Shown here: positions 1 through 64,000 of the stretch, piece by piece
Layout: the number at the start of each line of letters is the position of its first letter
How positions within the stretch are numbered: the stretch's first letter is position 1
Assembly: GCF_000498575.2 (NCBI RefSeq)
Contig: NZ_AWSQ01000001.1
Coordinates: 1,159,914 to 1,223,913, forward strand
Direction: 5' to 3'
DNA: 64,000 bases
Origin: Pseudomonas taeanensis MS-3
GTDB lineage: Bacteria > Pseudomonadota > Gammaproteobacteria > Pseudomonadales > Pseudomonadaceae
Program-made: the position numbers and the translations under genes
Notes under the pieces: model-generated
Seen by the model: only the letters and a program-made list of their open reading frames with translations
What the model was told of the DNA's origin: nothing
The model's database searches: none

Positions 1-67
1 CTGCTGCGTTGGCCTAGAGTCTGGATATCGCCAAGGGCGGGAGTGGGCAGGAAGAGTGACACGCCTG

Positions 68-128
68 CCACCTGAGCCCCTGAGCCTGCCGCTATGGGGC
101 TTAGCGGTAGGCTCAGGGGCTCAGGTGG
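68..128. terminator. Long inverted repeat downstream of algG, probable terminator or extragenic palindrome
   Basis: Arms at 68-93 and 103-128 are 26 bp each with one mismatch (a G:U pair in RNA) and a 9-base loop. It lies about 80 bp past the algG stop, where the alginate operon transcript should end. On the plus strand the right arm is followed by a short T run; on the algG strand there is no T run, so it may act as a bidirectional terminator, an mRNA-stabilising stem or a repeated extragenic palindrome. Each arm contains a tandem CCTGAGC repeat. Positions 1-67 hold no gene that I recognise. Confidence 0.6.
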
Positions 129-205
129 GTTTTGAGGGGGCGACCTGTGTGGCGGATCCTGTTAAGGCAGGTAGGCGGTGAGCGATTTAGGCTTGGTCGG
201 GTGGT

Positions 206-1795
206 TTACAGGCCCTGCTCAGGCGACGCTTTAGGCTTGCCAGGGCGCAAACTATGGGCTGACTGGTTAGCGCTCCCTGATGCTGTTTTTTTGACCTGAC
301 AGTCCTTTTTGGCGGGAAAGCTCGCCTGACGCGCCGTGGCGGGACGTACTTGGATGATGCAGCCGCGCTTGTAGGTGGCGTCGAGCAACAGGCTCTGCAG
401 CGCCAGGATATCCCCGCCGAGGATGCTCTGCGTCAGCGGCCCGAGCTGGTAGTCATTGTTGCCCAGCGTCAGCTGTTGTACGCCCTCGGTGCGAATCAGG
501 ACCTGGCCGATATTGCCCAGGGTATTGCCGATCACCACTAGTTCGCTCGGTTGCTCGCCAGGGTTCAGCACGCTGATCCCGTAGTTGGCGCTGGCGTGGA
601 TCTGGTTGCCGACGATATACGCCCGTTGCAGGTTGTCGGCATAGACGCCACTGGCGTCGCTGTTGCCGATCAGGTTGCCACTGACCAGCAGCGCGCTATC
701 GGCAGTATCCGAGGCGACATTGCGCAGCAGGATGCCATTGCCCCTGGAGGCGCCGATCTGGTTGTCCGCGAGCACCAGGTTACCGCTTTGATCGTTGATT
801 TCGATCCCGGCTTTTTCGGTCTGCAGCAGTGTGTTGTGCTCGACCACGCCGACACTCGAACCACGGATACGGATGCCACTCTGGTTGCGCACCTGCTGGA
901 TACGGTTATGGCTGAGGTGCAGGCGCGCGTCCTGCAGATCGATGGCGTACTGCTGCAGGTTGGTGAAGGTGCTGTGTTCGATTCGGGCCTGGACGGCCTG
1001 CAGTTCGACGCTGGAGAGCGCGTCGATCCGACTGTCGCTGATCAGTACCCGTGCCGGCTCTTGCTGCAGCGGCTGGCCGCTACTGCGCGCGCTGCTCATG
1101 CCTCGGGACAGGTGTGCGTTGTAACCGAGCTTGCGCAGGGTCGAACCTCTGATTTCAGTGGTACTGCCGGCCCAGGCCATGATGAATGGGCGGAAGGGTC
1201 GGTCGGTGACCGTGGGGCTGTCATCGTTCCAGCTCTCCAGCGTGGCATTCACCAGGCTGAGCGTGCCCAGGTTGATCAGCGCAGTCCCGCTGGGGGTGAG
1301 CAGGTACAGGTGACTGTCCTTGACCAGCAAGGCGCCGTCGGCCGCGACCATCAGCGGATAACTGAGCAGGTAACCATCTTTGTAGCGCTTGAGAATGCGT
1401 GGGTCGGCGAGGCGCTGGTGCAGTTGCTCGAGGGTGATCTGGCCTTTGCCGATGACCACGGCTTGCGGGTGGCTCGACTGATAGCCGGCAATCGCCCGAA
1501 ACAGGCCATTGTTGACGAAGGGCTCGAACGGCCAACTGCCCGCTTGGGCGGAGAACATGGTTTGCAACGCGACAGTCGCGGTTGCAGAGGTGGTGCCTGT
1601 GCTCCAGTTTGGCAGGCTGCTGCGGGCCTGCTGGCGAATCCGCTCGGCTTGCACCTGCTGCTCGGCCTCGCCGCTCCAGTGCCAATCGGCGTCATTGACG
1701 GGCTGCGCGTAGCTGCTGGATATGGTTAGCAGGCTCAAGATCAAGCCCGCGGCACTGGCCGCCAGATGACGGAGGGTCTGGTGAGTCTGAGGCAT
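206..1795 (-). CDS. algG: AlgG-like mannuronan C5-epimerase homologue with altered active site
   Basis: 529 aa, last gene of the operon, abutting the algL stop. Residues 1-30 form a signal peptide ending SSSYA. An N-terminal region (about 100-200) is followed by a right-handed beta-helix repeat region (about 205-430). The block PFRPFIMAWAGS (about 200-211) corresponds to FRPFLLSWGG in characterised AlgG proteins, so homology is clear. In known AlgG the epimerase active site is a DPHD motif on the helix, with His acting as base. Here the aligned stretch reads YAIDLQD (283-289): His is Gln and Pro is Leu. The later KHGIIVSRE segment is replaced by QSGIRIRGS. The C-terminal 35 residues are basic and Ser/Lys-rich. 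AlgG also has a structural role protecting polymer in the periplasm, which could persist. Inference: epimerase activity is lost or changed. Confidence 0.82.
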   Translation of the reverse strand: MPQTHQTLRHLAASAAGLILSLLTISSSYAQPVNDADWHWSGEAEQQVQAERIRQQARSSLPNWSTGTTSATATVALQTMFSAQAGSWPFEPFVNNGLFRAIAGYQSSHPQAVVIGKGQITLEQLHQRLADPRILKRYKDGYLLSYPLMVAADGALLVKDSHLYLLTPSGTALINLGTLSLVNATLESWNDDSPTVTDRPFRPFIMAWAGSTTEIRGSTLRKLGYNAHLSRGMSSARSSGQPLQQEPARVLISDSRIDALSSVELQAVQARIEHSTFTNLQQYAIDLQDARLHLSHNRIQQVRNQSGIRIRGSSVGVVEHNTLLQTEKAGIEINDQSGNLVLADNQIGASRGNGILLRNVASDTADSALLVSGNLIGNSDASGVYADNLQRAYIVGNQIHASANYGISVLNPGEQPSELVVIGNTLGNIGQVLIRTEGVQQLTLGNNDYQLGPLTQSILGGDILALQSLLLDATYKRGCIIQVRPATARQASFPAKKDCQVKKTASGSANQSAHSLRPGKPKASPEQGL

Positions 1796-2926
1796 CTACG
1801 GATTTTCCCTGGATGATTGGAAGTGGCTGTAGAGCGGTTTGAGATGGCCGCCAATCTGACCGTAGTTATCTACTTCGCCGTCTTGTACTGCGTAGAGCTT
1901 GCGCGCCCACACATGCTCGGGATAGCGGTTGAGGTAGGGGATCAGCCAGCTCATCTTGTGTGCACCGACCGCCTTCTGGGTCTTGCCCTGCAGTTCTTCC
2001 AGGGTTTGCGGCTGCAGCACGGCGCGGGCGGTGAAATTGGCCAGGAGTTGCAGCTTGCGGCTTTCCTCTGCGGACAGCGGGCGACCATTGAACTGCGCGG
2101 CCTCCGCCAGCAACACCAGGGGCACCATGGCGTAATTGCTGTAGTCGGCGGCCAGCTGGCTGCGGGCCACCTCGAGAGGCAGGTAGGCGTAATCGCCGCT
2201 AGTCGACAGAGTCATCTGCCTGAAGGCACGTCTCAGGTTGCTATCGGCCCAGGCCATGAAGTCATCGCGGCCGAGCAGCATGCCGGTTGCTGCAACGGCC
2301 CAGCCAGCCCAGTAATCATGGTTGTTGAAAAACTTGAAACCGGGCTGGTGGCGGGGCTGGTACTCGGCAATCACCTGTTCGCCCAGCTGTTCCAGCCAGC
2401 TTCTCTGTACGGGTGAAGGTTGCCAGGCGCGATTGCTCAGTGCCTGGGTCTTCAGCAGGGTCGAAGAAATCGCGGCCAATGCCCATTTACGCGAGGCAAC
2501 GCCGGTGTTGCTGGCGTCTTTGCTGTGCAGGGCACCGGCCGTGGCCCACGCCGTGAGCCACTGATCGAGGCACGCCAGCGCGAGGCGGGCCTGCTGCGGT
2601 TTTTTTGCGCGTTGGAATTGGTTTGAAGCACTGACCAGGCCACCGATGTAGCGCTTGATCTGTTTGCCGATCTGGGTGGTTTCCTTGGACTGCTTGGCCC
2701 GCAAGGTCGACTTGCTGCTATCGCTCTGGTCATATTTGCTTTGCAGCTGCAGGTGCCCGGTATAGGCCGCTGGCGCTTTCTTCGGGCAGCTGAGCTGCCG
2801 ATAGTCAGCGGCTTGGCCAACCAGCTTATTTGGCTGCGCCGCCCAGATCGACGTGGTCGCATGGGCCGGCAGTTGTGCGAGGCCGATCAGCAGCAGGGCA
2901 GCCAGAGGTTTGGCGCTCAACGACAT
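1796..2926 (-). CDS. algL: Alginate lyase AlgL
   Basis: 376 aa periplasmic mannuronate lyase that degrades misdirected polymer during export. The start is the ATG at 2926, which gives a signal peptide (about 1-23, ending PAHA) and overlaps the end of algX by 10 bases; a longer open frame upstream has no coding support. Catalytic features of PL5 lyases are visible: Lys64 in SKYDQSD, the NNHDYWAGW block (201-209, Asn/His), Arg255 and the tyrosines of DYSNYA (262, 265). The length is close to the 367 aa of P. aeruginosa AlgL. It sits between algX and algG, as X-L are adjacent in the classical operon, but G has moved behind it. Confidence 0.93.
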   Translation of the reverse strand: MSLSAKPLAALLLIGLAQLPAHATTSIWAAQPNKLVGQAADYRQLSCPKKAPAAYTGHLQLQSKYDQSDSSKSTLRAKQSKETTQIGKQIKRYIGGLVSASNQFQRAKKPQQARLALACLDQWLTAWATAGALHSKDASNTGVASRKWALAAISSTLLKTQALSNRAWQPSPVQRSWLEQLGEQVIAEYQPRHQPGFKFFNNHDYWAGWAVAATGMLLGRDDFMAWADSNLRRAFRQMTLSTSGDYAYLPLEVARSQLAADYSNYAMVPLVLLAEAAQFNGRPLSAEESRKLQLLANFTARAVLQPQTLEELQGKTQKAVGAHKMSWLIPYLNRYPEHVWARKLYAVQDGEVDNYGQIGGHLKPLYSHFQSSRENP

Positions 2927-4314
2927 ACCTTGACCTCGAGTGTCGTGGCGCTTTCCAGAGGGGCGGTGGGCTCCATGAATACAGAGAGCAGGTTGGCGTC
3001 CTTGAATTCGGCCGCCGGGCTCAACTCCAGGTAGTACTGACCACCGCTGACGGCAGCCTGGCGGCGCATCCACACCTTGTCACGGGCGCCATTGTCGTAA
3101 TAGACGATCAGGTAAAAGTCCTTGACGCTCGTGTCGCCGATCTTGATATCGAGAAAGCCGTTGAGGTTGCTGAGACTCTGCCGGTCCTGACCGGCGTTGC
3201 TGAACAGTTCGATGCGCTCGTTGACCTGCAGCGAGGGGCGTTTGAGCGAGTGGCTCGCCAACGTCTCGGCCTTGGCGCATCCGCCGTTGATCGCCGGGAT
3301 CAACTGTCGGTACAGGTAGGGGCTGTCGAGGCTGTAGCTGGCGGGCAGTTCCCACACCAGCATCTTCGGCGGGGCGTCGGGGTTGTAGCTCGGCGAGAGC
3401 AGGTATTCGAGCAAGGCACCGTCCTGGCCGCCGCCGGGCAGGGCAAAGTTGAGGATGTCGACGCCCAGGTATTCCTTGAGATAACCGTCGAAGTTGTACT
3501 GGCGGGTTTCGTCTTCGCGGGCGGCGGAGTTACTGGTGCCGACCAGAATGACTTCGGGGTCGGCGTCCTCTTCGAACAAGGCGCTGGCGTCGTCCGAGTC
3601 CGGGATGGTGCGGTAATTTTTGACGAACTGATAACCGAAGGTGTTGTTGCAGATCCGCGCGAGCGCCATGTCGAGGATGCCGTTCTTCGGAATGATCACG
3701 CCAGGCTCGGTGCGATAGGCCTTGTGACTCAGTTGCGCATAGAACGGCTGTCGTTTGACTTCGTCAGCCAACACGCGGGCGGTAATCTGGGCGCCGCTGG
3801 GGGTCCAGTGCGAGTCGCGGCGGAAGAAGTAGTCGGCTTGCGGTGGTTGTTCCACCACTTGCAGCATGTCCGGCACGATCGCCCCGCCGGCGCGTAATTG
3901 CCGCTGCAGCTTGGCCAGGCTGGCGCGGGCCTTGGCATAGTCGAAGCCGTAAGCCTGTGCGGGGCGCACCTTGTCCCGGTGCATCAGGCCGCGGGTCGGC
4001 TGCACGGCGATGGCTACGTGCGTGCCCTTGGCCGCGAAGGTCGCCATCAGCCGGGCAAACTCCGGTTGCATGGCTGGGGGAATGCCGAACTCATTGACCA
4101 GGTCCACCGAGGAACGGAACAGCCAGCGGTCGTCGCCGGGTGCGATGAAGCGCATCAGCTTCATGCCGCGGCCCTGGTACTGGTCAGGGTCGGTGACCGC
4201 CGAACAGATCAGACATTCCAGGCCATCACAGCCCTCAGGCGTTTCATCGGCAACGCTCGACAAGCTGCACAGGGCGAGGGTCATGGCCAGAATTTGCTGC
4301 AGTGTTTTCTTCAT
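2917..4314 (-). CDS. algX: Alginate O-acetyltransferase AlgX
   Basis: 465 aa from the ATG at 4314, which gives a clean signal peptide (MKKTLQQILAMTLALCSLSS then VADE). An in-frame ATG at 4380, closer to algF, would add 22 residues in front of that peptide; neither start has a strong ribosome-binding site. SGNH-type acetyltransferase domain with the triad visible: Asp167 and His169 in RRDSHW, nucleophile Ser261 in VGTSNS. The C-terminal part aligns with the carbohydrate-binding module of AlgX. AlgX makes the final acetyl transfer to mannuronate in the periplasm and forms part of the export scaffold with AlgK. Here it follows algF rather than algG. Confidence 0.92.
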   Translation of the reverse strand: MKKTLQQILAMTLALCSLSSVADETPEGCDGLECLICSAVTDPDQYQGRGMKLMRFIAPGDDRWLFRSSVDLVNEFGIPPAMQPEFARLMATFAAKGTHVAIAVQPTRGLMHRDKVRPAQAYGFDYAKARASLAKLQRQLRAGGAIVPDMLQVVEQPPQADYFFRRDSHWTPSGAQITARVLADEVKRQPFYAQLSHKAYRTEPGVIIPKNGILDMALARICNNTFGYQFVKNYRTIPDSDDASALFEEDADPEVILVGTSNSAAREDETRQYNFDGYLKEYLGVDILNFALPGGGQDGALLEYLLSPSYNPDAPPKMLVWELPASYSLDSPYLYRQLIPAINGGCAKAETLASHSLKRPSLQVNERIELFSNAGQDRQSLSNLNGFLDIKIGDTSVKDFYLIVYYDNGARDKVWMRRQAAVSGGQYYLELSPAAEFKDANLLSVFMEPTAPLESATTLEVKVCR

Positions 4315-4384
4315 GTTCGCGGGCTTATTATCCTGTTGGGCCAGGCGCCGGCTTAGCAGCCGAGGCAGAAAACCGCTCATCCGT

Positions 4385-5026
4385 TCACTCGGTCGGGTCG
4401 ATCGCGTTGGCTTGGCTGATGGTGCGGTAGCCAGCGCCTTGCGGCAGCAGCACGTAACTGTAGGAGCGACCCTTCTTCAAGAACATCTCGTCGAAGGTCG
4501 CGACACTCTGGTCACCGACATAGGCGGCGAAGGCGATCTTGAACTCGTTGACCATGCGTCCGCCGGTCTGCGCCTTGTCGATCGCTTCGACCACCACGTG
4601 CTTGCCGTCCACGGTCTTCAATGCCGCACTACTGTCGGTCAGGTTGTAGAACGCCAGTTGGGCTTTTTTCGGTTCGTTGACATAGCTGTCCTTGAGCAGC
4701 GTCAACTGGCCGTCGGCATAGAGCAGGGTAGTGGCGGTATTGGCTTGCAGGTCGGGCTCCAGGGACTTGCCGTCGATCAGCAGCCTGGTCTTGCCGGGCG
4801 GGGTGAAACGATAGCTGCCGAGCTGGGCGGGGCCGACTTTCTGCGGGGTCTTCTTGCCGCTGAGACTGACCTCGACCACCGCGTCGCTCAGGTTGAGCAC
4901 GCGGATGAACGCCGAGTCGGCTGGCGCGACCGCATCGTAGAGGTCGGCGGCGTTCTCCTTGGCTTGGCTGCTGGTCGCGGCCAGTAAGGTCAGTAGGCAC
5001 ATCAGCCGGCGGGCAAAGGTCTGCAT
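4385..5026 (-). CDS. algF: Alginate O-acetylation protein AlgF
   Basis: 213 aa with a signal peptide (about 1-22, ending SSQA). Periplasmic adaptor of the AlgI/J/F/X acetylation pathway. No catalytic motif is known for the family; recognition rests on the overall AlgF-like sequence (DLYDAVAPADSAFIRVLNLS near the N terminus, EMFLKKGRSYSYVLLP near the end) and its position 17 bases after algJ. The I-J-F order is the same as in the classical operon, so these three moved as one block. Confidence 0.92.
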   Translation of the reverse strand: MQTFARRLMCLLTLLAATSSQAKENAADLYDAVAPADSAFIRVLNLSDAVVEVSLSGKKTPQKVGPAQLGSYRFTPPGKTRLLIDGKSLEPDLQANTATTLLYADGQLTLLKDSYVNEPKKAQLAFYNLTDSSAALKTVDGKHVVVEAIDKAQTGGRMVNEFKIAFAAYVGDQSVATFDEMFLKKGRSYSYVLLPQGAGYRTISQANAIDPTE

Positions 5027-5043
5027 GGGGAAGCTCCTGGTGG

Positions 5044-6153
5044 CTAGAAATGTTGTGGTTGAGCGGCTTGCCAGCTCTTTTCGCCGGCCTGCTGAGCCAG
5101 CACGGTGCGAACCGGGAACTCCCAGATCACGGTATGGATGCTGTCGCTGTCGAACAGGTCGCTGGCGGTAAATTCGCTCATCGCCTGGAACGGCCCGCGG
5201 GCCTCTACGGCAACGCTGACCAGGTCGTTCTGCAGGGCTTCCTTGAGAAAGCCGAGGAAGTTCCAGTCTTCGATCTTGGTGTAGCTGGAACCCACCACGG
5301 CAATCGACTGGCCGCTATCGCCGAACAGGTTGTCTTCGCTGACGGTCTGCGCCGCGTTGAGCGTCTCGTAGAGCGGGATAATCGCCGGACGGTAAGGCCG
5401 GGGCGCCAGGCGCTGGTCGAACAGGATGTAGTTCATCAAGTCGCCCTTGAGGCTTTTCTCGTCCGCTATATGGGAGGCATAGGGGATGGTGCCCCGCAGT
5501 TGCGGGTTCTGCCGCGCTACTTCCTGAGCGGCCAGATTGGCGCCGAAGGGACTCCAGTGGGTGTCGGTTTTGAGAAACAGCCGTGAGCTGTCGCGCTGGT
5601 TGAGGAAGGCGTCGCGCAGGCTGGTGACCTGGATCTGCCGGTGCTGCAGGGCTTGGCTGAAGCGTTGGTAGAGGTCGATCGCCTGCGGGTTGGGGTGCTG
5701 CCGGGCATGTTGCGCATAGATATCCAGCTTCATCGGCACCGGCAGCATGATCAGGCGTTTGCCGTGCTGCTGTAGCTGGGCCTGCACCTTGGCGATCTGC
5801 TCGACCTGTTGCTGCAGATTGGCGCTCAGGTCATTGGGCACCAGATACTCCTGGCTGGTGTAGAGCCAGCCGTCGTTGCCCAGCACCACGCCTTGCGCGC
5901 CTTCGTTGAACAGCAGGTATTGGGCGCTGGCCCAGAGCTTGACCGCCGGGTCGCGGATGAACAGCTGCTTGTCGTAGCTCTGCTCGAATTTGCGCAGCAG
6001 CTTGCCGTCGAGGAACAGCTCAAGGGACTGCGCCTGGGTCTGCGACTTGGAGAAGTCATAAACCGAAGGCAGCGAGTAGATGAACATCACCACTAGCAGC
6101 GCGCAGAAGGCGATGCCGTTTATCTTGCTCGCCGAACTCATCACCGGAAACAT
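5044..6153 (-). CDS. algJ: Alginate O-acetyltransferase AlgJ
   Basis: 369 aa, anchored in the inner membrane by one N-terminal hydrophobic segment (about 12-30) with the enzyme domain in the periplasm. SGNH-like catalytic residues are visible: Asp197 and His199 in KTDTHW and Ser290 in VVGSSYT. It takes acetyl groups delivered across the membrane by AlgI and passes them toward AlgX. The ATG at 6153 is preceded by GAGGTG at good spacing and lies 9 bases after the algI stop, consistent with translational coupling. Confidence 0.93.
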   Translation of the reverse strand: MFPVMSSASKINGIAFCALLVVMFIYSLPSVYDFSKSQTQAQSLELFLDGKLLRKFEQSYDKQLFIRDPAVKLWASAQYLLFNEGAQGVVLGNDGWLYTSQEYLVPNDLSANLQQQVEQIAKVQAQLQQHGKRLIMLPVPMKLDIYAQHARQHPNPQAIDLYQRFSQALQHRQIQVTSLRDAFLNQRDSSRLFLKTDTHWSPFGANLAAQEVARQNPQLRGTIPYASHIADEKSLKGDLMNYILFDQRLAPRPYRPAIIPLYETLNAAQTVSEDNLFGDSGQSIAVVGSSYTKIEDWNFLGFLKEALQNDLVSVAVEARGPFQAMSEFTASDLFDSDSIHTVIWEFPVRTVLAQQAGEKSWQAAQPQHF

Positions 6154-6162
6154 GGCGGCACC

Positions 6163-7590
6163 TCAGAACTGGAAGTACAAGAAGGGAGAGAAGGAATTGG
6201 CCGCCAGGCGGCTGATGGCCAGCGCGAAGCCCGCCCACAGCAGCAGGGCACTGAAGCCGCCGACGTGCTGCATGAAGTACTGTTCCTTGTTGCCGGCGTA
6301 GTAACGGCTGTTGATGGCGCCGGCGATGACCAGCCAGGCGACAGCCACCAGGGCGAAGGAAATGGTCATCGCCGACGTGCCGAACAGGTAGAGATCGAGG
6401 GTGCCGATGCCGTTCATGCCGAGCATCGCCGCATAGATACCCAGGCTGTGTTGAAGGTCGCCGGTGAAGAACAGCGGCATGCACGACAGAATCAGCAGCA
6501 CGGTGCGCAGGTTGCGCAGTGGTCGGTAGGGCGTGGTGATCTTGGTCGCCAGGCCAAGCTTGCGTTCGATGACCATGGCCACGCCGAAGAACAAGCCCCA
6601 GAGGATGAAGGCGAAGCTGGCGCCATGCCAGAGGCCGGACAGCAGCATGGTGTAGACCAGCGCCACCAGCATGCCGGCCATGCGTTTGCGCACCATGGGC
6701 ATATAGACATAGTCGCGCAGGAAATCCGCCAGGGTCATGTGCCAGCGCTGCCAGAACTCGGTGACGCTCTGCGCCAGGTAGGGCTGGTTGAAGTTTTCGG
6801 CGAAGCGAAAGCCCATCATCATGCCCAGGCCGATGGCCATGTCGCTGTAGCCGGAGAAGTCGAAGTACAGCTGCAGCGTCGAAATGAACAGGCCGAACCA
6901 GGCGTCGACCAGTTGCGGTGACCCTTCGCCGACGAACAACGTGTTCATCGGCGCCAGGGAGTCGGCGATCAGCACTTTCTTGATGAAGCCGAGCATGAAC
7001 CGGCAGGCCCCCAGGGAGAACAGCTCCAGGGAATGCGTACGCTGCTTGAGCTGCTTGTCGATCAGGCTGTAACGCAGGATCGGTCCGGCGATCAGTTGCG
7101 GAAACAGGGCAATGTAGGCCGCAAAGTCGACGAAACGGGTAGTCGGTTCGGCATTGCGCCGATAAATGTCGACGATGTAGCTCAGCGCCTGGAAGACGAA
7201 GAAGGAAATTCCCAGCGGCAGGATGATGTGTTCCAGGGTGAAGGTATCGATGCCCAGCGGCTGCAATGCCGCGGCGATCACTTCGACTCCGAAGTTGGCG
7301 TACTTGAAGTAACCCAGGGTCGACAGGTTGCCGACCACGCCTACACACAGCAGGCGGAAGGCCATGGTCTTGTCGCCGACATCCATGCGCGCCTTGATCC
7401 TGATGCCGAACCAATAGTTCCAGTACGAGATGGCGACGAACAGCAGGAGAAAGTCCGGGCGCCACCAGGCGTAGAACAGGTAGCTGCCGAGCACTATCAC
7501 GTAGGACCGCCACTGGTCTTTGACTGCGTAATAACTGAGCAGGAAGACCGGCAGGAACAGGAACAGGAAGATGTTCGAGGTGAAGACCAT
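6163..7590 (-). CDS. algI: MBOAT-family alginate acetyl donor transporter AlgI
   Basis: 475 aa polytopic inner-membrane protein of the membrane-bound O-acyltransferase family. The MBOAT signature is clear: FEFW-type segment TEFWQRWHMTL (about 277-287) and the essential His322 in GLWHGASF, at the same position as the His322 reported for P. aeruginosa AlgI. It moves acetyl groups from a cytoplasmic donor to AlgJ. It starts 13 bases after algE, a junction that does not exist in the classical operon, where algG follows algE. Confidence 0.95.
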   Translation of the reverse strand: MVFTSNIFLFLFLPVFLLSYYAVKDQWRSYVIVLGSYLFYAWWRPDFLLLFVAISYWNYWFGIRIKARMDVGDKTMAFRLLCVGVVGNLSTLGYFKYANFGVEVIAAALQPLGIDTFTLEHIILPLGISFFVFQALSYIVDIYRRNAEPTTRFVDFAAYIALFPQLIAGPILRYSLIDKQLKQRTHSLELFSLGACRFMLGFIKKVLIADSLAPMNTLFVGEGSPQLVDAWFGLFISTLQLYFDFSGYSDMAIGLGMMMGFRFAENFNQPYLAQSVTEFWQRWHMTLADFLRDYVYMPMVRKRMAGMLVALVYTMLLSGLWHGASFAFILWGLFFGVAMVIERKLGLATKITTPYRPLRNLRTVLLILSCMPLFFTGDLQHSLGIYAAMLGMNGIGTLDLYLFGTSAMTISFALVAVAWLVIAGAINSRYYAGNKEQYFMQHVGGFSALLLWAGFALAISRLAANSFSPFLYFQF

Positions 7591-7603
7591 GGGGTTTCGC
7601 CTG

Positions 7604-9028
7604 TCAGTAATGCATCACGATACCCAGCGTGAGCTGGTAGTCATCGCCACTGGCGACCGCATCACCAGCGCGGAAGTAGCTGGCGCTGAGCAAGGTATTC
7701 AGGTCGAGATGCTTGCCCTGGTGAGCGATGGGAAACATCTTCCAGTAGTAATTCACGTCGAGCACCTGGCCCACCGAGCTGCTGCCGTTGTGGCTGCCGT
7801 TGGCAATATTCGCCTGGCGCGTGCGGCTCTGCTCGCGATCGACGCGTAGCGGCAGGTCGCCCGTGTCGTCGCGCAAGTAGAGATCGCTGAGGCGAAAGTC
7901 CAGGGAGCTGCGCGGGGTCGGCTGGGTCTCCAGGGTGACTCCGTAGTACTTCAGGTTGCGCACATTGACGTTGATGAACGAGCTGACCAGGCGGGTGCTG
8001 TAGCGCTCCAGCTCGACCACTCGATCGGACTGGATGCGGTTCAGGTAGAAACCGTCATTGGCGTCGTCCGGCTTATCGGTGATACCGCCGCGCAGGGCCA
8101 GACGCGGGGTCCAGGGCAAGTCGTTGAAGCGCTTGCCGACTTCGCCGAGTACCGCCCAGCCACGGCTATGGCCCTCGTCGCGAACGCTATTGCTGTCGAT
8201 GCTTTCGACTGTGCCGTCGAGTGTCGCCAGCTCCAGGTGGTAGTCGCTCAGCGGCCGCAGGTCGAGGTTCTGGCCGTCGAAGAACAGCCCGGCGCGCAGG
8301 CCCGTGAAGTCCTGGCGGTCGGCGGGATTCTGATCCGAGTGATCGTTTTCGTAGAGCATGCGTACGCCGACACTATTGTGCGGGTTCCAGCGCCAGGCGT
8401 ATTCGCCCATGGCGTAGAAGATGTCCTCGTCGGTGTCGTCGAGGTCGTTGACGTCGGTGTTGTAGTAATAGAATTTCTGGCCCATCGCCAGAAAACCGCT
8501 GGAGAAGCTGTCCTGGTAGTTGAAACGCACGGATTCAAAGGTGTCGTCCCACCAGATGCCGTAGCGGTCGAAGAAACTTTGTCGGCCCAGGGTCACCGAG
8601 TAGCGGGGGTCGTCCCACAATAGGTTGCGGCGTACATAGAGTTCGCGCAGCTCGGAATAGAAGTACTCCGGTCGTTCACGCTCGGGACCCGATTGCGGGT
8701 TGTTTTCCTGCAGCGCGGTAGAGGCCTGGCTGGTGTCATAGTTGATCCAGGCCCGGCCGAATACCTGCCATTGAGCCCAGCGCTTTTCCGGCGAGTACCA
8801 GTGAAACGAGGGTTCATAGCGGTAGCTCTGGAAGCTCTCGCGGCGGTTGCCGATCGTCGAGTCCTGAGGGCCGTAGCCGGTTTGCAGGGTCAGCTTGTGG
8901 AAGACCTCGGAGGTGATTACCTCGTCATCGAAGGCCCGCGTAAGCGCGGGTTCGTCTGCAGCCCAGGTCGATGAGGTCAGCAGTGCGAGCAGGGCAGCGC
9001 TGAACCTGAGCGCATTAAAAGTGTTCAT
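7604..9028 (-). CDS. algE: Outer-membrane alginate export porin AlgE
   Basis: 474 aa. The ATG at 9028 overlaps the algK stop (ATGA) and gives a signal peptide (about 1-23, ending STWA); the frame stays open upstream inside algK but that is not coding for AlgE. The mature part has the alternating aromatic/polar pattern of a large beta-barrel with many short strands, such as SVTLGRQSFFDRYGIWWDD, and ends in a strand TLGIVMHY. Length is close to the 490 aa, 18-stranded AlgE of P. aeruginosa. It forms the anion-selective pore through which the polymer leaves the cell, partnered by AlgK. Confidence 0.9.
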   Translation of the reverse strand: MNTFNALRFSAALLALLTSSTWAADEPALTRAFDDEVITSEVFHKLTLQTGYGPQDSTIGNRRESFQSYRYEPSFHWYSPEKRWAQWQVFGRAWINYDTSQASTALQENNPQSGPERERPEYFYSELRELYVRRNLLWDDPRYSVTLGRQSFFDRYGIWWDDTFESVRFNYQDSFSSGFLAMGQKFYYYNTDVNDLDDTDEDIFYAMGEYAWRWNPHNSVGVRMLYENDHSDQNPADRQDFTGLRAGLFFDGQNLDLRPLSDYHLELATLDGTVESIDSNSVRDEGHSRGWAVLGEVGKRFNDLPWTPRLALRGGITDKPDDANDGFYLNRIQSDRVVELERYSTRLVSSFINVNVRNLKYYGVTLETQPTPRSSLDFRLSDLYLRDDTGDLPLRVDREQSRTRQANIANGSHNGSSSVGQVLDVNYYWKMFPIAHQGKHLDLNTLLSASYFRAGDAVASGDDYQLTLGIVMHY

Positions 9029-10488
9029 TGATACACGTCCTTGAGCAGTTTGGCCTGGGCGAGCAGCGCTTGCTCGATGTCGCGCTTGGGCATGCGCCTC
9101 TCCAGTTCCTTGAGCAGGTTGTGGGCGCGGGAGTCGCCGTACTCCACCGCGACCCTGGCATAGGTGTAGGCCTTTACCGCGTCGTAACAGATGGCGCGCG
9201 CGCTGGAGTAAACCGAAGCCATGCGGTAATACGCCGTCGATGAACCGCCTGCGGCCATTTCCTGGTAGATCGACAGCGCTTTCTGCTGGTCGGGCTCGTC
9301 CAGGCCGCCATGGCTGTATAGATCGCCAAGCAGCATGCGCGCGTCGCGGTAGTTGGCGGCGATCAGTTCCTCGATCAGCGCCTGGGCCTTGAACGGATCG
9401 AGGGTCGGCCAACTGGTCACCAGGTGCAGGGAGACGCGCAGGGCTTTGGCACGCAATGGCTGGCTCTGCCCGATGCGCTCGATCAGCGCGGCGGTGTCGC
9501 TGGCACTGTGCTCGGTGGGCGAGGAGGTCATGAAGTTGACCTTGGACACCATCGCCGGTACCCAGCCGCGTTCGACCGCGTTGTCCAGCCAGATCAGGGC
9601 GTCGCCGCGCAGCGTCTTGGCTTCTGCTTCGACCGTGCTCTTGACCTGTTCGATGGCTAGCTTTTGTGTGTCCTGCTCGGCTGGCGGTAGCCGATCCAGT
9701 GCGGCTTTAGTCGGCTCGACCGGGTAGCGCAGGCCCACACTGCGCTCCGCGCTGATGCTGTCGAGCTGCGTGCCGATGCGGTGCACGATTTCGACCGGGA
9801 TGTTGTCGAGACGTGCCACCAGGGTCTTGGCAAAGGCGGCGAACAGGGGATCCTGCTGTTCGCCGAGCACGGCGTAGTAGCGATCGACTGCCCTGACATC
9901 CGTCATCATTGCCCGTTCATACCAGGTTCTGGCTTGATCGATCTGGCCGAGCCGCTCGGCCAGAATCGCCCGGTAGAGGTCGCTGCTGCAGTCCACCAGG
10001 CAGGACCTGTCGTATAGCTCGATCAGTGACTGAGTCGCTTGCGGGGTGAAGAACTCGGGGTAGGCGACGAAGACTTCCAGGCTGGTGTTGAGGTTTTGCA
10101 CATCACGGGTTTGCGCAAATCGCTGCAAGGCAGCCCGAAAGAAATCGCTATTTTCCAGGCGTAGACGTGGATTGCGATCCATCAGCCTGGCCATGGAGGC
10201 GAGCGCCACAATTTCGCCACGTCCATCGGCAAACGCGTTCTTGTAGAAGATTACCGCCTCGCGTGTTTGCGCCGGGTCTGTCGCCAATACGTTGGCCAGC
10301 AGGTGCTGGGATGCCAGGTCACCCTTTTCCGCCAGCAGGCGCAGGTCGCCCTCTACCGAAGCAGAGGGATCCTTGAATAGCGCATAGCGGATTTGCTGCA
10401 GACTTTGTCCGGCAATGGCTGATCCGCTGGCACTTGCAGCGAGCAGCACGGCGATTAGCCCGGCGGCATAAGGCGGTAAATGTTTCAT
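9025..10488 (-). CDS. algK: AlgK-like periplasmic TPR/Sel1 scaffold protein
   Basis: 487 aa of helical TPR/Sel1-like repeats, clearest at the C-terminal end (DARMLLGDLYSHGG, STAYYRMASVYSSA, AYTYARVAVEYGDS). AlgK localises AlgE and bridges to AlgX and Alg44. In P. aeruginosa AlgK is an outer-membrane lipoprotein with a lipobox cysteine. Here the N terminus is a signal peptide (about 1-26, GSAIA then GQS) with no cysteine near the cleavage site, so a soluble periplasmic form is predicted. Similarity to classical AlgK is low apart from the C-terminal repeats; identity rests on the repeats and the position between alg44 and algE. Confidence 0.82.
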   Translation of the reverse strand: MKHLPPYAAGLIAVLLAASASGSAIAGQSLQQIRYALFKDPSASVEGDLRLLAEKGDLASQHLLANVLATDPAQTREAVIFYKNAFADGRGEIVALASMARLMDRNPRLRLENSDFFRAALQRFAQTRDVQNLNTSLEVFVAYPEFFTPQATQSLIELYDRSCLVDCSSDLYRAILAERLGQIDQARTWYERAMMTDVRAVDRYYAVLGEQQDPLFAAFAKTLVARLDNIPVEIVHRIGTQLDSISAERSVGLRYPVEPTKAALDRLPPAEQDTQKLAIEQVKSTVEAEAKTLRGDALIWLDNAVERGWVPAMVSKVNFMTSSPTEHSASDTAALIERIGQSQPLRAKALRVSLHLVTSWPTLDPFKAQALIEELIAANYRDARMLLGDLYSHGGLDEPDQQKALSIYQEMAAGGSSTAYYRMASVYSSARAICYDAVKAYTYARVAVEYGDSRAHNLLKELERRMPKRDIEQALLAQAKLLKDVYQ

Positions 10489-10498
10489 CGATGCGCCT

Positions 10499-11644
10499 TT
10501 AGAACTGAGCGATCAGCGGCAGGCCGAGGAACAGTTCCACGGAGACCGGTTTCTGGTACGCCTCACGCGGCAAGGCGCGATCTGGCTTGATGCTCAGCAC
10601 CAGGGTCTGGTTCAGCTCGTCCACTGCACTGGCCATGACTGTGCCGCCGACGGGCTCGTCGATGCCGAAGATCTGCATCTGCACCGAGCTGACCCGGGAG
10701 AGCTTGCTCATCTGCTCGAATGGCACCGTGGCCTTGATAAACAGGTCCTCGTCGCGCGGCAGCAGGTGTACCAGTGGTTGGTACTTGTAGGCGTAGCCAT
10801 CGAGCGTCTTGGCGGGGAAGAACACATCGCAATCGCAAGGGCTGGCGATCACCGTCTCGATCAGGGCGCGGCCCATCAGCAGCTGCATGTCGCTCTGCGA
10901 CAGGTTGGCCAGCGCCTGGATATCCGATGGCGTGGTGAAGGTGGCGGCCAGTTGGCTGGAGACGCTGGCCACCGGTTCACCCACCTTGACCTGGGCCTGG
11001 CCTGGTTGCAGCAGGTACTTCACATAGCCGTTATCCGGCATGCTGACCACATAGGCATTGGCACTGACGATGGCTTGGCTGGCCGGGATGCGGAAGAACA
11101 ACAGGTAGCTCTTGTAGAGAACCAGGCTCAAGGCTGCCAGACCCACTGCGAGGAACAGCAGGGTGCCCAGCGCGGCCTTCAGGCGCTCGCCCGGGGTGCG
11201 CGCGCTGGCGTGCTTGGTCTTGCGCTCCTTGATGTAGTTCTCACGCTGCATCACGTTGAACAGGCCGTTGATGTCGGCGATCTCGCCGGACATGTAGGCC
11301 GCGATGATATAGCGCAGGATGTCGCGCTTCTGGCTATCCAGTTCGACGAACTCGGCGCCGACCTCCCGGCCGCGTTGCGAGACGATCTTCACCTTGGCGT
11401 CGATGTTCAGGTCGATCTTGCTCAGCTTGAGCCGGATCGAGGCGCTGAACAGGCCGCCGAGCTTCAGCGGCTGGTCATACAGCAGACCCATTCCGCCGAG
11501 GGAGATGTCCTGGATATCGCATTCGAGGCCGTTCAGGCCATGGCCACTGAGGATGACCTTGGCCGGTATTTTGGTGCGGACGAACTGACGCTCGTCGATG
11601 GCCTCGTGGACAACTTTTGCCGCTAAGACAGAGGTGCTACTCAT
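10499..11644 (-). CDS. alg44: Alginate co-polymerase Alg44 with PilZ domain
   Basis: 381 aa. The N-terminal cytoplasmic PilZ domain (about 15-115) binds c-di-GMP: Arg19 and Arg23 in RQFVR and the DISLGG motif (46-51) are present. One membrane span follows (about 155-180), then a periplasmic membrane-fusion-like domain. The SPCDC cysteine pair known to form a disulphide in P. aeruginosa Alg44 is conserved. The C-terminal end is a little shorter than the 389 aa homologue. Alg44 switches on the Alg8 synthase when c-di-GMP is bound, so polymerisation here should also be c-di-GMP controlled. Confidence 0.94.
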   Translation of the reverse strand: MSSTSVLAAKVVHEAIDERQFVRTKIPAKVILSGHGLNGLECDIQDISLGGMGLLYDQPLKLGGLFSASIRLKLSKIDLNIDAKVKIVSQRGREVGAEFVELDSQKRDILRYIIAAYMSGEIADINGLFNVMQRENYIKERKTKHASARTPGERLKAALGTLLFLAVGLAALSLVLYKSYLLFFRIPASQAIVSANAYVVSMPDNGYVKYLLQPGQAQVKVGEPVASVSSQLAATFTTPSDIQALANLSQSDMQLLMGRALIETVIASPCDCDVFFPAKTLDGYAYKYQPLVHLLPRDEDLFIKATVPFEQMSKLSRVSSVQMQIFGIDEPVGGTVMASAVDELNQTLVLSIKPDRALPREAYQKPVSVELFLGLPLIAQF

Positions 11645-11662
11645 AGCATTCGCGCCTTTACT

Positions 11663-13195
11663 TTATGGTTGCGTGAGATCTAGCAGGACCGAAATGACCC
11701 CGAAGAAAATGGCAATGGAGGACAGCAGCATCGCCTTCGACGTCCATCGATTAAGGGCTGCATCGAAACTGACGCTGCCGTTGCTGAGCGTGGTTTTTTG
11801 CCGGGTCCAACTTTGCAGATCCATATGGAACATGGTGTAAACCTTCATCACCGAGCCGACGATCTGGTTGTAATAAAGAACGAAGGGGTAGATCGGGTCG
11901 ACCGGATGCCGAGTGAAGAAAAACAGCAAAGTCACCAGCGTGCGCGATAGCAGGACCCAGAACAGATACAGCAGCAGGTATTGCATGCCGAACAGCAGAC
12001 CGGCCACCACCGAGGCGCTCAAGCCCATCAGGCAGGTCCACATGGAGACACGCTGGTCATACAGCACGTACATGGTGAACAGCCCCAGGCGATCGAGTCC
12101 CAGCAATTTGGTGGCGCGGAAGTTCTGCCGCAGCGAGTTGCCATACCAGCGGTACATCAACTGACGGGTCGCGCGCAGGAAGCTGCTGTCGGGTGGATGC
12201 TCCACCGTCAGGGTGTGGCTGTCGGGCACGTAAAAGGTGTCCCAGCCGGCGCGCATCAAGCTGAGCCAAGAGGATTTGTCGTCGCCGGTGAGGAACTGGA
12301 AACGCCCCAGGCGCCAATGATCGAGGAAGTCGGCCTCGACGTCTCTAATGAACGCGGGATTGGTCATCACGCTGGCGCGGAAGAACGACAGGCGTCCGGT
12401 GAGGGTCAGCACACGCTGGGACAGGGCCATCGAGCACATGTTGATGTGCCGTTGGACGAAGCGCATGGTGTGCCACTCCTTCATCATCTTGCTGCCCTCC
12501 ACCTCGCAGAACTCGTTGGTGGTGATGCCGCCGACGTTGGGTAGGTAGGCGAACATGCTCACGGCGCGCTCGACGCAGCCGGGCAGCATCATGGTGTCGC
12601 CGTCGACCACCCCGACCACTGAGTTTTCCGGGGGCATCTGCCGCGATAAGGCGCGGAAGGCATGGGCCAGGCCGTCGCGTTTGCCGGTGCCGCGAGCGCG
12701 CACGATGATCAGCTTGATGTCGTCACGCTCGCGCACTTCCTTGCGCATGATGTCTTTGATGAAGTTTTCGTCACCCTTCTCGACGATCGACGCGATCACC
12801 GTGCAGGGCACCGGCAGACGCTGGACTTCCTGAAATACCGACTGATAGACCTTGATGGTGGTGTGGGTGGGAATACGGAAGCTGGTCACCACCATGAACA
12901 TATGTTCGGGCAATGCCGCCGTGCCCATGCGCTCGACGGCCTTGCGCATCCGCGGAAAGCGCCAGTGCAGGAAATACATGCCGCGCAGGTAGTGGATGAT
13001 GGCGTTGCCGTAGCGCCACATGCCCAGTGCCCCGACCAGAAAAATGAACTTCTGGTGCGAAGGGTCCAGGTAGTTCGGGTCGACCATCTCGGAGGCGAGG
13101 GCGATCAAGGCGAACAGGCAGGCCCAGCCACAGAGCTTGGTGAAGACCGCTGAAGTCTCCAGCCTCTCAAATGCACTGACAAAATACCTGAGCAT
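11663..13195 (-). CDS. alg8: Alginate polymerase Alg8 (GT2 glycosyltransferase)
   Basis: 510 aa. The start is the ATG at 13195, with GGAGGAAG about 10 bases upstream; the longer open frame upstream overlaps algA and is not supported. Inner-membrane family 2 glycosyltransferase that polymerises GDP-mannuronate and passes the chain across the membrane. Visible motifs: GTGKRDGLAHAFRA, VDGDT (catalytic aspartates), FLTGDDKSSW and RQLMYRWYGN (Q/RW-type acceptor motif), flanked by N-terminal (about 17-65) and C-terminal membrane spans. RHINMCSMALSQRVLTLTGR is nearly identical to the same stretch in P. aeruginosa Alg8, while the termini are more divergent. Confidence 0.95.
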   Translation of the reverse strand: MLRYFVSAFERLETSAVFTKLCGWACLFALIALASEMVDPNYLDPSHQKFIFLVGALGMWRYGNAIIHYLRGMYFLHWRFPRMRKAVERMGTAALPEHMFMVVTSFRIPTHTTIKVYQSVFQEVQRLPVPCTVIASIVEKGDENFIKDIMRKEVRERDDIKLIIVRARGTGKRDGLAHAFRALSRQMPPENSVVGVVDGDTMMLPGCVERAVSMFAYLPNVGGITTNEFCEVEGSKMMKEWHTMRFVQRHINMCSMALSQRVLTLTGRLSFFRASVMTNPAFIRDVEADFLDHWRLGRFQFLTGDDKSSWLSLMRAGWDTFYVPDSHTLTVEHPPDSSFLRATRQLMYRWYGNSLRQNFRATKLLGLDRLGLFTMYVLYDQRVSMWTCLMGLSASVVAGLLFGMQYLLLYLFWVLLSRTLVTLLFFFTRHPVDPIYPFVLYYNQIVGSVMKVYTMFHMDLQSWTRQKTTLSNGSVSFDAALNRWTSKAMLLSSIAIFFGVISVLLDLTQP

Positions 13196-13259
13196 GCGTT
13201 GTGCTTCCTCCGTTGAAGCCGTCCTCTGCCGCCGAGCGGCCCCGGATCGGGTCCTTGAA

Positions 13260-14687
13260 TTAGTTGAGAGTGGCGTCGGTGCGTCCGTAGACGTCGTCGA
13301 AGCGCTCGATATCGTCTTCACCCAGGTAGCTGCCGGACTGCACCTCGATGATTTCCAGAGGGATCTTTCCGGGGTTGGAGAGGCGGTGAACCGACCCAAT
13401 AGGGATGTAGGTCGACTGGTTTTCCGAGAGCAGGAACGATTGCTCATCACAGGTCACGCGTGCAGTGCCTGTGACCACGATCCAGTGCTCGGCACGGTGA
13501 TGGTGTTTCTGCAGAGACAGGCTGGCGCCGGGGTTGACTATGATCCGCTTGACCTGAAAGCGGTGACCACTGTCCACGGAGTCGTAGCTGCCCCAGGGGC
13601 GGTAGACCTGGCAGTGATTGTGGGCTTCAGGGCGACTCTGGGAGGTCAGGGTATTGACCAGTTGCTTGACCTCTTGCACGCGATCCTTGTGGGCAATCAT
13701 TACTGCGTCCTTGGTCTCGACCACGACCACGTCGTCCAGGCCGACCAGGGTGACCAGCTTGCTCTGGCTATGTACCAGGCAGTTGTGGCTGTCATGCAGG
13801 ACTACATCGCCGGAGTGACTGTTGCCATTGGCATCCTTGTCCTGGACGTCCCATAACGCCGACCAGGAGCCGACATCGTTCCAGCCGGCGGCGAGCGGCA
13901 CTACGCAGGCGCGTGCGGTCTTTTCCATCACTGCGTAGTCGATCGAGTTGTCCGGGCAGCAAGCGAAGCTGTTCGGGTCGATACGCACGTAGTCCAGGTC
14001 GACCTCGCTGCGCTTCAGCGCCAGCATGCAGGTGTCATAGATATCGGGGTCGTGGCGCTGCAGTTCTTCGAGGTAGCGGCTGCAGCGGAACAGAAACATA
14101 CCGCTGTTCCAGAAGTAGTCGCCTTGCTCGACGAATTCACTGGCAGTGGCATGGTCGGGCTTCTCGACGAAGCGCTCCACGGTCAGTACACCAGCCGGCA
14201 GTTCACTGTTGCTGCTTCCGGTCTTGATGTAGCCGTAGCCGGTTTCCGGGCGCTCGGCGGGCACGCCGAACAGCACCATCTCGCCTTGTTCGGCGGCCTG
14301 GCGTGCGACATCGAGGGCCGCATGGAAGACCTCGAGTTCCTCGATTACATGGTCTGCTGGCAGCACCAGTAACAGCTCGTCACGGCCCTCGGCGAGCAGG
14401 TGCATGGCGGCGATCGCCACCGCCGGCGCGGTGTTGCGCCCGAAGGGTTCGAGCAGGATCGTTTGCGCACTGCAGTCGATGGCGGCCAGCTGTTCACTGA
14501 CGATGAAGCGGTGCTCTTCGTTGCACACCACCATGGGTTTGCCCATGCCCTCGAGTGCCAGGCGCTGCAAAGTCTGCTGAAACATCGTTGCCGTGCCGGT
14601 AAGGGCAAGGAACTGCTTGGGGTAGAGCTTGCGCGAGAGCGGCCAGAGTCGGGAACCGCTGCCACCGGACAAAATCAAGGGAATCAT
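13260..14687 (-). CDS. algA: Bifunctional phosphomannose isomerase / GDP-mannose pyrophosphorylase AlgA
   Basis: 475 aa from the ATG at 14687, which has AAGGAG seven bases upstream. The N-terminal nucleotidyltransferase carries LILSGGSGSRLWPLSR and makes GDP-mannose from mannose-1-phosphate; the C-terminal cupin domain carries QKHHHRAEHWIVVTGTA (metal-binding histidines) and isomerises fructose-6-phosphate. AlgA supplies the substrate of AlgD. In the classical operon algA is the last gene; here it is second, directly after algD, which pairs the two precursor genes. The same family includes PslB/WbpW, but the operon context supports algA. Confidence 0.94.
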   Translation of the reverse strand: MIPLILSGGSGSRLWPLSRKLYPKQFLALTGTATMFQQTLQRLALEGMGKPMVVCNEEHRFIVSEQLAAIDCSAQTILLEPFGRNTAPAVAIAAMHLLAEGRDELLLVLPADHVIEELEVFHAALDVARQAAEQGEMVLFGVPAERPETGYGYIKTGSSNSELPAGVLTVERFVEKPDHATASEFVEQGDYFWNSGMFLFRCSRYLEELQRHDPDIYDTCMLALKRSEVDLDYVRIDPNSFACCPDNSIDYAVMEKTARACVVPLAAGWNDVGSWSALWDVQDKDANGNSHSGDVVLHDSHNCLVHSQSKLVTLVGLDDVVVVETKDAVMIAHKDRVQEVKQLVNTLTSQSRPEAHNHCQVYRPWGSYDSVDSGHRFQVKRIIVNPGASLSLQKHHHRAEHWIVVTGTARVTCDEQSFLLSENQSTYIPIGSVHRLSNPGKIPLEIIEVQSGSYLGEDDIERFDDVYGRTDATLN

Positions 14688-14758
14688 GCTGTCACTCCTT
14701 TGGGGCATGGATTTGCACCACGTTGGGCAGCGAAAATACAGGGCGTCTTGTTGTTAGC

Positions 14759-14787
14759 AGCGGTAGCCGGTCAGCCCGGATACCGCT
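14759..14787 (-). promoter_or_regulatory. Intercistronic hairpin between algD and algA
   Basis: Twelve-base arms at 14759-14770 and 14776-14787 with one mismatch and a 5-base loop, in the 130-base gap after algD. There is no T run on the operon strand, so it is unlikely to be a full terminator. It could protect the algD message from 3'-end decay or lower expression of downstream genes. This is inferred from the sequence only. Confidence 0.45.
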
Positions 14788-14817
14788 TGATTGTTGCCGG
14801 GGGCGAGTGTCTTTCGC

Positions 14818-16128
14818 TTACCAGCAGATACCTTCCTTGGAGCCGCTGGTGCTGTGTTGCATGAAGCCAACCAGGTCGACGATCTGTTTGTCGTCGCCGG
14901 CATTCATCAGCACGTCGGCGAAGCGTGAGTCGCCGTTGCCGAGAATCAGCACGTCGGAAGTCGCGACCACATCCTCGAGCTCGCCGCATAGCAGCGAGGA
15001 GACGTGGGGGATCTTCGATTCGATGTATTCCTTGTTGGCGCCGAAGACCCGCGCATATTCGACGTTGCTGTCGAATATGCGCAGCTCATAACCCTTGCCG
15101 ATCAGCATTTCTGCCAGCTCTACCAGCGGGCTCTCGCGCAGGTCGTCAGTGCCCGCCTTGAAACTCAGGCCCAGCAGGCCAACCTTGCGCTTGCCGTAGC
15201 TGGCGACCATATCGAAGGCGCGCTGCACCTGGACGCGATTGCTCGGCATGATCGAGCTCAGTAGCGGGTGTTCAACATCCATCTGGCCGGCGCGGTAGGT
15301 CAGTGCGCGAACATCTTTGGGCAGGCAGGAGCCGCCAAAGGCAAAGCCCGGGCGCAGGTAGTAGCGCGACAGGTTGAGCTTGTGGTCCTGACAGACCACG
15401 TCCATCACCTCACGGCCGTCGACGCCGCAGGCCTTGGCGATGTTGCCGATTTCGTTGGCAAAGCTGACTTTGGTGGCATGCCAGACGTTGCAGGTGTACT
15501 TGATCATCTCGGCGACTTCGATCGACTTGCGGATGATCGGTGCATCCAGTTCGCTGTACAGCTCCTGCAACAGGTCGCCCGATTGCACGTCCAGCTCGCC
15601 GATCACTGTCATGGCGGGGAAGTCGTAGTCGTTGATGGCAGTACTTTCGCGCAGGAACTCAGGGTTAGTCGCCACGCCAAAGTCGACGCCAGCGCGCTTA
15701 CCGGAGGCGGCTTCGATCAACGGGATCACCACGTTCTTCACGGTGCCCGGTAGTACGGTGCTGCGTACCACAATGGTATGGCGCTCGCTTTTATCGCGCA
15801 GTGCGGTGCCGATCTGCGTGCAGACCTGTTCCATGTAACCGAGGTCGAGATCGCCGTTACGCTTGCTGGGTGTGCCTACGGCAATGAACGAGAGCTCGCT
15901 CGCCAGCACGGCGGCGGCGACGTCGGTAGTGCCATGCAGGCGTCCGGCCTTTACGCCTGCGTCCAGCAGTTCGGCCAGACCAGGTTCGACGATAGGCGAT
16001 TTACCCTGATTGATCAGATCGATTTTGGGTTGCGAGACATCGACTCCGATGACTTCATGTCCGCGAGCAGACAGACAACCGGCACAGACGGCGCCCACAT
16101 AACCCAGACCAAAAATACTGATTCTCAT
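14818..16128 (-). CDS. algD: GDP-mannose 6-dehydrogenase AlgD
   Basis: 436 aa, exactly the length of P. aeruginosa AlgD. The start at 16128 (MRISIFGLGYVGAVCAG) has GAGAGGG about five bases upstream; the frame continues upstream but without coding support. The N-terminal Rossmann domain carries GLGYVG, the catalytic cysteine is in FGGSCLPKD (about residue 268), and the C-terminal end EGICW matches AlgD. It oxidises GDP-mannose twice to GDP-mannuronate, the committed step of alginate synthesis. It is the first gene of the operon, so control of the whole cluster should lie in the non-coding region upstream. Confidence 0.97.
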   Translation of the reverse strand: MRISIFGLGYVGAVCAGCLSARGHEVIGVDVSQPKIDLINQGKSPIVEPGLAELLDAGVKAGRLHGTTDVAAAVLASELSFIAVGTPSKRNGDLDLGYMEQVCTQIGTALRDKSERHTIVVRSTVLPGTVKNVVIPLIEAASGKRAGVDFGVATNPEFLRESTAINDYDFPAMTVIGELDVQSGDLLQELYSELDAPIIRKSIEVAEMIKYTCNVWHATKVSFANEIGNIAKACGVDGREVMDVVCQDHKLNLSRYYLRPGFAFGGSCLPKDVRALTYRAGQMDVEHPLLSSIMPSNRVQVQRAFDMVASYGKRKVGLLGLSFKAGTDDLRESPLVELAEMLIGKGYELRIFDSNVEYARVFGANKEYIESKIPHVSSLLCGELEDVVATSDVLILGNGDSRFADVLMNAGDDKQIVDLVGFMQHSTSGSKEGICW

Positions 16129-16289
16129 AAGGTCCCTCTCCAATAGTGTTCGATGACCGGCTAAGTCGCTTTGCACCAACTTCCCTGCGATTAATACAGG
16201 GCGCAGATTGCGCAATCGTTACAGTTGCTTCGATTGTTTTGGCTGCTGCCTTAATTAATTCAGCGCGGATCTTAAGTTGGCTGGCGAAG

Positions 16290-16312
16290 TGGTTCAAGCA
16301 AAACTTGAACCA
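16290..16312. repeat. Perfect 9-bp inverted repeat in the algD promoter region
   Basis: TGGTTCAAG (16290-16298) and CTTGAACCA (16304-16312) are separated by CAAAA. The right arm covers the GG of the candidate -24 element and the left arm starts at its -12 GC, so a protein bound here would compete with RNA polymerase. It could also form a hairpin if transcribed from further upstream. Confidence 0.5.
16297..16312 (-). promoter_or_regulatory. Candidate sigma-54 (-24/-12) promoter for the alg operon
   Basis: On the minus strand TGG-N8-TTGCT occurs, giving GG (16311-16310), ten bases, then GC (16299-16298), the invariant spacing of RpoN promoters. The CACG part of the consensus is not matched, so this is a partial match. 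Transcription would start near 16286, leaving a leader of about 158 bases before algD. No GAACTT-N16/17-TCTGA (AlgU) match was found by eye in 16129-16440. RpoN involvement in algD transcription has been reported in P. aeruginosa. Confidence 0.35.
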
Positions 16313-16391
16313 AATTTGATTTTTGCACTCTGCCTTTTGTCGCAATAAAAAAGTGTATTAAAAACAAATACTTAAATAGCGCCCAATTTAA

Positions 16392-16437
16392 GGCGCCATT
16401 AATTTGATATATATATTTATGTAAAATTAATGACGCC
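16392..16437. promoter_or_regulatory. 14-bp inverted repeat with AT-rich spacer upstream of algD, candidate enhancer/operator
   Basis: Arms 16392-16405 and 16424-16437 match at 13 of 14 positions around an 18-bp, almost pure A/T spacer. The centre is about 104 bp upstream of the candidate -24 element, a typical distance for an enhancer-binding-protein site. The surrounding 16320-16440 is markedly AT-rich against a GC-rich genome. No protein is identified as the binder. Confidence 0.45.
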
Positions 16438-16439
16438 AA

Positions 16440-17098
16440 AAAAATATCAATTCCTTGCACGGTTATATGTCATCTGCGCGCAGAGTTGCGCTCTGTTTGT
16501 GCATTTTGTGCCGTGCCTGACCTTGGCTGATGCGAGGCGCCGCGAGAGTGGGCTCTGGCGTGAGGGTGTGGGCGCGGCGTGGTTTCTTGGTACGAAAGTG
16601 CTGTTGTGGGTGGTGAGCGCTGCGTCTGATAGTTGGGCGTTGTAACTACTGCTCTGAATTAAATAGATTGATTGTGTAGTGGTGGTCGCGAAAATAAGGT
16701 TGTGTTGAATGTTTGTAGGGCGGTGGCCGCGCAATGCGGGAGTTAGTTGATGTTGCACTTTGTCGTGTGTGTTGCACTTCTGTTCTATTGCCGAGATGGG
16801 CAATCGGATTCAGCAGCAGGGTGTGTTCACGGGCAATTGATTCGCGCAAAAGCAGCAGAGTGCCGCCGCTGGGGTTGGGGCATAGATGGGATATAGAAGT
16901 GGCGTTGTTTAGAGCAGGGCTTTGGCTCATATGCTTGACAACTAAGGCCGTCACTTCTGCTCCAGGCGAGGGCGGTTATGCCGCAGTGCTCTGTCGGCCA
17001 GCCTTATATGGGTGACTACCGACGGGCGGTAGCAGGAGGCGCTGGCGCGCGTAAAGGGTTAAACTGCGCGCGATTTTTCTTCCTTCCCGGAGCCTTCC
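16440..17098. other. Non-coding region between the divergent algD and fbp genes
   Basis: No convincing gene: the short open frames here lack ribosome-binding sites and look compositionally random. TGTTGCACTT occurs twice in direct orientation at 16751-16760 and 16770-16779 (19 bp apart, about two helical turns). CTACCG/CGGTAG form a small hairpin at 17016-17032, and GCGCGC arms at 17045-17050 and 17066-17071 are followed by a T run just before fbp, which could be an attenuator-like stem. In P. aeruginosa algD also has a very long upstream control region with distant AlgR sites; I could not identify AlgR boxes here. Confidence 0.5.
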
Positions 17099-18106
17099 AT
17101 GTCCCGCGTTACCCTGAGTCGCTATCTGATCGAGCAGACCCGTAGCCACAACACCCCTGCCGATTTGCGTTTCCTTATCGAGGTGGTGGCGCGTGCCTGC
17201 AAGGCGATCAGTCATCAGGTGTCCAAGGGCGCTCTGGGTGGCGTGCTCGGCAGCATGGAAACCGAGAACGTGCAGGGCGAGGTGCAGAAGAAACTCGACG
17301 TGCTGTCCAACGAAATTCTCCTGGAGGCCAACGAGTGGGGTGGTCACCTGGCCGGCATGGCTTCGGAAGAAATGGACAAGGCTTATCAGATTCCCGGTCG
17401 TTACCCGAAAGGTGCCTACCTGTTGGTGTTCGACCCGTTGGATGGCTCATCCAACATTGATGTCAACGTTTCGGTCGGTACCATTTTCTCGGTATTGCGT
17501 TGCCCGAACCGCAACGGCCAGAGCGGTGATCTCGGCGAAGAGGCCTTCCTTCAGCCGGGTACCGAGCAGGTCGCCGCCGGTTATGCGATCTACGGTCCGC
17601 AGACCATGTTGATCCTGACCTTGGGCAATGGCGTCAAGGGCTTCACCCTGGACCGCGAACTGGGCAGCTTCGTGCTGACCCATGACAACATGAGGGTGCC
17701 GGAGACCACTCAGGAATTCGCCATCAACATGTCCAACCAGCGCCACTGGGAGCCACCGGTCAAACGCTATGTCGAAGAGCTGCTGGCCGGCAAGACGGGC
17801 CCGCTGGGCAAGGACTACAACATGCGCTGGGTCGCGGCGATGGTCGCTGACGTGCACCGCATCCTGACGCGCGGCGGTCTGTTCATGTACCCGCGCGATT
17901 CCCGTGAGCCGGAGAAGCCCGGCAAGCTGCGCCTGATGTACGAGGCCAACCCGATGTCCTTCATCATCGAGCAGGCGGGTGGGGCGTCAACTAACGGCCT
18001 ACAGCGCATTCTCGATATCCAGCCGACGTCTCTGCACCAGCGTGTGGCGGTATTCCTCGGCTCCAAGCAGGAAGTCGAGCGGGTCACCGCTTACCATCAG
18101 GAGTGA
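17099..18106 (+). CDS. fbp: Class I fructose-1,6-bisphosphatase
   Basis: 335 aa cytoplasmic gluconeogenic enzyme converting fructose-1,6-bisphosphate to fructose-6-phosphate. The metal/phosphate-binding motif FDPLDGSSN (111-119) and the C-terminal [18 protein letters not shown] block are typical of class I FBPase, and the length is normal. Its product feeds AlgA of the divergent alginate cluster, but linkage may be accidental. The next gene begins 3 bases after the stop, so the two are probably co-transcribed. Confidence 0.97.
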
Positions 18107-18109
18107 ACC

Positions 18110-18712
18110 ATGACGCAGCCTTGGCAACCGTTACTCGACTGGTGGTTCGGCGCCGCGACAACGGCGAGCGAAGTGGCTGCGACACGCAACAAACTCTGGT
18201 TCGGCAAGCAGGACAGCCAGGACAGCGAGGCGCAGGAGCGTTTCGCTGAACTGGTCGAGCAGGCGCTGGCCGGCGAGCTGGATGCCTGGCACGTGCACCC
18301 CGAAGGCTGGTTGGCCAATGTGCTGTTGCTCGACCAACTGCCACGAATGATCTTTCGCGAGAGTCCTCGGGCTTTCTCCGGCGATTTGCAGGCTCAAGCG
18401 CTGGTACGTGAGGGGCTGAGGTTTGGCTGGGATATACAGCTGACGCCGATTCAGCGGGTGTTCGTCTATATCGTCTTCGAGCATGCCGAAGACCTCGAGC
18501 AGCAGGAGCGGGCGCTGGCCTGCTTCGCTGAGCTGCATGAGCAGGCTGCGGCCGCTGAGCGTCAGCTGTTTGCCGGTTATCTGGACTACGCCGAACGTCA
18601 CCAGCGGGTGATCGCGCGCTTTGCCCGTTTCCCTCATCGCAACAGCATTCTCGGCCGTGCTTCGACCCCCGACGAACAGGCGTTCTTGCGGGAACCCGGC
18701 TCAGGCTTCTGA
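18110..18712 (+). CDS. DUF924 family protein
   Basis: 200 aa, start ATG at 18110 three bases after fbp. The family signature WFGAATTASEVAATRNKLWF near the N terminus and LLLDQLPRMIFRESPRAF (about 66-83) are typical of DUF924, a helical protein common next to fbp in Pseudomonas. Its function is not known. No signal peptide or membrane span is seen. Confidence 0.9.
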   Translation: MTQPWQPLLDWWFGAATTASEVAATRNKLWFGKQDSQDSEAQERFAELVEQALAGELDAWHVHPEGWLANVLLLDQLPRMIFRESPRAFSGDLQAQALVREGLRFGWDIQLTPIQRVFVYIVFEHAEDLEQQERALACFAELHEQAAAAERQLFAGYLDYAERHQRVIARFARFPHRNSILGRASTPDEQAFLREPGSGF

Positions 18713-18780
18713 CGTCCAAGCGGGCAAGTCGTGGGGCGCTGTGTCAAGCTGCCCCTCATCTTCTATTCAGGAGCTGTACC

Positions 18781-19035
18781 ATGTCGTTGAGTCATTTCGT
18801 ATTGCTGTCGTGCTGTGTGTTGTTGGCTGCTTGCAGCAAGGTCAATCAGGAAAATTACGCCAAGCTCAAGCCGGGGATGACAAAGACCGAGGTCGAAGGC
18901 CTGCTCGGCGGCCCCAGCGAGTGCTCAGGCGCACTGGGTATCTCGAGTTGCACCTGGGGCGACGACAATAGCTTTATCAGCGTGCAATACGCCGGCGATC
19001 AAGTGCTGATGTTCTCCGGCAAGGGGCTGAAGTAA
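18781..19035 (+). CDS. Small DUF3862/SmpA-like lipoprotein
   Basis: 84 aa with a lipoprotein signal peptide and lipobox LLAAC, the cysteine at about residue 18. The mature part has the BamE/SmpA-like pattern NYAKLKPGMTKTEVEGLLGGPSE, with two further cysteines (CSGALGISSC) that may form a disulphide. AGGAG precedes the ATG. Function is unknown; probably outer-membrane or periplasmic. It sits between a DUF924 gene and the lipocalin gene, as I recall for the corresponding PAO1 region. Confidence 0.85.
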   Translation: MSLSHFVLLSCCVLLAACSKVNQENYAKLKPGMTKTEVEGLLGGPSECSGALGISSCTWGDDNSFISVQYAGDQVLMFSGKGLK

Positions 19036-19045
19036 GGGGTCGGAC

Positions 19046-19603
19046 GTGCGTCTGCTGCTCGCTTTACTCACTGCGGCAGTGCTGGCTGGCTGCGCCAACT
19101 CCGGCACCGGACCCGTGCCGCCAGAAACCGTCGAGCGGGTCGATCTAGAGCGTTACCAGGGCACCTGGTACGAGCTGGCACGCTTGCCGATGTTTTTTCA
19201 GCGCCACTGTGCGCAGTCCGAGGCGCGTTATGTCTTGCTCAGTAATGAGCAAGTTGAGGTAAGCAATCGGTGCCGCACGCGTGCCGGGCACTGGCAGCAA
19301 GCCAAGGGTGAGGCCGTGCCACAAGTGGCGGGTAAGACTGACAAGCTGTGGCTGCGCTTCGATAACTGGTTCAGCAGCCTGCTGCCGGGCGTGAGTCGGG
19401 GCCAATACTGGGTGCTCTATCTGGATGACGAGTATCAGACAGCGCTGGTGGGTCACCCGAATCGCGACTACTTGTGGCTGCTGGCACGTAGCCCGGAGGT
19501 CGCGCCGGCCCTGCGCGACAAACTGCTGGAGGTCGCGCGCAAGCAGGGCTACGACACCGCTCGGCTGATCTGGCGCACTCCGGATGTCGAGCTCCCGCAG
19601 TAA
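19046..19603 (+). CDS. blc: Bacterial lipocalin (Blc)
   Basis: 185 aa, GTG start at 19046 with AAGGGG upstream. The lipobox LAGC places the lipid cysteine near residue 16; the lipocalin first structurally conserved region is GTWYELARLPMFFQ. Blc-type lipocalins are outer-membrane lipoproteins thought to bind lysophospholipids or fatty acids. It starts 10 bases after the small lipoprotein gene and probably shares its transcript. Confidence 0.92.
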   Translation: MRLLLALLTAAVLAGCANSGTGPVPPETVERVDLERYQGTWYELARLPMFFQRHCAQSEARYVLLSNEQVEVSNRCRTRAGHWQQAKGEAVPQVAGKTDKLWLRFDNWFSSLLPGVSRGQYWVLYLDDEYQTALVGHPNRDYLWLLARSPEVAPALRDKLLEVARKQGYDTARLIWRTPDVELPQ

Positions 19604-19743
19604 GTGCTCCGTTAACCGAGTAGCTGACTCGAGCGCGCCAATCGGTTGCCCCAGTGCCTGGGCGCCACCGGCCAGGCGGCGTCGTACAGACTTCGGCCTT
19701 GAGCCTTCTTTTGCCTGCGCGAGACTCAGTTGCCGCCGTTCGA

Positions 19744-20100
19744 TCTGACTCGATCCGCTCGCAGGTGCCAACGCTCTTCGGCGGGCGTTTGCCCGACTTC
19801 AATTTTGACAGCAACAGCAACAGCAACAGCAGCTCTAGCGACGTGGCCGAGCGACTCCGCCCGGTCTGTGCCCAGGCGCAGGGCTACAGCCATGCGCTGA
19901 GCGGGCGCTTCAAAGGCGGCCACATCACCCGTCATTACGGCCAGCCGCAGCAGCACAGGCACGCCGTGCAGCTGGATTGGCCCAGTGCAACTACATGGAC
20001 GAACAGCCGCCCCTCGATTACTGCGAGGACCTCGCCTAACCGACTCAGGCAGTCATCCGCCAGTTGCTCCGGGCGCTAGTCCGGGCTCTTTGGCTGCGCG
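19744..20100 (+). pseudogene. hutG: Decayed remnant of hutG (N-formylglutamate deformylase)
   Basis: Only the C-terminal half is recognisable. In one frame SIRSQVPTLFGGRLPDFN and GYSHALSGRFKGGHITRHYG match HutG; a one-base deletion near 19976 shifts the frame, after which AQCNYMDEQPPLDYCEDLA continues in the next frame to a TAA at 20037-20039 where homologues have a Gln codon (CAA to TAA), then PTQAVIRQLL resumes. No start region or other hut gene is present. In PAO1 the hut genes lie beside blc, so this looks like the scar of a hut-cluster deletion. Positions 19604-19743 and 20101-20209 hold nothing else except a CACCCA/TGGGTG palindrome at 20124-20137 ahead of estA. Confidence 0.85.
19808..19833 (+). 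repeat. Hexanucleotide (ACAGCA) tandem repeat inside the hutG remnant
   Basis: About four tandem copies encode a Ser-Asn run where intact HutG proteins have non-repetitive sequence, so it expanded after or during loss of function. Confidence 0.7.
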
Positions 20101-20209
20101 CCGCAGCATCTGCAGGGCCACGCCACCCATTTGGGTGAGCGTCGCCCTGGGCAGTGCGCGATAACCTTCTACGCTTGCCCTACGGCAATCACAATAAGAA
20201 GGAGCAGCC

Positions 20210-22132
20210 ATGACCCCCTCCCTGAAAACCCTGACCGCCGCTGTACTGCTCGCTGGCCTGCCGGCCGCGACCCACGCCATGCCCTACTCGCAATTGGTGA
20301 TCTTCGGCGACTCGCTGAGCGACAGCGGCCAGTTCCCCGATATCGGCAGTCCGCTGTTGGGCGGCAACCCTACCGGAGGCCTGCGCTTCACCAACCGTAC
20401 CGGCCCCGGCTTTTTGCCCAATAACACCGAGTACTACGACGCCGTGTCCACCCAGCGCCTGGCGGCCCTGCTCGGTCTGCAGGCCTTGCCCTCGACCCCG
20501 ATCCTGCCGCAGGTGCTCACCGGTAACCCGGACGGGAGTAATTATGCGGTGGGCGGCTACCGCACCGATCAGATCCTCGCCTCGATCACCGCGCTCAACG
20601 GCTCGGTGGTGAATGCCGGCGGTGGCACCATTCGCACCCGCAATGGCTACCTGGTGGATGTACCGCGCGTCGATCCCAATGCCCTGTTCTACGTCAACGG
20701 TGGCGGCAACGATGTGCTGCAGTTTGTGGTCACTGACCAGGCCAGCGCCGCCGCTGCGGCGGCCGACCTGGTCGCCGGGGTCGCGGCGCTGCAAGCGGCG
20801 GGTGCGCGCACCATCATCGTGTCGGACTTGCCGGATGTTGGCCTGACCCCGGCCGGTTTCGCCTCGGGGTTCCGCGCGGCCTGGTCGAACGCCTCGGGAT
20901 TGCTCAACGAGCAACTGGGCAACCAGCTCGCGGCCCTCGGCGGTAATGTCATCCGCCTGAATTTCCGCGGCCTGTTGAGCGAGGTGAAGGGCGACCTGGC
21001 GAGCTACGGCTTCGATCCGCTGGTCAGCCAGACCGATGTCTGCTTCAGCGGTGACAGCTGCCTGGCCGACCCGACCTGGGGCCTGGGCGGGCTCACGCCG
21101 AATCCCGACCGGCTGATGTTCAATGACGGCGTGCACCCCACCTCGGCGGTGCAGCAGATCAGCGCCGACTACATCTACTCGATTCTTGGCGCGCCGTGGC
21201 AGGTGTCGCTGCTGCCGGAAATGGCCATGGCCAGCCTCAACGCGCACCAGCAACAGCTGCGCAGCGAATGGCAGGCCGACCGCGGCGCCTGGCAGGCCGT
21301 GGGCCAGTGGCGCAGCTTCGTCGCCGCTAGCGGCCAACGCCAGCAGTTCCAGCGTGACCAGGCGGTGGCCGACGGCGACAGCACGGGCCTGGGCGTGAAC
21401 CTGGGCAGCAGCTATCGCCTGAACGAGCAGTGGCGCCTGGGGCTGGCCTTGGGTCTGCAGGAGCAGGCGCTCGAGGCGGGCGAAGCCGACTCCGAGTACG
21501 ACCTGCGCAGCTACTTGCTCAGTGCCTTCGCCCAATACCAGTACGGGCGAGTGTGGGCCGATAGCAGTATCAGCCTGGGCCATCTGGACTACAGCGACCT
21601 CAACCGGCAGTTCGCCCTGGGCATTGCCGAACGCAGCGAAAAAGCTGACACCGATGGTCAGTTGTGGGCCCTGTCCGGGCGCCTGGGCTATGACCTAGCC
21701 AATGCCGGCACGGGTTGGCGGGTCAGTCCGTTCATCAGCGCCGACTATGCCAAGGTCGACGTGGACGGCTATCGCGAGCGCGGCATGAGCGCCACCGCAC
21801 TCAACTATGGCGACCAGCAACGCGACAGCAAGCGGTTGGGCCTGGGGTTGCAGATGAACTACCAGCTCGCCCCTGCGACCCAGGTGTTCGCCGAAATCGC
21901 CCGCGAGCGCGAGTTCGAGGACGACTCGCGTGACCTGCGTCTGGGCCTCAACTCGGTTGCCGGCAATCGCTTCGAGCTGCAGGGCCATACGCCTGCCAGT
22001 GGCCAGACCCTGGCCGGCGTGGGCATCAGCCATGCGCTGGCCGAGACCCTGCAACTGCGCGCGTCCTACCAGTTCCGCGGCACCGATGACCGCCAGCACG
22101 GCGTCAACCTGTCGCTCAACTGGGACTTGTAA
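20210..22132 (+). CDS. estA: GDSL esterase autotransporter EstA
   Basis: 640 aa. Signal peptide about 1-23 (ATHA then MPYS), an N-terminal GDSL/SGNH esterase passenger with the nucleophile Ser35 in FGDSLSDSG and the catalytic Asp/His in DGVHPT (about 305-310), then a C-terminal autotransporter beta-barrel (about 365-640) ending NLSLNWDL. EstA stays on the outer-membrane surface and in P. aeruginosa affects rhamnolipid production and motility. The start has AGAAGGAG upstream. In PAO1 estA lies near fbp, but here it is separated from fbp by the blc genes and the hutG scar. Confidence 0.95.
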   Translation: MTPSLKTLTAAVLLAGLPAATHAMPYSQLVIFGDSLSDSGQFPDIGSPLLGGNPTGGLRFTNRTGPGFLPNNTEYYDAVSTQRLAALLGLQALPSTPILPQVLTGNPDGSNYAVGGYRTDQILASITALNGSVVNAGGGTIRTRNGYLVDVPRVDPNALFYVNGGGNDVLQFVVTDQASAAAAAADLVAGVAALQAAGARTIIVSDLPDVGLTPAGFASGFRAAWSNASGLLNEQLGNQLAALGGNVIRLNFRGLLSEVKGDLASYGFDPLVSQTDVCFSGDSCLADPTWGLGGLTPNPDRLMFNDGVHPTSAVQQISADYIYSILGAPWQVSLLPEMAMASLNAHQQQLRSEWQADRGAWQAVGQWRSFVAASGQRQQFQRDQAVADGDSTGLGVNLGSSYRLNEQWRLGLALGLQEQALEAGEADSEYDLRSYLLSAFAQYQYGRVWADSSISLGHLDYSDLNRQFALGIAERSEKADTDGQLWALSGRLGYDLANAGTGWRVSPFISADYAKVDVDGYRERGMSATALNYGDQQRDSKRLGLGLQMNYQLAPATQVFAEIAREREFEDDSRDLRLGLNSVAGNRFELQGHTPASGQTLAGVGISHALAETLQLRASYQFRGTDDRQHGVNLSLNWDL

Positions 22133-22136
22133 GTCC

Positions 22137-22170
22137 GAGGCCACCTGCGCTTGAGGGCGCCGGTGGCCTC
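22137..22170. terminator. Hairpin between the convergent estA and lipoprotein genes
   Basis: GAGGCCACC (22137-22145) pairs with GGTGGCCTC (22162-22170), with three further inner pairs. There is no T run. The position between two converging genes supports a bidirectional terminator. Confidence 0.5.
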
Positions 22171-22603
22171 ACTGCCAGTTCAGCCGCGCCAGTTTCCACT
22201 CGTCGCCCTCCAGCCACCACTCCAGTGCGACGCTGTAGTGCCGCGCGCTATCGGGGATCAGGCCTTCGGCGCCGGTCAGGGCGATCTGCGCCTCGCTGTG
22301 GCCTTTGTCGCGGTAGGTCGGGTCGATCTGACTGTGTTTGCTGAGTGCCAGCACCTTGATGTTCTGGTGGCGCAGGAACAGCAGGGTCATGGTGCGTTTG
22401 GCCCAGTCGCGCTCGTAAGTTTGCTGGGCGCTGAATTGCGGGTGCAGCTGCTGCAGTACCGCGCCGGTCTGTTTGTCTTCGAGATTGTCTTGCAGCTGTT
22501 GCACGGCGGCTTCCAGTGCGACTTGCAGATCTTCGCGGTCACTGCAGCCAGCCAACAGAGCAAAAAACATTATTAAAGGTAGGGCGAATTGCCGGACTGA
22601 CAT
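22169..22603 (-). CDS. Putative lipoprotein of unknown function
   Basis: 144 aa from the ATG at 22603, chosen because AGGA lies nine bases upstream; another in-frame ATG at 22621 lacks a site. The signal peptide ends in the lipobox LLAGC (cysteine about residue 20). The mature part is a small alpha/beta domain with a coiled-coil-like start (DLQVALEAAVQQLQDNLEDK) and a C-terminal strand pattern VALEWWLEGDEWKLARLNW, reminiscent of NTF2/DUF4440-like folds. No specific function is recognised. Divergent from pip. Confidence 0.75.
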   Translation of the reverse strand: MSVRQFALPLIMFFALLAGCSDREDLQVALEAAVQQLQDNLEDKQTGAVLQQLHPQFSAQQTYERDWAKRTMTLLFLRHQNIKVLALSKHSQIDPTYRDKGHSEAQIALTGAEGLIPDSARHYSVALEWWLEGDEWKLARLNWQ

Positions 22604-22691
22604 GCCGAATTCCTGATTCATGGTTATGATGCCGGTTGAGCATCTGAGCGGCGCCCAACAGGGACCGTAGGCCAAGACACGGGAGCGCACC

Positions 22692-23663
22692 ATGCAGACT
22701 TTGTATCCGGAGATCAAACCCCACGCCCGCCATGAGCTAGCGGTAGAGGCTCCGCACGTGCTCTACGTGGACGAAAGTGGTTCGCCGGATGGGCTGCCAG
22801 TGGTGTTCATCCATGGCGGCCCCGGTGCGGGTTGCGACGCCCTCAGTCGGCGTTTCTTCGACCCTAACCTGTACCGTATCGTCACCTTCGATCAGCGCGG
22901 CTGTGGCCGTTCCACCCCGCACGCGAGCCTGGAAAACAATACGACCTGGGACCTGGTCGCCGACCTCGAGCGTATTCGCGAGCACCTGGGTATCGACAAG
23001 TGGGTGCTGTTTGGCGGCTCTTGGGGCTCGACCCTGGCGCTGGCCTACGCGCAGACCCATCCCGAGCGGGTCCATGCGCTGATTCTGCGTGGCATCTTCC
23101 TCTGTCGGCCGCAGGAGTTCCAGTGGTTCTACCAGGCAGGCGCCAGCCGCATGTTCCCCGATTACTGGCAGGATTACCTCGCGCCCATTCCCGTGAGTGA
23201 GCGCGGCGATCTGATGCAGGCGTTCTACAAACGCCTGACCGGCAACGATCAGATTGCCCAGATGCATGCGGCCAAGGCCTGGTCGAGTTGGGAAGGGCGC
23301 ACGGCCACGCTACGGCCGAACCCGCAGGTGGTGGACCGTTTTAGCGAAGCGCACCGGGCGCTGTCGATTGCCCGCATCGAGTGCCACTACTTCGTCAACA
23401 ATGCCTTCCTCGAGCCCGATCAATTGATCCGCGACATGCCGAAAATCGCCCACCTGCCCGGGGTGATCGTGCATGGCCGCTACGACGTGATCTGCCCGCT
23501 GGATAACGCCTGGGAGCTGCATCAGGCCTGGCCGAACAGTGAGCTGCAGATTATTCGCGATGCCGGTCATGCGGCCTCGGAAACCGGGATTACCGACGCG
23601 TTGGTGCGCGCGGCCAACCAGATCTCCCGGCGCTTGCTCAACTTGTCCCCGGACGAAGCATGA
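22692..23663 (+). CDS. pip: Proline iminopeptidase
   Basis: 323 aa alpha/beta hydrolase of peptidase family S33 that removes N-terminal proline from peptides in the cytoplasm. Oxyanion region HGGPGAGC, nucleophile elbow [14 protein letters not shown] (about 109-122), an Asp in HGRYDVICP and the catalytic His in DAGHAASE are all visible. It overlaps the dtd start by 4 bases (ATGA), so the two are coupled. Confidence 0.95.
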
Positions 23664-24097
23664 AGGCACTGATCCAGCGCGTGCGCTGCGCGCGGGTGGA
23701 GGTCGCCGGGGAGGTGGTCGGGGCCATCGATCAAGGCCTGTTGGCGCTGGTCGGTGTCGAGCCGCAAGACACCCCGGCGAGTGTCGCCAAGCTGGTACAC
23801 AAGCTGCTCAACTACCGCGTGTTCAGCGATGTCGAGGGCAAGATGAATCTGTCGCTCGGCGATGTCGGCGGCGGCCTGTTACTGGTGTCGCAGTTCACCC
23901 TGGCTGCCGATACTAAGAGTGGGCTGCGACCGAGCTTCTCCAGCGCCGCGCCACCGGCCCTGGGCGCCGAGCTGTTCGAGTTGCTGGTCGAGCAAGCGCA
24001 GGCCAAGCACCCGCAGGTCGCTACGGGGCGCTTCGGTGCCGAGATGCAGGTGCATCTGGTCAATGACGGCCCGGTGACCTTTCTCCTGGAAAGCTGA
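23660..24097 (+). CDS. dtd: D-aminoacyl-tRNA deacylase
   Basis: 145 aa. Family motifs [20 protein letters not shown] (catalytic SQFTL) and the [10 protein letters not shown] terminus are intact. The enzyme hydrolyses D-aminoacyl-tRNAs and mischarged Gly-tRNA(Ala). It is translationally coupled to pip. Confidence 0.96.
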
Positions 24098-24131
24098 GCG
24101 CAGCTCGAGCGCAGTCGTGCTCTGCCGTGCG

Positions 24132-24554
24132 TTAGCCAGTCGGCGCCAGTTCCAGGCCGTTGCTTTCCAGCCACTCCACGACCTCCTCACGGATGTGCTC
24201 GGCTTGATGCGCGAGCCATGCCTGGCGTGCCTGCGGTAGCCGTTGCAGCTGGTAGTCGAAGGTGCGTAGCGGCTTGCGCCCGGCCAATGCCTGGCTCAGT
24301 GCTGTATGCGCGTGGGGGTCGTGCAGGCTGTAGAGAAAGGCCTCGCGCATGGCCAGGGCCGCACTGAGTGGCAAGGGCTGGATGGGCAGGTAACGTTCTG
24401 GCTGGACGTCGTATTTTTCATCGGCGCCCGGCACCGGGTCGCCGGGCGCGACGGTGAGGACGCTGCCGGTTTGCAGGTCGAGAAAGTGCTCGAGGTCGTC
24501 CACGCTGAGCAGGGCCCGCTCGATGCGCGGCAGGTCAATGGTCATGGGGCGCAT
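24132..24554 (-). CDS. UPF0158 family protein
   Basis: 140 aa from the ATG at 24554, which has GGAG about ten bases upstream. Recognisable UPF0158 pattern: DLERIERALL-type start, YLDLQTGSVL-like FLDLQTGSVLTV, then RYLPIQPL and a C-terminal WLESNGLEL. Cytoplasmic, function unknown. Convergent with dtd with a 34-base gap. Confidence 0.8.
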   Translation of the reverse strand: MRPMTIDLPRIERALLSVDDLEHFLDLQTGSVLTVAPGDPVPGADEKYDVQPERYLPIQPLPLSAALAMREAFLYSLHDPHAHTALSQALAGRKPLRTFDYQLQRLPQARQAWLAHQAEHIREEVVEWLESNGLELAPTG

Positions 24555-24620
24555 GGTCTTGGACTCCAAGGAATTGACTGGCCTAACCATAACCCGGCGG
24601 CAGGCGATTTGGTCAACTGT

Positions 24621-25118
24621 TCAGCGGGCCACTGGCGCGGTTCGTCTAGCCGGCAACGGGCCAGGTCTGGCGCCGACCACCTCGCCGGCATACAGCGCCC
24701 AGAATATGATCAGCGGTTGAAAGGGTAGGCGTAACCAGTAGTACCAGGTCGCCGCTGGCAGACCCTCGACGCTCAGACCGTCGAGGGCGTTTTTGATATT
24801 CGCCGGAAATACGCAGACGAAATACACCGCTAGAGCGATCGCCGCCCAGCGCCGCCAGCGCGGCAGCAGCAGACCGATGGCGCCCGCCAATTCGCAGAGC
24901 CCGGTGAATAGCACCAGCTCCAGGTGATAGGGCAGAAAGTCAGGCAGCATCGGCAGGTAACGTTGCGGGTTGAGCAGGTGATCGCTGCCGGCGAACAGCA
25001 GCGCCAGCGTCATGGCCAGGCGCATGCGCGCCGGCCAATTATGCAAGGCAGGCGCGCCAAGGCGGTCGGCCAGCGCCGCGAGTACGGCCAAGACAATCAG
25101 CAGAGCGACGAATAGCAT
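24621..25118 (-). CDS. DoxX-like membrane protein
   Basis: 165 aa with four or five hydrophobic segments (about 1-20, 33-47, 64-85, 90-110, 128-145). The pattern LLFAGSDHLLNPQRYLPMLPDFLP followed by FTGLCELAGAIGLLLP resembles the DoxX-like/DUF4345 group of small inner-membrane proteins. GGAGG precedes the ATG at 25118. It is divergent from the TetR-family gene and shares its operator region, so it is the likely target of that regulator. Biochemical role unknown. Confidence 0.75.
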   Translation of the reverse strand: MLFVALLIVLAVLAALADRLGAPALHNWPARMRLAMTLALLFAGSDHLLNPQRYLPMLPDFLPYHLELVLFTGLCELAGAIGLLLPRWRRWAAIALAVYFVCVFPANIKNALDGLSVEGLPAATWYYWLRLPFQPLIIFWALYAGEVVGARPGPLPARRTAPVAR

Positions 25119-25178
25119 GGCGAACCTCCAGGGCGATCTAAGCTGTCGGCTGGTGCAGTTGGCTGACCGTCCGGCATA

Positions 25179-25223
25179 ATGTTGACAAAGCCAACATATG
25201 AGGAGATGTTGTCAATGTCAACA
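25179..25223. promoter_or_regulatory. Two TGTTG-N7-CAACA palindromes between doxX-like and tetR genes
   Basis: TGTTG-N7-CAACA occurs at 25180-25196 (extended by one pair to 25179-25197) and again at 25207-25223. The centres are 27 bp apart, and the second copy spans the TetR start codon. They are the likely operators of the adjacent TetR-family protein, giving autoregulation and control of the divergent membrane-protein gene. Confidence 0.75.
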
Positions 25224-25799
25224 CGAGATCAAGATGCGCCTGCGCGGCCCTATCACCATGGCGATTTGAGGGCTGCGTTATTAGCGGCTGCCGCGCAGCT
25301 ACTCGCCGAGGGCGGCCTGGCCGCCATCAGTCTGCGTGAGGTGGCGCGCCGCGCTGGTGTTTCGCATAACGCGCCCTATCGGCACTTTCCCGATCGTGAC
25401 AGCCTGCTGGCGGCGTTGGCGGCCCAAGCCTTTCATGACCTGGCCGACTGGACGCGCGCGAGCGGGGCGCAGGGCCTGGCCGCGCTGGGGCAGCGCTATG
25501 TCGAGTTCGCTCTCGCGCACCCTGGGCGTTTTGCCCTGATGTTTTCCGCGGCACTGGACAAGGCGCGCTACTCCGAGTTGCAGCTGGCGGCGACTGAACT
25601 CTACGAGTTGCTCGGACAGGCTGTGCGCGCTGCGGCGCCAGCGCGTGATCCGGTGGTGGCGACACTGGCGGCCTGGAGCCTGGTGCATGGCCTCGCTCAG
25701 TTGCTGCTGGATCAGCAGCTGAGCGAGGCCATGTGCGGCGATCTGAGTGCGACCGAGCTCAGTCAGCGCGTGACCCGGCTGTTTGCCGAGAGCCTCTAG
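25215..25799 (+). CDS. TetR-family transcriptional regulator
   Basis: 194 aa. The ATG at 25215 has AGGAG nine bases upstream; an upstream in-frame ATG at 25179 lies inside the operator and lacks a site. The N-terminal helix-turn-helix (about 20-65) reads ISLREVARRAGVSHNAPYRHFPDRDSL-like sequence typical of TetR; the C-terminal ligand domain has the WHG-type pattern LAAWSLVHGLAQLLLD. The ligand is unknown. Its stop codon overlaps the end of the convergent isomerase gene by 4 bases. Confidence 0.9.
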   Translation: MSTRDQDAPARPYHHGDLRAALLAAAAQLLAEGGLAAISLREVARRAGVSHNAPYRHFPDRDSLLAALAAQAFHDLADWTRASGAQGLAALGQRYVEFALAHPGRFALMFSAALDKARYSELQLAATELYELLGQAVRAAAPARDPVVATLAAWSLVHGLAQLLLDQQLSEAMCGDLSATELSQRVTRLFAESL

Positions 25800-26389
25800 G
25801 CGGGTTGCGCCAGGGCCTCGGCGACGAAGTCGAGGCGATCCTGTCCGAAGTGCATTTGCTTGTCGACGAAGAACGTCGGTGCGCCGAAGACGCCGCGCTT
25901 GACCGCTTCCTCGGTCGTGTCTTTCAGCCGTTGTTTGACGGCTTCATCGTTGACCAGGGCTGCGAACGCCGCGCCATCCAGGCCGGCGGTGGTCAACACC
26001 TCGGCGAGCACTTCGGGATTGCCGAGGTTTTTCTGCTGCACCCACATGGCGTCGAAGACCGCATGCAGGTAGGGCTGTAGCTGAGGCGTGTCGAGGTAGC
26101 CGGCGGCGCCACGCATCAGTGTCAGGGTATTGATCGGGAAGTGCGGATTGAAGTTCATGGCGACGCCGTAGCGTTTGGCAAAGCGCGCCAGGTCTTGCAG
26201 CATGTAGCGTCCCTTGGCCGGAATACTCACCGGCGACTGGTTGCCCGTGGCCTTGAAGACCCCGCCGAGGAGCATCGGCCGCCAGATGATCTGCGCATCC
26301 GCCATTGTGGCGATGCCGGGTAACTGGGTCCAGGCCAGGTAACTGGTCGGGCTGCCGAAATCGAAAAAGAATTCTACCTTGTTGCTCAT
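25796..26389 (-). CDS. DsbA-family 2-hydroxychromene-2-carboxylate isomerase
   Basis: 197 aa from the ATG at 26389 (AGGAAG upstream). Thioredoxin-fold glutathione transferase kappa/HCCA isomerase family: FFFDFGSPTSYLAW at the N terminus with the catalytic Ser, NFNPHFPINTLTLMRGA in the middle and GVFGAPTFFVDKQMHFGQDRL near the C terminus. The naphthalene-pathway HCCA isomerase is the namesake, but no other aromatic degradation genes are present, so the real substrate is open; a glutathione-dependent isomerase or detoxification role is likely. Confidence 0.88.
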   Translation of the reverse strand: MSNKVEFFFDFGSPTSYLAWTQLPGIATMADAQIIWRPMLLGGVFKATGNQSPVSIPAKGRYMLQDLARFAKRYGVAMNFNPHFPINTLTLMRGAAGYLDTPQLQPYLHAVFDAMWVQQKNLGNPEVLAEVLTTAGLDGAAFAALVNDEAVKQRLKDTTEEAVKRGVFGAPTFFVDKQMHFGQDRLDFVAEALAQPA

Positions 26390-26422
26390 AGCATCTTCCT
26401 GCCTGTCGGGTTCGAGATAAGC

Positions 26423-26492
26423 CGTAGCCCGGATGCAATCCGGGAACAATTTCTAGCCTCACCACCGCTCCCCGGATTGTATCCGGGCTACG
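26423..26492. repeat. Extragenic palindromic repeat pair (CCCGGAT/ATCCGGG type)
   Basis: Two 22-bp arms (26423-26444 and 26471-26492) are inverted copies with one mismatch, and each arm is itself partly palindromic (CCCGGAT...ATCCGGG). This is the look of a bacterial REP/BIME element. It lies between two genes on the same strand. Confidence 0.65.
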
Positions 26493-26514
26493 CAATGAAG
26501 CTGAGAGGTCAGAG

Positions 26515-27243
26515 CTAGAAGGTTTCCGTCCAGGGCCGCAGGTCCAGCTCATGGACCCAGCAGTCGCGCGGTTGGCAGTGGATCTGCCAGTACGTCTCGG
26601 CGATGTGCTCGGGGTTGAGGATGCCGTCCTGCTCTTTGCGCTGGTAAAGCTCGGGGAAGGTCTCCCGGATAAAGGCGGTGTCGATGGCGCCGTCGATTAT
26701 CGGGTGGGCAACGTGAATACCCTGCGGGCCGAGTTCGCGCGCCATGCTCTGGGCCAGCGCGCGCAGGGCGAACTTGGCGCCGGCGAAGGCGGAGAAATTG
26801 GCTCGGCCGCGTAGCGAGGCGGTGGCTCCGGTGAAAATGATGGTGCCGCGCGCGCGTGGCTGCATCACTCGTGCGGCCTCGCGACCGGTGAGGAAACCGG
26901 CCAGTGCGGCCATTTCCCAGACCTTGCGATAGACCCGCTCGGTGGTGTCGCCGATGGAGAACTGCACGTTGGCGCCGATATTGAACACCACGGCTTCCAG
27001 CGGGCCGACATCCTGCTCGATGGTGGCGAACAACGCCTGCACCTGCTCCTCGACCCGAGCATCACAGCCGAAGGCGCGTGCAGTACCGCCTTCGGCCTCG
27101 ATAGCCTCGACCAACGGTTGCAGTTTGTCCGCATGCCGGCGGGCGACGCAGGCGACATACCCCTCGCGGGCGAAGCGCTTGGCGATAGCGCCACCGGTGG
27201 CATCGCCGGCGCCCATGACCAGGATTGCTTTGCGTTGGTTCAT
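26515..27243 (-). CDS. Short-chain dehydrogenase/reductase-like protein lacking the catalytic Tyr
   Basis: 242 aa from the ATG at 27243 (AAGGGG seven bases upstream). Rossmann-fold SDR with the cofactor motif VMGAGDATGGAIA (about 9-21). In classical SDRs the active site is Ser-x(n)-Tyr-xxx-Lys; here the aligned stretch is FSAFAGAKFALR, Phe in place of Tyr with the Lys retained. I recall a proteobacterial SDR subgroup with the same change and the downstream ARELGPQGIHVAH block, so it may be a family trait rather than decay. Divergent from the HxlR regulator and probably its target. Substrate unknown. Confidence 0.85.
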   Translation of the reverse strand: MNQRKAILVMGAGDATGGAIAKRFAREGYVACVARRHADKLQPLVEAIEAEGGTARAFGCDARVEEQVQALFATIEQDVGPLEAVVFNIGANVQFSIGDTTERVYRKVWEMAALAGFLTGREAARVMQPRARGTIIFTGATASLRGRANFSAFAGAKFALRALAQSMARELGPQGIHVAHPIIDGAIDTAFIRETFPELYQRKEQDGILNPEHIAETYWQIHCQPRDCWVHELDLRPWTETF

Positions 27244-27256
27244 CACTTTTCCCCTT

Positions 27257-27303
27257 AGTTCTTTTTTGGAACCTGGATGATAGTCAGTTCCAATTTAGAA
27301 CCT
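27257..27303. promoter_or_regulatory. Two AGTTC-N7-GAACCT operators between SDR and HxlR genes
   Basis: AGTTC-N7-GAACCT is present at 27257-27274 and again at 27286-27303, 29 bp apart in the same orientation; each holds the palindrome GTTC-N7-GAAC. Likely binding sites of the divergent HxlR-family regulator. Confidence 0.7.
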
Positions 27304-27343
27304 GTCAAGCTATGGTGAGCCATCGATTGCTGGAGATTGGCTT

Positions 27344-27847
27344 ATGCGCTGGGAAGACCTTGCTCAACAACCCTGTTCGCTGGCGCGTACCTTGTCGGTG
27401 GTTGGCGACCGCTGGACCCTGCTGGTGTTGCGCGAAAGCTTTCTGGGGATACGCCGCTTCGATGATTTCGAGAGGCGCCTGCAGATCACCCGGCATGTGC
27501 TGGCCGATCGCTTGAAGAAGTTGGTCGAGGCCGAGGTGTTGAGCAAGGTGGCTTATCAGCAGCGGCCTCTGCGTGAGGAATACTGCCTGAGCGAGAAGGG
27601 CCGCGACCTTTATCCGGCCGTGCTGGCGTTGGTGAATTGGGGCGATCGGCATATGAGCGGGGAAGAGGGTGCGCCGATTCGGCATGTGCACCGCAGTTGC
27701 GGCGCGGCCATGCACGGCGTGCTGGTGTGTTCCGAATGTGGCGAGCCCTTGGCGCCGCGGGACGTGCGGTTGGAGGAGGCGCCTGCCTTGAAGGGGCAGT
27801 TATTGCCGGGGCATTGGCAGGCCCGGCAAGCTGAAGATGTTCTCTAG
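27344..27847 (+). CDS. HxlR-family regulator with a cysteine-rich tail
   Basis: 167 aa. Residues 1-105 are a winged-helix HxlR domain: CSLARTLSVVGDRWTLLVLR, then RRFDDFERRLQITRHVLADR and the wing YQQRPLREEYCLSEKGRDL. The conserved N-terminal cysteine of the family (Cys11) is present. An extra C-terminal segment of about 60 residues contains CGAAMHGVLVCSECGEPL, a possible small metal-binding ribbon. The adjacent paired operators suggest autoregulation and control of the divergent SDR gene. Confidence 0.9.
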   Translation: MRWEDLAQQPCSLARTLSVVGDRWTLLVLRESFLGIRRFDDFERRLQITRHVLADRLKKLVEAEVLSKVAYQQRPLREEYCLSEKGRDLYPAVLALVNWGDRHMSGEEGAPIRHVHRSCGAAMHGVLVCSECGEPLAPRDVRLEEAPALKGQLLPGHWQARQAEDVL

Positions 27848-27849
27848 CG

Positions 27850-27864
27850 CCGGAGGTACTCCGG
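27850..27864. terminator. Small hairpin between convergent hxlR-type and rsmE genes
   Basis: CCGGAG and CTCCGG flank a 3-base loop in a 41-base convergent gap. There is no T run, so this is a weak terminator candidate. Confidence 0.3.
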
Positions 27865-27888
27865 GTCTGTAACGTCGCCGCTTGAACC

Positions 27889-28596
27889 CTAGAACAGCCG
27901 TGCCAGCAGCGCGGTCACGGCGGTTTCCACGCGCAGAATACGTGCGCCGAGCTGCACGGGCTGTAAGCCGACCTCCTGCAGTTTTTCCACTTCGTAGGGG
28001 ATCCAGCCGCCTTCCGGTCCGATGGCCAAGGTCACCGGCTGTTCGACCGCCCGTGGGCAATCCGGGTAGGCACCGGGGTGACCGATCAGGCCGAGGCTGC
28101 CGGCGGCCAGTTGGCCTAGGCGGTCTTCGACGAAGGGCTTGAAACGTTTCTCGATGATCACTTCCGGCAACACGGTATCGCGGGCCTGTTCCAGGCCGAG
28201 GATCAGCTGTTCACGGATCGCTTCGGGTTGCAGAAACGGCGTCTGCCAGAAACTCTTCTCGACCCGGTAGCTGTTCAACAGGATCAGTCTGGGTACACCC
28301 ATGGCGCTGACGGTTTGCAGCACGCGGCGCAGCATCTTCGGCCGGGGCAGGGCCAGCAGCAGGGTGAGCGGCAGTTTGGTCGGCGGCGGCTGGTCGAACT
28401 CGACCTGCAGCTCGGCCTCCTGGCCATCCAGACGCAGCAATTGGCCGCGCCCCATCAGGCCGTTCAGTCGACCGACCCGCAGGCTGTCGCCCGCCTCGGC
28501 GCGATGTACTTCGTTGAGGTGTTTGAGGCGGCGGCCGCTAAGGTGTATGCGGTCAGCGGCGACGAAATCCTGATCCTCCAGCAGCAGCAGGTTCAC
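27889..28596 (-). CDS. rsmE: 16S rRNA (uracil1498-N3)-methyltransferase
   Basis: 235 aa SPOUT-class methyltransferase. GTG start at 28596 overlapping the tatC stop (GTGA). N-terminal PUA-like domain (about 1-75), then [20 protein letters not shown] and the AdoMet knot motif AIGPEGGW (about 196-203) followed by [11 protein letters not shown]. Methylates U1498 of 16S rRNA in the 30S subunit. It ends the his-tat transcript unit. Confidence 0.95.
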
Positions 28597-29402
28597 GGCT
28601 GGGCAGCGGGCGGTTGATCGTTGGATTCTGGCTCGGCGTCATCGGTTTCTTCGCTTTCGGACGCATGCTCGTCGCGGCGTTTGACCATGGCGCCGAACAG
28701 TAAACCAGCCTCGAACAAAAACCACATGGGCACGGCCAGCAGGGTCTGGGAGAAGATATCCGGAGGTGTCAGTACCATGCCGATGGCGAAGCAGCCGACC
28801 ACCACATAGGGGCGGCTCTTGCGCAGGGTTTTGACATCGACGATGCCCACCCAGATCAGCAGGAAGGTCGCCACCGGGATCTCGAAGGCCACGCCGAAGG
28901 CGAAGAACAGGGTGAGGACGAAGTCCAGGTACTGGCCGATGTCGGTCATCATCGCCACGCCTTCCGGGGTGACGCTGGCGAAGAAGCCGAACATGATCGG
29001 GAATACCACGAAGTAGGCGAAAGCCATGCCGCCGTAGAACAGCAGAATGCTGGAGATTAGCAGCGGCACGGCGATGCGCTTTTCGTGCTTGTACAGGCCC
29101 GGCGCGATAAAGCCCCAGATCTGATGCAGGATGATCGGCATCGAGAGGAACAGCGCGACCATCAGGGTCAGCTTGAACGGTGTGAGGAAGGGCGAGGCGA
29201 CGCCGGTGGCGATCATCGTCGCGCCTGCCGGCAAATAGGCGCGTAGCGGCGCGGCCACCAGTGCGTAGATGTCCTGGGAGAAGTAGAACAGCCCGGCGAA
29301 CAGCAGAAAAATCGCGCAGACACTGCGCAGCAGTCGGGTACGCAGCTCGGTCAGGTGCGAGACCAGGGGCATTTCCTGGTCGCTTTCCGTTAGTCGACTC
29401 AT
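28593..29402 (-). CDS. tatC: Sec-independent translocase TatC
   Basis: 269 aa with six membrane spans. Family blocks [16 protein letters not shown] at the N terminus and FFASVTPEG and FALGVAFEIP-like [11 protein letters not shown] are present. TatC binds twin-arginine signal peptides with TatB. The C-terminal tail is acidic ([16 protein letters not shown]). ATGA overlap with tatB. Confidence 0.97.
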
Positions 29403-29767
29403 GGTTGTGCGGTTTTATCCTGACTGGCAGCGGTCGCTGTCGTGGCCTCCGCCGTTGCTGGGGGGGGGGCGGTGGTCTGGGTCGACTCGGGCGTGGGCTC
29501 GGATTTGGCGCTGGGGGTGAGGATATCCTGCTTCATCGCTTTCATCTCCCGCTCCAGCTCGAGGATATGTTCGTTATGCAGCTGGCGGCGGATTTCGTCC
29601 GCGCCGATTTCGCGTTCGACCTCGGCCTTGATCGAGTTGAAGCTGCGTTTGATCCGGCCTATCCACAGCCCGGCCGTGCGCACGGCACCCGGCAGGCGCT
29701 CGGGGCCGAGCACTACCAAGGCAACCAGGGCGACCAGCAGCAGTTCGGTAAAGCCTATATCGAACAT
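29399..29767 (-). CDS. tatB: Twin-arginine translocase subunit TatB
   Basis: 122 aa. N-terminal membrane helix [20 protein letters not shown], amphipathic helix with [17 protein letters not shown], then a charged and Pro/Ala/Thr-rich tail. The tail contains a run of ten C on the coding strand (29460-29469; codons for APPP, about residues 100-103), a possible slippage site 60 bases ahead of the overlapping tatC start. Confidence 0.96.
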
Positions 29768-29779
29768 GGAGGTCGGCTC

Positions 29780-30013
29780 TTAGTCTTTTTTCGCCGGGTC
29801 TTCGACTTTACGCGCTTGAGCGTCGAAGGTCTGACCCTTGGGTTCGTCCACCGCAGGCTTGTCCTCTGCTTCGTTGCCCATCGATTTCTTAAAGCCCTTG
29901 ATCGCGTCACCGAGGTCGGAGCCCAGGCCTTTCAGGCGCTTGGTGCCGAACAGCATGACCACGATCAGCAGGACGATCAGGAGTTGCCAAATGCTAATGC
30001 CACCGAATCCCAT
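29780..30013 (-). CDS. tatA: Twin-arginine translocase subunit TatA
   Basis: 77 aa: one N-terminal membrane helix (about 4-20), the hinge [20 protein letters not shown] and an acidic/basic tail. Forms the variable-size pore of the Tat system. Starts 24 bases after hisE. Confidence 0.96.
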
Positions 30014-30037
30014 GATGTGTACTCCGTAGTAGGTTGA

Positions 30038-30370
30038 TCAGGTTTGCGGGCGTGCGGCTTTTTCCGCATGTCCGGACAGGCCGAAACGTCGATCCAGCTC
30101 GTCCAGCACCGCCTGGGGATGCTGGCCGAGGGCGGCGAGCATGACCATGCTGTGGAACCACAGATCGGCGGTTTCATAGATCAGGTCGCTGCAGTCGCCG
30201 CTGACGGCTGCGTCCTTGGCGGCGAGAATGGTTTCCACCGACTCCTCGCCGACTTTCTCGAGAATCTTGTTCAGACCCTTGTGGTACAGGCTGGCGACGT
30301 AGGAACTGTCGGCGGCGGCGCCTTTGCGCGCTTCCAGTACTTCGGCCAAACGGCTCAGAGTATCAGTCAT
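30038..30370 (-). CDS. hisE: Phosphoribosyl-ATP pyrophosphatase HisE
   Basis: 110 aa from the ATG at 30370, overlapping the hisI end by 8 bases; the longer open frame adds residues in front without support. All-alpha MazG-like fold with [15 protein letters not shown] and [14 protein letters not shown]. Second step of histidine synthesis. Confidence 0.95.
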
Positions 30371-30764
30371 GGCTGTGTCCTGTGGCATAGATGGCGTGCG
30401 GATCCTTGAGCACGGCGTCGACGCTCTTCCATGTGCCCTTCTCGAACACCCGGTAGAAGCAGCTCTCCCGCCCGGTGTGGCAGGCGATGCCGCCGAGCTG
30501 CTCGACCTTGAGGATGATCACGTCGGCATCGCAGTCCAGGCGCAGTTCATGCAACTTCTGCACATGCCCGGATTCCTCGCCCTTACGCCACAGCTTGCCG
30601 CGCGAGCGCGACCAGTAGATCGCGCGCTGTTCGCTGGCGGTCAGGGCCAGGGCTTCGCGGTTCATCCAGGCCATCATCAGGACGCGGCCGGTCTGGTGGT
30701 CCTGAGCAATCGCCGGCACGAGGCCGTCGCTGTTCCAGTTGATTTCGTCGAGCCAGTCGTTCAT
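30363..30764 (-). CDS. hisI: Phosphoribosyl-AMP cyclohydrolase HisI
   Basis: 133 aa. Family motifs [30 protein letters not shown] and the metal-binding cysteines in LDCDAD and [10 protein letters not shown]. Third step of histidine synthesis; overlaps hisE and lies downstream of ubiB. Confidence 0.96.
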
Positions 30765-30830
30765 CAGTACTTCCGCCCATCACGGGCCTGTTGGGTATAA
30801 ACCTAGTGTGCCAGTGCGACTCGGGCGTGG

Positions 30831-32420
30831 CTATCGGCGCAGCACCAGATAAAGACCGCCGGCGAGCATCACCCAGCTCGGCCAGGCAGCTAGATTGGGC
30901 GCGAGCTCTAGGGTGACTGCGCCGGCGATAAGCAGGGCACCGAGCAAGCGGGCTGGCCATTGCCAGCCACTCACGGACTGGGGTTGTGTCGCGGGTGTCG
31001 GTTGATTGAGACGTTCCAGAGTGTGACGGGCCATCTGTGACAGGTGTGGTACCTGCTCGGCCTGCAGCTGAAGGTTGCGCAACAGGTGCAGCGGGTTGAC
31101 CCGTTCGCGCATCCAGCGTTCGAGAAACGGTTGGGCGGTGCTCCACAGGTCCAGGTCCGGGTAAAGCTGGCGGCCCAGGCCTTCGATGTTCAGCAGGGTC
31201 TTCTGCAGCAGAACCAGCTGTGGCTGAACTTCCATATTGAAGCGCCGCGCCGTCTGGAACAGACGCAGCAACAACTGGCCAAAGGAAATATCTTTCAGCG
31301 GCCGCTCGAAGATCGGTTCGCAGACGGTGCGGATCGCCGCCTCGAAATCGTTGACCTTGGTATGCGCCGGCACCCAGCCCGAATCAATATGCAGTTGCGC
31401 CACGCGGCGGTAATCGCGTTTGAAGAAGGCGAGCAGGTTGCGTGCCAGGTAGTCCTGATCTTCCGCCGTCAGGCTGCCGATGATGCCGCAGTCGATGGCG
31501 ATGTATTGCGGGCTCCACGGCTGGCGAGTGCTGACGAAGATGTTGCCGGGGTGCATGTCGGCGTGGAAGAAGCTGTCGCGAAACACCTGGGTGAAGAAGA
31601 TCTCCACGCCGCGCTCGGCCAGCAGTTTCATGTCGGTGCGCTGGTCGGCCAGGGTGGCGAGGTCGGTGACCTGGACGCCATAGATGCGCTCCATGACCAG
31701 CACTTTGGGCCGACACAGTTCCCAGTACACCTGCGGCACATAGAGCAGCGGCGAGCCTTCGAAATTGCGCCGCAGTTGGCTGGCGTTGGCCGCCTCGCGC
31801 AGCAGGTCGAGTTCGTCGTAGATGGTTTTCTCGTAGTCACTGACCACTTCCACCGGGCGCAGACGCCGGGCATCGGTGGAGGCGCGCTCGGCCAGTTTGG
31901 CCAGCAGGAACAACCAGGCCAGGTCCTGCTTGATGACCGGTCCCAGGCCTGGACGAATGACCTTGACCACTACTTCTTCGCCGCTCTTCAGCTGGGCGGC
32001 ATGTACTTGTGCCACCGAGGCAGAAGCCAGCGGCTTGCTGTCGAAGCGAGCGAACACTTCACTGACCTTAGCGCCAAGTTGGGCCTCGATCAGCGCCCGC
32101 GAGTGATCCGGGTCGAAGGGCGGCACCTGATCCTGCAGCTTGGCCAATTCATCGGCGATATCCCCTGGCAACAGGTCGCGCCGGGTGGAGAGCAGTTGGC
32201 CGAATTTGATGAAGATCGGCCCGAGTTCTTCCAGGGCCAGGCGCAGGCGTGCGCCGCGCGACAGCGACAAGCTTCTGCGTGGTAACCAGCGCCACGGCAG
32301 CACATAACGCACCACTCTCATCCATAGCGGCAGAGGCAGGGTCAGCAGTAGATCATCCAGCTGATAGCGGATCACTACGCGTTGAATACGGAACAGGCGG
32401 CGGACGGCAAGCAGCTTCAT
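30831..32420 (-). CDS. ubiB: Ubiquinone biosynthesis kinase-like protein UbiB
   Basis: 529 aa, ATGA overlap with ubiJ. ABC1/ADCK atypical kinase: the KxGQ motif in [16 protein letters not shown], the Ala-rich loop [13 protein letters not shown], and the catalytic region [11 protein letters not shown] with IDCGIIGSL. Two C-terminal hydrophobic segments (about 485-525) anchor it to the inner membrane. Needed for coenzyme Q synthesis, probably extracting lipid intermediates. Confidence 0.96.
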
Positions 32421-33037
32421 GCGGTGGGCTTATCATGGCGTTGGGCGATGCGCTCGAAGCGTGCATCGATGCGCTCGAGGGCGAGCTTGAGTCTATCCAG
32501 TTCGGCGAACCGCGCATCGGCCTCGCGCCGGCCAACCAGGTTACGCGATTCTTCGCTGAGGTAGTCGGTGAGGTTCAGGCGCAGGCTGTCGAGGGTCTGG
32601 TTCGCCCAGTTGGCACGGCTGCGCAGATGACTGCCGAGTAACTGGCTGCCGACTGGGCCGAGCCAGCGCGACAGTTCGTATTCCCAGTCCAGCTCGAGGT
32701 CCTGGAGGATGCTGGCGAGCTCCAGCAGGGCGGCGCTGTCGCCTTCCAGGTCGACCTCAGGACTGTGCAACACCGCGCTCTTGTCTTTGCGGGTGGCCAG
32801 ACGCAGCAGGCTGGCCGCTGGCGCGCGTAGGCGGCAGTCGACCTCACCGGCCCATTGCGAGGCCAGGCGTAGACCTTGGCCGTCGGCCAGGATAAACAGG
32901 CTGAGCGCCGGCGCTTGGCAGTCGACCGCGATGACCCGACCGCTCAGCCGTGCCAGGCGTGGCAGCGCCGTGCTATCCATCGCCAGCACGCGATTGAGAC
33001 CGAGTTCGACGCCGGCCAGCAGCCCGCTCAGCAGCAT
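32417..33037 (-). CDS. ubiJ: Ubiquinone biosynthesis accessory factor UbiJ
   Basis: 206 aa with an N-terminal SCP2 lipid-binding domain (about 20-125) and a C-terminal coiled coil (about 165-205, [24 protein letters not shown]). Part of the soluble Ubi complex with UbiK. Its start shares a base with the ubiE stop (TGATG) and its stop overlaps ubiB. Confidence 0.93.
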
Positions 33038-33807
33038 CAGGGCTTGATGCCGCGGTGCAGGGCGACGATGCCGCCCGTCATGTTGTGGTAGCTGACACGC
33101 TCGAATCCGGCTTCGACCATCATCGCTTTGAGGGTGTCTTGATCCGGGTGCATGCGGATCGACTCGGCGAGGTAGCGGTAGCTTTCGGCATCGTTGGTGA
33201 TCAGTTTGCCCATCAGCGGCATGAAGCTGAAGGAGTAGCGGTCATAGACCTTTTCCAGCAGGGCACTGGATGGTTTGGAGAATTCCAGCACCAGCAAACG
33301 GCCGCCGGGCTTGAGCACGCGCAGCATCGAACGGATCGCGTCTTCTTTATGGGTGACGTTGCGCAGGCCGAAGGCGATGGTCACGCAGTCGAAGTGGTTG
33401 TCCGGGAACGGCAGCTTCTCGGCGTCTGCCTGGACGAATTTGACGTTGCCGGCCACGCCACGGTCGAGCAGGCGGTCGCGACCGACCTTGAGCATCGACT
33501 CATTGATGTCGGCCAGCACCACTTCGCCAGTTGGTCCGACCAAGCGCGCGAATTGTTTGGTCAGGTCGCCGGTGCCGCCCGCGATGTCGAGCACTCGGTT
33601 GCCGCTGCGAATACCGGACAGTTCGATGGTGAAACGCTTCCACAGACGATGCATGCCGCCGGAGAGCAGGTCGTTCATCAGGTCATACTTGGCCGCCACC
33701 GAATGGAACACTTCGGCGACTTTCTGCGCCTTCTGGCTTTCCGGCACATCCTGAAAACCAAAGTGGGTGGTGGGTTCACTGTCGCTGCTCTTGCGCGGAT
33801 CGTTCAT
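33037..33807 (-). CDS. ubiE: Ubiquinone/menaquinone C-methyltransferase UbiE
   Basis: 256 aa from the ATG at 33807 with AAAGGGC upstream; the frame is open further upstream but non-coding. Class I methyltransferase motifs [16 protein letters not shown] and [13 protein letters not shown], plus the UbiE signature [20 protein letters not shown]. First gene of the ubiE-J-B operon. Confidence 0.97.
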
Positions 33808-33963
33808 GTCGCCCTTTCCCAAACAGAGAGGCTGTATCAAAGTGGCGGCCATTCTAAACCTGCAGCCCCCCTTTGTCTTGGCATGCACGCCTGGGCACCG
33901 GGCGAGAGCCTGCGGCGGACTGTTATAGTCACGCGACTTAAGGTCGCAGTGAGGAGAAAACCC

Positions 33964-34242
33964 ATGGCCAAAATCAATGTAGAGCGTCCTCATTCCCTCG
34001 GTCGTGAGGCCGCCCGGGAAAAAGCCGAGAAGCTGGCCGAGCGGCTTGCGAGCCAATATGACGTGCGCTATCGCTGGAATGGCGACACTCTGGAGTTCAA
34101 GCGCAGCGGCGCCGATGGCAGCATCGAAGTAGGTGAAGACCGTGTGTCTGTGCGGCTCAATCTAGGCCTGCTGCTGTCGCCGATGAGCAGCAGTATCAAA
34201 CGTGAGATCGAGGCGGCGCTGGATAAAAGTCTGATCGGCTGA
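33964..34242 (+). CDS. Polyhydroxyalkanoic acid system family protein
   Basis: 92 aa from the ATG at 33964 (GTGAGGAGAAAA upstream). Small basic protein, [20 protein letters not shown] then [12 protein letters not shown], matching the conserved family encoded between ubiE and phaI in pseudomonads. Thought to be linked to PHA granules but the function is not settled. The 157-base gap to ubiE holds divergent promoters. Confidence 0.88.
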
Positions 34243-34360
34243 GGTCAACTATTTGCAAATTCTTTGCGCCTAGTATGCGGTTTCTAATTTTCCTCGATAC
34301 CGTGCACTCAAGCCTGCACTCCGTGGGCGTTTCCTCAAACCACTGCGCGTGAGGTGCACC

Positions 34361-34780
34361 ATGTCGAAAGTTGCCGTTAAGAAGAAAGTCGAAGCCGAAG
34401 ACAAAGCTACCCGTTTGGCCGACGTTAAAGTCTACGCCCGCAAAATTTGGCTGGCAGGCCTGGGTGCCTACGCCAAGGCCGGGCATGAAGGCAGCGAATA
34501 TTTCAAAGAGCTGATCAAGACCGGCGAAACCGTTGAAAAACAAGGTAAGCAACTGGTCACCGAACAAGTCGATGCGGCCAACAGCCAGATCGACAGCGTG
34601 AAGAGCAGCGTGCGGGGTAAAGTCGATGTGCAACTCGACAAGATCGAGAAGGCATTCGATGCCCGAGTGGCCAGCGGCCTCAACCGTATTGGCATCCCGT
34701 CCAAACAAGATGTTGACGCACTGTCTGCTAAGCTGGATGCGTTGAGCGCGTTGCTCGAGCATGCCGCACGTAGCAAATAA
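34361..34780 (+). CDS. phaI: PHA granule-associated phasin PhaI
   Basis: 139 aa from the ATG at 34361 with GAGG upstream, the length of PAO1 PhaI. Phasin domain ARKIWLAGLGAYAKAGHEGSEYF-type start, then an amphipathic helix. Coats mcl-PHA granules. Paralogous to the N-terminal half of PhaF, with which it is co-transcribed (10-base gap). Confidence 0.95.
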   Translation: MSKVAVKKKVEAEDKATRLADVKVYARKIWLAGLGAYAKAGHEGSEYFKELIKTGETVEKQGKQLVTEQVDAANSQIDSVKSSVRGKVDVQLDKIEKAFDARVASGLNRIGIPSKQDVDALSAKLDALSALLEHAARSK

Positions 34781-34790
34781 GGAGAGCAGA

Positions 34791-35534
34791 ATGGCTGTCA
34801 AAAAGAAATCTGAAAAGCAGACCAGCTCCTGGATCGGCGAGGTTGAAAAGTACTCGCGTCAGATCTGGTTGGCAGGCCTTGGCGCGTACTCCAAAGTCAG
34901 CAAGGACGGCACCAAGCTGTTCGACACCCTGGTCAAGGACGGCGAGAAAGCCGAGAAGCTGGCCAAGAGTGAAGTCGATAAGCAGGTCGACGCGGTGAAA
35001 GCCACGGTTGACACTAAAGTTGGTACTGCCAAGTCCCGGGTCGATGAAGTCAAAGACCGCGCCATGGGCAAGTGGGGCGAGCTGGAAGAGGCCTTCGACA
35101 AGCGCTTGAACAATGCCATCTCGCGTCTCGGCGTGCCGAGCCGCAACGAAGTGAAGGCGCTCAATGCCAAGGTCGAAAGTCTGACCAAGCAGATCGAGCA
35201 GCTCACTGGTGTGTCGGTGAAGTCGGTTAAGCCGGCCGCGAAGCCAGCAGCAAAAGCTGCGGCCAAGCCGCTGTCGAAGACTGTCGCCAAGCCTGCTGCC
35301 AAAGCCGCTGCTAAGCCCGTCACCAAGGCGGCCGCTAAGCCAGCGGTCAAGCCGACCGGCAAACCTGCTGCGGCGAAAAAACCAGTGGTGAAAAAACCAG
35401 CGGCGGCCAAGCCAGTAACAGCTAAGCCTGCTGCTGCCAAACCGGCTGCGCCTGAGACGTCGACGGCTCCAGTCCCAACTTCGGCATCAGCTGCCGCACC
35501 GGCTGCACCAGTAACGCCTGTCAGCCAGTCCTAA
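34791..35534 (+). CDS. phaF: PHA granule-associated protein PhaF with histone-like tail
   Basis: 247 aa from the ATG at 34791 (GGAGAG upstream). The N-terminal phasin domain (about 1-135) resembles PhaI; the C-terminal half is a histone H1-like tail of AAKPA-type repeats (about 145-230) that binds DNA non-specifically. PhaF helps distribute granules between daughter cells and influences pha expression. The repeats are protein low complexity, not a DNA repeat array. Confidence 0.96.
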   Translation: MAVKKKSEKQTSSWIGEVEKYSRQIWLAGLGAYSKVSKDGTKLFDTLVKDGEKAEKLAKSEVDKQVDAVKATVDTKVGTAKSRVDEVKDRAMGKWGELEEAFDKRLNNAISRLGVPSRNEVKALNAKVESLTKQIEQLTGVSVKSVKPAAKPAAKAAAKPLSKTVAKPAAKAAAKPVTKAAAKPAVKPTGKPAAAKKPVVKKPAAAKPVTAKPAAAKPAAPETSTAPVPTSASAAAPAAPVTPVSQS

Positions 35535-35550
35535 GGCTGCAAGTCATCGC

Positions 35551-35575
35551 AACGCCCGGCCCAGTGTCGGGCGTT
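35551..35575. terminator. Bidirectional terminator between phaF and phaD
   Basis: AACGCCCG (35551-35558) pairs with CGGGCGTT (35568-35575) around a 9-base loop, with T residues after the right arm, in a convergent gap. Confidence 0.7.
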
Positions 35576-35592
35576 TGCGTTTCAGCGCTCAC

Positions 35593-36207
35593 TCAGCTTT
35601 GCAGATAGCGTTGCGCCAGATGTTCGGCAGCGAAGCGTGAGTCAGCTGTCAGGTGCGGAGCCACCAGCATCATCACCTGGTAGACCACCAGGCGGCTTTC
35701 GCCCTGACTGCCGAGAATGCGTTGGTAGTCGAGTGAAAACAGCAGGGTCAGGGTGATCTGCTCGACCAGTTGTCCTAGGGCCTGGGTGTCGCTGACCAAC
35801 TGGTTTTCCGCTTTCAAGCGGGCCAGCAATGACGCCAGCGTGCGTTTCAGCGCATTCAGCCAATGGCTGATGCCACGTGCCAGCTTCGGCAAGCGTCCAG
35901 CCAGGTTGGACAGGTCCTGAAACAGGAAGCGGTAGTGCGCCATACGCTCGACGATCAGGTGCAGGAACAGCCAGTAGTCTTCCGCATCCAGACGCGCATC
36001 GGCGGGTGGGTCGAGCAGCGGCGCCAGTTCTGCCTGGAAGCGTTCGAACAGCCCGAGAATCAGTGGTTCCTTGCCGTGGAAGTGGTAGTACAGATTGCCA
36101 GGGCTGATCCCCAGTTCGTTGGCGATCTCCAGAGTGGGGACGTTTGGTTCGCCCTGCTGATTGAACAGCGCCAGGGCACATTCAAGGATACGCTCGCGGG
36201 TTTTCAT
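35593..36207 (-). CDS. phaD: TetR-family regulator PhaD
   Basis: 204 aa. N-terminal helix-turn-helix (VPTLEIANELGISPGNLYYHFHGKE-type sequence, about 23-48). In P. putida PhaD activates phaC1 and phaI promoters in response to an acyl-CoA-like ligand. Last gene of the phaC1-Z-C2-D cluster. Confidence 0.94.
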   Translation of the reverse strand: MKTRERILECALALFNQQGEPNVPTLEIANELGISPGNLYYHFHGKEPLILGLFERFQAELAPLLDPPADARLDAEDYWLFLHLIVERMAHYRFLFQDLSNLAGRLPKLARGISHWLNALKRTLASLLARLKAENQLVSDTQALGQLVEQITLTLLFSLDYQRILGSQGESRLVVYQVMMLVAPHLTADSRFAAEHLAQRYLQS

Positions 36208-36285
36208 GGGCGCTTATTCTGACCACGGAAAAAGGGAGGTAACTGGCCGGAAAGCGGCCGGCAGTTATTGGGCGAGTGCAGGCAT

Positions 36286-37968
36286 TCAGCGTACATGCAC
36301 GTAGGTACCGGGAGCCGCTTCCATCGCTGGGTGTTTCTCGCTGCCGAGGGCTGGCAAAGTGTCGCGCTGCTCGCCGGAGCGCTCTTGAGCCCAGCTCAGC
36401 CATTGCGGCCACCAGCTGCCTTGCACGTGTTTGGCGTCGTGGTACCACGCGCGCGGGTCTGAGCTGAGTTTGTTGCATTCGTAGTAGTTGGCTTTGGGAT
36501 TGCCAGGCGGGTTGAGGATGCTCTGGATATGTCCGCTATTGGACAGGATGAAACGCTTGTTGCCGCCGAGCAGCAGGGCCGAGCGGTACACCGCGTCCCA
36601 GGGGGTGATGTGGTCGTTGATACCGGCCACGCTGAAGCTGTCTATGGTGATTTTTTTCGGATCAATTGGGGTGCCGCAGACTTCCAGGCCGCCGGCATGG
36701 TTCAGCGGGTTGTATTTGAAAAAATCGATCAGGTCGCCATGCAGCGCAGCCGGCAGGCGGGTGTTGTCGTTGTTCCAGTAGAGAATGTCGAAGGCCGGCG
36801 GTTGTTTGCCGAGCAGGTAGTTATTGACCCAGTAATTCCAGATCAGGTCATTCGGGCGCATCCAGGCGAACACCTTGGCCATGTCGCGGCCGTCCAGGAC
36901 GCCCCGTTGATAAGAGCGGCGCTTGGCTGTTTCCAGGGTCTTTTCGTCGGCGAAGAGCATGGCCGGACTGTCGAGCTGGCTGTCCAGCAGGCTGACCATG
37001 TAGGTTGCGCTGGCGACTTTGCGCAGCTGTCGTTTGGCTTGCAGGTAGCCTTGCAAGGCAGCGATGGTCAGGCCGCCGGCGCAGACGCCCAGCAGGTTGA
37101 CGTCCTTGCTGTTGGTGATCGAGCGGCATGCGTTCATGGCTTCTTCCAGGGCCTGCACATAGCTCGACAGGCCCCACTCGCGATGTCGCGCATCGGGGTT
37201 GCGCCAGCTGATGATAAATGTCTGTAAGCCGTTCTTCAGGGCGTACTGGACGAAGCTCTTATCGCTAGCCAGGTCGAAGATATAGAACTTGTTGATTTGC
37301 GGTGGAACGATCAACAGGGGCCGGGCGTACTGTTTTTCGCTCATCGGGCTGTACTGGATCAGCTCCAGCATCTCGTTGCGAAATACAACTGCGCCGGGTG
37401 TGGTGGCTAGATTGCGGCCGACCTCGAAGGCCTGTTTGCTGACTTGCCTGGGCAAACCATCGTTGTGCAGCAGGTCGTCGAACAGTTGGCCCAGACCTTT
37501 GAACAGGCTGCTGCCGCCGCTGTTGAACAGCTCTTTGAGCGCCAGTGGATTGAGCGGGCTGTTAGAGGGCGACAGCGCGTCGCTGAGCAACGCCGAGACA
37601 AAGCGCGCGCGGGCGAGATCGTCGGCAGGTAGATCGCTTTCGTCGATCCACAGGTTCAGCTGTTTTTGCCAGACCAGGTAGGCCTGCAGACTGCGCCGGT
37701 AAAATGGATTGAGTTGCCAGGTCGGGTCGGCGAAGCGGGCGTCCTGCGGATTAATCTTATGCAGTGTGTCGCCGAGCAGTACGCGGCCTAACTGGCCGCC
37801 CAGGGCCAGGGTATGGCGGGCGCTGAGCAGCGGGTGTTTGAGGCCATTCAGCGCCAGACTGCGTACGGTGGAAAATAGATCGCGGCCGCGCATTCCGACC
37901 ATGGCGCTTTGGACATTCATGAAGTTGGCCGGGACGGGTAAAGAGCCAGTAGGTGGCTTGTCTCGCAT
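36286..37968 (-). CDS. phaC2: Class II PHA synthase PhaC2
   Basis: 560 aa from the ATG at 37968 with GGAG upstream, the usual length. Alpha/beta-hydrolase synthase with the lipase-like box GVCAGG (nucleophilic Cys, about 294-299), VNLLGVCAGGLT, the catalytic Asp in DHITPWDAVYRS and His in NSGHIQSILNPPG. Polymerises 3-hydroxyacyl-CoA (C6-C14). Close paralogue of phaC1 on the other side of phaZ. The 173-base gap to phaZ includes a GCCCTA/TAGGGC stem at 38094-38108. Confidence 0.96.
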   Translation of the reverse strand: MRDKPPTGSLPVPANFMNVQSAMVGMRGRDLFSTVRSLALNGLKHPLLSARHTLALGGQLGRVLLGDTLHKINPQDARFADPTWQLNPFYRRSLQAYLVWQKQLNLWIDESDLPADDLARARFVSALLSDALSPSNSPLNPLALKELFNSGGSSLFKGLGQLFDDLLHNDGLPRQVSKQAFEVGRNLATTPGAVVFRNEMLELIQYSPMSEKQYARPLLIVPPQINKFYIFDLASDKSFVQYALKNGLQTFIISWRNPDARHREWGLSSYVQALEEAMNACRSITNSKDVNLLGVCAGGLTIAALQGYLQAKRQLRKVASATYMVSLLDSQLDSPAMLFADEKTLETAKRRSYQRGVLDGRDMAKVFAWMRPNDLIWNYWVNNYLLGKQPPAFDILYWNNDNTRLPAALHGDLIDFFKYNPLNHAGGLEVCGTPIDPKKITIDSFSVAGINDHITPWDAVYRSALLLGGNKRFILSNSGHIQSILNPPGNPKANYYECNKLSSDPRAWYHDAKHVQGSWWPQWLSWAQERSGEQRDTLPALGSEKHPAMEAAPGTYVHVR

Positions 37969-38141
37969 TGGGTAACACTCCGTCGTTAAACCATTGAGAC
38001 TCAAGGTCTACGGGCCTGCAGCAAGGCTTATGCCAGGGCTCGCAGCCAGTCCATTACAGACAGTGTTGTGCAGAACTTCAAGTAGTTAAACCTGCCCTAA
38101 AGTAGGGCGAATATGCAGGTCGGGCGCTACAGTGGTGCGGC

Positions 38142-38999
38142 TCAATAACTGCGAGAGGGCGACGTTTGCGGATGCATCACCGCGGGCTGGCGCTCCTCGG
38201 CGAGGAACTTCATGATGATGGGCGCCACTGCTTCGGCACGGGTCACCAGGAACAGGTGGCCATCGTCGATTACGTGCAGCTCGGTATTGGGGATTCGCCA
38301 GGCCAGCAAACGCATGTTGATCAGCGGGATCAGCGGGTCGTCGTCGCCGGCCAGCACCAGAGTCGGTTGGCGGATCTTGTGTAACCAGTGGATGCTGGTC
38401 CAGCCGAGGCCGGCGAACAGTTGCCAGTAGTAACCCATCTTACCCCCGGAACGCACCTTGCTGGCATGCGCCAAGGCCAGTTTTGGGTCGCGACGGAAGG
38501 CCCCACCATAAATGTCCGGAGCGATCTGTACGCCGTAGGATGGTTGGATATAACGCCGTGGACTGGCCATGCGCCAGAGCACTTTTGGCTTGCCTGGAAC
38601 CATCACCGCGCCGGCCGACGTGGCGGCCAGCACCAGTTTCTTGCAGCGTTCTGGATAGTCGTGGGCGAATTGTTGCGCCAGAGCGCCGCCCCACGACACG
38701 CCAATGGCGTTGACCTGGCCGTAATCCAGGTAATCGAGCATACGCGCCGCCAGCTTGGCCAGGCCGGGGAAGCGGTAGGGCGTGCTGGGGGTCGAGGAAC
38801 CGCCGACGCCGGGCACGTCGAAGGCGATCACTTCGAGGTCCGGGTCGAGCGCCCGGACGAAGGGCATGACCAGTTCCAGGTTGGCGCCGATGCCATTGAA
38901 AATCAGCAGCGGCACCATCAGCCCGTTGCCGGGACGAACGGCGGTACGGATGGTCTGGCCATCCAGTTCGATGGTACGAAATACGAATGGTAACGGCAT
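38142..38999 (-). CDS. phaZ: Intracellular PHA depolymerase PhaZ
   Basis: 285 aa from the ATG at 38999; a TTG start 18 bases upstream is possible but the family starts MPLPF. Alpha/beta-hydrolase with the lipase box GVSWGG (about 100-105), LAGDDDPLIPLINMRL and the catalytic His in DDGHLFLVTRAEA. Mobilises stored mcl-PHA to 3-hydroxy acids. Confidence 0.95.
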   Translation of the reverse strand: MPLPFVFRTIELDGQTIRTAVRPGNGLMVPLLIFNGIGANLELVMPFVRALDPDLEVIAFDVPGVGGSSTPSTPYRFPGLAKLAARMLDYLDYGQVNAIGVSWGGALAQQFAHDYPERCKKLVLAATSAGAVMVPGKPKVLWRMASPRRYIQPSYGVQIAPDIYGGAFRRDPKLALAHASKVRSGGKMGYYWQLFAGLGWTSIHWLHKIRQPTLVLAGDDDPLIPLINMRLLAWRIPNTELHVIDDGHLFLVTRAEAVAPIIMKFLAEERQPAVMHPQTSPSRSY

Positions 39000-39106
39000 G
39001 CGCAGAAGCCCTATCAATTTAAATGCTGAGTCAGGCTGTCCCGGCCGCTCCCAAAACCTCCAGGTAAACCTGGTTCACCAACCCGACAGCGTTGGCCGGG
39101 TAGGCG

Positions 39107-39128
39107 AACGGCACGTCCCGGTGCCGTT
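39107..39128 (-). terminator. Hairpin between phaC1 and phaZ
   Basis: AACGGCAC (39107-39114) and GTGCCGTT (39121-39128) flank a 6-base loop just after the phaC1 stop; a second palindrome, CCAGGT-AA-ACCTGG, lies at 39060-39073. No T run. A partial terminator or attenuator between phaC1 and phaZ has been proposed in other pseudomonads. Confidence 0.5.
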
Positions 39129-39153
39129 AGCAGTGTTGCCCAGTGCGCGCTGT

Positions 39154-40833
39154 TCAGCGTTCGTGGACATAAGTTCCCGGCGCGGCCTCGCCAGCGGGAT
39201 AGCGTTTGTTGCCGAGGCTGGTCGGCGCCTTCTTGGTCTTGCCGGAGCGTTCGCCAAGCCAGGCCTGCCAGTGCAGCCACCAGGAATCGGCGTGCTTGGT
39301 CGAGCCTTCCTGCCAGGCCTTCGGGTCGAGCGGCATGTCCGTATTGGTCATGTAGCGTGCCTTGGGGTTGCCAGGCGGGTTGAGGATGCTCTGGATATGC
39401 CCACTGTTGGACAGCACGAATTCGCATTTGCCGCCGAACAGGTGTGCCGACTTGTAGCAGGACTCCCACGGCGTGATGTGATCGGTGGTGCCCGCGAGGC
39501 AGAACAAGTCGCAGGTGACTTGGTTGAGGTCGATGGGCGTGCCGCATACTTCGAGGGCATTGGCGCGGGTCAGCGGGTTGGTCTTGAACATCTCGATGAA
39601 CTCGCCGTGTAGCGCTGCGGGCAAGCGAGTCGTGTCGTTGTTCCAGTAGAGGATATCGAAGACGGGCGGCTCGTTGCCGAGCAGGTAGTTGTTGACCCAG
39701 TAGTTCCAGATCAGGTCATTTGGGCGCATCCAGGCGAACACCTTGGCCATGTCGCTGCCTTCCAGTACCCCTGATTGATAAGAGCGTCGTTTGGCTGCTT
39801 CCAGGGTTTTCTCGTCGGCGAACAGTGCAACTTGGGTATCCAGCTGAGTATCCAGAACGCTGACCAGCAGGGTCAGGGCGTGTACCTTCTGTTCGCCGAG
39901 CGCGGCGTAATGGCCGAGCAGCGAGGCGGTGGTCAGGCCGCCAGAGCAGGCGCCGAGCATGTTCAGGTCTTTGCTGCCGGTGATCGCCAGAACTGCGTCG
40001 ATGGCTTCCTTCAGCGCTTCGATATAGCTCGACAGGCCCCACTCGCGCTGCGCCTTGGTCGGGTTACGCCAGCTGACCACGAAGGTCTGTATGCCGTTAC
40101 GCAGCAGAAAGCGCGCCACGCTCTTCTCTGCCGACAAGTCGAAGATATAGAACTTGTTGATCTGCGGCGGTACCACCAGCAATGGACGTTCATGCACCTG
40201 TTCGGTGCTCGGGCGGTATTGGATCAGTTCCAGCAGGTCATTACGGAACACCACAGAGCCTTCGCTGGTGCCCAGGTTCTTGCCGACTTCGAAGGCGTCC
40301 ATGTTGACCTGGCTCGGCATGCCGCCGTTATTGACCATGTCCTTGGCCAGATGGGACAGGCCATCGAGCAGGCTCTTGCCGCCGGTTTCGAAGAAGCGTT
40401 TGACTGCGGCAGGGTTGGCCATGCTGTTGCTCGGCGCCATGGCTTCGGTCATCAGGTTGATGACGAAATGGCCGCGACTGGCATCCTGTTCCGACAGGTT
40501 GCTGTGCTCGATCCAGTCGTGCAATTCCGTGCGCCAGGATAGATAGGTCTGCAGATAGCGCTTGTACAGCGGGTTCTGGCTCCAGGCCGGATCGGCGAAG
40601 CGGCGGTCACCGGGTTCGGGTTGCAGCTCGGATTGACCGAGCAGCACGTTCTTCAGTTCCATACCGAAATGGGCGATGTGCTTGGCGCTGTGCAAGGGTT
40701 GTTTGATGGCTTGGGTGAGCACCATGCGTGCCGAGGTCAGCAGGTCTTTACCGCGAATGCCGACGACCGGGTTAAGGCCGAGGGTGCTTTCAGACGCCTG
40801 ACGTTTCAGGTCATCAGTACTTTTATCAGTCAT
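39154..40833 (-). CDS. phaC1: Class II PHA synthase PhaC1
   Basis: 559 aa, ATG at 40833 with GGAG 11 bases upstream. Synthase box GACSGG (nucleophilic Cys, about 294-299), catalytic Asp in DHITPWESCYKS and His in NSGHIQSILNPPG. First gene of the PHA operon. The 396-base region upstream (40834-41229) contains the sigma-54-type promoter candidate and no gene. Confidence 0.97.
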   Translation of the reverse strand: MTDKSTDDLKRQASESTLGLNPVVGIRGKDLLTSARMVLTQAIKQPLHSAKHIAHFGMELKNVLLGQSELQPEPGDRRFADPAWSQNPLYKRYLQTYLSWRTELHDWIEHSNLSEQDASRGHFVINLMTEAMAPSNSMANPAAVKRFFETGGKSLLDGLSHLAKDMVNNGGMPSQVNMDAFEVGKNLGTSEGSVVFRNDLLELIQYRPSTEQVHERPLLVVPPQINKFYIFDLSAEKSVARFLLRNGIQTFVVSWRNPTKAQREWGLSSYIEALKEAIDAVLAITGSKDLNMLGACSGGLTTASLLGHYAALGEQKVHALTLLVSVLDTQLDTQVALFADEKTLEAAKRRSYQSGVLEGSDMAKVFAWMRPNDLIWNYWVNNYLLGNEPPVFDILYWNNDTTRLPAALHGEFIEMFKTNPLTRANALEVCGTPIDLNQVTCDLFCLAGTTDHITPWESCYKSAHLFGGKCEFVLSNSGHIQSILNPPGNPKARYMTNTDMPLDPKAWQEGSTKHADSWWLHWQAWLGERSGKTKKAPTSLGNKRYPAGEAAPGTYVHER

Positions 40834-41095
40834 CTACGACGCTCCATTGTCCTGAGGCGAATACCGTCGTTACTGCTGTGCGCGGCGACACAGGGCTGGG
40901 GCCTGGTATTGCTCGGGTTACCGGGTGCGGATCAACTCCGCATCTATCTATGCAGCTGGCATATCAGGTCATTGAAACACTGCGGCGTTCGGCTATAGGA
41001 GTTGAGGTCAGCCTGAGGGTGCGCAAGTGCGTTTTCTCTGACTGCGTCTTGCCTGACGTTCACGCGCTACATGTATCAACGACTTGATGGCCAAA

Positions 41096-41111
41096 TGCAG
41101 GGAACTTGCCA
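41096..41111 (-). promoter_or_regulatory. Sigma-54-type promoter candidate for phaC1
   Basis: On the minus strand TGGCAAG-N4-CTGCA matches the RpoN consensus TGGCACG-N4-TTGCA at all but two of the defined positions, with the invariant GG (41110-41109) and GC (41098-41097) ten bases apart. It overlaps the inverted repeat GGAAC-N6-GTTCC (41101-41116). The leader to phaC1 would be about 250 bases. A -24/-12 promoter upstream of phaC1 has been described in P. aeruginosa. Confidence 0.6.
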
Positions 41112-41229
41112 GTTCCTTGGTTACCCGAGTTCGTCAATTAACGCAAGCTGGTCGCGATAGGGGCCAAATGTGGGGGGAGTATGCCGAGAAGGATTAGAAA
41201 ATGCGCTCTAACCGGGCGCGGGGCTCATG

Positions 41230-41604
41230 CTAGAGCATCAGTTTGACCACGGACTGCTCCGGGTCACGGGTTTTGCCAGCGGCGGCGAGGGCGCTTAGGT
41301 AGTCGGTCCACAGGGTTTCCTGCTGGGTCGCCAGCTCATAGAGATAGTCCCAGGTGAACAAGCCGCTGTCGTGGCCGTCGTCGAAGCACAGTTTTAGGGC
41401 GTAGTTGCCCGCCGGCTCGATACTGCTCAGGCCGACATGCAGTTTGCCGAATTGCAGGATGGGCTTGCCGTGGCCTTGCACTTCGGCAGAGGGGGAGTGC
41501 ACGCGCAGGAATTCGGCAGGCAGGGTATAGCGCTCGTCACCATAGGCTAGGGTCAGGGTTTTCGAAGCTTTATGCAATTCGATGGCGCTGGGGATTTTCG
41601 GCAT
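41230..41604 (-). CDS. DUF971 family protein
   Basis: 124 aa. DUF971 pattern: AIELHKASKTLTLAYGDERY, LPAEFLRVHSPSAEVQGHG, then NYALKLCFDDGHDSGLFTWDYL. In other proteins this domain is tied to iron-sulphur/carboxylase-like (gamma-butyrobetaine hydroxylase N-terminal) folds; here the function is unknown. Lies downstream of hslU, 54 bases away. Confidence 0.88.
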   Translation of the reverse strand: MPKIPSAIELHKASKTLTLAYGDERYTLPAEFLRVHSPSAEVQGHGKPILQFGKLHVGLSSIEPAGNYALKLCFDDGHDSGLFTWDYLYELATQQETLWTDYLSALAAAGKTRDPEQSVVKLML

Positions 41605-41658
41605 TGTGCTTGACCTGTGTGCCGCCCGGAGGCTCTCCGGGCGGCGTGGGTTGCTCTA

Positions 41659-42999
41659 TCAGAGAATATAGCGCGACAGGTCTTCGTCTTCAGCCAGTTC
41701 GCCGAGGTGACTGTTGACGTACGTCGCGTCGATGCGGATCGGCTGGTCGTTATGCTGGGCTGCCAGGTCGCCGGCGCTGAAGGAAACCTCTTCGAGCAGG
41801 CGTTCGAGCAGGGTGTGCAGGCGGCGCGCGCCGATGTTCTCGGTCTTCTCGTTGACCTGCCAGGCGATCTCGGCGAGGCGTTTGATGCCATCCGCAGCGA
41901 ACTCGATAGCCAGGCCTTCGGTGTTGAGCAGGGCAGCGTATTGCTCGGTCAGGGAGGCATGCGGCTCGGTGAGGATACGCTCGAAGTCTTCCGGGCTCAG
42001 CGCCTTGAGTTCGACGCGGATCGGCAGGCGGCCTTGCAGTTCCGGCACCAGGTCGCTCGGCTTGCTCAGATGGAAGGCGCCCGAGGCGATGAACAGGATG
42101 TGGTCGGTCTTGACCATGCCCAGCTTGGTATTCACCGTGCAGCCCTCGATCAGCGGCAGCAGGTCGCGCTGCACGCCCTCGCGGGAGACGTCGGCGCCGC
42201 TGGTATTGCCGCGCTTGGCGACCTTGTCGATCTCATCGATGAAGACGATGCCGTGTTGCTCCACGGCTTCCAGGGCGCGGGCTTTCAGTTCCTCCTCGTT
42301 GACCAGGCGCGCGGCTTCCTCGTCGCGTACCAGCTTGAGTGCCTCCTTGACCTTGAGCGTGCGGCTCTTCTTCTTGCCCTTGCCCATGTTGGAAAACAGG
42401 CTCTGCAGCTGATTGGTCATCTCCTCCATGCCCGGTGGGGTCATGATTTCGATGCCGGCCGGGCTATCGGCCACTTCGATGTCGATCTCCTTGTCATCCA
42501 GCTGACCTTCGCGCAGGCGCTTGCGGAACAGCTGGCGAGTGTTGGAGTCACCGGTCGGTACCGGGTCCTCATTGAAACCGGCACGTGCCGGCGGCAGCAG
42601 GGCATCGAGGATTCGCTCTTCGGCAGCATCTTCTGCGCGGTGGCGGACCTTGACCATCTCCTGCTCGCGCAACATCTTCACCGCTGCATCGGCCAGGTCA
42701 CGGATGATCGACTCGACGTCGCGGCCGACGTAGCCGACTTCGGTAAACTTGGTCGCTTCGACCTTGAGGAAGGGCGCATTGGCCAGCTTGGCCAGGCGTC
42801 GGGCAATTTCGGTTTTGCCGACGCCGGTGGGGCCGATCATCAGGATGTTCTTCGGGGTGACTTCGGCTCGCAGCTCGGCGGGCAGTTGCATGCGCCGCCA
42901 GCGGTTACGTAGGGCGATGGCGACGGCGCGCTTGGCGTCGTCCTGGCCGATGATGTGGCGGCTGAGTTCGTGAACGATTTCGCGGGGGGTCATGGACAT
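41659..42999 (-). CDS. hslU: HslU, ATPase subunit of the HslVU protease
   Basis: 446 aa AAA+ unfoldase. Walker [10 protein letters not shown] (about 56-64), Walker [15 protein letters not shown], a helical I-domain (about 110-240) and the C-terminal SRYIL-type tail (DLSRYIL) that docks into HslV. Forms a hexamer on HslV. Confidence 0.97.
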
Positions 43000-43027
43000 G
43001 GGCGGCTCCGAAATAGACGACGACTGG

Positions 43028-43561
43028 TTAAATAGCCGAGTCCAGTTCCTCGATAGTCAGATTCTGATTGGTAAAGACACAGATGGACGCGGCAATGTTC
43101 AGCGCCTTTTCCGCGATTTCGTGGGCGGACATCTGCTCGGTGTTCTGCAGCAGGGCCAGCGCCGCGGCCTGGGCGAAACCGCCACCGGAACCCATGGCGA
43201 TCAGGCCGTGCTCGGGCTCGACGACATCGCCGTTGCCGGTGATGATCAGCGAGGCGTCCTTGTTGGCCACGGCGAGCATGGCTTCCAGGCGGCTCAGCGA
43301 GCGGTCGGTGCGCCAGTCCTTGGCCAGCTCGACAGCGGCGCGCACCAGATGGCCCTGGTGTTTTTCCAGCTTGCCCTCGAAGCGTTCAAACAGGGTGAAG
43401 GCATCCGCAGTGGCACCGGCGAAACCGGCGAGGACCTGGCCGTGATAGAGGCGGCGAACCTTCTTCGCGTTGCCTTTCATCACGGTGTTGCCGAGGGAAA
43501 CCTGGCCGTCGCCGCCCATGACGACTTTGCCGTGGCGACGTACTGAAACGATGGTGGTCAA
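43028..43561 (-). CDS. hslV: HslV, proteolytic subunit of the HslVU protease
   Basis: 177 aa. The start is the TTG at 43561, with GGAGA about eight bases upstream: it puts the catalytic Thr directly after the initiator residue ([20 protein letters not shown]), as the family requires. A longer frame from an upstream ATG would bury that threonine. Proteasome beta-like fold. Upstream of it is a G8 run at 43611-43618. Confidence 0.95.
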
Positions 43562-43747
43562 GGGAGAGTCTCCACGCAGCGGGGCGAAAATGCCCAATGC
43601 AAACTCAAATGGGGGGGGCGTGGGTGCTTTTCAACCGGCGGCGGCTAATTCTCGGCCGAATGGCACCGGCGTGGCTGTAACAGCAGATTACCGGCGCGGT
43701 GCTGGGTGGCGCGCAATCTGACCCGCATGGCGGGCCGTGGGGCGGGG

Positions 43748-44434
43748 TTAACGGCTGGGTCGCTGTTGCAGCAGCAGGTTGCTGAAGCCGTTGGCGGCCA
43801 GGGCTTTTTGCGACTGAGCCAGCTGCTCGCGGTTGGCGAAAGGGCCGACCAGTACCCGGTGCCAGGTTTCCTTGCGCACCGTACTGGGTTCAATGCGAGC
43901 GCTCTGGCCGAGCAAGATGATCTGCGCGCGCAGGGTTTCCGCATCGTCCTGGCGGCGGAACGAGCCGGCCTGAAGGAAGAATTGAGTGCTGCTCGGAGCC
44001 TGCGCCACCACCGGTGGGGGTGGCGGAGTCTGGCCGCTGAGGGCGGTCAGGGCACGCGCCGCGTCGATCTTGGCCGCCTCTTCGGGGCTGACCGGTTGCG
44101 GCGTCGACGGCTCCGCAGGGGGGGCGACGGGTTGCGACGGCATGATGACTTCCGACTCGGGCAGCAAGGTGTAGAAGTCATATTTGGGTGTGGCCGGTGC
44201 GGGCTTTGCGGGCGGTTTGCTCGCAGTTTTGTCCGCCTGGCCGGCGCGCGCCTGTTCGGCCTTGCTGCGCTTGATCTCGTCGCGGCCGGGTTCGAGGCTG
44301 AACAGGAACATCATGAAACCGCCGATGGTCAACCCGCAGGCCAGCCAGATCCAGGCCGGCACGGGCCTCTTCGCCGGCGCCTTGTAGCGGCTGGCGCCAC
44401 GTTTGGTGGCGGGCTTCTTGCGGGCGGCGGCCAT
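43748..44434 (-). CDS. SPOR-domain cell-division/cell-wall protein
   Basis: 228 aa bitopic inner-membrane protein: basic cytoplasmic N terminus (1-27), one span (about 28-46), a Pro/Ala-rich periplasmic linker (about 70-145) containing PKYDFYTLLPESEV, and a C-terminal SPOR domain (about 148-225) that binds denuded septal peptidoglycan. FtsN-like architecture; the same arrangement lies beside argS and hslV in other pseudomonads. Start abuts the argS stop. The 151-base gap downstream, ahead of hslV (43597-43747 region), holds no gene. Confidence 0.9.
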   Translation of the reverse strand: MAAARKKPATKRGASRYKAPAKRPVPAWIWLACGLTIGGFMMFLFSLEPGRDEIKRSKAEQARAGQADKTASKPPAKPAPATPKYDFYTLLPESEVIMPSQPVAPPAEPSTPQPVSPEEAAKIDAARALTALSGQTPPPPPVVAQAPSSTQFFLQAGSFRRQDDAETLRAQIILLGQSARIEPSTVRKETWHRVLVGPFANREQLAQSQKALAANGFSNLLLQQRPSR

Positions 44435-46174
44435 TTACATGCGCTCCAGGGTTTCCAGGCCGAGCAGTTCCAGGCCTTGCTTGAGTGTGCGCCCGGTCAG
44501 GGCTGCCAGGCACAGGCGGCTCTGCTGGGTCGCCTGGTCCTCGGCGGCGAGGATCGGGCAGTGCTCGTAGAAACTGGAGAACAGCCCGGCCAGGTCGTAT
44601 AGGTAGGCGCACAGCAGGTGCGGCACGCCTTTCTCGGCGACGCCGTTGAGCACCTCGCCGAACTGCGCCAGCTTGCCGGCCAGGTCGATTTCCTGGGGGG
44701 CCTGCAGACTCAACGGGCCGGTTGCCTGCTCGTAGCCCTGGCCCAGCTTGCGGAACACGCTGGCCACGCGGGTGTAGGCGTACAGCAGGTAGGGCGCGGT
44801 ATTGCCCTCGAAGCTGAGCATCTGCTCGAAGTTGAAGCTGTAGTCGCTGGTGCGGTGTTTGGACAGGTCAGCGTACTTGACCGCGCCGATGCCGACGGCG
44901 TGGGCGATGCGGCGCAGTTCGTCCTCGGCGAGATCCGGGTTTTTCGCCTTGACCAGGGTGTAGGCGCGTTCCTCGGCTTCGTCGAGCAGGTCGATGAGCT
45001 TCACCGTACCGCCGTCTCGGGTCTTGAATGGACGGCCGTCGGCGCCGTTCATGGTGCCAAAGCCCATGTGTTCGAGCTGCATGTCGGTGTGAACGAAGCC
45101 GGCGCGTCGGGCGACCTCGAAGGCCATCTGGAAATGCAGGGCCTGGCGTTGGTCGACGAAGTACAGCGCGCGGTCGGCCTTCAGCGTCTGGCTGCGGTAG
45201 CGCATGGCGGCCAGGTCGGTGGTCGAATACAGGTAGCCACCGCCGGCTTTCTGCACGATCACCGGTAGCGGATTGCCTTCGGCATTCTTGAACTCGTCCA
45301 TGAATACGCATTGCGCGCCATTGCTCTCGCTGAGCAGGCCCTTGTTGCGCAGAGCGGTGATGATGCCCGGCAGTTCGGCGTTGTAGGCGCTCTCGCCCTT
45401 GACGTCGGCGGGGCTGAGTTTCACGCCGAGGCGGTCATAGGCCTTCTGGCAGTGCGACAGGGAAATGTCGTTGAAACGGTGCCACAGGCGCATGCACGCC
45501 GGCTCGCCGGCTTGTAGTTGCACCACCAGCTCGCGGGCGCGTTCGGCGAAATCGGCGGAGTCGTCGAAGCACTTCTTCGCCGCGCGGTAGAAACCCTCCA
45601 GATCGGCCAGCTCGCTGTCGGCGGCCTCCGGGTTGGCTTCCATAAAGGCCAGCAGCATGCCGAACTGGGTGCCCCAGTCGCCCACGTGGTTCTGCCGGAT
45701 GACCTGGTCGCCGAGAAACTCCAGCACCCGCGCGACGGCGTCACCAATGATGGTCGAGCGCAGGTGGCCGACGTGCATTTCCTTGGCCAGGTTCGGCGAG
45801 GACAGGTCGATCACCACGGTCTGCGGACTGCCGGCTTTGCGTACGCCGAGCTGGGCGTCGGCCAGTGCGACTTGCAGCCGCCCGGCCAGCGCCTCACTGT
45901 TCTGGAAGAAATTCAGGAAGCCTGGGCCGGCGATGGCCACCTTGCTGATCTGCGCGTCGGCGGGCAGCGCGGCGATCAGTTTCTCGGCGAGGTCGCGCGG
46001 TTTCATGCCAGCCGGTTTGGCCAGCATCATGGCGATATTACTGGCGAAGTCGCCGTGGCTCTTGTCCTTGGTGTTCTCCACCTGAATCACCGGGCTGAGG
46101 CCGGCAGGTAGCACGCCTTCGGTGGTCAGGCGGGTCAGGGCTTGCTGGATCAGGTGGCGAATGCTGTCTTTCAT
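44435..46174 (-). CDS. argS: Arginyl-tRNA synthetase
   Basis: 579 aa from the ATG at 46174. Class I synthetase with the HIGH-type signature [25 protein letters not shown] sequence (about 122-140), the Arg-tRNA N-terminal additional domain (about 1-110) and DALR anticodon-binding C-terminal domain ending in LERM. The longer open frame upstream runs into the priA region and is not coding. Confidence 0.97.
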
Positions 46175-46350
46175 GGTCTGCTCGTTCGGCCGCGGAGGCG
46201 GGACGCGCCGAAGCGCTAGTGGAAAACTGCGCATTATCGGTGCGCGGCGGGGCTCGCTTCAAGCGGCAGTCGGCAGTCGGTTGATGTCGAACGCTGTCGG
46301 TACGTGATGAAGCACGGCAGCAGCGGGGTCAACATCTTAGCTGGTATGAG

Positions 46351-48570
46351 CTAAAACAAGTCGATCGGGTCGACATCCAGCGACCAGCGTACCGCGCGGC
46401 CGCTGGGCATTTGTTCCAGTGCCGCGGTCCAGCTGTTCAACAGCCGATGCAGGGCCGCTCGGGTTTCGCCTTGCACCAGCAGTTGAGCCCGATAACGGCC
46501 GGCGCGCCGCTCCATGGGCGCCGGTACCGGGCCGAGCAGTTCGATGCCGCTGAGTTTCAGTTCGTCCAGCAGCAGTTCCGCTTCCGTGCAGGCGTGGTCG
46601 AGAAAGCCCTCGGCCTGGCCGGGTTTGTGCGCTTCGGCGCGCAGCAGGGCGAGGTGGCAAAAAGGCGGCAGGCCGGCACCGCGGCGCTCGCTGAGGGCCT
46701 GCTCGGCAAAGGCGAAGTAGCCCTGCTCGGTCAGCTGGACCAATAGTGGATGGTCGGCCAGATGACTCTGGATGATCACCTTGCCGGGCTCCTCGGCGCG
46801 CCCGGCCCGCCCGGCGACCTGAACGATCAGTTGGGCCATGCGCTCGCTGGCGCGGAAGTCCGCGGAAAACAATCCGCCGTCGGCATCCAGAATCGCCACC
46901 AGGGTGACGCGCGGGAAGTGATGGCCCTTGGCGAGCATCTGGGTGCCGACCAGGATGCAGGGCTCGCCGCGCTGGATGGTGCTGAGCAGGTTGTTCATCG
47001 CCTCCTTGCGCGAGGTGCTGTCACGGTCCACGCGCAGCACCGGCACCTTCGGGAAGAGAATCGCCAGGCGCTCCTCGGCGCGTTCGGTGCCGGCACCGAC
47101 CGGGCGCAGATCGACCTTGGCGCACTTCGGGCAGTTGCTCGGCTGGCGCTCGACATGGCCGCAGTGGTGGCAGCGTAATTCATGCGAGCGCTGATGCACG
47201 GTCATCCGTGCATCACAGCGCGGGCATTCCGATAGCCAGCCGCAGTCGTGGCACAGCAGGGTCGGGGCGAAGCCGCGGCGGTTGAGAAATACCAGGACCT
47301 GCTGACCGGCCGCCAAAGTCTGGCCGATGGCTTGCTGCATGGGGCCGGAGATCCCGGAGTCGAGCGGTCGGCTCTTCACATCCAGGCGCAGAAAGCGCGG
47401 CTGCTTGGCGCCGCCGGCCCGCTCGCGCAGGTGCAGCAAGGCATAGCGGCCACTGTGGGCGTTGTGCAGGCTTTCCAGCGACGGCGTGGCGGAGCCGAGC
47501 AGGATCGGGATGTTTTCCTGATGAGCGCGCACCACGGCCAGATCGCGGGCGTGATAGCGCAAGCCTTCCTGCTGTTTATAGGAGGCGTCATGCTCCTCAT
47601 CGATGATGATCAGCCCAGGGCGCTGCATCGGAGTGAACAGCGCCGAGCGGGTGCCGATGATGATGTCGGCCTCGCCATCGCGAGCGGCCAGCCAGGCCTC
47701 CAGGCGCTCGCGGTCGTTTACCGCCGAGTGCAGCAGGGCGATCCGTGCATTGAAACGCTGCTCGAAGCGCGCCAGGGTCTGCGGGCCCAGGTTGATTTCG
47801 GGAATCAGCACCAGCGCCTGCTTGCCAGCTTCCAGGGTTTCGCGGATCAACTGCAGGTAGACCTCGGTCTTGCCACTGCCAGTGACGCCGGCGAGGAGGA
47901 AGGCATTGAAACTGCCAAAGCCGGTGCGCACCGCTTCGGCGGCAGCCCTCTGTTCGGGATTGAGCGGCAGCTCCGGTTGCGCCAGCCAGTTGGCGTGGCG
48001 TGCGCTGGCGGCATGCCGGCGTATATTGACATGCACCAGCCCTTTCTCGTGCAGCAGGTCGAGGCTGTCCTTGCTCAACTGCAACGTGCTCAGCAGCGAG
48101 TGGGCGACACCGTGGGGGTGTTGCGCGAGTGTCTTCAGTGCATCGCGCTGGCGCGGCGCGCGGCTTAGGCGCGGGTCGTCCAGTTGTGCGCCCGGGGCTA
48201 TGGACCAGAAACGCTCCTGGCGCACCTCGGCCGGCTCGCCCTGGCGCAGCAGTACCGGCAGGGCCCAGCTGAGGGTGTCACCGAGGCTGTGCTGGTAATA
48301 TTGCGCAGTCCACAGGCACAGCTTGAACAGCGCAGGCGGCAGCGGCGATTGAGCGTCAAGCAGCTGCAGGGCGGGCTTGAGCTTGTCCGCAGGCACCTCG
48401 CTGTGATCGGTCACCTCGATCAGGATGCCGATCAGTTCGCGCCGGCCAAAGGGTACGCGCAGGCGCGCGCCAGGTTGCAAGGCGCTGCGCGGCACGCCGG
48501 GCGGCGCCCGATAGTCGAACAGGCGGCGCAGTGGCGAGGGCAGGGCGAGGCGCAGAATGGGGTCGGGCAC
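46351..48570 (-). CDS. priA: Primosomal replication restart helicase PriA
   Basis: 739 aa superfamily 2 helicase. Walker A GVTGSGKTEVYLQLI (about 230), DEEHDASYKQQEG, and the zinc-binding insertion with CHDCGWLSECPRCDARM, CHHCGHVE and NCPKC. Reloads the replisome at stalled forks. Its last residues are PIDLF, the same as PBP1A in this window. A TTAGCT/AGCTAA stem overlaps the stop (46337-46354). The 176-base gap to argS holds no gene. Confidence 0.97.
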   Translation of the reverse strand: MPDPILRLALPSPLRRLFDYRAPPGVPRSALQPGARLRVPFGRRELIGILIEVTDHSEVPADKLKPALQLLDAQSPLPPALFKLCLWTAQYYQHSLGDTLSWALPVLLRQGEPAEVRQERFWSIAPGAQLDDPRLSRAPRQRDALKTLAQHPHGVAHSLLSTLQLSKDSLDLLHEKGLVHVNIRRHAASARHANWLAQPELPLNPEQRAAAEAVRTGFGSFNAFLLAGVTGSGKTEVYLQLIRETLEAGKQALVLIPEINLGPQTLARFEQRFNARIALLHSAVNDRERLEAWLAARDGEADIIIGTRSALFTPMQRPGLIIIDEEHDASYKQQEGLRYHARDLAVVRAHQENIPILLGSATPSLESLHNAHSGRYALLHLRERAGGAKQPRFLRLDVKSRPLDSGISGPMQQAIGQTLAAGQQVLVFLNRRGFAPTLLCHDCGWLSECPRCDARMTVHQRSHELRCHHCGHVERQPSNCPKCAKVDLRPVGAGTERAEERLAILFPKVPVLRVDRDSTSRKEAMNNLLSTIQRGEPCILVGTQMLAKGHHFPRVTLVAILDADGGLFSADFRASERMAQLIVQVAGRAGRAEEPGKVIIQSHLADHPLLVQLTEQGYFAFAEQALSERRGAGLPPFCHLALLRAEAHKPGQAEGFLDHACTEAELLLDELKLSGIELLGPVPAPMERRAGRYRAQLLVQGETRAALHRLLNSWTAALEQMPSGRAVRWSLDVDPIDLF

Positions 48571-48737
48571 GCGATGGGCTCCGGTCGAAGGAGGCGCGAT
48601 CTTAGCATGCAGGCATGCGACGGCCGGCGGCGAGGGCCGCTTGCATCGGGCAAGTGGTCTGGTATGATCCGCGGCCTATTTCCGTGCGGTACCTGACATT
48701 GGGTTGGGTGGCGGCACAAAATTCTGAGGAATACACC

Positions 48738-48953
48738 ATGAAAGCCGATATCCACCCTACCTACGAAGTCATCACCGCCACCTGCAGCTGCGGCAATGTG
48801 ATCGAAACTCGTTCCACCCTGGCCAAGCCACTGAGCCTGGACGTGTGCAACGAGTGCCACCCGTTCTACACCGGCAAGCAGAAAGTGCTGGATGCGGGCG
48901 GTCGCGTAGACAAGTTCAAGCAGCGTTTTGGTGTGTTCGGCTCCAAGGCCTAA
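48738..48953 (+). CDS. rpmE: 50S ribosomal protein L31
   Basis: 71 aa, start ATG at 48738 with TGAGGA upstream. The zinc-binding type of L31: CSCGN and CNECH supply the four cysteines. Divergent from priA; the gap contains a TATGAT -10-like hexamer and a GCATGC-AG-GCATGC palindrome (48605-48618 region). Confidence 0.98.
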
Positions 48954-48979
48954 TTGGCTTTGTCGTCCCGGAAGGCCTG

Positions 48980-49780
48980 ATGGGCTTCTCGGTGATATTG
49001 AAAAAGGCGTCCCTAGTGGGCGCCTTTTTCGTTTTCGTGCTGTACCTGGCGCCTGCGCAGGCGTTTTGTCCGGCGCCCGGCAAGGTGCCGAGCGTCAAGG
49101 TGCAGCATGTGGTGGATGGCGACACCTTACGCTTGGTGGATGGCCGCAAGGTGCGCCTGATCGGCCTGAATGCTCCTGAGTTGGGGCGTAACGGGCGCTC
49201 TGCCGAGCCGTTTGCCGAGGCCGCGCGGCGCCGCTTGCGTGAGCTGGTCGCGGCCAGTGATGGGCGCGTCAGTGTGCAGCTCGGTCGTGAGACAAAGGAT
49301 CGCTACGGACGTACGCTGGCGCACCTCTACGACGCTCGCGGGCGTAACCTTGAGGCGCAGCTGCTGGCGGAAGGTCTGGGCTACCTGGTGGCGATTGCAC
49401 CGAATGTGGCGTTGGTCGAGTGTCAGCTACTCGCCGAGCGCAGTGCGCGACAGGCGGGCCTGGGGCTATGGCGGCAGTCCCCGGTGCAAACCCCGGGACA
49501 GCTAAGGCGTGGCGGCTTTGCCCTGGTTCGGGGGCAGGTCGAGCGGGTCGAGCGCAATCGTGGCGGGGTTTGGCTGGAGCTGGGCGACTCCCTGGTGGTG
49601 CGTGTGGCGCCGCAGTCGCTGGGTGCATTCGACCTGGGGGCGTTGCGTGCGCTGGTCGGGTCACGCGTCGAGGTGCGGGGATGGGTGGTTGACCGCTCGC
49701 GGCGTGGCGGCGTAAAACCAGGACAGGCCCGTTGGATGTTGTCGCTGAACCATGGGGCCATGTTGGAGGTAGTGCCATGA
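48980..49780 (+). CDS. Secreted staphylococcal-nuclease-like protein
   Basis: 266 aa from the ATG at 48980 (GGAAGG upstream), with a signal peptide about 1-28 (APAQA then F). SNase fold (about 35-165): VVDGDTLRLVDGRKVRLIGL (the Asp/Arg calcium and catalytic region) and KDRYGRTLAHLY. The C-terminal 100 residues have no recognised domain but resemble an OB-like DNA/RNA-binding fold (ALVRGQVERVERNRGGVWLEL). Probably a periplasmic thermonuclease. The rpmE terminator hairpin lies within its signal-peptide codons. ATGA overlap with the M48 gene. Confidence 0.88.
   Translation: MGFSVILKKASLVGAFFVFVLYLAPAQAFCPAPGKVPSVKVQHVVDGDTLRLVDGRKVRLIGLNAPELGRNGRSAEPFAEAARRRLRELVAASDGRVSVQLGRETKDRYGRTLAHLYDARGRNLEAQLLAEGLGYLVAIAPNVALVECQLLAERSARQAGLGLWRQSPVQTPGQLRRGGFALVRGQVERVERNRGGVWLELGDSLVVRVAPQSLGAFDLGALRALVGSRVEVRGWVVDRSRRGGVKPGQARWMLSLNHGAMLEVVP
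49001..49029 (+). terminator. Rho-independent terminator of rpmE inside the next coding sequence
   Basis: AAAAAGGCG (49001-49009) pairs with CGCCTTTTT (49021-49029), with up to three more inner pairs, and the right arm carries T5. It is 47 bases after the rpmE stop but inside codons 8-17 of the nuclease gene. Confidence 0.75.
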
Positions 49781-51219
49781 ACTTAGGTTACTTGGTTGCG
49801 TTACTGCTGGTACTGGCGCAAATGGCTGGTTGCGCGGTGAACCCCGCCACCGGGCGCAACGATTTCGTGATGATGAGCGAGCAGCAGGAGCTGGATCTCG
49901 GACGTCGCTACAACCAGGAAATCCTCAAGCAATATCCGCGCTACGCCGACGAAAAACTGCAGGCTTATGTACAGCAAGTCGGTGAGCGCGTGGCCAAGAG
50001 TAGTCACCGTAGCCAGCTGGCTTACCAGTTCACCGTAGTGGACAGCCCGGAAATCAACGCCTTCGCCTTGCCAGGCGGGTATATCTACATCCATCGCGGG
50101 CTACTCGCCTACCTCAATTCGGAGGCCGAACTGGCCGCCGTCCTCGGTCACGAAGTCGGTCACGTCACCGCACGGCACAGTGTGCGCCAACAGAGTCAGT
50201 CGAGCGCCTGGGGCATCCTCGGGCAAGCGGTGGCGATAGGGACTGGTGTAGGCGCCGCAGGGGACCTGACCAGCGCCCTCGGCTCCGCTTTCGTGCGCGG
50301 TTACGGGCGCGACATGGAGCTTGAGGCCGACGGCCTGGGTGCGCAGTACCTGGCTCGCGGCGGTTACGACCCGCAGGCGATGATTGAGGTGGTCAAGGTT
50401 CTGAAGAACCAGGAAGACTTTGCCCGCGATCAGGCGGCCAAGCGCGGGCAGGCGCAAGCGCCCGGCGGCTACCACGGATTGTTCGATACTCATCCGGACA
50501 ATGATCGGCGCTTACAGCAGGTGGTGGGACCTGCCCAGGCGTTGGCTAACGGTCAGCAAGAGGTCAATCGCGAGGTGTTTCTCAGGCATCTGCAAGGTTT
50601 GCCGTTCGGTGGCTCCGAGGCCACTGGGGTGCGCCGCGGCCAGCAGTTCTATCATGCAGAGCTGGGCTTTACTCTTAAATTTCCCGAGGGTTGGGATATC
50701 GTCAATCGCTCGGACGCGCTGATCGGTCATAGCTCCGACCAGCAGGCGTTCATCGCCATGACCCTGGCCGCCAACCCGAAAAACTTGTCCCCAGCCGAGC
50801 TGCTGCGTCAGCGTGTCGGCGAGCAGCGCCTGGTCGCCGAGGCAGCGTTCCAGCAGGCCGGCGTGCAGGGCTATACCGCGATAATCCCTGGCCGTGCGGC
50901 AAAGCGGGTGGCAGTCGTGCAGCAGGGAGCGCGTGCCTACCTGTTCGTTGCTGCGGTGAAAGGGCAGGCTGCGTTAGAAAGCCAGGATGCTCAGCTCCTC
51001 CGGGTAATCAAGAGTTTCCGCTCGCTGACAACAGCTGAACGCAAGCTCGCAGAGCCGCTGCGGCTGCATCTGGTCAAGGCGAAAAGCGGGCAAACCATGG
51101 CGGCCCTGGCTAGGCAAAGTAAGTTGCCGGGTGACGCGCAAGCGAGTTTACGTCTGCTCAATGATCTCTACCCCGCAGGCGAGCCGCGTCCAGGAGACTG
51201 GCTCAAAGTTGTGCGCTAG
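49777..51219 (+). CDS. M48-family metalloprotease lipoprotein
   Basis: 480 aa. Lipoprotein signal peptide with lipobox MAGC (cysteine about 19). M48 peptidase domain (about 50-270): zinc motif HEVGH in AVLGHEVGHVTARHS and the third ligand in ELEADGLGAQYL, as in BepA/LoiP-type outer-membrane quality-control proteases. The C-terminal half has an unassigned alpha/beta domain and a LysM-like end (LVKAKSGQTMAALARQSKLP, GEPRPGDWLKVV), suggesting peptidoglycan binding. Start overlaps the nuclease stop. Confidence 0.92.
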   Translation: MNLGYLVALLLVLAQMAGCAVNPATGRNDFVMMSEQQELDLGRRYNQEILKQYPRYADEKLQAYVQQVGERVAKSSHRSQLAYQFTVVDSPEINAFALPGGYIYIHRGLLAYLNSEAELAAVLGHEVGHVTARHSVRQQSQSSAWGILGQAVAIGTGVGAAGDLTSALGSAFVRGYGRDMELEADGLGAQYLARGGYDPQAMIEVVKVLKNQEDFARDQAAKRGQAQAPGGYHGLFDTHPDNDRRLQQVVGPAQALANGQQEVNREVFLRHLQGLPFGGSEATGVRRGQQFYHAELGFTLKFPEGWDIVNRSDALIGHSSDQQAFIAMTLAANPKNLSPAELLRQRVGEQRLVAEAAFQQAGVQGYTAIIPGRAAKRVAVVQQGARAYLFVAAVKGQAALESQDAQLLRVIKSFRSLTTAERKLAEPLRLHLVKAKSGQTMAALARQSKLPGDAQASLRLLNDLYPAGEPRPGDWLKVVR

Positions 51220-51322
51220 TTACCGGCGCCCCGCCTGGCTCAGCAGTCTTGTGCAGATGTATACAACTTGCGTATCCTCGGCCGCCTGCCTGTTCAACAG
51301 CCAAAAAAGCGGAAATGCCACT

Positions 51323-52591
51323 ATGTCTGATCTGAAAACCGCCGCTCTCGAATATCATGCCAAGCCCCGTCCGGGGAAGCTGAGTGTCGAGCTGACCAAG
51401 CCCACCGCGACTGCTCGCGATCTGTCGCTGGCCTACAGCCCGGGTGTTGCAGAGCCTGTGCGTGAAATCGCGCGTGATCCTGAGCTGGCGTACCAGTACA
51501 CCGGTAAGGGCAATTTGGTTGCCGTGATTTCCGATGGTACTGCGATTCTCGGGCTGGGAAACCTCGGTCCACTGGCCTCCAAGCCGGTGATGGAAGGCAA
51601 GGGCGTGCTATTCAAGCGTTTTGCCGGCATCGACGTATTCGACATCGAAGTCGACTCGGAAAGCCCGCAGGCTTTTATCGATACAGTTAAGCGCATCTCG
51701 ATCACCTTTGGTGGTATCAACCTGGAAGACATCAAAGCCCCTGAGTGCTTCGAAATCGAGCGCGCGCTGATCGAGCAGTGCGACATTCCGGTATTCCACG
51801 ATGACCAGCATGGTACCGCTATCGTCACAGCGGCCGGCATGCTCAATGCCTTGGAAATCGCCGGCAAGACGCTGGAGCAGGCCAAGATCGTTTGCCTCGG
51901 TGCAGGCGCCGCTGCGATTTCCTGCATGAAGTTGCTGGTAAGCATGGGTGCCAAGGTCGAGAACATCTTCATGATCGACCGTAAGGGCGTGATTCACGCC
52001 GGACGCGATGACCTGAATCAGTACAAGGCGGTGTTCGCCAGCGAAACCGACAAGCGCACCATGTCTGATGCCCTCGAGGGTGCCGATGTGTTCGTCGGCC
52101 TGTCTGGCGCCAACCTGCTAGGGCAGGAAGATCTCATGCGCATGGCGGCCAACCCAATCGTGTTCGCCTGCTCCAACCCCGATCCGGAAATCAAGCCGGA
52201 ACTGGCCCATGCCGCGCGCAATGATGTGATCATGGCCACCGGGCGTTCGGATTACCCGAACCAGGTCAATAATGTGCTTGGCTTCCCGTTTATCTTCCGC
52301 GGTGCACTGGACGTTCGCGCCACTCGCATCAACGAGGAAATGAAGATCGCCGCCGCCCTGGCGCTGCGCGATCTGGCCAAGTTGCCGGTGCCGCAGGAAG
52401 TCTGTGACGCCTACGGTGGCATTGAGCTTTCGTTCGGGCGTGAGTACATCATTCCGAAACCAATGGATGCACGGCTGATCACCGTTGTGTGCGACGCGGT
52501 AGCCAAGGCGGCTATCGAGAGTGGCGTGGCAACCCTGCCGTATCCGAAACACTATCCACTGAAGTCGGTGGATGAAGTGTTTAACGGCTAA
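51323..52591 (+). CDS. maeB: NADP-type malic enzyme, short form
   Basis: 422 aa from the ATG at 51323. Malate to pyruvate and CO2. Malic domain with YSPGVAEPVREIARDP and HDDQHGTAIVTAAG, then a Rossmann domain (GAGAAAISCMKLL). It lacks the C-terminal phosphotransacetylase domain of long MaeB proteins, as usual for this Pseudomonas gene. The 103-base gap upstream holds its promoter region. Confidence 0.94.
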   Translation: MSDLKTAALEYHAKPRPGKLSVELTKPTATARDLSLAYSPGVAEPVREIARDPELAYQYTGKGNLVAVISDGTAILGLGNLGPLASKPVMEGKGVLFKRFAGIDVFDIEVDSESPQAFIDTVKRISITFGGINLEDIKAPECFEIERALIEQCDIPVFHDDQHGTAIVTAAGMLNALEIAGKTLEQAKIVCLGAGAAAISCMKLLVSMGAKVENIFMIDRKGVIHAGRDDLNQYKAVFASETDKRTMSDALEGADVFVGLSGANLLGQEDLMRMAANPIVFACSNPDPEIKPELAHAARNDVIMATGRSDYPNQVNNVLGFPFIFRGALDVRATRINEEMKIAAALALRDLAKLPVPQEVCDAYGGIELSFGREYIIPKPMDARLITVVCDAVAKAAIESGVATLPYPKHYPLKSVDEVFNG

Positions 52592-52599
52592 CGCCGGCT

Positions 52600-52635
52600 G
52601 CATAAAAAAACCCGCCTCGGCGGGTTTTTTTATGC
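52600..52635. terminator. Strong bidirectional terminator between maeB and ponA
   Basis: Perfect 16-bp arms (52600-52615 and 52620-52635) with a GC-rich core CCCGC/GCGGG, a 4-base loop, A7 on the left and T7 on the right. It can terminate both convergent genes. Confidence 0.92.
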
Positions 52636-52677
52636 ACGGTGTCTTTGTGTACAGGGCTAGGGAGGATCGCGTTCTGT

Positions 52678-55104
52678 CTAGAACAAGTCGATCGGCGCCG
52701 ACTCGTCGGCGGGTAGCGGGCTTCCGGGAATGCCCAGGCTCGGATCCAGTTCGCTCATGGACGGTGGCGAGTCTTCGCTTTTGAACAGCTCGAAGTAGGC
52801 GTTTGCTGTGCCAGGCAGAGCGGCGCGACCGCTGTAAGGGTCGATACGCAGCGTCAGTATGCCGGGAGGCTCCGCAGGAGTGTGGCTGGGGCGATCTTTT
52901 AAGGCGGCTGCCATGTAGCTCATCCAGATCGGCAGGGCCACGGTGCCACCATACTCGCGTCGACCCAGGCTTTCGGGTTGATCAAAGCCGGCCCAGACGG
53001 TCGTGACGTAGTCGGCATTGTAGCCAGAGAACCAGCTGTCCTTTGATTCGTTGGTGGTACCGGTCTTTCCTGCCAAATCATCGCGACCGAGCGCCAAGGC
53101 CCGGCGTCCCGTCCCGCGCTTGATCACGTCCTGCAGCATGCTGGTCATGATGTACGCGGTGCGTTCGTCGATGATCCGCTCGGCGGCCACGGGCGCTGCT
53201 GCGAGTTGCTGGGTGTGGTCAGGCTCGCCATTGTCGCTTGTAGGCGTCTGGGCGCCAGTGTCTGCGGGCGAGTCGTTGCGCGCTATTGTGGGCGGGTTGG
53301 CGATAAACAAGGGTTCGCCGTGGCGGCTGTCGATTCGTTGGATCAGGTACGGCTGGGTTTTGTAGCCGCCGTTGGCGAACGTGCTCCAGCCGGCGGCGAC
53401 CTCAAGCGGTGTCAGGTTTGCAGTGCCCAGGGCCATGGACAGGTTACGAGGCAAGTCCTGCTTGTTGAAACCGAAGCGGCTGACATAGTTCAGCGCATAT
53501 TCAATGCCGATGGCTTGCAGGAGGCGGATCGAGACCAGGTTGCGTGATTTATAGAGTGCTTCGCGTAGGCGGATGGGGCCGAGAAAGGTGTTGTTGTCGT
53601 TTTTCGGGCGCCAGACCTGGTTGAGGTAGTCGTCAACGAGCACGATAGGGGCATCGTTCACCAGGGTCGCGGCAGTGTAGCCACTGTCGAGCGCGGCACT
53701 GTAGATGAACGGCTTGAAGCTTGAGCCGGGTTGGCGCTTGGCCTGGGCGGCGCGGTTGTAGTTGCTTTGCTCGAAAGAGAACCCGCCCACCAGTGCGCGG
53801 ATGGCTCCGTTTTGTGGATCAAGCGAAACCAGTGCGCTCTGCGCGATCGGCAATTGGACAAAGCGTAGGCTGCCGTCGTCCTGGCGCTGCACGCGTATCA
53901 GGTCGCCGATCTGGGCTACGTCACTGGGCTGCTGCGGGCGCGGACCGAGGCTGTTGGTGTTGAGAAAAGGGCGAGCCCATTTCATGCTGTCCCAGGCGAC
54001 TGCTTCTTCGGTGCCGTTGCGAGTGAGTACGAGTATTCCGCTTTTCTCTACTTGAGTGACGATCGCAGGTTCAAGTTCGCTCGACGAGGTCTTTTTGGCC
54101 AGTTCGGTAAGCCAGGTTTCCTTGGTCAGGCCCGGTAGGCGGCTTTCAGGACCGCGATAGCCGTGCCGCTGGTCGTAGCTGATCAAGCCTTCGCGTACGG
54201 CGGTATTGGCCGCCTCCTGTAGGTCGCTGGGGATCGTCGTGGTGACATTGAAGCCTTCGGTGTAGGCCTCGCTACCATAACGTCCAACCATTTCCGCGCG
54301 AGCCATCTCCGCCACATAAGGAGCGGCGATTTCTGGAGTGGGCACGTGGTAGCTGGCGTTGATGGGCTCGGCCAGAGCGTCTTCGTAGCGTTGCTGGTCA
54401 ATTTTTCCGAGCATCTGCATGCGCCCGAGAATCCAGTCACGGCGTTCCTTGCTGCGGGCCGGATTGATCAGTGGGTTGAAGCGTGAGGGCGCTTTCGGCA
54501 GGCCGGCGATCATCGCCATCTGTGACAGGCTTAGCTCGCGGATCGATTTGCCATAGTAAACCTGGGCAGCGGCTTCGATTCCATATGCGCGGTTGCCGAG
54601 ATAGATCTTGTTGACGTATAGCTCAAGGATCTCGTTCTTGCTCAGCTCTCGCTCGATCTGCAGCGCTAGAAGTATTTCATTGATTTTTCGGGAAAAGCTT
54701 CGCTCGCTGGTGAGGAAGAAATTCTTTGCCACCTGCATGGTGATGGTGCTGCCGCCCGACTGGATTTGCCCGCTTTTCAATATTTGTGTGGCGGCGCGCA
54801 GCAGACTGGTGACATCAACGCCATAATGATTGGCGAAGTTATCGTCTTCGGCCGCAAGCAGGGCGTTGGTAAAGTCTGTGGGGATGTCGGTGAAGTCGAT
54901 GGGCGAGCGGCGCATTTCACCGAATTCGGCGATCAGTTTGGCGTCGCTGCTGTAAACCCGCAGGGGGATCTGCAGCTGGATGCTACGAAGCGATTCGACT
55001 GATGGCAGGCTGGGGCTCAGATAGAGGAACGCGCCGCTGAGACTGAGTAATAGTCCACAAAAAACGGCGACACAAGACCAGCAAAATAACTTCAGCAGAC
55101 GCAT
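52678..55104 (-). CDS. ponA: Penicillin-binding protein 1A
   Basis: 808 aa from the ATG at 55104 (weak ribosome-binding site; a TTG precedes it directly). Bifunctional class A PBP: N-terminal membrane anchor (about 7-30), glycosyltransferase domain GT51 (AAEDDNFANHYGVD, GGSTITMQVAKNFFL), an OB-like insertion (about 315-400) and the transpeptidase domain with SSFK (catalytic Ser in RQPGSSFKPFIYSA), SRN (KSRNLVS) and KTG (LAGKTGTTNES). Tail ends PIDLF. Divergent from pilM. Confidence 0.96.
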   Translation of the reverse strand: MRLLKLFCWSCVAVFCGLLLSLSGAFLYLSPSLPSVESLRSIQLQIPLRVYSSDAKLIAEFGEMRRSPIDFTDIPTDFTNALLAAEDDNFANHYGVDVTSLLRAATQILKSGQIQSGGSTITMQVAKNFFLTSERSFSRKINEILLALQIERELSKNEILELYVNKIYLGNRAYGIEAAAQVYYGKSIRELSLSQMAMIAGLPKAPSRFNPLINPARSKERRDWILGRMQMLGKIDQQRYEDALAEPINASYHVPTPEIAAPYVAEMARAEMVGRYGSEAYTEGFNVTTTIPSDLQEAANTAVREGLISYDQRHGYRGPESRLPGLTKETWLTELAKKTSSSELEPAIVTQVEKSGILVLTRNGTEEAVAWDSMKWARPFLNTNSLGPRPQQPSDVAQIGDLIRVQRQDDGSLRFVQLPIAQSALVSLDPQNGAIRALVGGFSFEQSNYNRAAQAKRQPGSSFKPFIYSAALDSGYTAATLVNDAPIVLVDDYLNQVWRPKNDNNTFLGPIRLREALYKSRNLVSIRLLQAIGIEYALNYVSRFGFNKQDLPRNLSMALGTANLTPLEVAAGWSTFANGGYKTQPYLIQRIDSRHGEPLFIANPPTIARNDSPADTGAQTPTSDNGEPDHTQQLAAAPVAAERIIDERTAYIMTSMLQDVIKRGTGRRALALGRDDLAGKTGTTNESKDSWFSGYNADYVTTVWAGFDQPESLGRREYGGTVALPIWMSYMAAALKDRPSHTPAEPPGILTLRIDPYSGRAALPGTANAYFELFKSEDSPPSMSELDPSLGIPGSPLPADESAPIDLF

Positions 55105-55261
55105 CAAAATTTTTAGATTTCCAGATAAAAGAACGAGTTAAGCGGAAGGCAAGGTTGAAAGGGGAAAACTGTTCACATTATAAGCGCTTTTTTTCCCGGG
55201 GAGCCATTTGCGCTTCTGTCAAGACTGTTATTTAATGTGAAAAAACATAAATAGTCCGTAA

Positions 55262-56352
<1,091 letters not shown>

Positions 56353-56353
<1 letters not shown>

Positions 56354-56925
56354 TGGCGCAGATTAACCTTCTCCCATGGCGCGAGCAGTTGCGAGAGGAG
56401 CGCAAGCAGCGCTTCTTGGTCACGCTGGCCGGAGTTTTGGTGGTTGCTGCTGGCGCAGTGTTCCTCGGTGATCAGTATCTGAGCGGGGCGATTGAGCAGC
56501 AAAATGCGCGGAACCAGTTCGTGCGTAAGGAAATTGCTGTGCTAGATGCTCGTATCAAAGAAATCAGCGAGCTGAAGACTCGACGGCAGCAGCTGTTAGA
56601 GCGAATGAAAATTATTCAGGACTTGCAGGGTAATCGTCCGGTCACTGGCCGGGTGTTCGATCAGTTGGTGAGAACTTTGCCGGACGGTGTTTATTTCACC
56701 GGCCTTAAGATGGACGGTAAAAACATCGCCATTCTCGGTGCTGCAGAATCGAATAATCGAGTTTCGAGTTTGATGCGCGGTTTGGACTCGTCTGAATGGT
56801 TGGAGTCTCCTAATCTGACAGAGGTCAAGGCGGTTACTGCGGGGGCGGTCGATCAGGCCAATGTGTTCAAGTTAACCGTCCAGCAAACGCAGCCGAAGCT
56901 TGACGCTGATGAGGCTAAGAAATGA
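56353..56925 (+). CDS. pilN: Type IV pilus alignment protein PilN
   Basis: 190 aa bitopic inner-membrane protein. The N-terminal INLLPWREQLREERK motif binds PilM; one span (about 22-42), then a coiled coil and a periplasmic ferredoxin-like domain that pairs with PilO. Overlaps pilM by one base (TAATG) and pilO by four. Confidence 0.96.
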
Positions 56926-57545
56926 GTCTGAGCGAATCGTTAGAAAGCCTAAGAAAAATTGATATCAGTGAGCTCGATCTTAATAATATTGGGTCTTGGC
57001 CTGCAGCGATAAGAGGTGTCGTCTGCTTGCTGCTATTGGTCATTGTGTTAGTGCTGGGTTATAACTTTCATTTGAAGGACTTGCAGGCGCAATTAGAACA
57101 GCAGCAAAGTGAGGAGGGTGCGCTTAAACAGCAGTTTTCGACCAAAGCGTTCCAGGCTGCCAACCTTGAGGCATACAAGGAGCAGATGAAAGAGATGGAG
57201 ATCTCATTTGGCGCCCTGCTGAGACAACTGCCGAGCGATACAGAAGTGCCTGGGTTGCTCGAAGATATAACGCGCACAGGGTTGGGTAGCGGTCTGGAAT
57301 TTGAGGAAATAAGATTATTGCCGGAAGCTGCTCAGCAGTTTTATATAGAACTGCCTATTCAGATAAAGGTAGTCGGTGCGTATCACGATCTAGCAACTTT
57401 TGTCAGTGGTGTCGCCAGTTTGCCACGCATCGTTACATTGCATGACTTTGAAGTGGTACCCGCTCAGGCGGGTAGTGCATCTAAGTTGCGTATGAGTATT
57501 GTAGCTAAGACGTATCGTTACAATGATAAGGGGGTAGTGCAATGA
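56922..57545 (+). CDS. pilO: Type IV pilus alignment protein PilO
   Basis: 207 aa. N-terminal ISELDLNNIGSWPAAIRG, a membrane span (about 30-48), a coiled coil with many Gln/Glu (about 50-85) and a ferredoxin-like periplasmic domain. Heterodimer with PilN. Base composition is less GC-rich here than in most of the window. Confidence 0.96.
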   Translation: MSLSESLESLRKIDISELDLNNIGSWPAAIRGVVCLLLLVIVLVLGYNFHLKDLQAQLEQQQSEEGALKQQFSTKAFQAANLEAYKEQMKEMEISFGALLRQLPSDTEVPGLLEDITRTGLGSGLEFEEIRLLPEAAQQFYIELPIQIKVVGAYHDLATFVSGVASLPRIVTLHDFEVVPAQAGSASKLRMSIVAKTYRYNDKGVVQ

Positions 57546-58066
57546 GGAACTCCCGTCTTTTATTTTTTGTCTCTTTTTTGAGTTTGGCGGGTTGTGGTGC
57601 AGGCGGCGATTTTAGTGACTTGCAGGCGTATATGGATGAAGTGCGCTCGCGCCCCGAGGGCTCTATAGAGCCATTGCCAGTGTTTCAGCCATACGAAAGT
57701 TTTACCTACAGTGCTGCTGCCTTACGCAGTCCTTTTCAGCCGCCGATCAAAATAGATGTGGTTAATCGACAAAAAGGGTCGCAAGAAATAAAGCCGGATG
57801 AGACGCGGGTCAAGCAGTTTCTTGAGGACTTTAATATTGAAGTGTTTGAGATGGTCGGGACCCTTGCGAACGATCATGGCGTTTTTGCTTTGGTGAGTGG
57901 GGCTGGAGGTGTGCATCGAGTCAAGGTAGGGGATTACCTGGGCAGAAACCACGGACGCATTCTGGTGATAGATGAGTCCAAGGTCGATGTGATTGAAATT
58001 GTCCCGGACGGCGAAGGTGGTTGGCTAGAACGGCCGCGTAGTCTCTCCCTTAAGGAGCGCTCTTAA
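57542..58066 (+). CDS. pilP: Type IV pilus lipoprotein PilP
   Basis: 174 aa lipoprotein with lipobox LAGC (cysteine about 18). Unstructured linker including SIEPLPVFQPYESFTYSA and LRSPFQPP, then a beta-sandwich domain (about 95-165, MVGTLANDHGVFALV and VHRVKVGDYLGRNHGRI) that links PilNO to the secretin. ATGA overlap with pilO. Confidence 0.96.
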   Translation: MRNSRLLFFVSFLSLAGCGAGGDFSDLQAYMDEVRSRPEGSIEPLPVFQPYESFTYSAAALRSPFQPPIKIDVVNRQKGSQEIKPDETRVKQFLEDFNIEVFEMVGTLANDHGVFALVSGAGGVHRVKVGDYLGRNHGRILVIDESKVDVIEIVPDGEGGWLERPRSLSLKERS

Positions 58067-58082
58067 AAAGAGCGGAGTAATC

Positions 58083-60236
58083 ATGAAAAAAAATAACCGG
58101 TCTGCCCAACGGAACCTGAGAATGAATAGCTCCTTATCGCGTTTAGGTATTTTCTTGTCAGCGGTGCTGCTCTCACCTGGGCTGTTGGCCGCTAATCTGC
58201 AGGCGCTTGATGTAGCTGCCTTACCTGGTGATCGGGTGGAGTTGAAGTTGACTTTCGATGAGCCGGTGATGGCGCCGCGTGGCTATACAATTGAGCAGCC
58301 GGCACGAATTGCGCTCGACCTACCAGGCGTTTCCAATGCCTTGGGGACAAAAAATAGAGAGTTAGGTGTTGGTAATGCACGCAGCGTTACTGTGGTAGAA
58401 GCAAAAGATCGAACGCGATTGATCATTAATCTGACCACTTTAGCGCCCTATAGCACTCGCGTTGTAGGCAATGACCTTTATGTGCTTGTAGGTGAAGGGG
58501 CGAGACGCAGTGCATCTGTCGCGCAGCCAGTTGCCGAAGCGGCGTCTGCTACTAGGATCCCCGCTGCAAAAGTCTATGCTCCGATAGGTAAGGCCATTAG
58601 TAATATTGACTTTCAGCGTGGTGAGCAAGGTGAGGGGAATGTTGTCATTACCCTGTCGGATGCGTCGGTAAGCCCTGACATTCAAGAGCAGGGTGGGAAA
58701 ATTCGTCTGGATTTTGCCAAGACTCAGCTGCCCGAGTCCCTGCGTGTTCGATTGGATGTTAAAGACTTTGCGACCCCTGTCCAGTTTGTCAGTGCTACTG
58801 GCTCTGCGGATAAAGCCAGCATCGTTATTGAGCCAGCTGGCTCATATGATTATCTCGCTTATCAAACGGATAATAAACTCACGTTAAGTATCAAGCCGTT
58901 GACTCAGAGTGATGTTGAGGAACGTAAGAGTGAGCGGTTTGCCTACACAGGCGAAAAACTTTCGCTAAATTTCCAGGACATTGATGTCCGTTCGGTGCTG
59001 CAGTTGATCGCGGACTTTACCGACTTGAACTTGGTTGCCAGTGACACGGTTCAAGGTAACATCACTTTGCGCTTGCAAAATGTGCCGTGGGACCAGGCGT
59101 TGGATTTAGTGCTTAAGACCAAGGGTTTGGATAAGCGCAAAGTGGGCAATGTGTTGTTGGTGGCGCCTGCTGATGAAATTGCGGCACGCGAGCGTCAGGA
59201 GCTCGAGTCACAAAAACAGATTGCAGAGCTTGCTCCGCTACGCCGTGAGTTGATTCAGGTAAATTATGCTAAGGCCTCTGACATGGCCAAGCTGTTCCAG
59301 TCTGTCACCAGTGCCGACGGCACCGCCGATGAGCGCGGTTCGATTACAGTAGACGATAGAACTAATAGCATTATTGCCTACCAGACTCAGGTTCGTTTGG
59401 ATGAGTTGCGTCGTATTGTTGCACAGTTGGATGTGGCAGTTCGTCAGGTCATGATTGAGGCGCGGATCGTCGAGGCTAATGTCGATTTCGATAAAGAAAT
59501 CGGTGTTCGCTGGGGGGGGGCTTTTACGGATGATCAGTGGACTGGTTCCGGCGGTAACATTGGGATCGGCGAAGGTACGACTGGGTGTGGGCCGTTTGTT
59601 GGAAATTGCACTTTGCCCACTACCGGCACTGGTAATAATCCTCTTCCCTTTGTTGATCTGGGCTCTGCTAATGCCACCTCTAATTTGGGTATAGGGTTCA
59701 TTACCAATAACGTGATTCTTGACCTTGAATTGTCTGCCATGGAGAAAACCGGTAACGGTGAAGTGATTTCACAACCGAAAGTTGTGACCTCTGATAAGGA
59801 GACTGCGAAGATTCTGAAGGGCTCCGAAATCCCATACCAGGAGGCAAGCTCCAGTGGTGCCACCTCGGTTACGTTTGTTGAGGCGGCTCTGTCGCTGGAG
59901 GTTACGCCGCAAATCACGCCTGATAACCGTATCATCATGGAAGTGAAGGTTAATAAGGATGAGCCAGATTTCGCTAACCAAGTTAACGGTACGCCAACGA
60001 TCCGTAAAAATGAGGTGAATGCCAAGGTGCTGGTTGCAGATGGAGAAACCATTGTGATCGGGGGCGTGTTCTCCAATACACAGAGTAAAGGTGTAGATAA
60101 GGTGCCGTTTTTGGGCGACATTCCTTACGTGGGGCGTTTGTTTCGCCGAGATGTCGTTCGGGACTCTAAATCCGAGCTGCTGATTTTCCTTACGCCGCGT
60201 ATCATGAACAATCAGGCCATTACGGTGAATCGTTGA
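58083..60236 (+). CDS. pilQ: Type IV pilus secretin PilQ
   Basis: 717 aa outer-membrane secretin. Signal peptide (about 17-37 hydrophobic, GLLAAN), two AMIN domains (about 40-150 and 165-275) that bind peptidoglycan, STN/N1 domains (about 290-440) and the secretin domain (about 460-715) with [21 protein letters not shown] and the [17 protein letters not shown] end block. A run of nine G (59512-59520) encodes WGGA around residues 477-480, a possible slippage site. Confidence 0.97.
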
Positions 60237-60240
60237 TTCT

Positions 60241-60759
60241 GTGCGCAATTTGATCCTCGTTGGCCCGATGGGTGCTGGTAAAAGCACCATCGGGCGTTTG
60301 CTTGCTAAAGAGTTACGCTTGCCTTTCAAAGACTCCGATAAGGAGATTGAGCAGCGTACTGGGGCCGATATTCCCTGGATCTTCGATGTGGAGGGGGAGC
60401 AGGGTTTTCGTGAGCGTGAACAGGCGGTCATAGCCGCGCTGTGCGAATTTGATGGCATGGTTCTGGCGACGGGTGGCGGTGCGGTCATGCGATCGGAAAA
60501 CCGTGCGGCCCTGAGGTCGGGTGGGCGAGTCGTGTACCTGCATGCTTCAGTTGAACAGCAGTTGGATCGGACCTCGCGTGACCGCAATCGCCCTTTGTTG
60601 CGTGCTGGAGACCCGGGCAAGGTGCTTCGTGATTTGCTGGCGATTCGCGATCCGTTGTACCGTGAAATTGCAGACGTTATTGTCGAAACCGATGAGCGCC
60701 CGCCTCGTTTGGTTGTGCAGGAAATACTAGAGCGCATCGAGGCGCTCGCTCCCCGTTAA
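60241..60759 (+). CDS. aroK: Shikimate kinase
   Basis: 172 aa, GTG start at 60241, four bases after pilQ. P-loop [15 protein letters not shown] (9-23), shikimate-binding [11 protein letters not shown] and GGGAV motifs. Phosphorylates shikimate. Classical pilQ-aroK-aroB neighbourhood. Confidence 0.97.
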
Positions 60760-60810
60760 AGCGCAGGCCGAACTGCGCTATCCTAGGTCCCTTTTGACTC
60801 TGGGGGCTCC

Positions 60811-61914
60811 ATGCAAACTCTTCGCGTCGATCTCGGCGAGCGCAGTTATCCCATTTATATTGGTGCCGATTTGTTGGCTCGGGCCGATTTGTTGGCGCCG
60901 CACATCGCTGGGCGACAAGTCGCCATCGTTACCAATGAAACGGTGGCGCCGCTTTACCTTGGTGCGCTCGAAACCGCGCTTGCTGGGTACGCGGTAACCT
61001 CGATTGTCCTGCCGGATGGGGAGGCATTCAAGAATTGGGAAACCTTGCAGGCAATTTTCGATGGTTTGCTTGGTGCTCGACATGACCGGCGTACAACAGT
61101 GGTCGCCTTGGGCGGGGGGGTGATCGGTGATATGGCAGGCTTTGCCGCGGCCTGCTATCAGCGTGGGGTCAACTTCATTCAAGTCCCGACTACCTTGCTG
61201 TCGCAGGTCGACTCTTCGGTTGGCGGCAAGACTGGAATCAATCACCCGCTCGGAAAGAATATGGTTGGGGCTTTTTATCAGCCGCAAGCTGTATTGATCG
61301 ATATCGCTAGCTTGGTCACTTTGCCTGCGCGTGAGCTGTCGGCGGGGCTAGCTGAGGTGATTAAGTATGGCTTGATTTGTGATGAGCCTTTCCTTGGCTG
61401 GCTCGAAGAAAACATGCTCGCATTGCGCGCCCTCGATCAGGCGGTACTGACGACTGCGGTCGAGCGCTCCTGTGTGGCCAAGGCGCGAGTAGTTGGTGCC
61501 GATGAGCGTGAGTCGGGTGTGCGTGCCACGCTTAATCTTGGGCATACTTTTGGTCATGCCATTGAGACGCATCAGGGTTATGGCGTCTGGCTGCACGGTG
61601 AAGCGGTGGCGGCGGGTACCGTGATGGCGCTGGAAATGTCGATGCGTATGGGCTGGATCACCGTTGCCGAGCGGGATAGGGGTATTCGTTTGTTTCAGGC
61701 TGCGGGTTTGCCTGTCGTGCCGCCAAAAGATATGACGCCTGAGCATTTCCTTGAGCATATGGCTGTCGATAAGAAGGTGCTTGATGGTCAGCTACGGCTG
61801 GTGTTGTTGCGGTGCTTGGGGGAGGCGGTGGTCACCAGTGAGTATCCGCGCGAAATTTTGAATGCCACGCTCAGTGCAGATTACGCTGCGCTGGTGGATC
61901 AGCTAAAACATTAA
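60811..61914 (+). CDS. aroB: 3-dehydroquinate synthase
   Basis: 367 aa. NAD-binding [13 protein letters not shown] (about 104-116), [22 protein letters not shown] and metal-binding HTFGHAIE. Second step of the shikimate pathway. Contains a G7 run (61114-61120). Confidence 0.97.
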
Positions 61915-61924
61915 TGAGTGCACC

Positions 61925-63469
61925 ATGACCAGTTTGCATGCTGACGAGGCCTTTCTCGAGCACTATCAATTCAGTCACGACCCTTTCGCAGCGCGTGTGC
62001 CGGGCTTCAAGTTTTTTCCTGCCCAGCGTAAGCCGGTGCTCGGACAGCTGCATCACCTTGCTCGTTACAGTCAGCTGTTGCTGGTCGTGAGTGGCCCTCG
62101 GGGGAGTGGCAAAACCCTTCTGCGTCAGGCACTGGTCGCCAGTACCAATAAGCAGGCGGTGCAGAGTGTCGTGATTAGCGGGCAGGGGGCCGCAGAGCCC
62201 GGCGCTGTGTTGCGTCAGGTGGCGCAAGGCTTACAGGTGCAGCAGTCTGGGGTGCAAGCGATATTGGCTCAGGTCGGGCAGCTGGCGCTGACTGGGCAAG
62301 AAGTCTATTTGCTGGTCGACGATGCGGAGCAGTTGAGTGAAGCCGCGTTGACCAGTCTGTTGGCGCTGGCGGCAGGCAGTGCCGAGGGTCGAGCACATGT
62401 GTTCCTGTTTTCCGAGCCTGGTTTGATGCCGCGGCTGGAGTCATTGGCGGAGGGCGGGGAGTGCTTTCACGTCATCGAGTTGCAGCCCTACAGCGAAGAT
62501 GAGTCGCGTGAATACCTGGCCCAGCGGCTTGAGGGTGCAGGGCGCGGGCTCGAAGTGTTTACAGCTGAGCAGCTCGCTGATATTCATGAGCAGTCCGAGG
62601 CGTGGCCGGGGCTGATTAACCAAGTGGCGCGCGAAACCTTGATTGAGACCATGTTGGCTCAGCGCGGGGCGGCTAAGCGATCTTGGTTTCCACTCAGTCT
62701 GCCGAAAAAGCACTTGTTGGCATTGGCTGTTGTAGGAATTGGGGTGTTTGCTGCCTGGATGATGCAGGGGCGCTCAGGTGGTGAGGTGATGTCGCCGGTG
62801 GCGCAGTTGCCGCTCAAGCAGAATGTTGCGCCTACAGTGCTCGATTCGGCTTCTGAAGCGGCCGATCCGAATCCTCCTGCCATTGAGTTTGCGGGTGCTA
62901 ATCAGCCTTTACCGCTACCGCTGGTTGGCGAGGCGCAGCCGGTTATTCGTGAGCCATTGGCTCAGGCAGCTGGTTTGACCGGGGCTGAGGAGGCCGACGT
63001 GGCGGGGCGTGAGAGTGCAGCCGATGTGCACGTGGATGAAAGTCCGCTGCCAGTCGCTCCTGTTACTCCTGTTGCCCCTGTGGTCAAGGCCGAGGCGCCA
63101 GTCACTGTGGTGCAGGTGCCAAAGCCTGAGCCAGTGGTGAAGCCGGCGGTGCCTTCAGCACCGTCGGTCAATGCCGCGTTGGCAGCAGACTGGTATGGGG
63201 CGCAGGCGGGGTCGCGTTATACCCTGCAAGTATTTGGTGCGCGTGCAGAGGCTAGTGCGCAAGCCTTCGTGCGTGAACAGGGAGCGGAATATCACTATTT
63301 CAAAAAGCAGCATCAAGGGCAGGCGCTCTATGTCGTGACCTATGGCAGCTTCTCTTCTCATGCTGCTGCTCAGGCGGCGCTAAAGGGCTTGCCGACCAAG
63401 TTGCAGGCCGGTAAGCCATGGCCGCGTACGTTTGCCAGCATCAAGCACGAGATTGCCCAGGCTCGCTAG
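61925..63469 (+). CDS. damX: DamX-like AAA ATPase with SPOR domain
   Basis: 514 aa. N-terminal ExeA-like AAA domain (about 1-240) with Walker A SGPRGSGKTLLRQAL and Walker B-like VYLLVDDAEQLSE; one membrane span (about 257-277), a long Pro/Ala/Val-rich periplasmic linker (about 280-415), and a C-terminal SPOR domain (about 425-510, RYTLQVFGARAEASAQAFV). A septal-ring protein in its family. Same transcript as aroB (10-base gap). Confidence 0.93.
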   Translation: MTSLHADEAFLEHYQFSHDPFAARVPGFKFFPAQRKPVLGQLHHLARYSQLLLVVSGPRGSGKTLLRQALVASTNKQAVQSVVISGQGAAEPGAVLRQVAQGLQVQQSGVQAILAQVGQLALTGQEVYLLVDDAEQLSEAALTSLLALAAGSAEGRAHVFLFSEPGLMPRLESLAEGGECFHVIELQPYSEDESREYLAQRLEGAGRGLEVFTAEQLADIHEQSEAWPGLINQVARETLIETMLAQRGAAKRSWFPLSLPKKHLLALAVVGIGVFAAWMMQGRSGGEVMSPVAQLPLKQNVAPTVLDSASEAADPNPPAIEFAGANQPLPLPLVGEAQPVIREPLAQAAGLTGAEEADVAGRESAADVHVDESPLPVAPVTPVAPVVKAEAPVTVVQVPKPEPVVKPAVPSAPSVNAALAADWYGAQAGSRYTLQVFGARAEASAQAFVREQGAEYHYFKKQHQGQALYVVTYGSFSSHAAAQAALKGLPTKLQAGKPWPRTFASIKHEIAQAR

Positions 63470-63490
63470 TGATGGGTGTCTGTGCGCGGT

Positions 63491-63522
63491 GACCAGAGAG
63501 TCGTTAGCACGACCCTCTGGTC
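63491..63522 (+). terminator. Terminator after damX
   Basis: Thirteen-base arms (63491-63503 and 63510-63522) with one mismatch and a 6-base loop, 22 bases past the damX stop. T-rich sequence follows. The remaining 185 bases to gltB (63523-63707) hold its promoter and leader and no gene. Confidence 0.75.
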
Positions 63523-63707
63523 AATTCCTTCGTTTTAGCGACATAAGCTTTCAGTAGGTCGTCGCGAGGATTTGTGACGGCCTAGACGGATATGTACAAT
63601 AACCTCCCTTTTGCCTGCGCAAAGCTGAGGCTTTGCTCTGCGCGCACGGTAAGTAACTGAATTATAAGCAATTTGCCTTGTTAAAAGGCTGCCTGGTGAG
63701 AGTCCCT

Positions 63708-64000
63708 ATGAAAGCAGGTTTGTACCATCCTGATGAGTTCAAGGATAACTGCGGCTTCGGCCTGATTGCCCATATGCAGGGCGAGGCGAGCCATCACCTG
63801 CTGCAGACCGCTATTGAAGCGCTGACATGCATGACCCACCGCGGTGGGATCAACGCCGATGGCAAGACCGGTGATGGTTGTGGTTTGTTGATCCAGAAGC
63901 CCGATGTCTTTCTGCGCGCCGTGGCTCAGGAGCATTTCTCCGTCGAACTGGCGCAACAATATGCCGTTGGCATGGTGTTCTTTAATCAGGACGCCGATAA
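63708..64000 (+). CDS. gltB: Glutamate synthase large subunit, 5' end (truncated by window)
   Basis: First 97 codons only, start ATG at 63708. Class II glutamine amidotransferase start with the catalytic cysteine in [18 protein letters not shown]; here, as in long-leader GltB forms, Cys15 would be exposed only after propeptide removal. [20 protein letters not shown] is characteristic. Continues beyond the window. Confidence 0.95.

Follow-up and report, generated by a model that had tools for sequence, protein, structure and literature searches.

At the left end of the window, a 64,000-nucleotide stretch of the Pseudomonas taeanensis MS-3 genome, lies a gene for a 529-residue protein of the AlgG family, the last gene of an alginate-type operon (206..1795, minus strand; the plus strand of this interval is interrupted by stop codons). 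Its product, for which we take EpmG to be the name, reads differently from AlgG exactly at the catalytic motif. This raises the question of whether EpmG is a broken epimerase, an enzyme with a site of its own or a protein that handles the polymer in another way.

Active-site register of EpmG

EpmG is predicted to adopt the AlgG beta-helix fold, as a sequence-only reading of this DNA had anticipated. Foldseek gave middling TM-scores for the predicted model against AlgG (0.54-0.58 by query length), a second structure aligner returned a strong match, and beta-helix alginate epimerases and lyases were structural near neighbours of the model. The block FRPFIMAWAG (residues 201-210; 1166..1195, minus strand) is common to EpmG and AlgG, in line with the retained FRPF..W.G pattern described in the same reading. 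A further block, SAQAGSWPFEPFV...GYQSSHP (residues 82-110; 1466..1552, minus strand), was delimited by alignment; it is near-invariant across the family to which EpmG belongs and unlike AlgG.

The register of EpmG on AlgG was set with a 65-sequence profile against 4NK6 (hmmsearch), HHalign (probability 99.7, E 1.5e-25) and MAFFT. AlgG residues are numbered as in Pseudomonas syringae, the offset being taken from Tyr314, named in PMC4444821, and from the D317A title of 4NK8. The residue pairs are Y283 with Y314, D286 with D317, Q288 with H319, D289 with D320, S306 with H339 and G312 with R345. All three procedures thus place YAIDLQD (residues 283-289; 929..949, minus strand) opposite AlgG YGIDPHD, which confirms the proposed replacement of the catalytic histidine by glutamine. 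The following segment, which the sequence-only reading quoted as KHGIIVSRE and rightly considered replaced, reads NQSGIRIRGS in EpmG (residues 304-313; 857..886, minus strand) against KKHGIIISRE in AlgG. A contrary placement came from a single-sequence phmmer search, which set GIDPHD against EpmG residues ~329-336, where the alignment is worth 4 bits. Past residue 313, HHalign and hmmsearch place the gap differently, which makes it unsure what AlgG residues correspond to K328 and E332, within KAGIE (residues 328-332; 800..814, minus strand).

Against the curated AlgG model NF038177, EpmG scores 60 bits, below the cut-off of 700 bits. AlgG epimerases have DPHD with the catalytic histidine and the carboxylate-neutralising Arg345; EpmG reads DLQD at the former, and its Gly312 occupies the site of the latter.

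An AlgG paralogue family with its own conserved residues

With one genome scanned for each species, 68 further loci were obtained, and together with the window protein these form a set of 69 sequences. At the position of AlgG His319 they carry Arg (25), Gln (13), Gly (9), Ser (8), His (4) or other residues (10). The Arg345 position holds Gly in 66, Asp in two and Asn in one, and in none of the 69 an arginine. Canonical AlgG proteins keep Y314, D317, P318, H319, D320, H339 and R345 in 29/29, and it is this difference from the family, with histidine in 4/69 and arginine in 0/69, that argues against a chance loss of the motif in EpmG. Among 120 listed of the 139 database proteins found, six have His at the 319 position and none has Arg at the 345 position.

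What the family conserves instead is a set of its own, with at least one member in each turn of the predicted beta-helix: D286, S306, R309 and K328 are present in 69/69 sequences and E332 in 68/69 (the exception being L080). Tyr283 is found in 66/69, Shewanella having Gln there, and E264, one turn before D286, is acidic in 67/69. The D286/R309/K328/E332 combination persists down to 34% identity with the window protein, in Shewanella. Only 6 of the 83 charged residues of EpmG are so conserved, and four of these fall within residues 286-332 (p 0.0023, for a stretch picked post hoc). D286, R309 and E332 are spaced 23 residues apart, one per turn, and each is flanked by hydrophobic positions, which suggests that they form an outward-pointing column.

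Four sequences that resemble one another around the site (L070, L080, L085 and L095) form one group in which the catalytic histidine of AlgG has returned (YAIDLH) but the arginine has not. The idea that His288 was regained where AlgG is missing found no support, with AlgG present in the genomes of L070 and L080 and absent from those of L085 and L095.

In a tree of 24 of the 69 Epm sequences and 11 AlgG proteins, the two families lie on opposite sides of a fully supported branch, the bootstrap being not fully settled. The dN/dS of epmG is 0.16 against its nearest relative (L036) and 0.23 against L037, with values of 0.07-0.13 and 0.11-0.26, respectively, for five operon neighbours; the gene is thus constrained, although in the comparison with L036 a little more weakly than the five neighbours. 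Motif loss by itself could look like decay or mis-sequencing of an AlgG gene. However, the frame is open in the window and in 68/68 loci, the dN/dS values are low, the key residues are identical across the 69 sequences and two intact AlgG genes lie elsewhere in the genome (see below). We reject a pseudogene or sequencing error on these grounds and regard such an origin as next to impossible. By these sequence comparisons, EpmG is an old, maintained AlgG paralogue with a rebuilt site, not a broken AlgG.

Within a genus sample of 149 genomes, including that of P. taeanensis MS-3, 21 have a match of at least 370 bits, 117 have weaker matches only (up to 70 bits, resembling canonical AlgG) and 11 have none. 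Stop codons are listed in 7 of the 21 strong matches; the 68 named loci all have open frames. A class-wide search of 369 genomes, again including its own, found no additional full EpmG member, eight other genomes giving hits of at most 54 bits.

The Epm-type operon and its genomic setting

The operon comprises 12 genes on a single strand (206-16128) in the order D-A-8-44-K-E-I-J-F-X-L-G. It begins with genes for an AlgD-type GDP-mannose dehydrogenase (14818..16128, minus strand) and an AlgA-type protein (13260..14687, minus strand), whose products are 76% and 70-72% identical, respectively, to their counterparts in the genome's other two alginate operons. These are followed by the Alg8 glycosyltransferase (11663..13195, minus strand; PF13641; 50-55% identical to the other two Alg8 proteins), Alg44 with a PilZ domain (10499..11644, minus strand; PF07238), AlgK (9025..10488, minus strand; NF038194, scoring 49 bits where the cut-off is 700) and an AlgE-type export porin (7604..9028, minus strand; PF13372). 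The acetylation genes encode AlgI (6163..7590, minus strand; PF03062; sharing 48.5% identity with the AlgI encoded in the C2 operon introduced below), AlgJ (5044..6153, minus strand; PF16822), AlgF (4385..5026, minus strand; PF11182) and an AlgX-type acetyltransferase (2917..4314, minus strand; PF16822 and PF16824), and an AlgL-type lyase (1796..2926, minus strand; PF05426, NF001469) precedes epmG. The starts of the algD-, algA-, alg8-, algE-, algX- and algL-type genes were set by eye. The residues that we take to be catalytic in AlgL and AlgX align to identical ones in the window proteins.

As far as the sequence reaches, the order 8-44-K-E-I-J-F-X-L-G is the same in 68/68 loci, which include Marinobacterium and Shewanella. 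All ten genes from 8 to G were seen in 19 loci, nine in 45 and fewer in the four that are cut by contig ends; D and A lie mostly outside the 10 kb taken per locus. Because this order is shared among the 68 loci and with Pseudomonas alkylphenolica xwS2, the window operon belongs to the Epm kind.

Directly downstream of epmG, just left of the window, lies a gene for a 226-residue alginate lyase (PF08787, 193 bits; C1:1158959-1159639, corresponding to L106:9060-9740, minus strand). A relative is found nearby, on either strand, in 13/68 Epm loci, and the enzyme may serve turnover of the Epm polymer. In one locus (L050), a second AlgL-like match follows the AlgG relative.

P. taeanensis MS-3 has three alginate-type operons in all. 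The other two (L104, C2:238001-257000, and L105, C4:668001-687000) each contain a canonical AlgG, scoring 965 and 808 bits, respectively, against the cut-off of 700. These two proteins are 63% identical to each other and 25-27% identical to EpmG. We found no match to algI, algJ or algF in the C4 operon, AlgX being the only one detected there, so that this operon would make a non-acetylated alginate. With two copies of AlgG in the genome, the possibility that the organism has none is rejected, and its alginate as such need not be free of guluronate. The claim that an AlgG homologue has lost its motif therefore stands for the catalytic His/Arg pair; as a defect of the organism's own AlgG it misleads, since canonical copies exist elsewhere and the change is common to a separate paralogue family. 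Neither the family-wide loss nor the other AlgG genes had been given in the sequence-only reading.

The 68 loci come from 67 genomes, and we searched 66 of these (all except that of L048) for canonical AlgG. It is present above the cut-off in 54/66 and was not found in 12/66, namely the genomes of L038, L039, L050, L055, L073, L077, L082, L085, L094, L095, L097/L098 and L102. Three of these twelve (L050, L077 and L085) are metagenome bins and the remaining nine are titled as draft assemblies, so that any single absence may be a gap. Epm-only isolates include Marinobacterium lutimaris DSM 22012 and P. neustonica SSM26. Among the 21 genomes of the genus set that have the Epm operon, two (G001 and G117) likewise lack canonical AlgG; their listed completeness is 100%, and each has only two ALGX-domain genes. 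Identical coordinates show that these two correspond to L038 and L095, respectively, and are already counted among the twelve. A PF12708 search of 11 Epm-only genomes (all but that of L055) produced hits in two (L038 and L102), neither with a DPH motif; the L038 hit is GH28-like by eye. With PF13229, both G001 and G117 gave their Epm protein as a hit, and G117 gave a second protein that lacks DPH. The search for epimerases in Epm-only genomes covers these two models, and epimerases outside them are possible. One of the twelve, Pseudomonas mangrovi TC11, lacks a canonical AlgG and carries, on two contigs, two EpmG members (L097 and L098) that share 44% and 38% identity with the window protein.

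Guide or enzyme

Our proposal builds on what the comparisons establish: a distinct family, a constant operon order, the loss of the AlgG pair and a new near-invariant set. EpmG likely binds polymannuronate and, rather than acting as its epimerase, guides it across the periplasm, an assignment to which we give somewhat better than even confidence. According to the review PMC4444821, the DPHD histidine of AlgG probably takes the proton and the arginine neutralises the carboxylate, and mutants without AlgG yield degraded oligomers. EpmG has lost the residues for the epimerising role, and the new conserved residues may line the AlgG groove and hold a uronate chain. EpmG would keep the second role of AlgG, that of accompanying the chain on its way from Alg8/44 to export so that it passes the AlgL lyase; the operon would export O-acetylated polymannuronate, unless a real AlgG acts in trans. 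A scaffold with a polymannuronate product, as the sequence-only reading had suggested, is plausible and the likeliest reading for the polymer of the Epm operon. A physical AlgG-AlgK scaffold is doubtful, because AlgG of P. aeruginosa failed to pull down AlgK (PMC9734138).

Two observations sit uneasily with a chain guide: the strict Asp-Arg-Lys-Glu set goes beyond the demands of a passive scaffold and would fit a catalytic centre, and histidine reappears at residue 288 in the group formed by L070, L080, L085 and L095. The groove might instead be a rebuilt active site working by another route than AlgG, as an epimerase, a lyase or a hydrolase. The conservation of D286, R309 and K328 in 69/69, E332 in 68/69 and Y283 in 66/69 indicates that the site is not merely eroded and leaves room for other chemistry. 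The structural nearness of beta-helix alginate epimerases and lyases also fits, as does the use of Lys/Arg pairs as catalysts by some beta-helix lyases. One guess at the division of roles has K328 abstracting the proton from C5, R309 binding the carboxylate and Y283 acting as the donor, all three tuned by D286 and E332. The order of these residues is, however, unlike that in every beta-helix enzyme tested here, and we consider such a site possible but rather less than probable. That EpmG is a new polymannuronate-processing enzyme, in which Asp-Arg-Lys-Glu replaced His/Arg for a different periplasmic reaction on the nascent chain, is put forward only tentatively and with slightly less confidence still. 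Rebuilt-site chemistry is nonetheless the main rival to the guide, and the present data do not separate the two.

An ordinary mannuronan C5-epimerase performing the same M-to-G reaction with other residues appears improbable. The equivalents of Y314 and D317 are kept (66/69 and 69/69), some sources label the relatives C5 epimerase, and EpmG could serve in the 12/66 Epm genomes without a canonical AlgG; but the proton-taking histidine and the carboxylate-neutralising arginine, as described in PMC4444821, are not kept, and 60 bits compare poorly with a cut-off of 700.

The name poly(beta-D-mannuronate) C5 epimerase, borne by several EpmG relatives, is doubtful, under the guide as under the rebuilt-site reading. 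If the site is rebuilt, EpmG would represent a new way of modifying an alginate-like polymer in the periplasm. Should EpmG not act as an epimerase, Epm-only bacteria would be natural makers of an all-mannuronate slime, possibly the first known; the review PMC4444821 states that no mannuronan-producing organism was known in nature. It is the Epm-only genomes that would reveal whether the Epm polymer holds guluronate.

The Epm kind of operon is already known, and what is of interest here is the refitted site and the Epm-only genomes. Titles and abstracts of the open-licence literature yielded no treatment of the EpmG active site, which may be in print elsewhere. The Epm cluster for an alginate-like exopolysaccharide was reportedly described in P. 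alkylphenolica KL28 by Lee et al. in 2014 and is said to be required for the aerial structures of biofilms. In strain xwS2 of this species, the one compared here, the genes run D-8-44-K-E-I-J-F-X-L-G and the last product is 52% identical to EpmG; the window operon has the same order from 8 to G, but its D and 8 genes are separated by an algA-type gene. Like AlgG (P. syringae 4NK6; NF038177), EpmG has the predicted fold, the FRPF..W.G block, the Tyr314 and Asp317 equivalents and a place in an alginate-type operon. Unlike AlgG, it lacks equivalents of His319, His339 and Arg345, shares 25-27% identity with the genome's own AlgG proteins, has its own N-terminal block and invariant D-S-R-K-E set, and is encoded last in its operon, whereas algG lies between algE and algX. 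With the AlgE-type epimerases and PL6 alginate lyases, right-handed beta-helix proteins that act on alginate, EpmG shares the predicted beta-helix.
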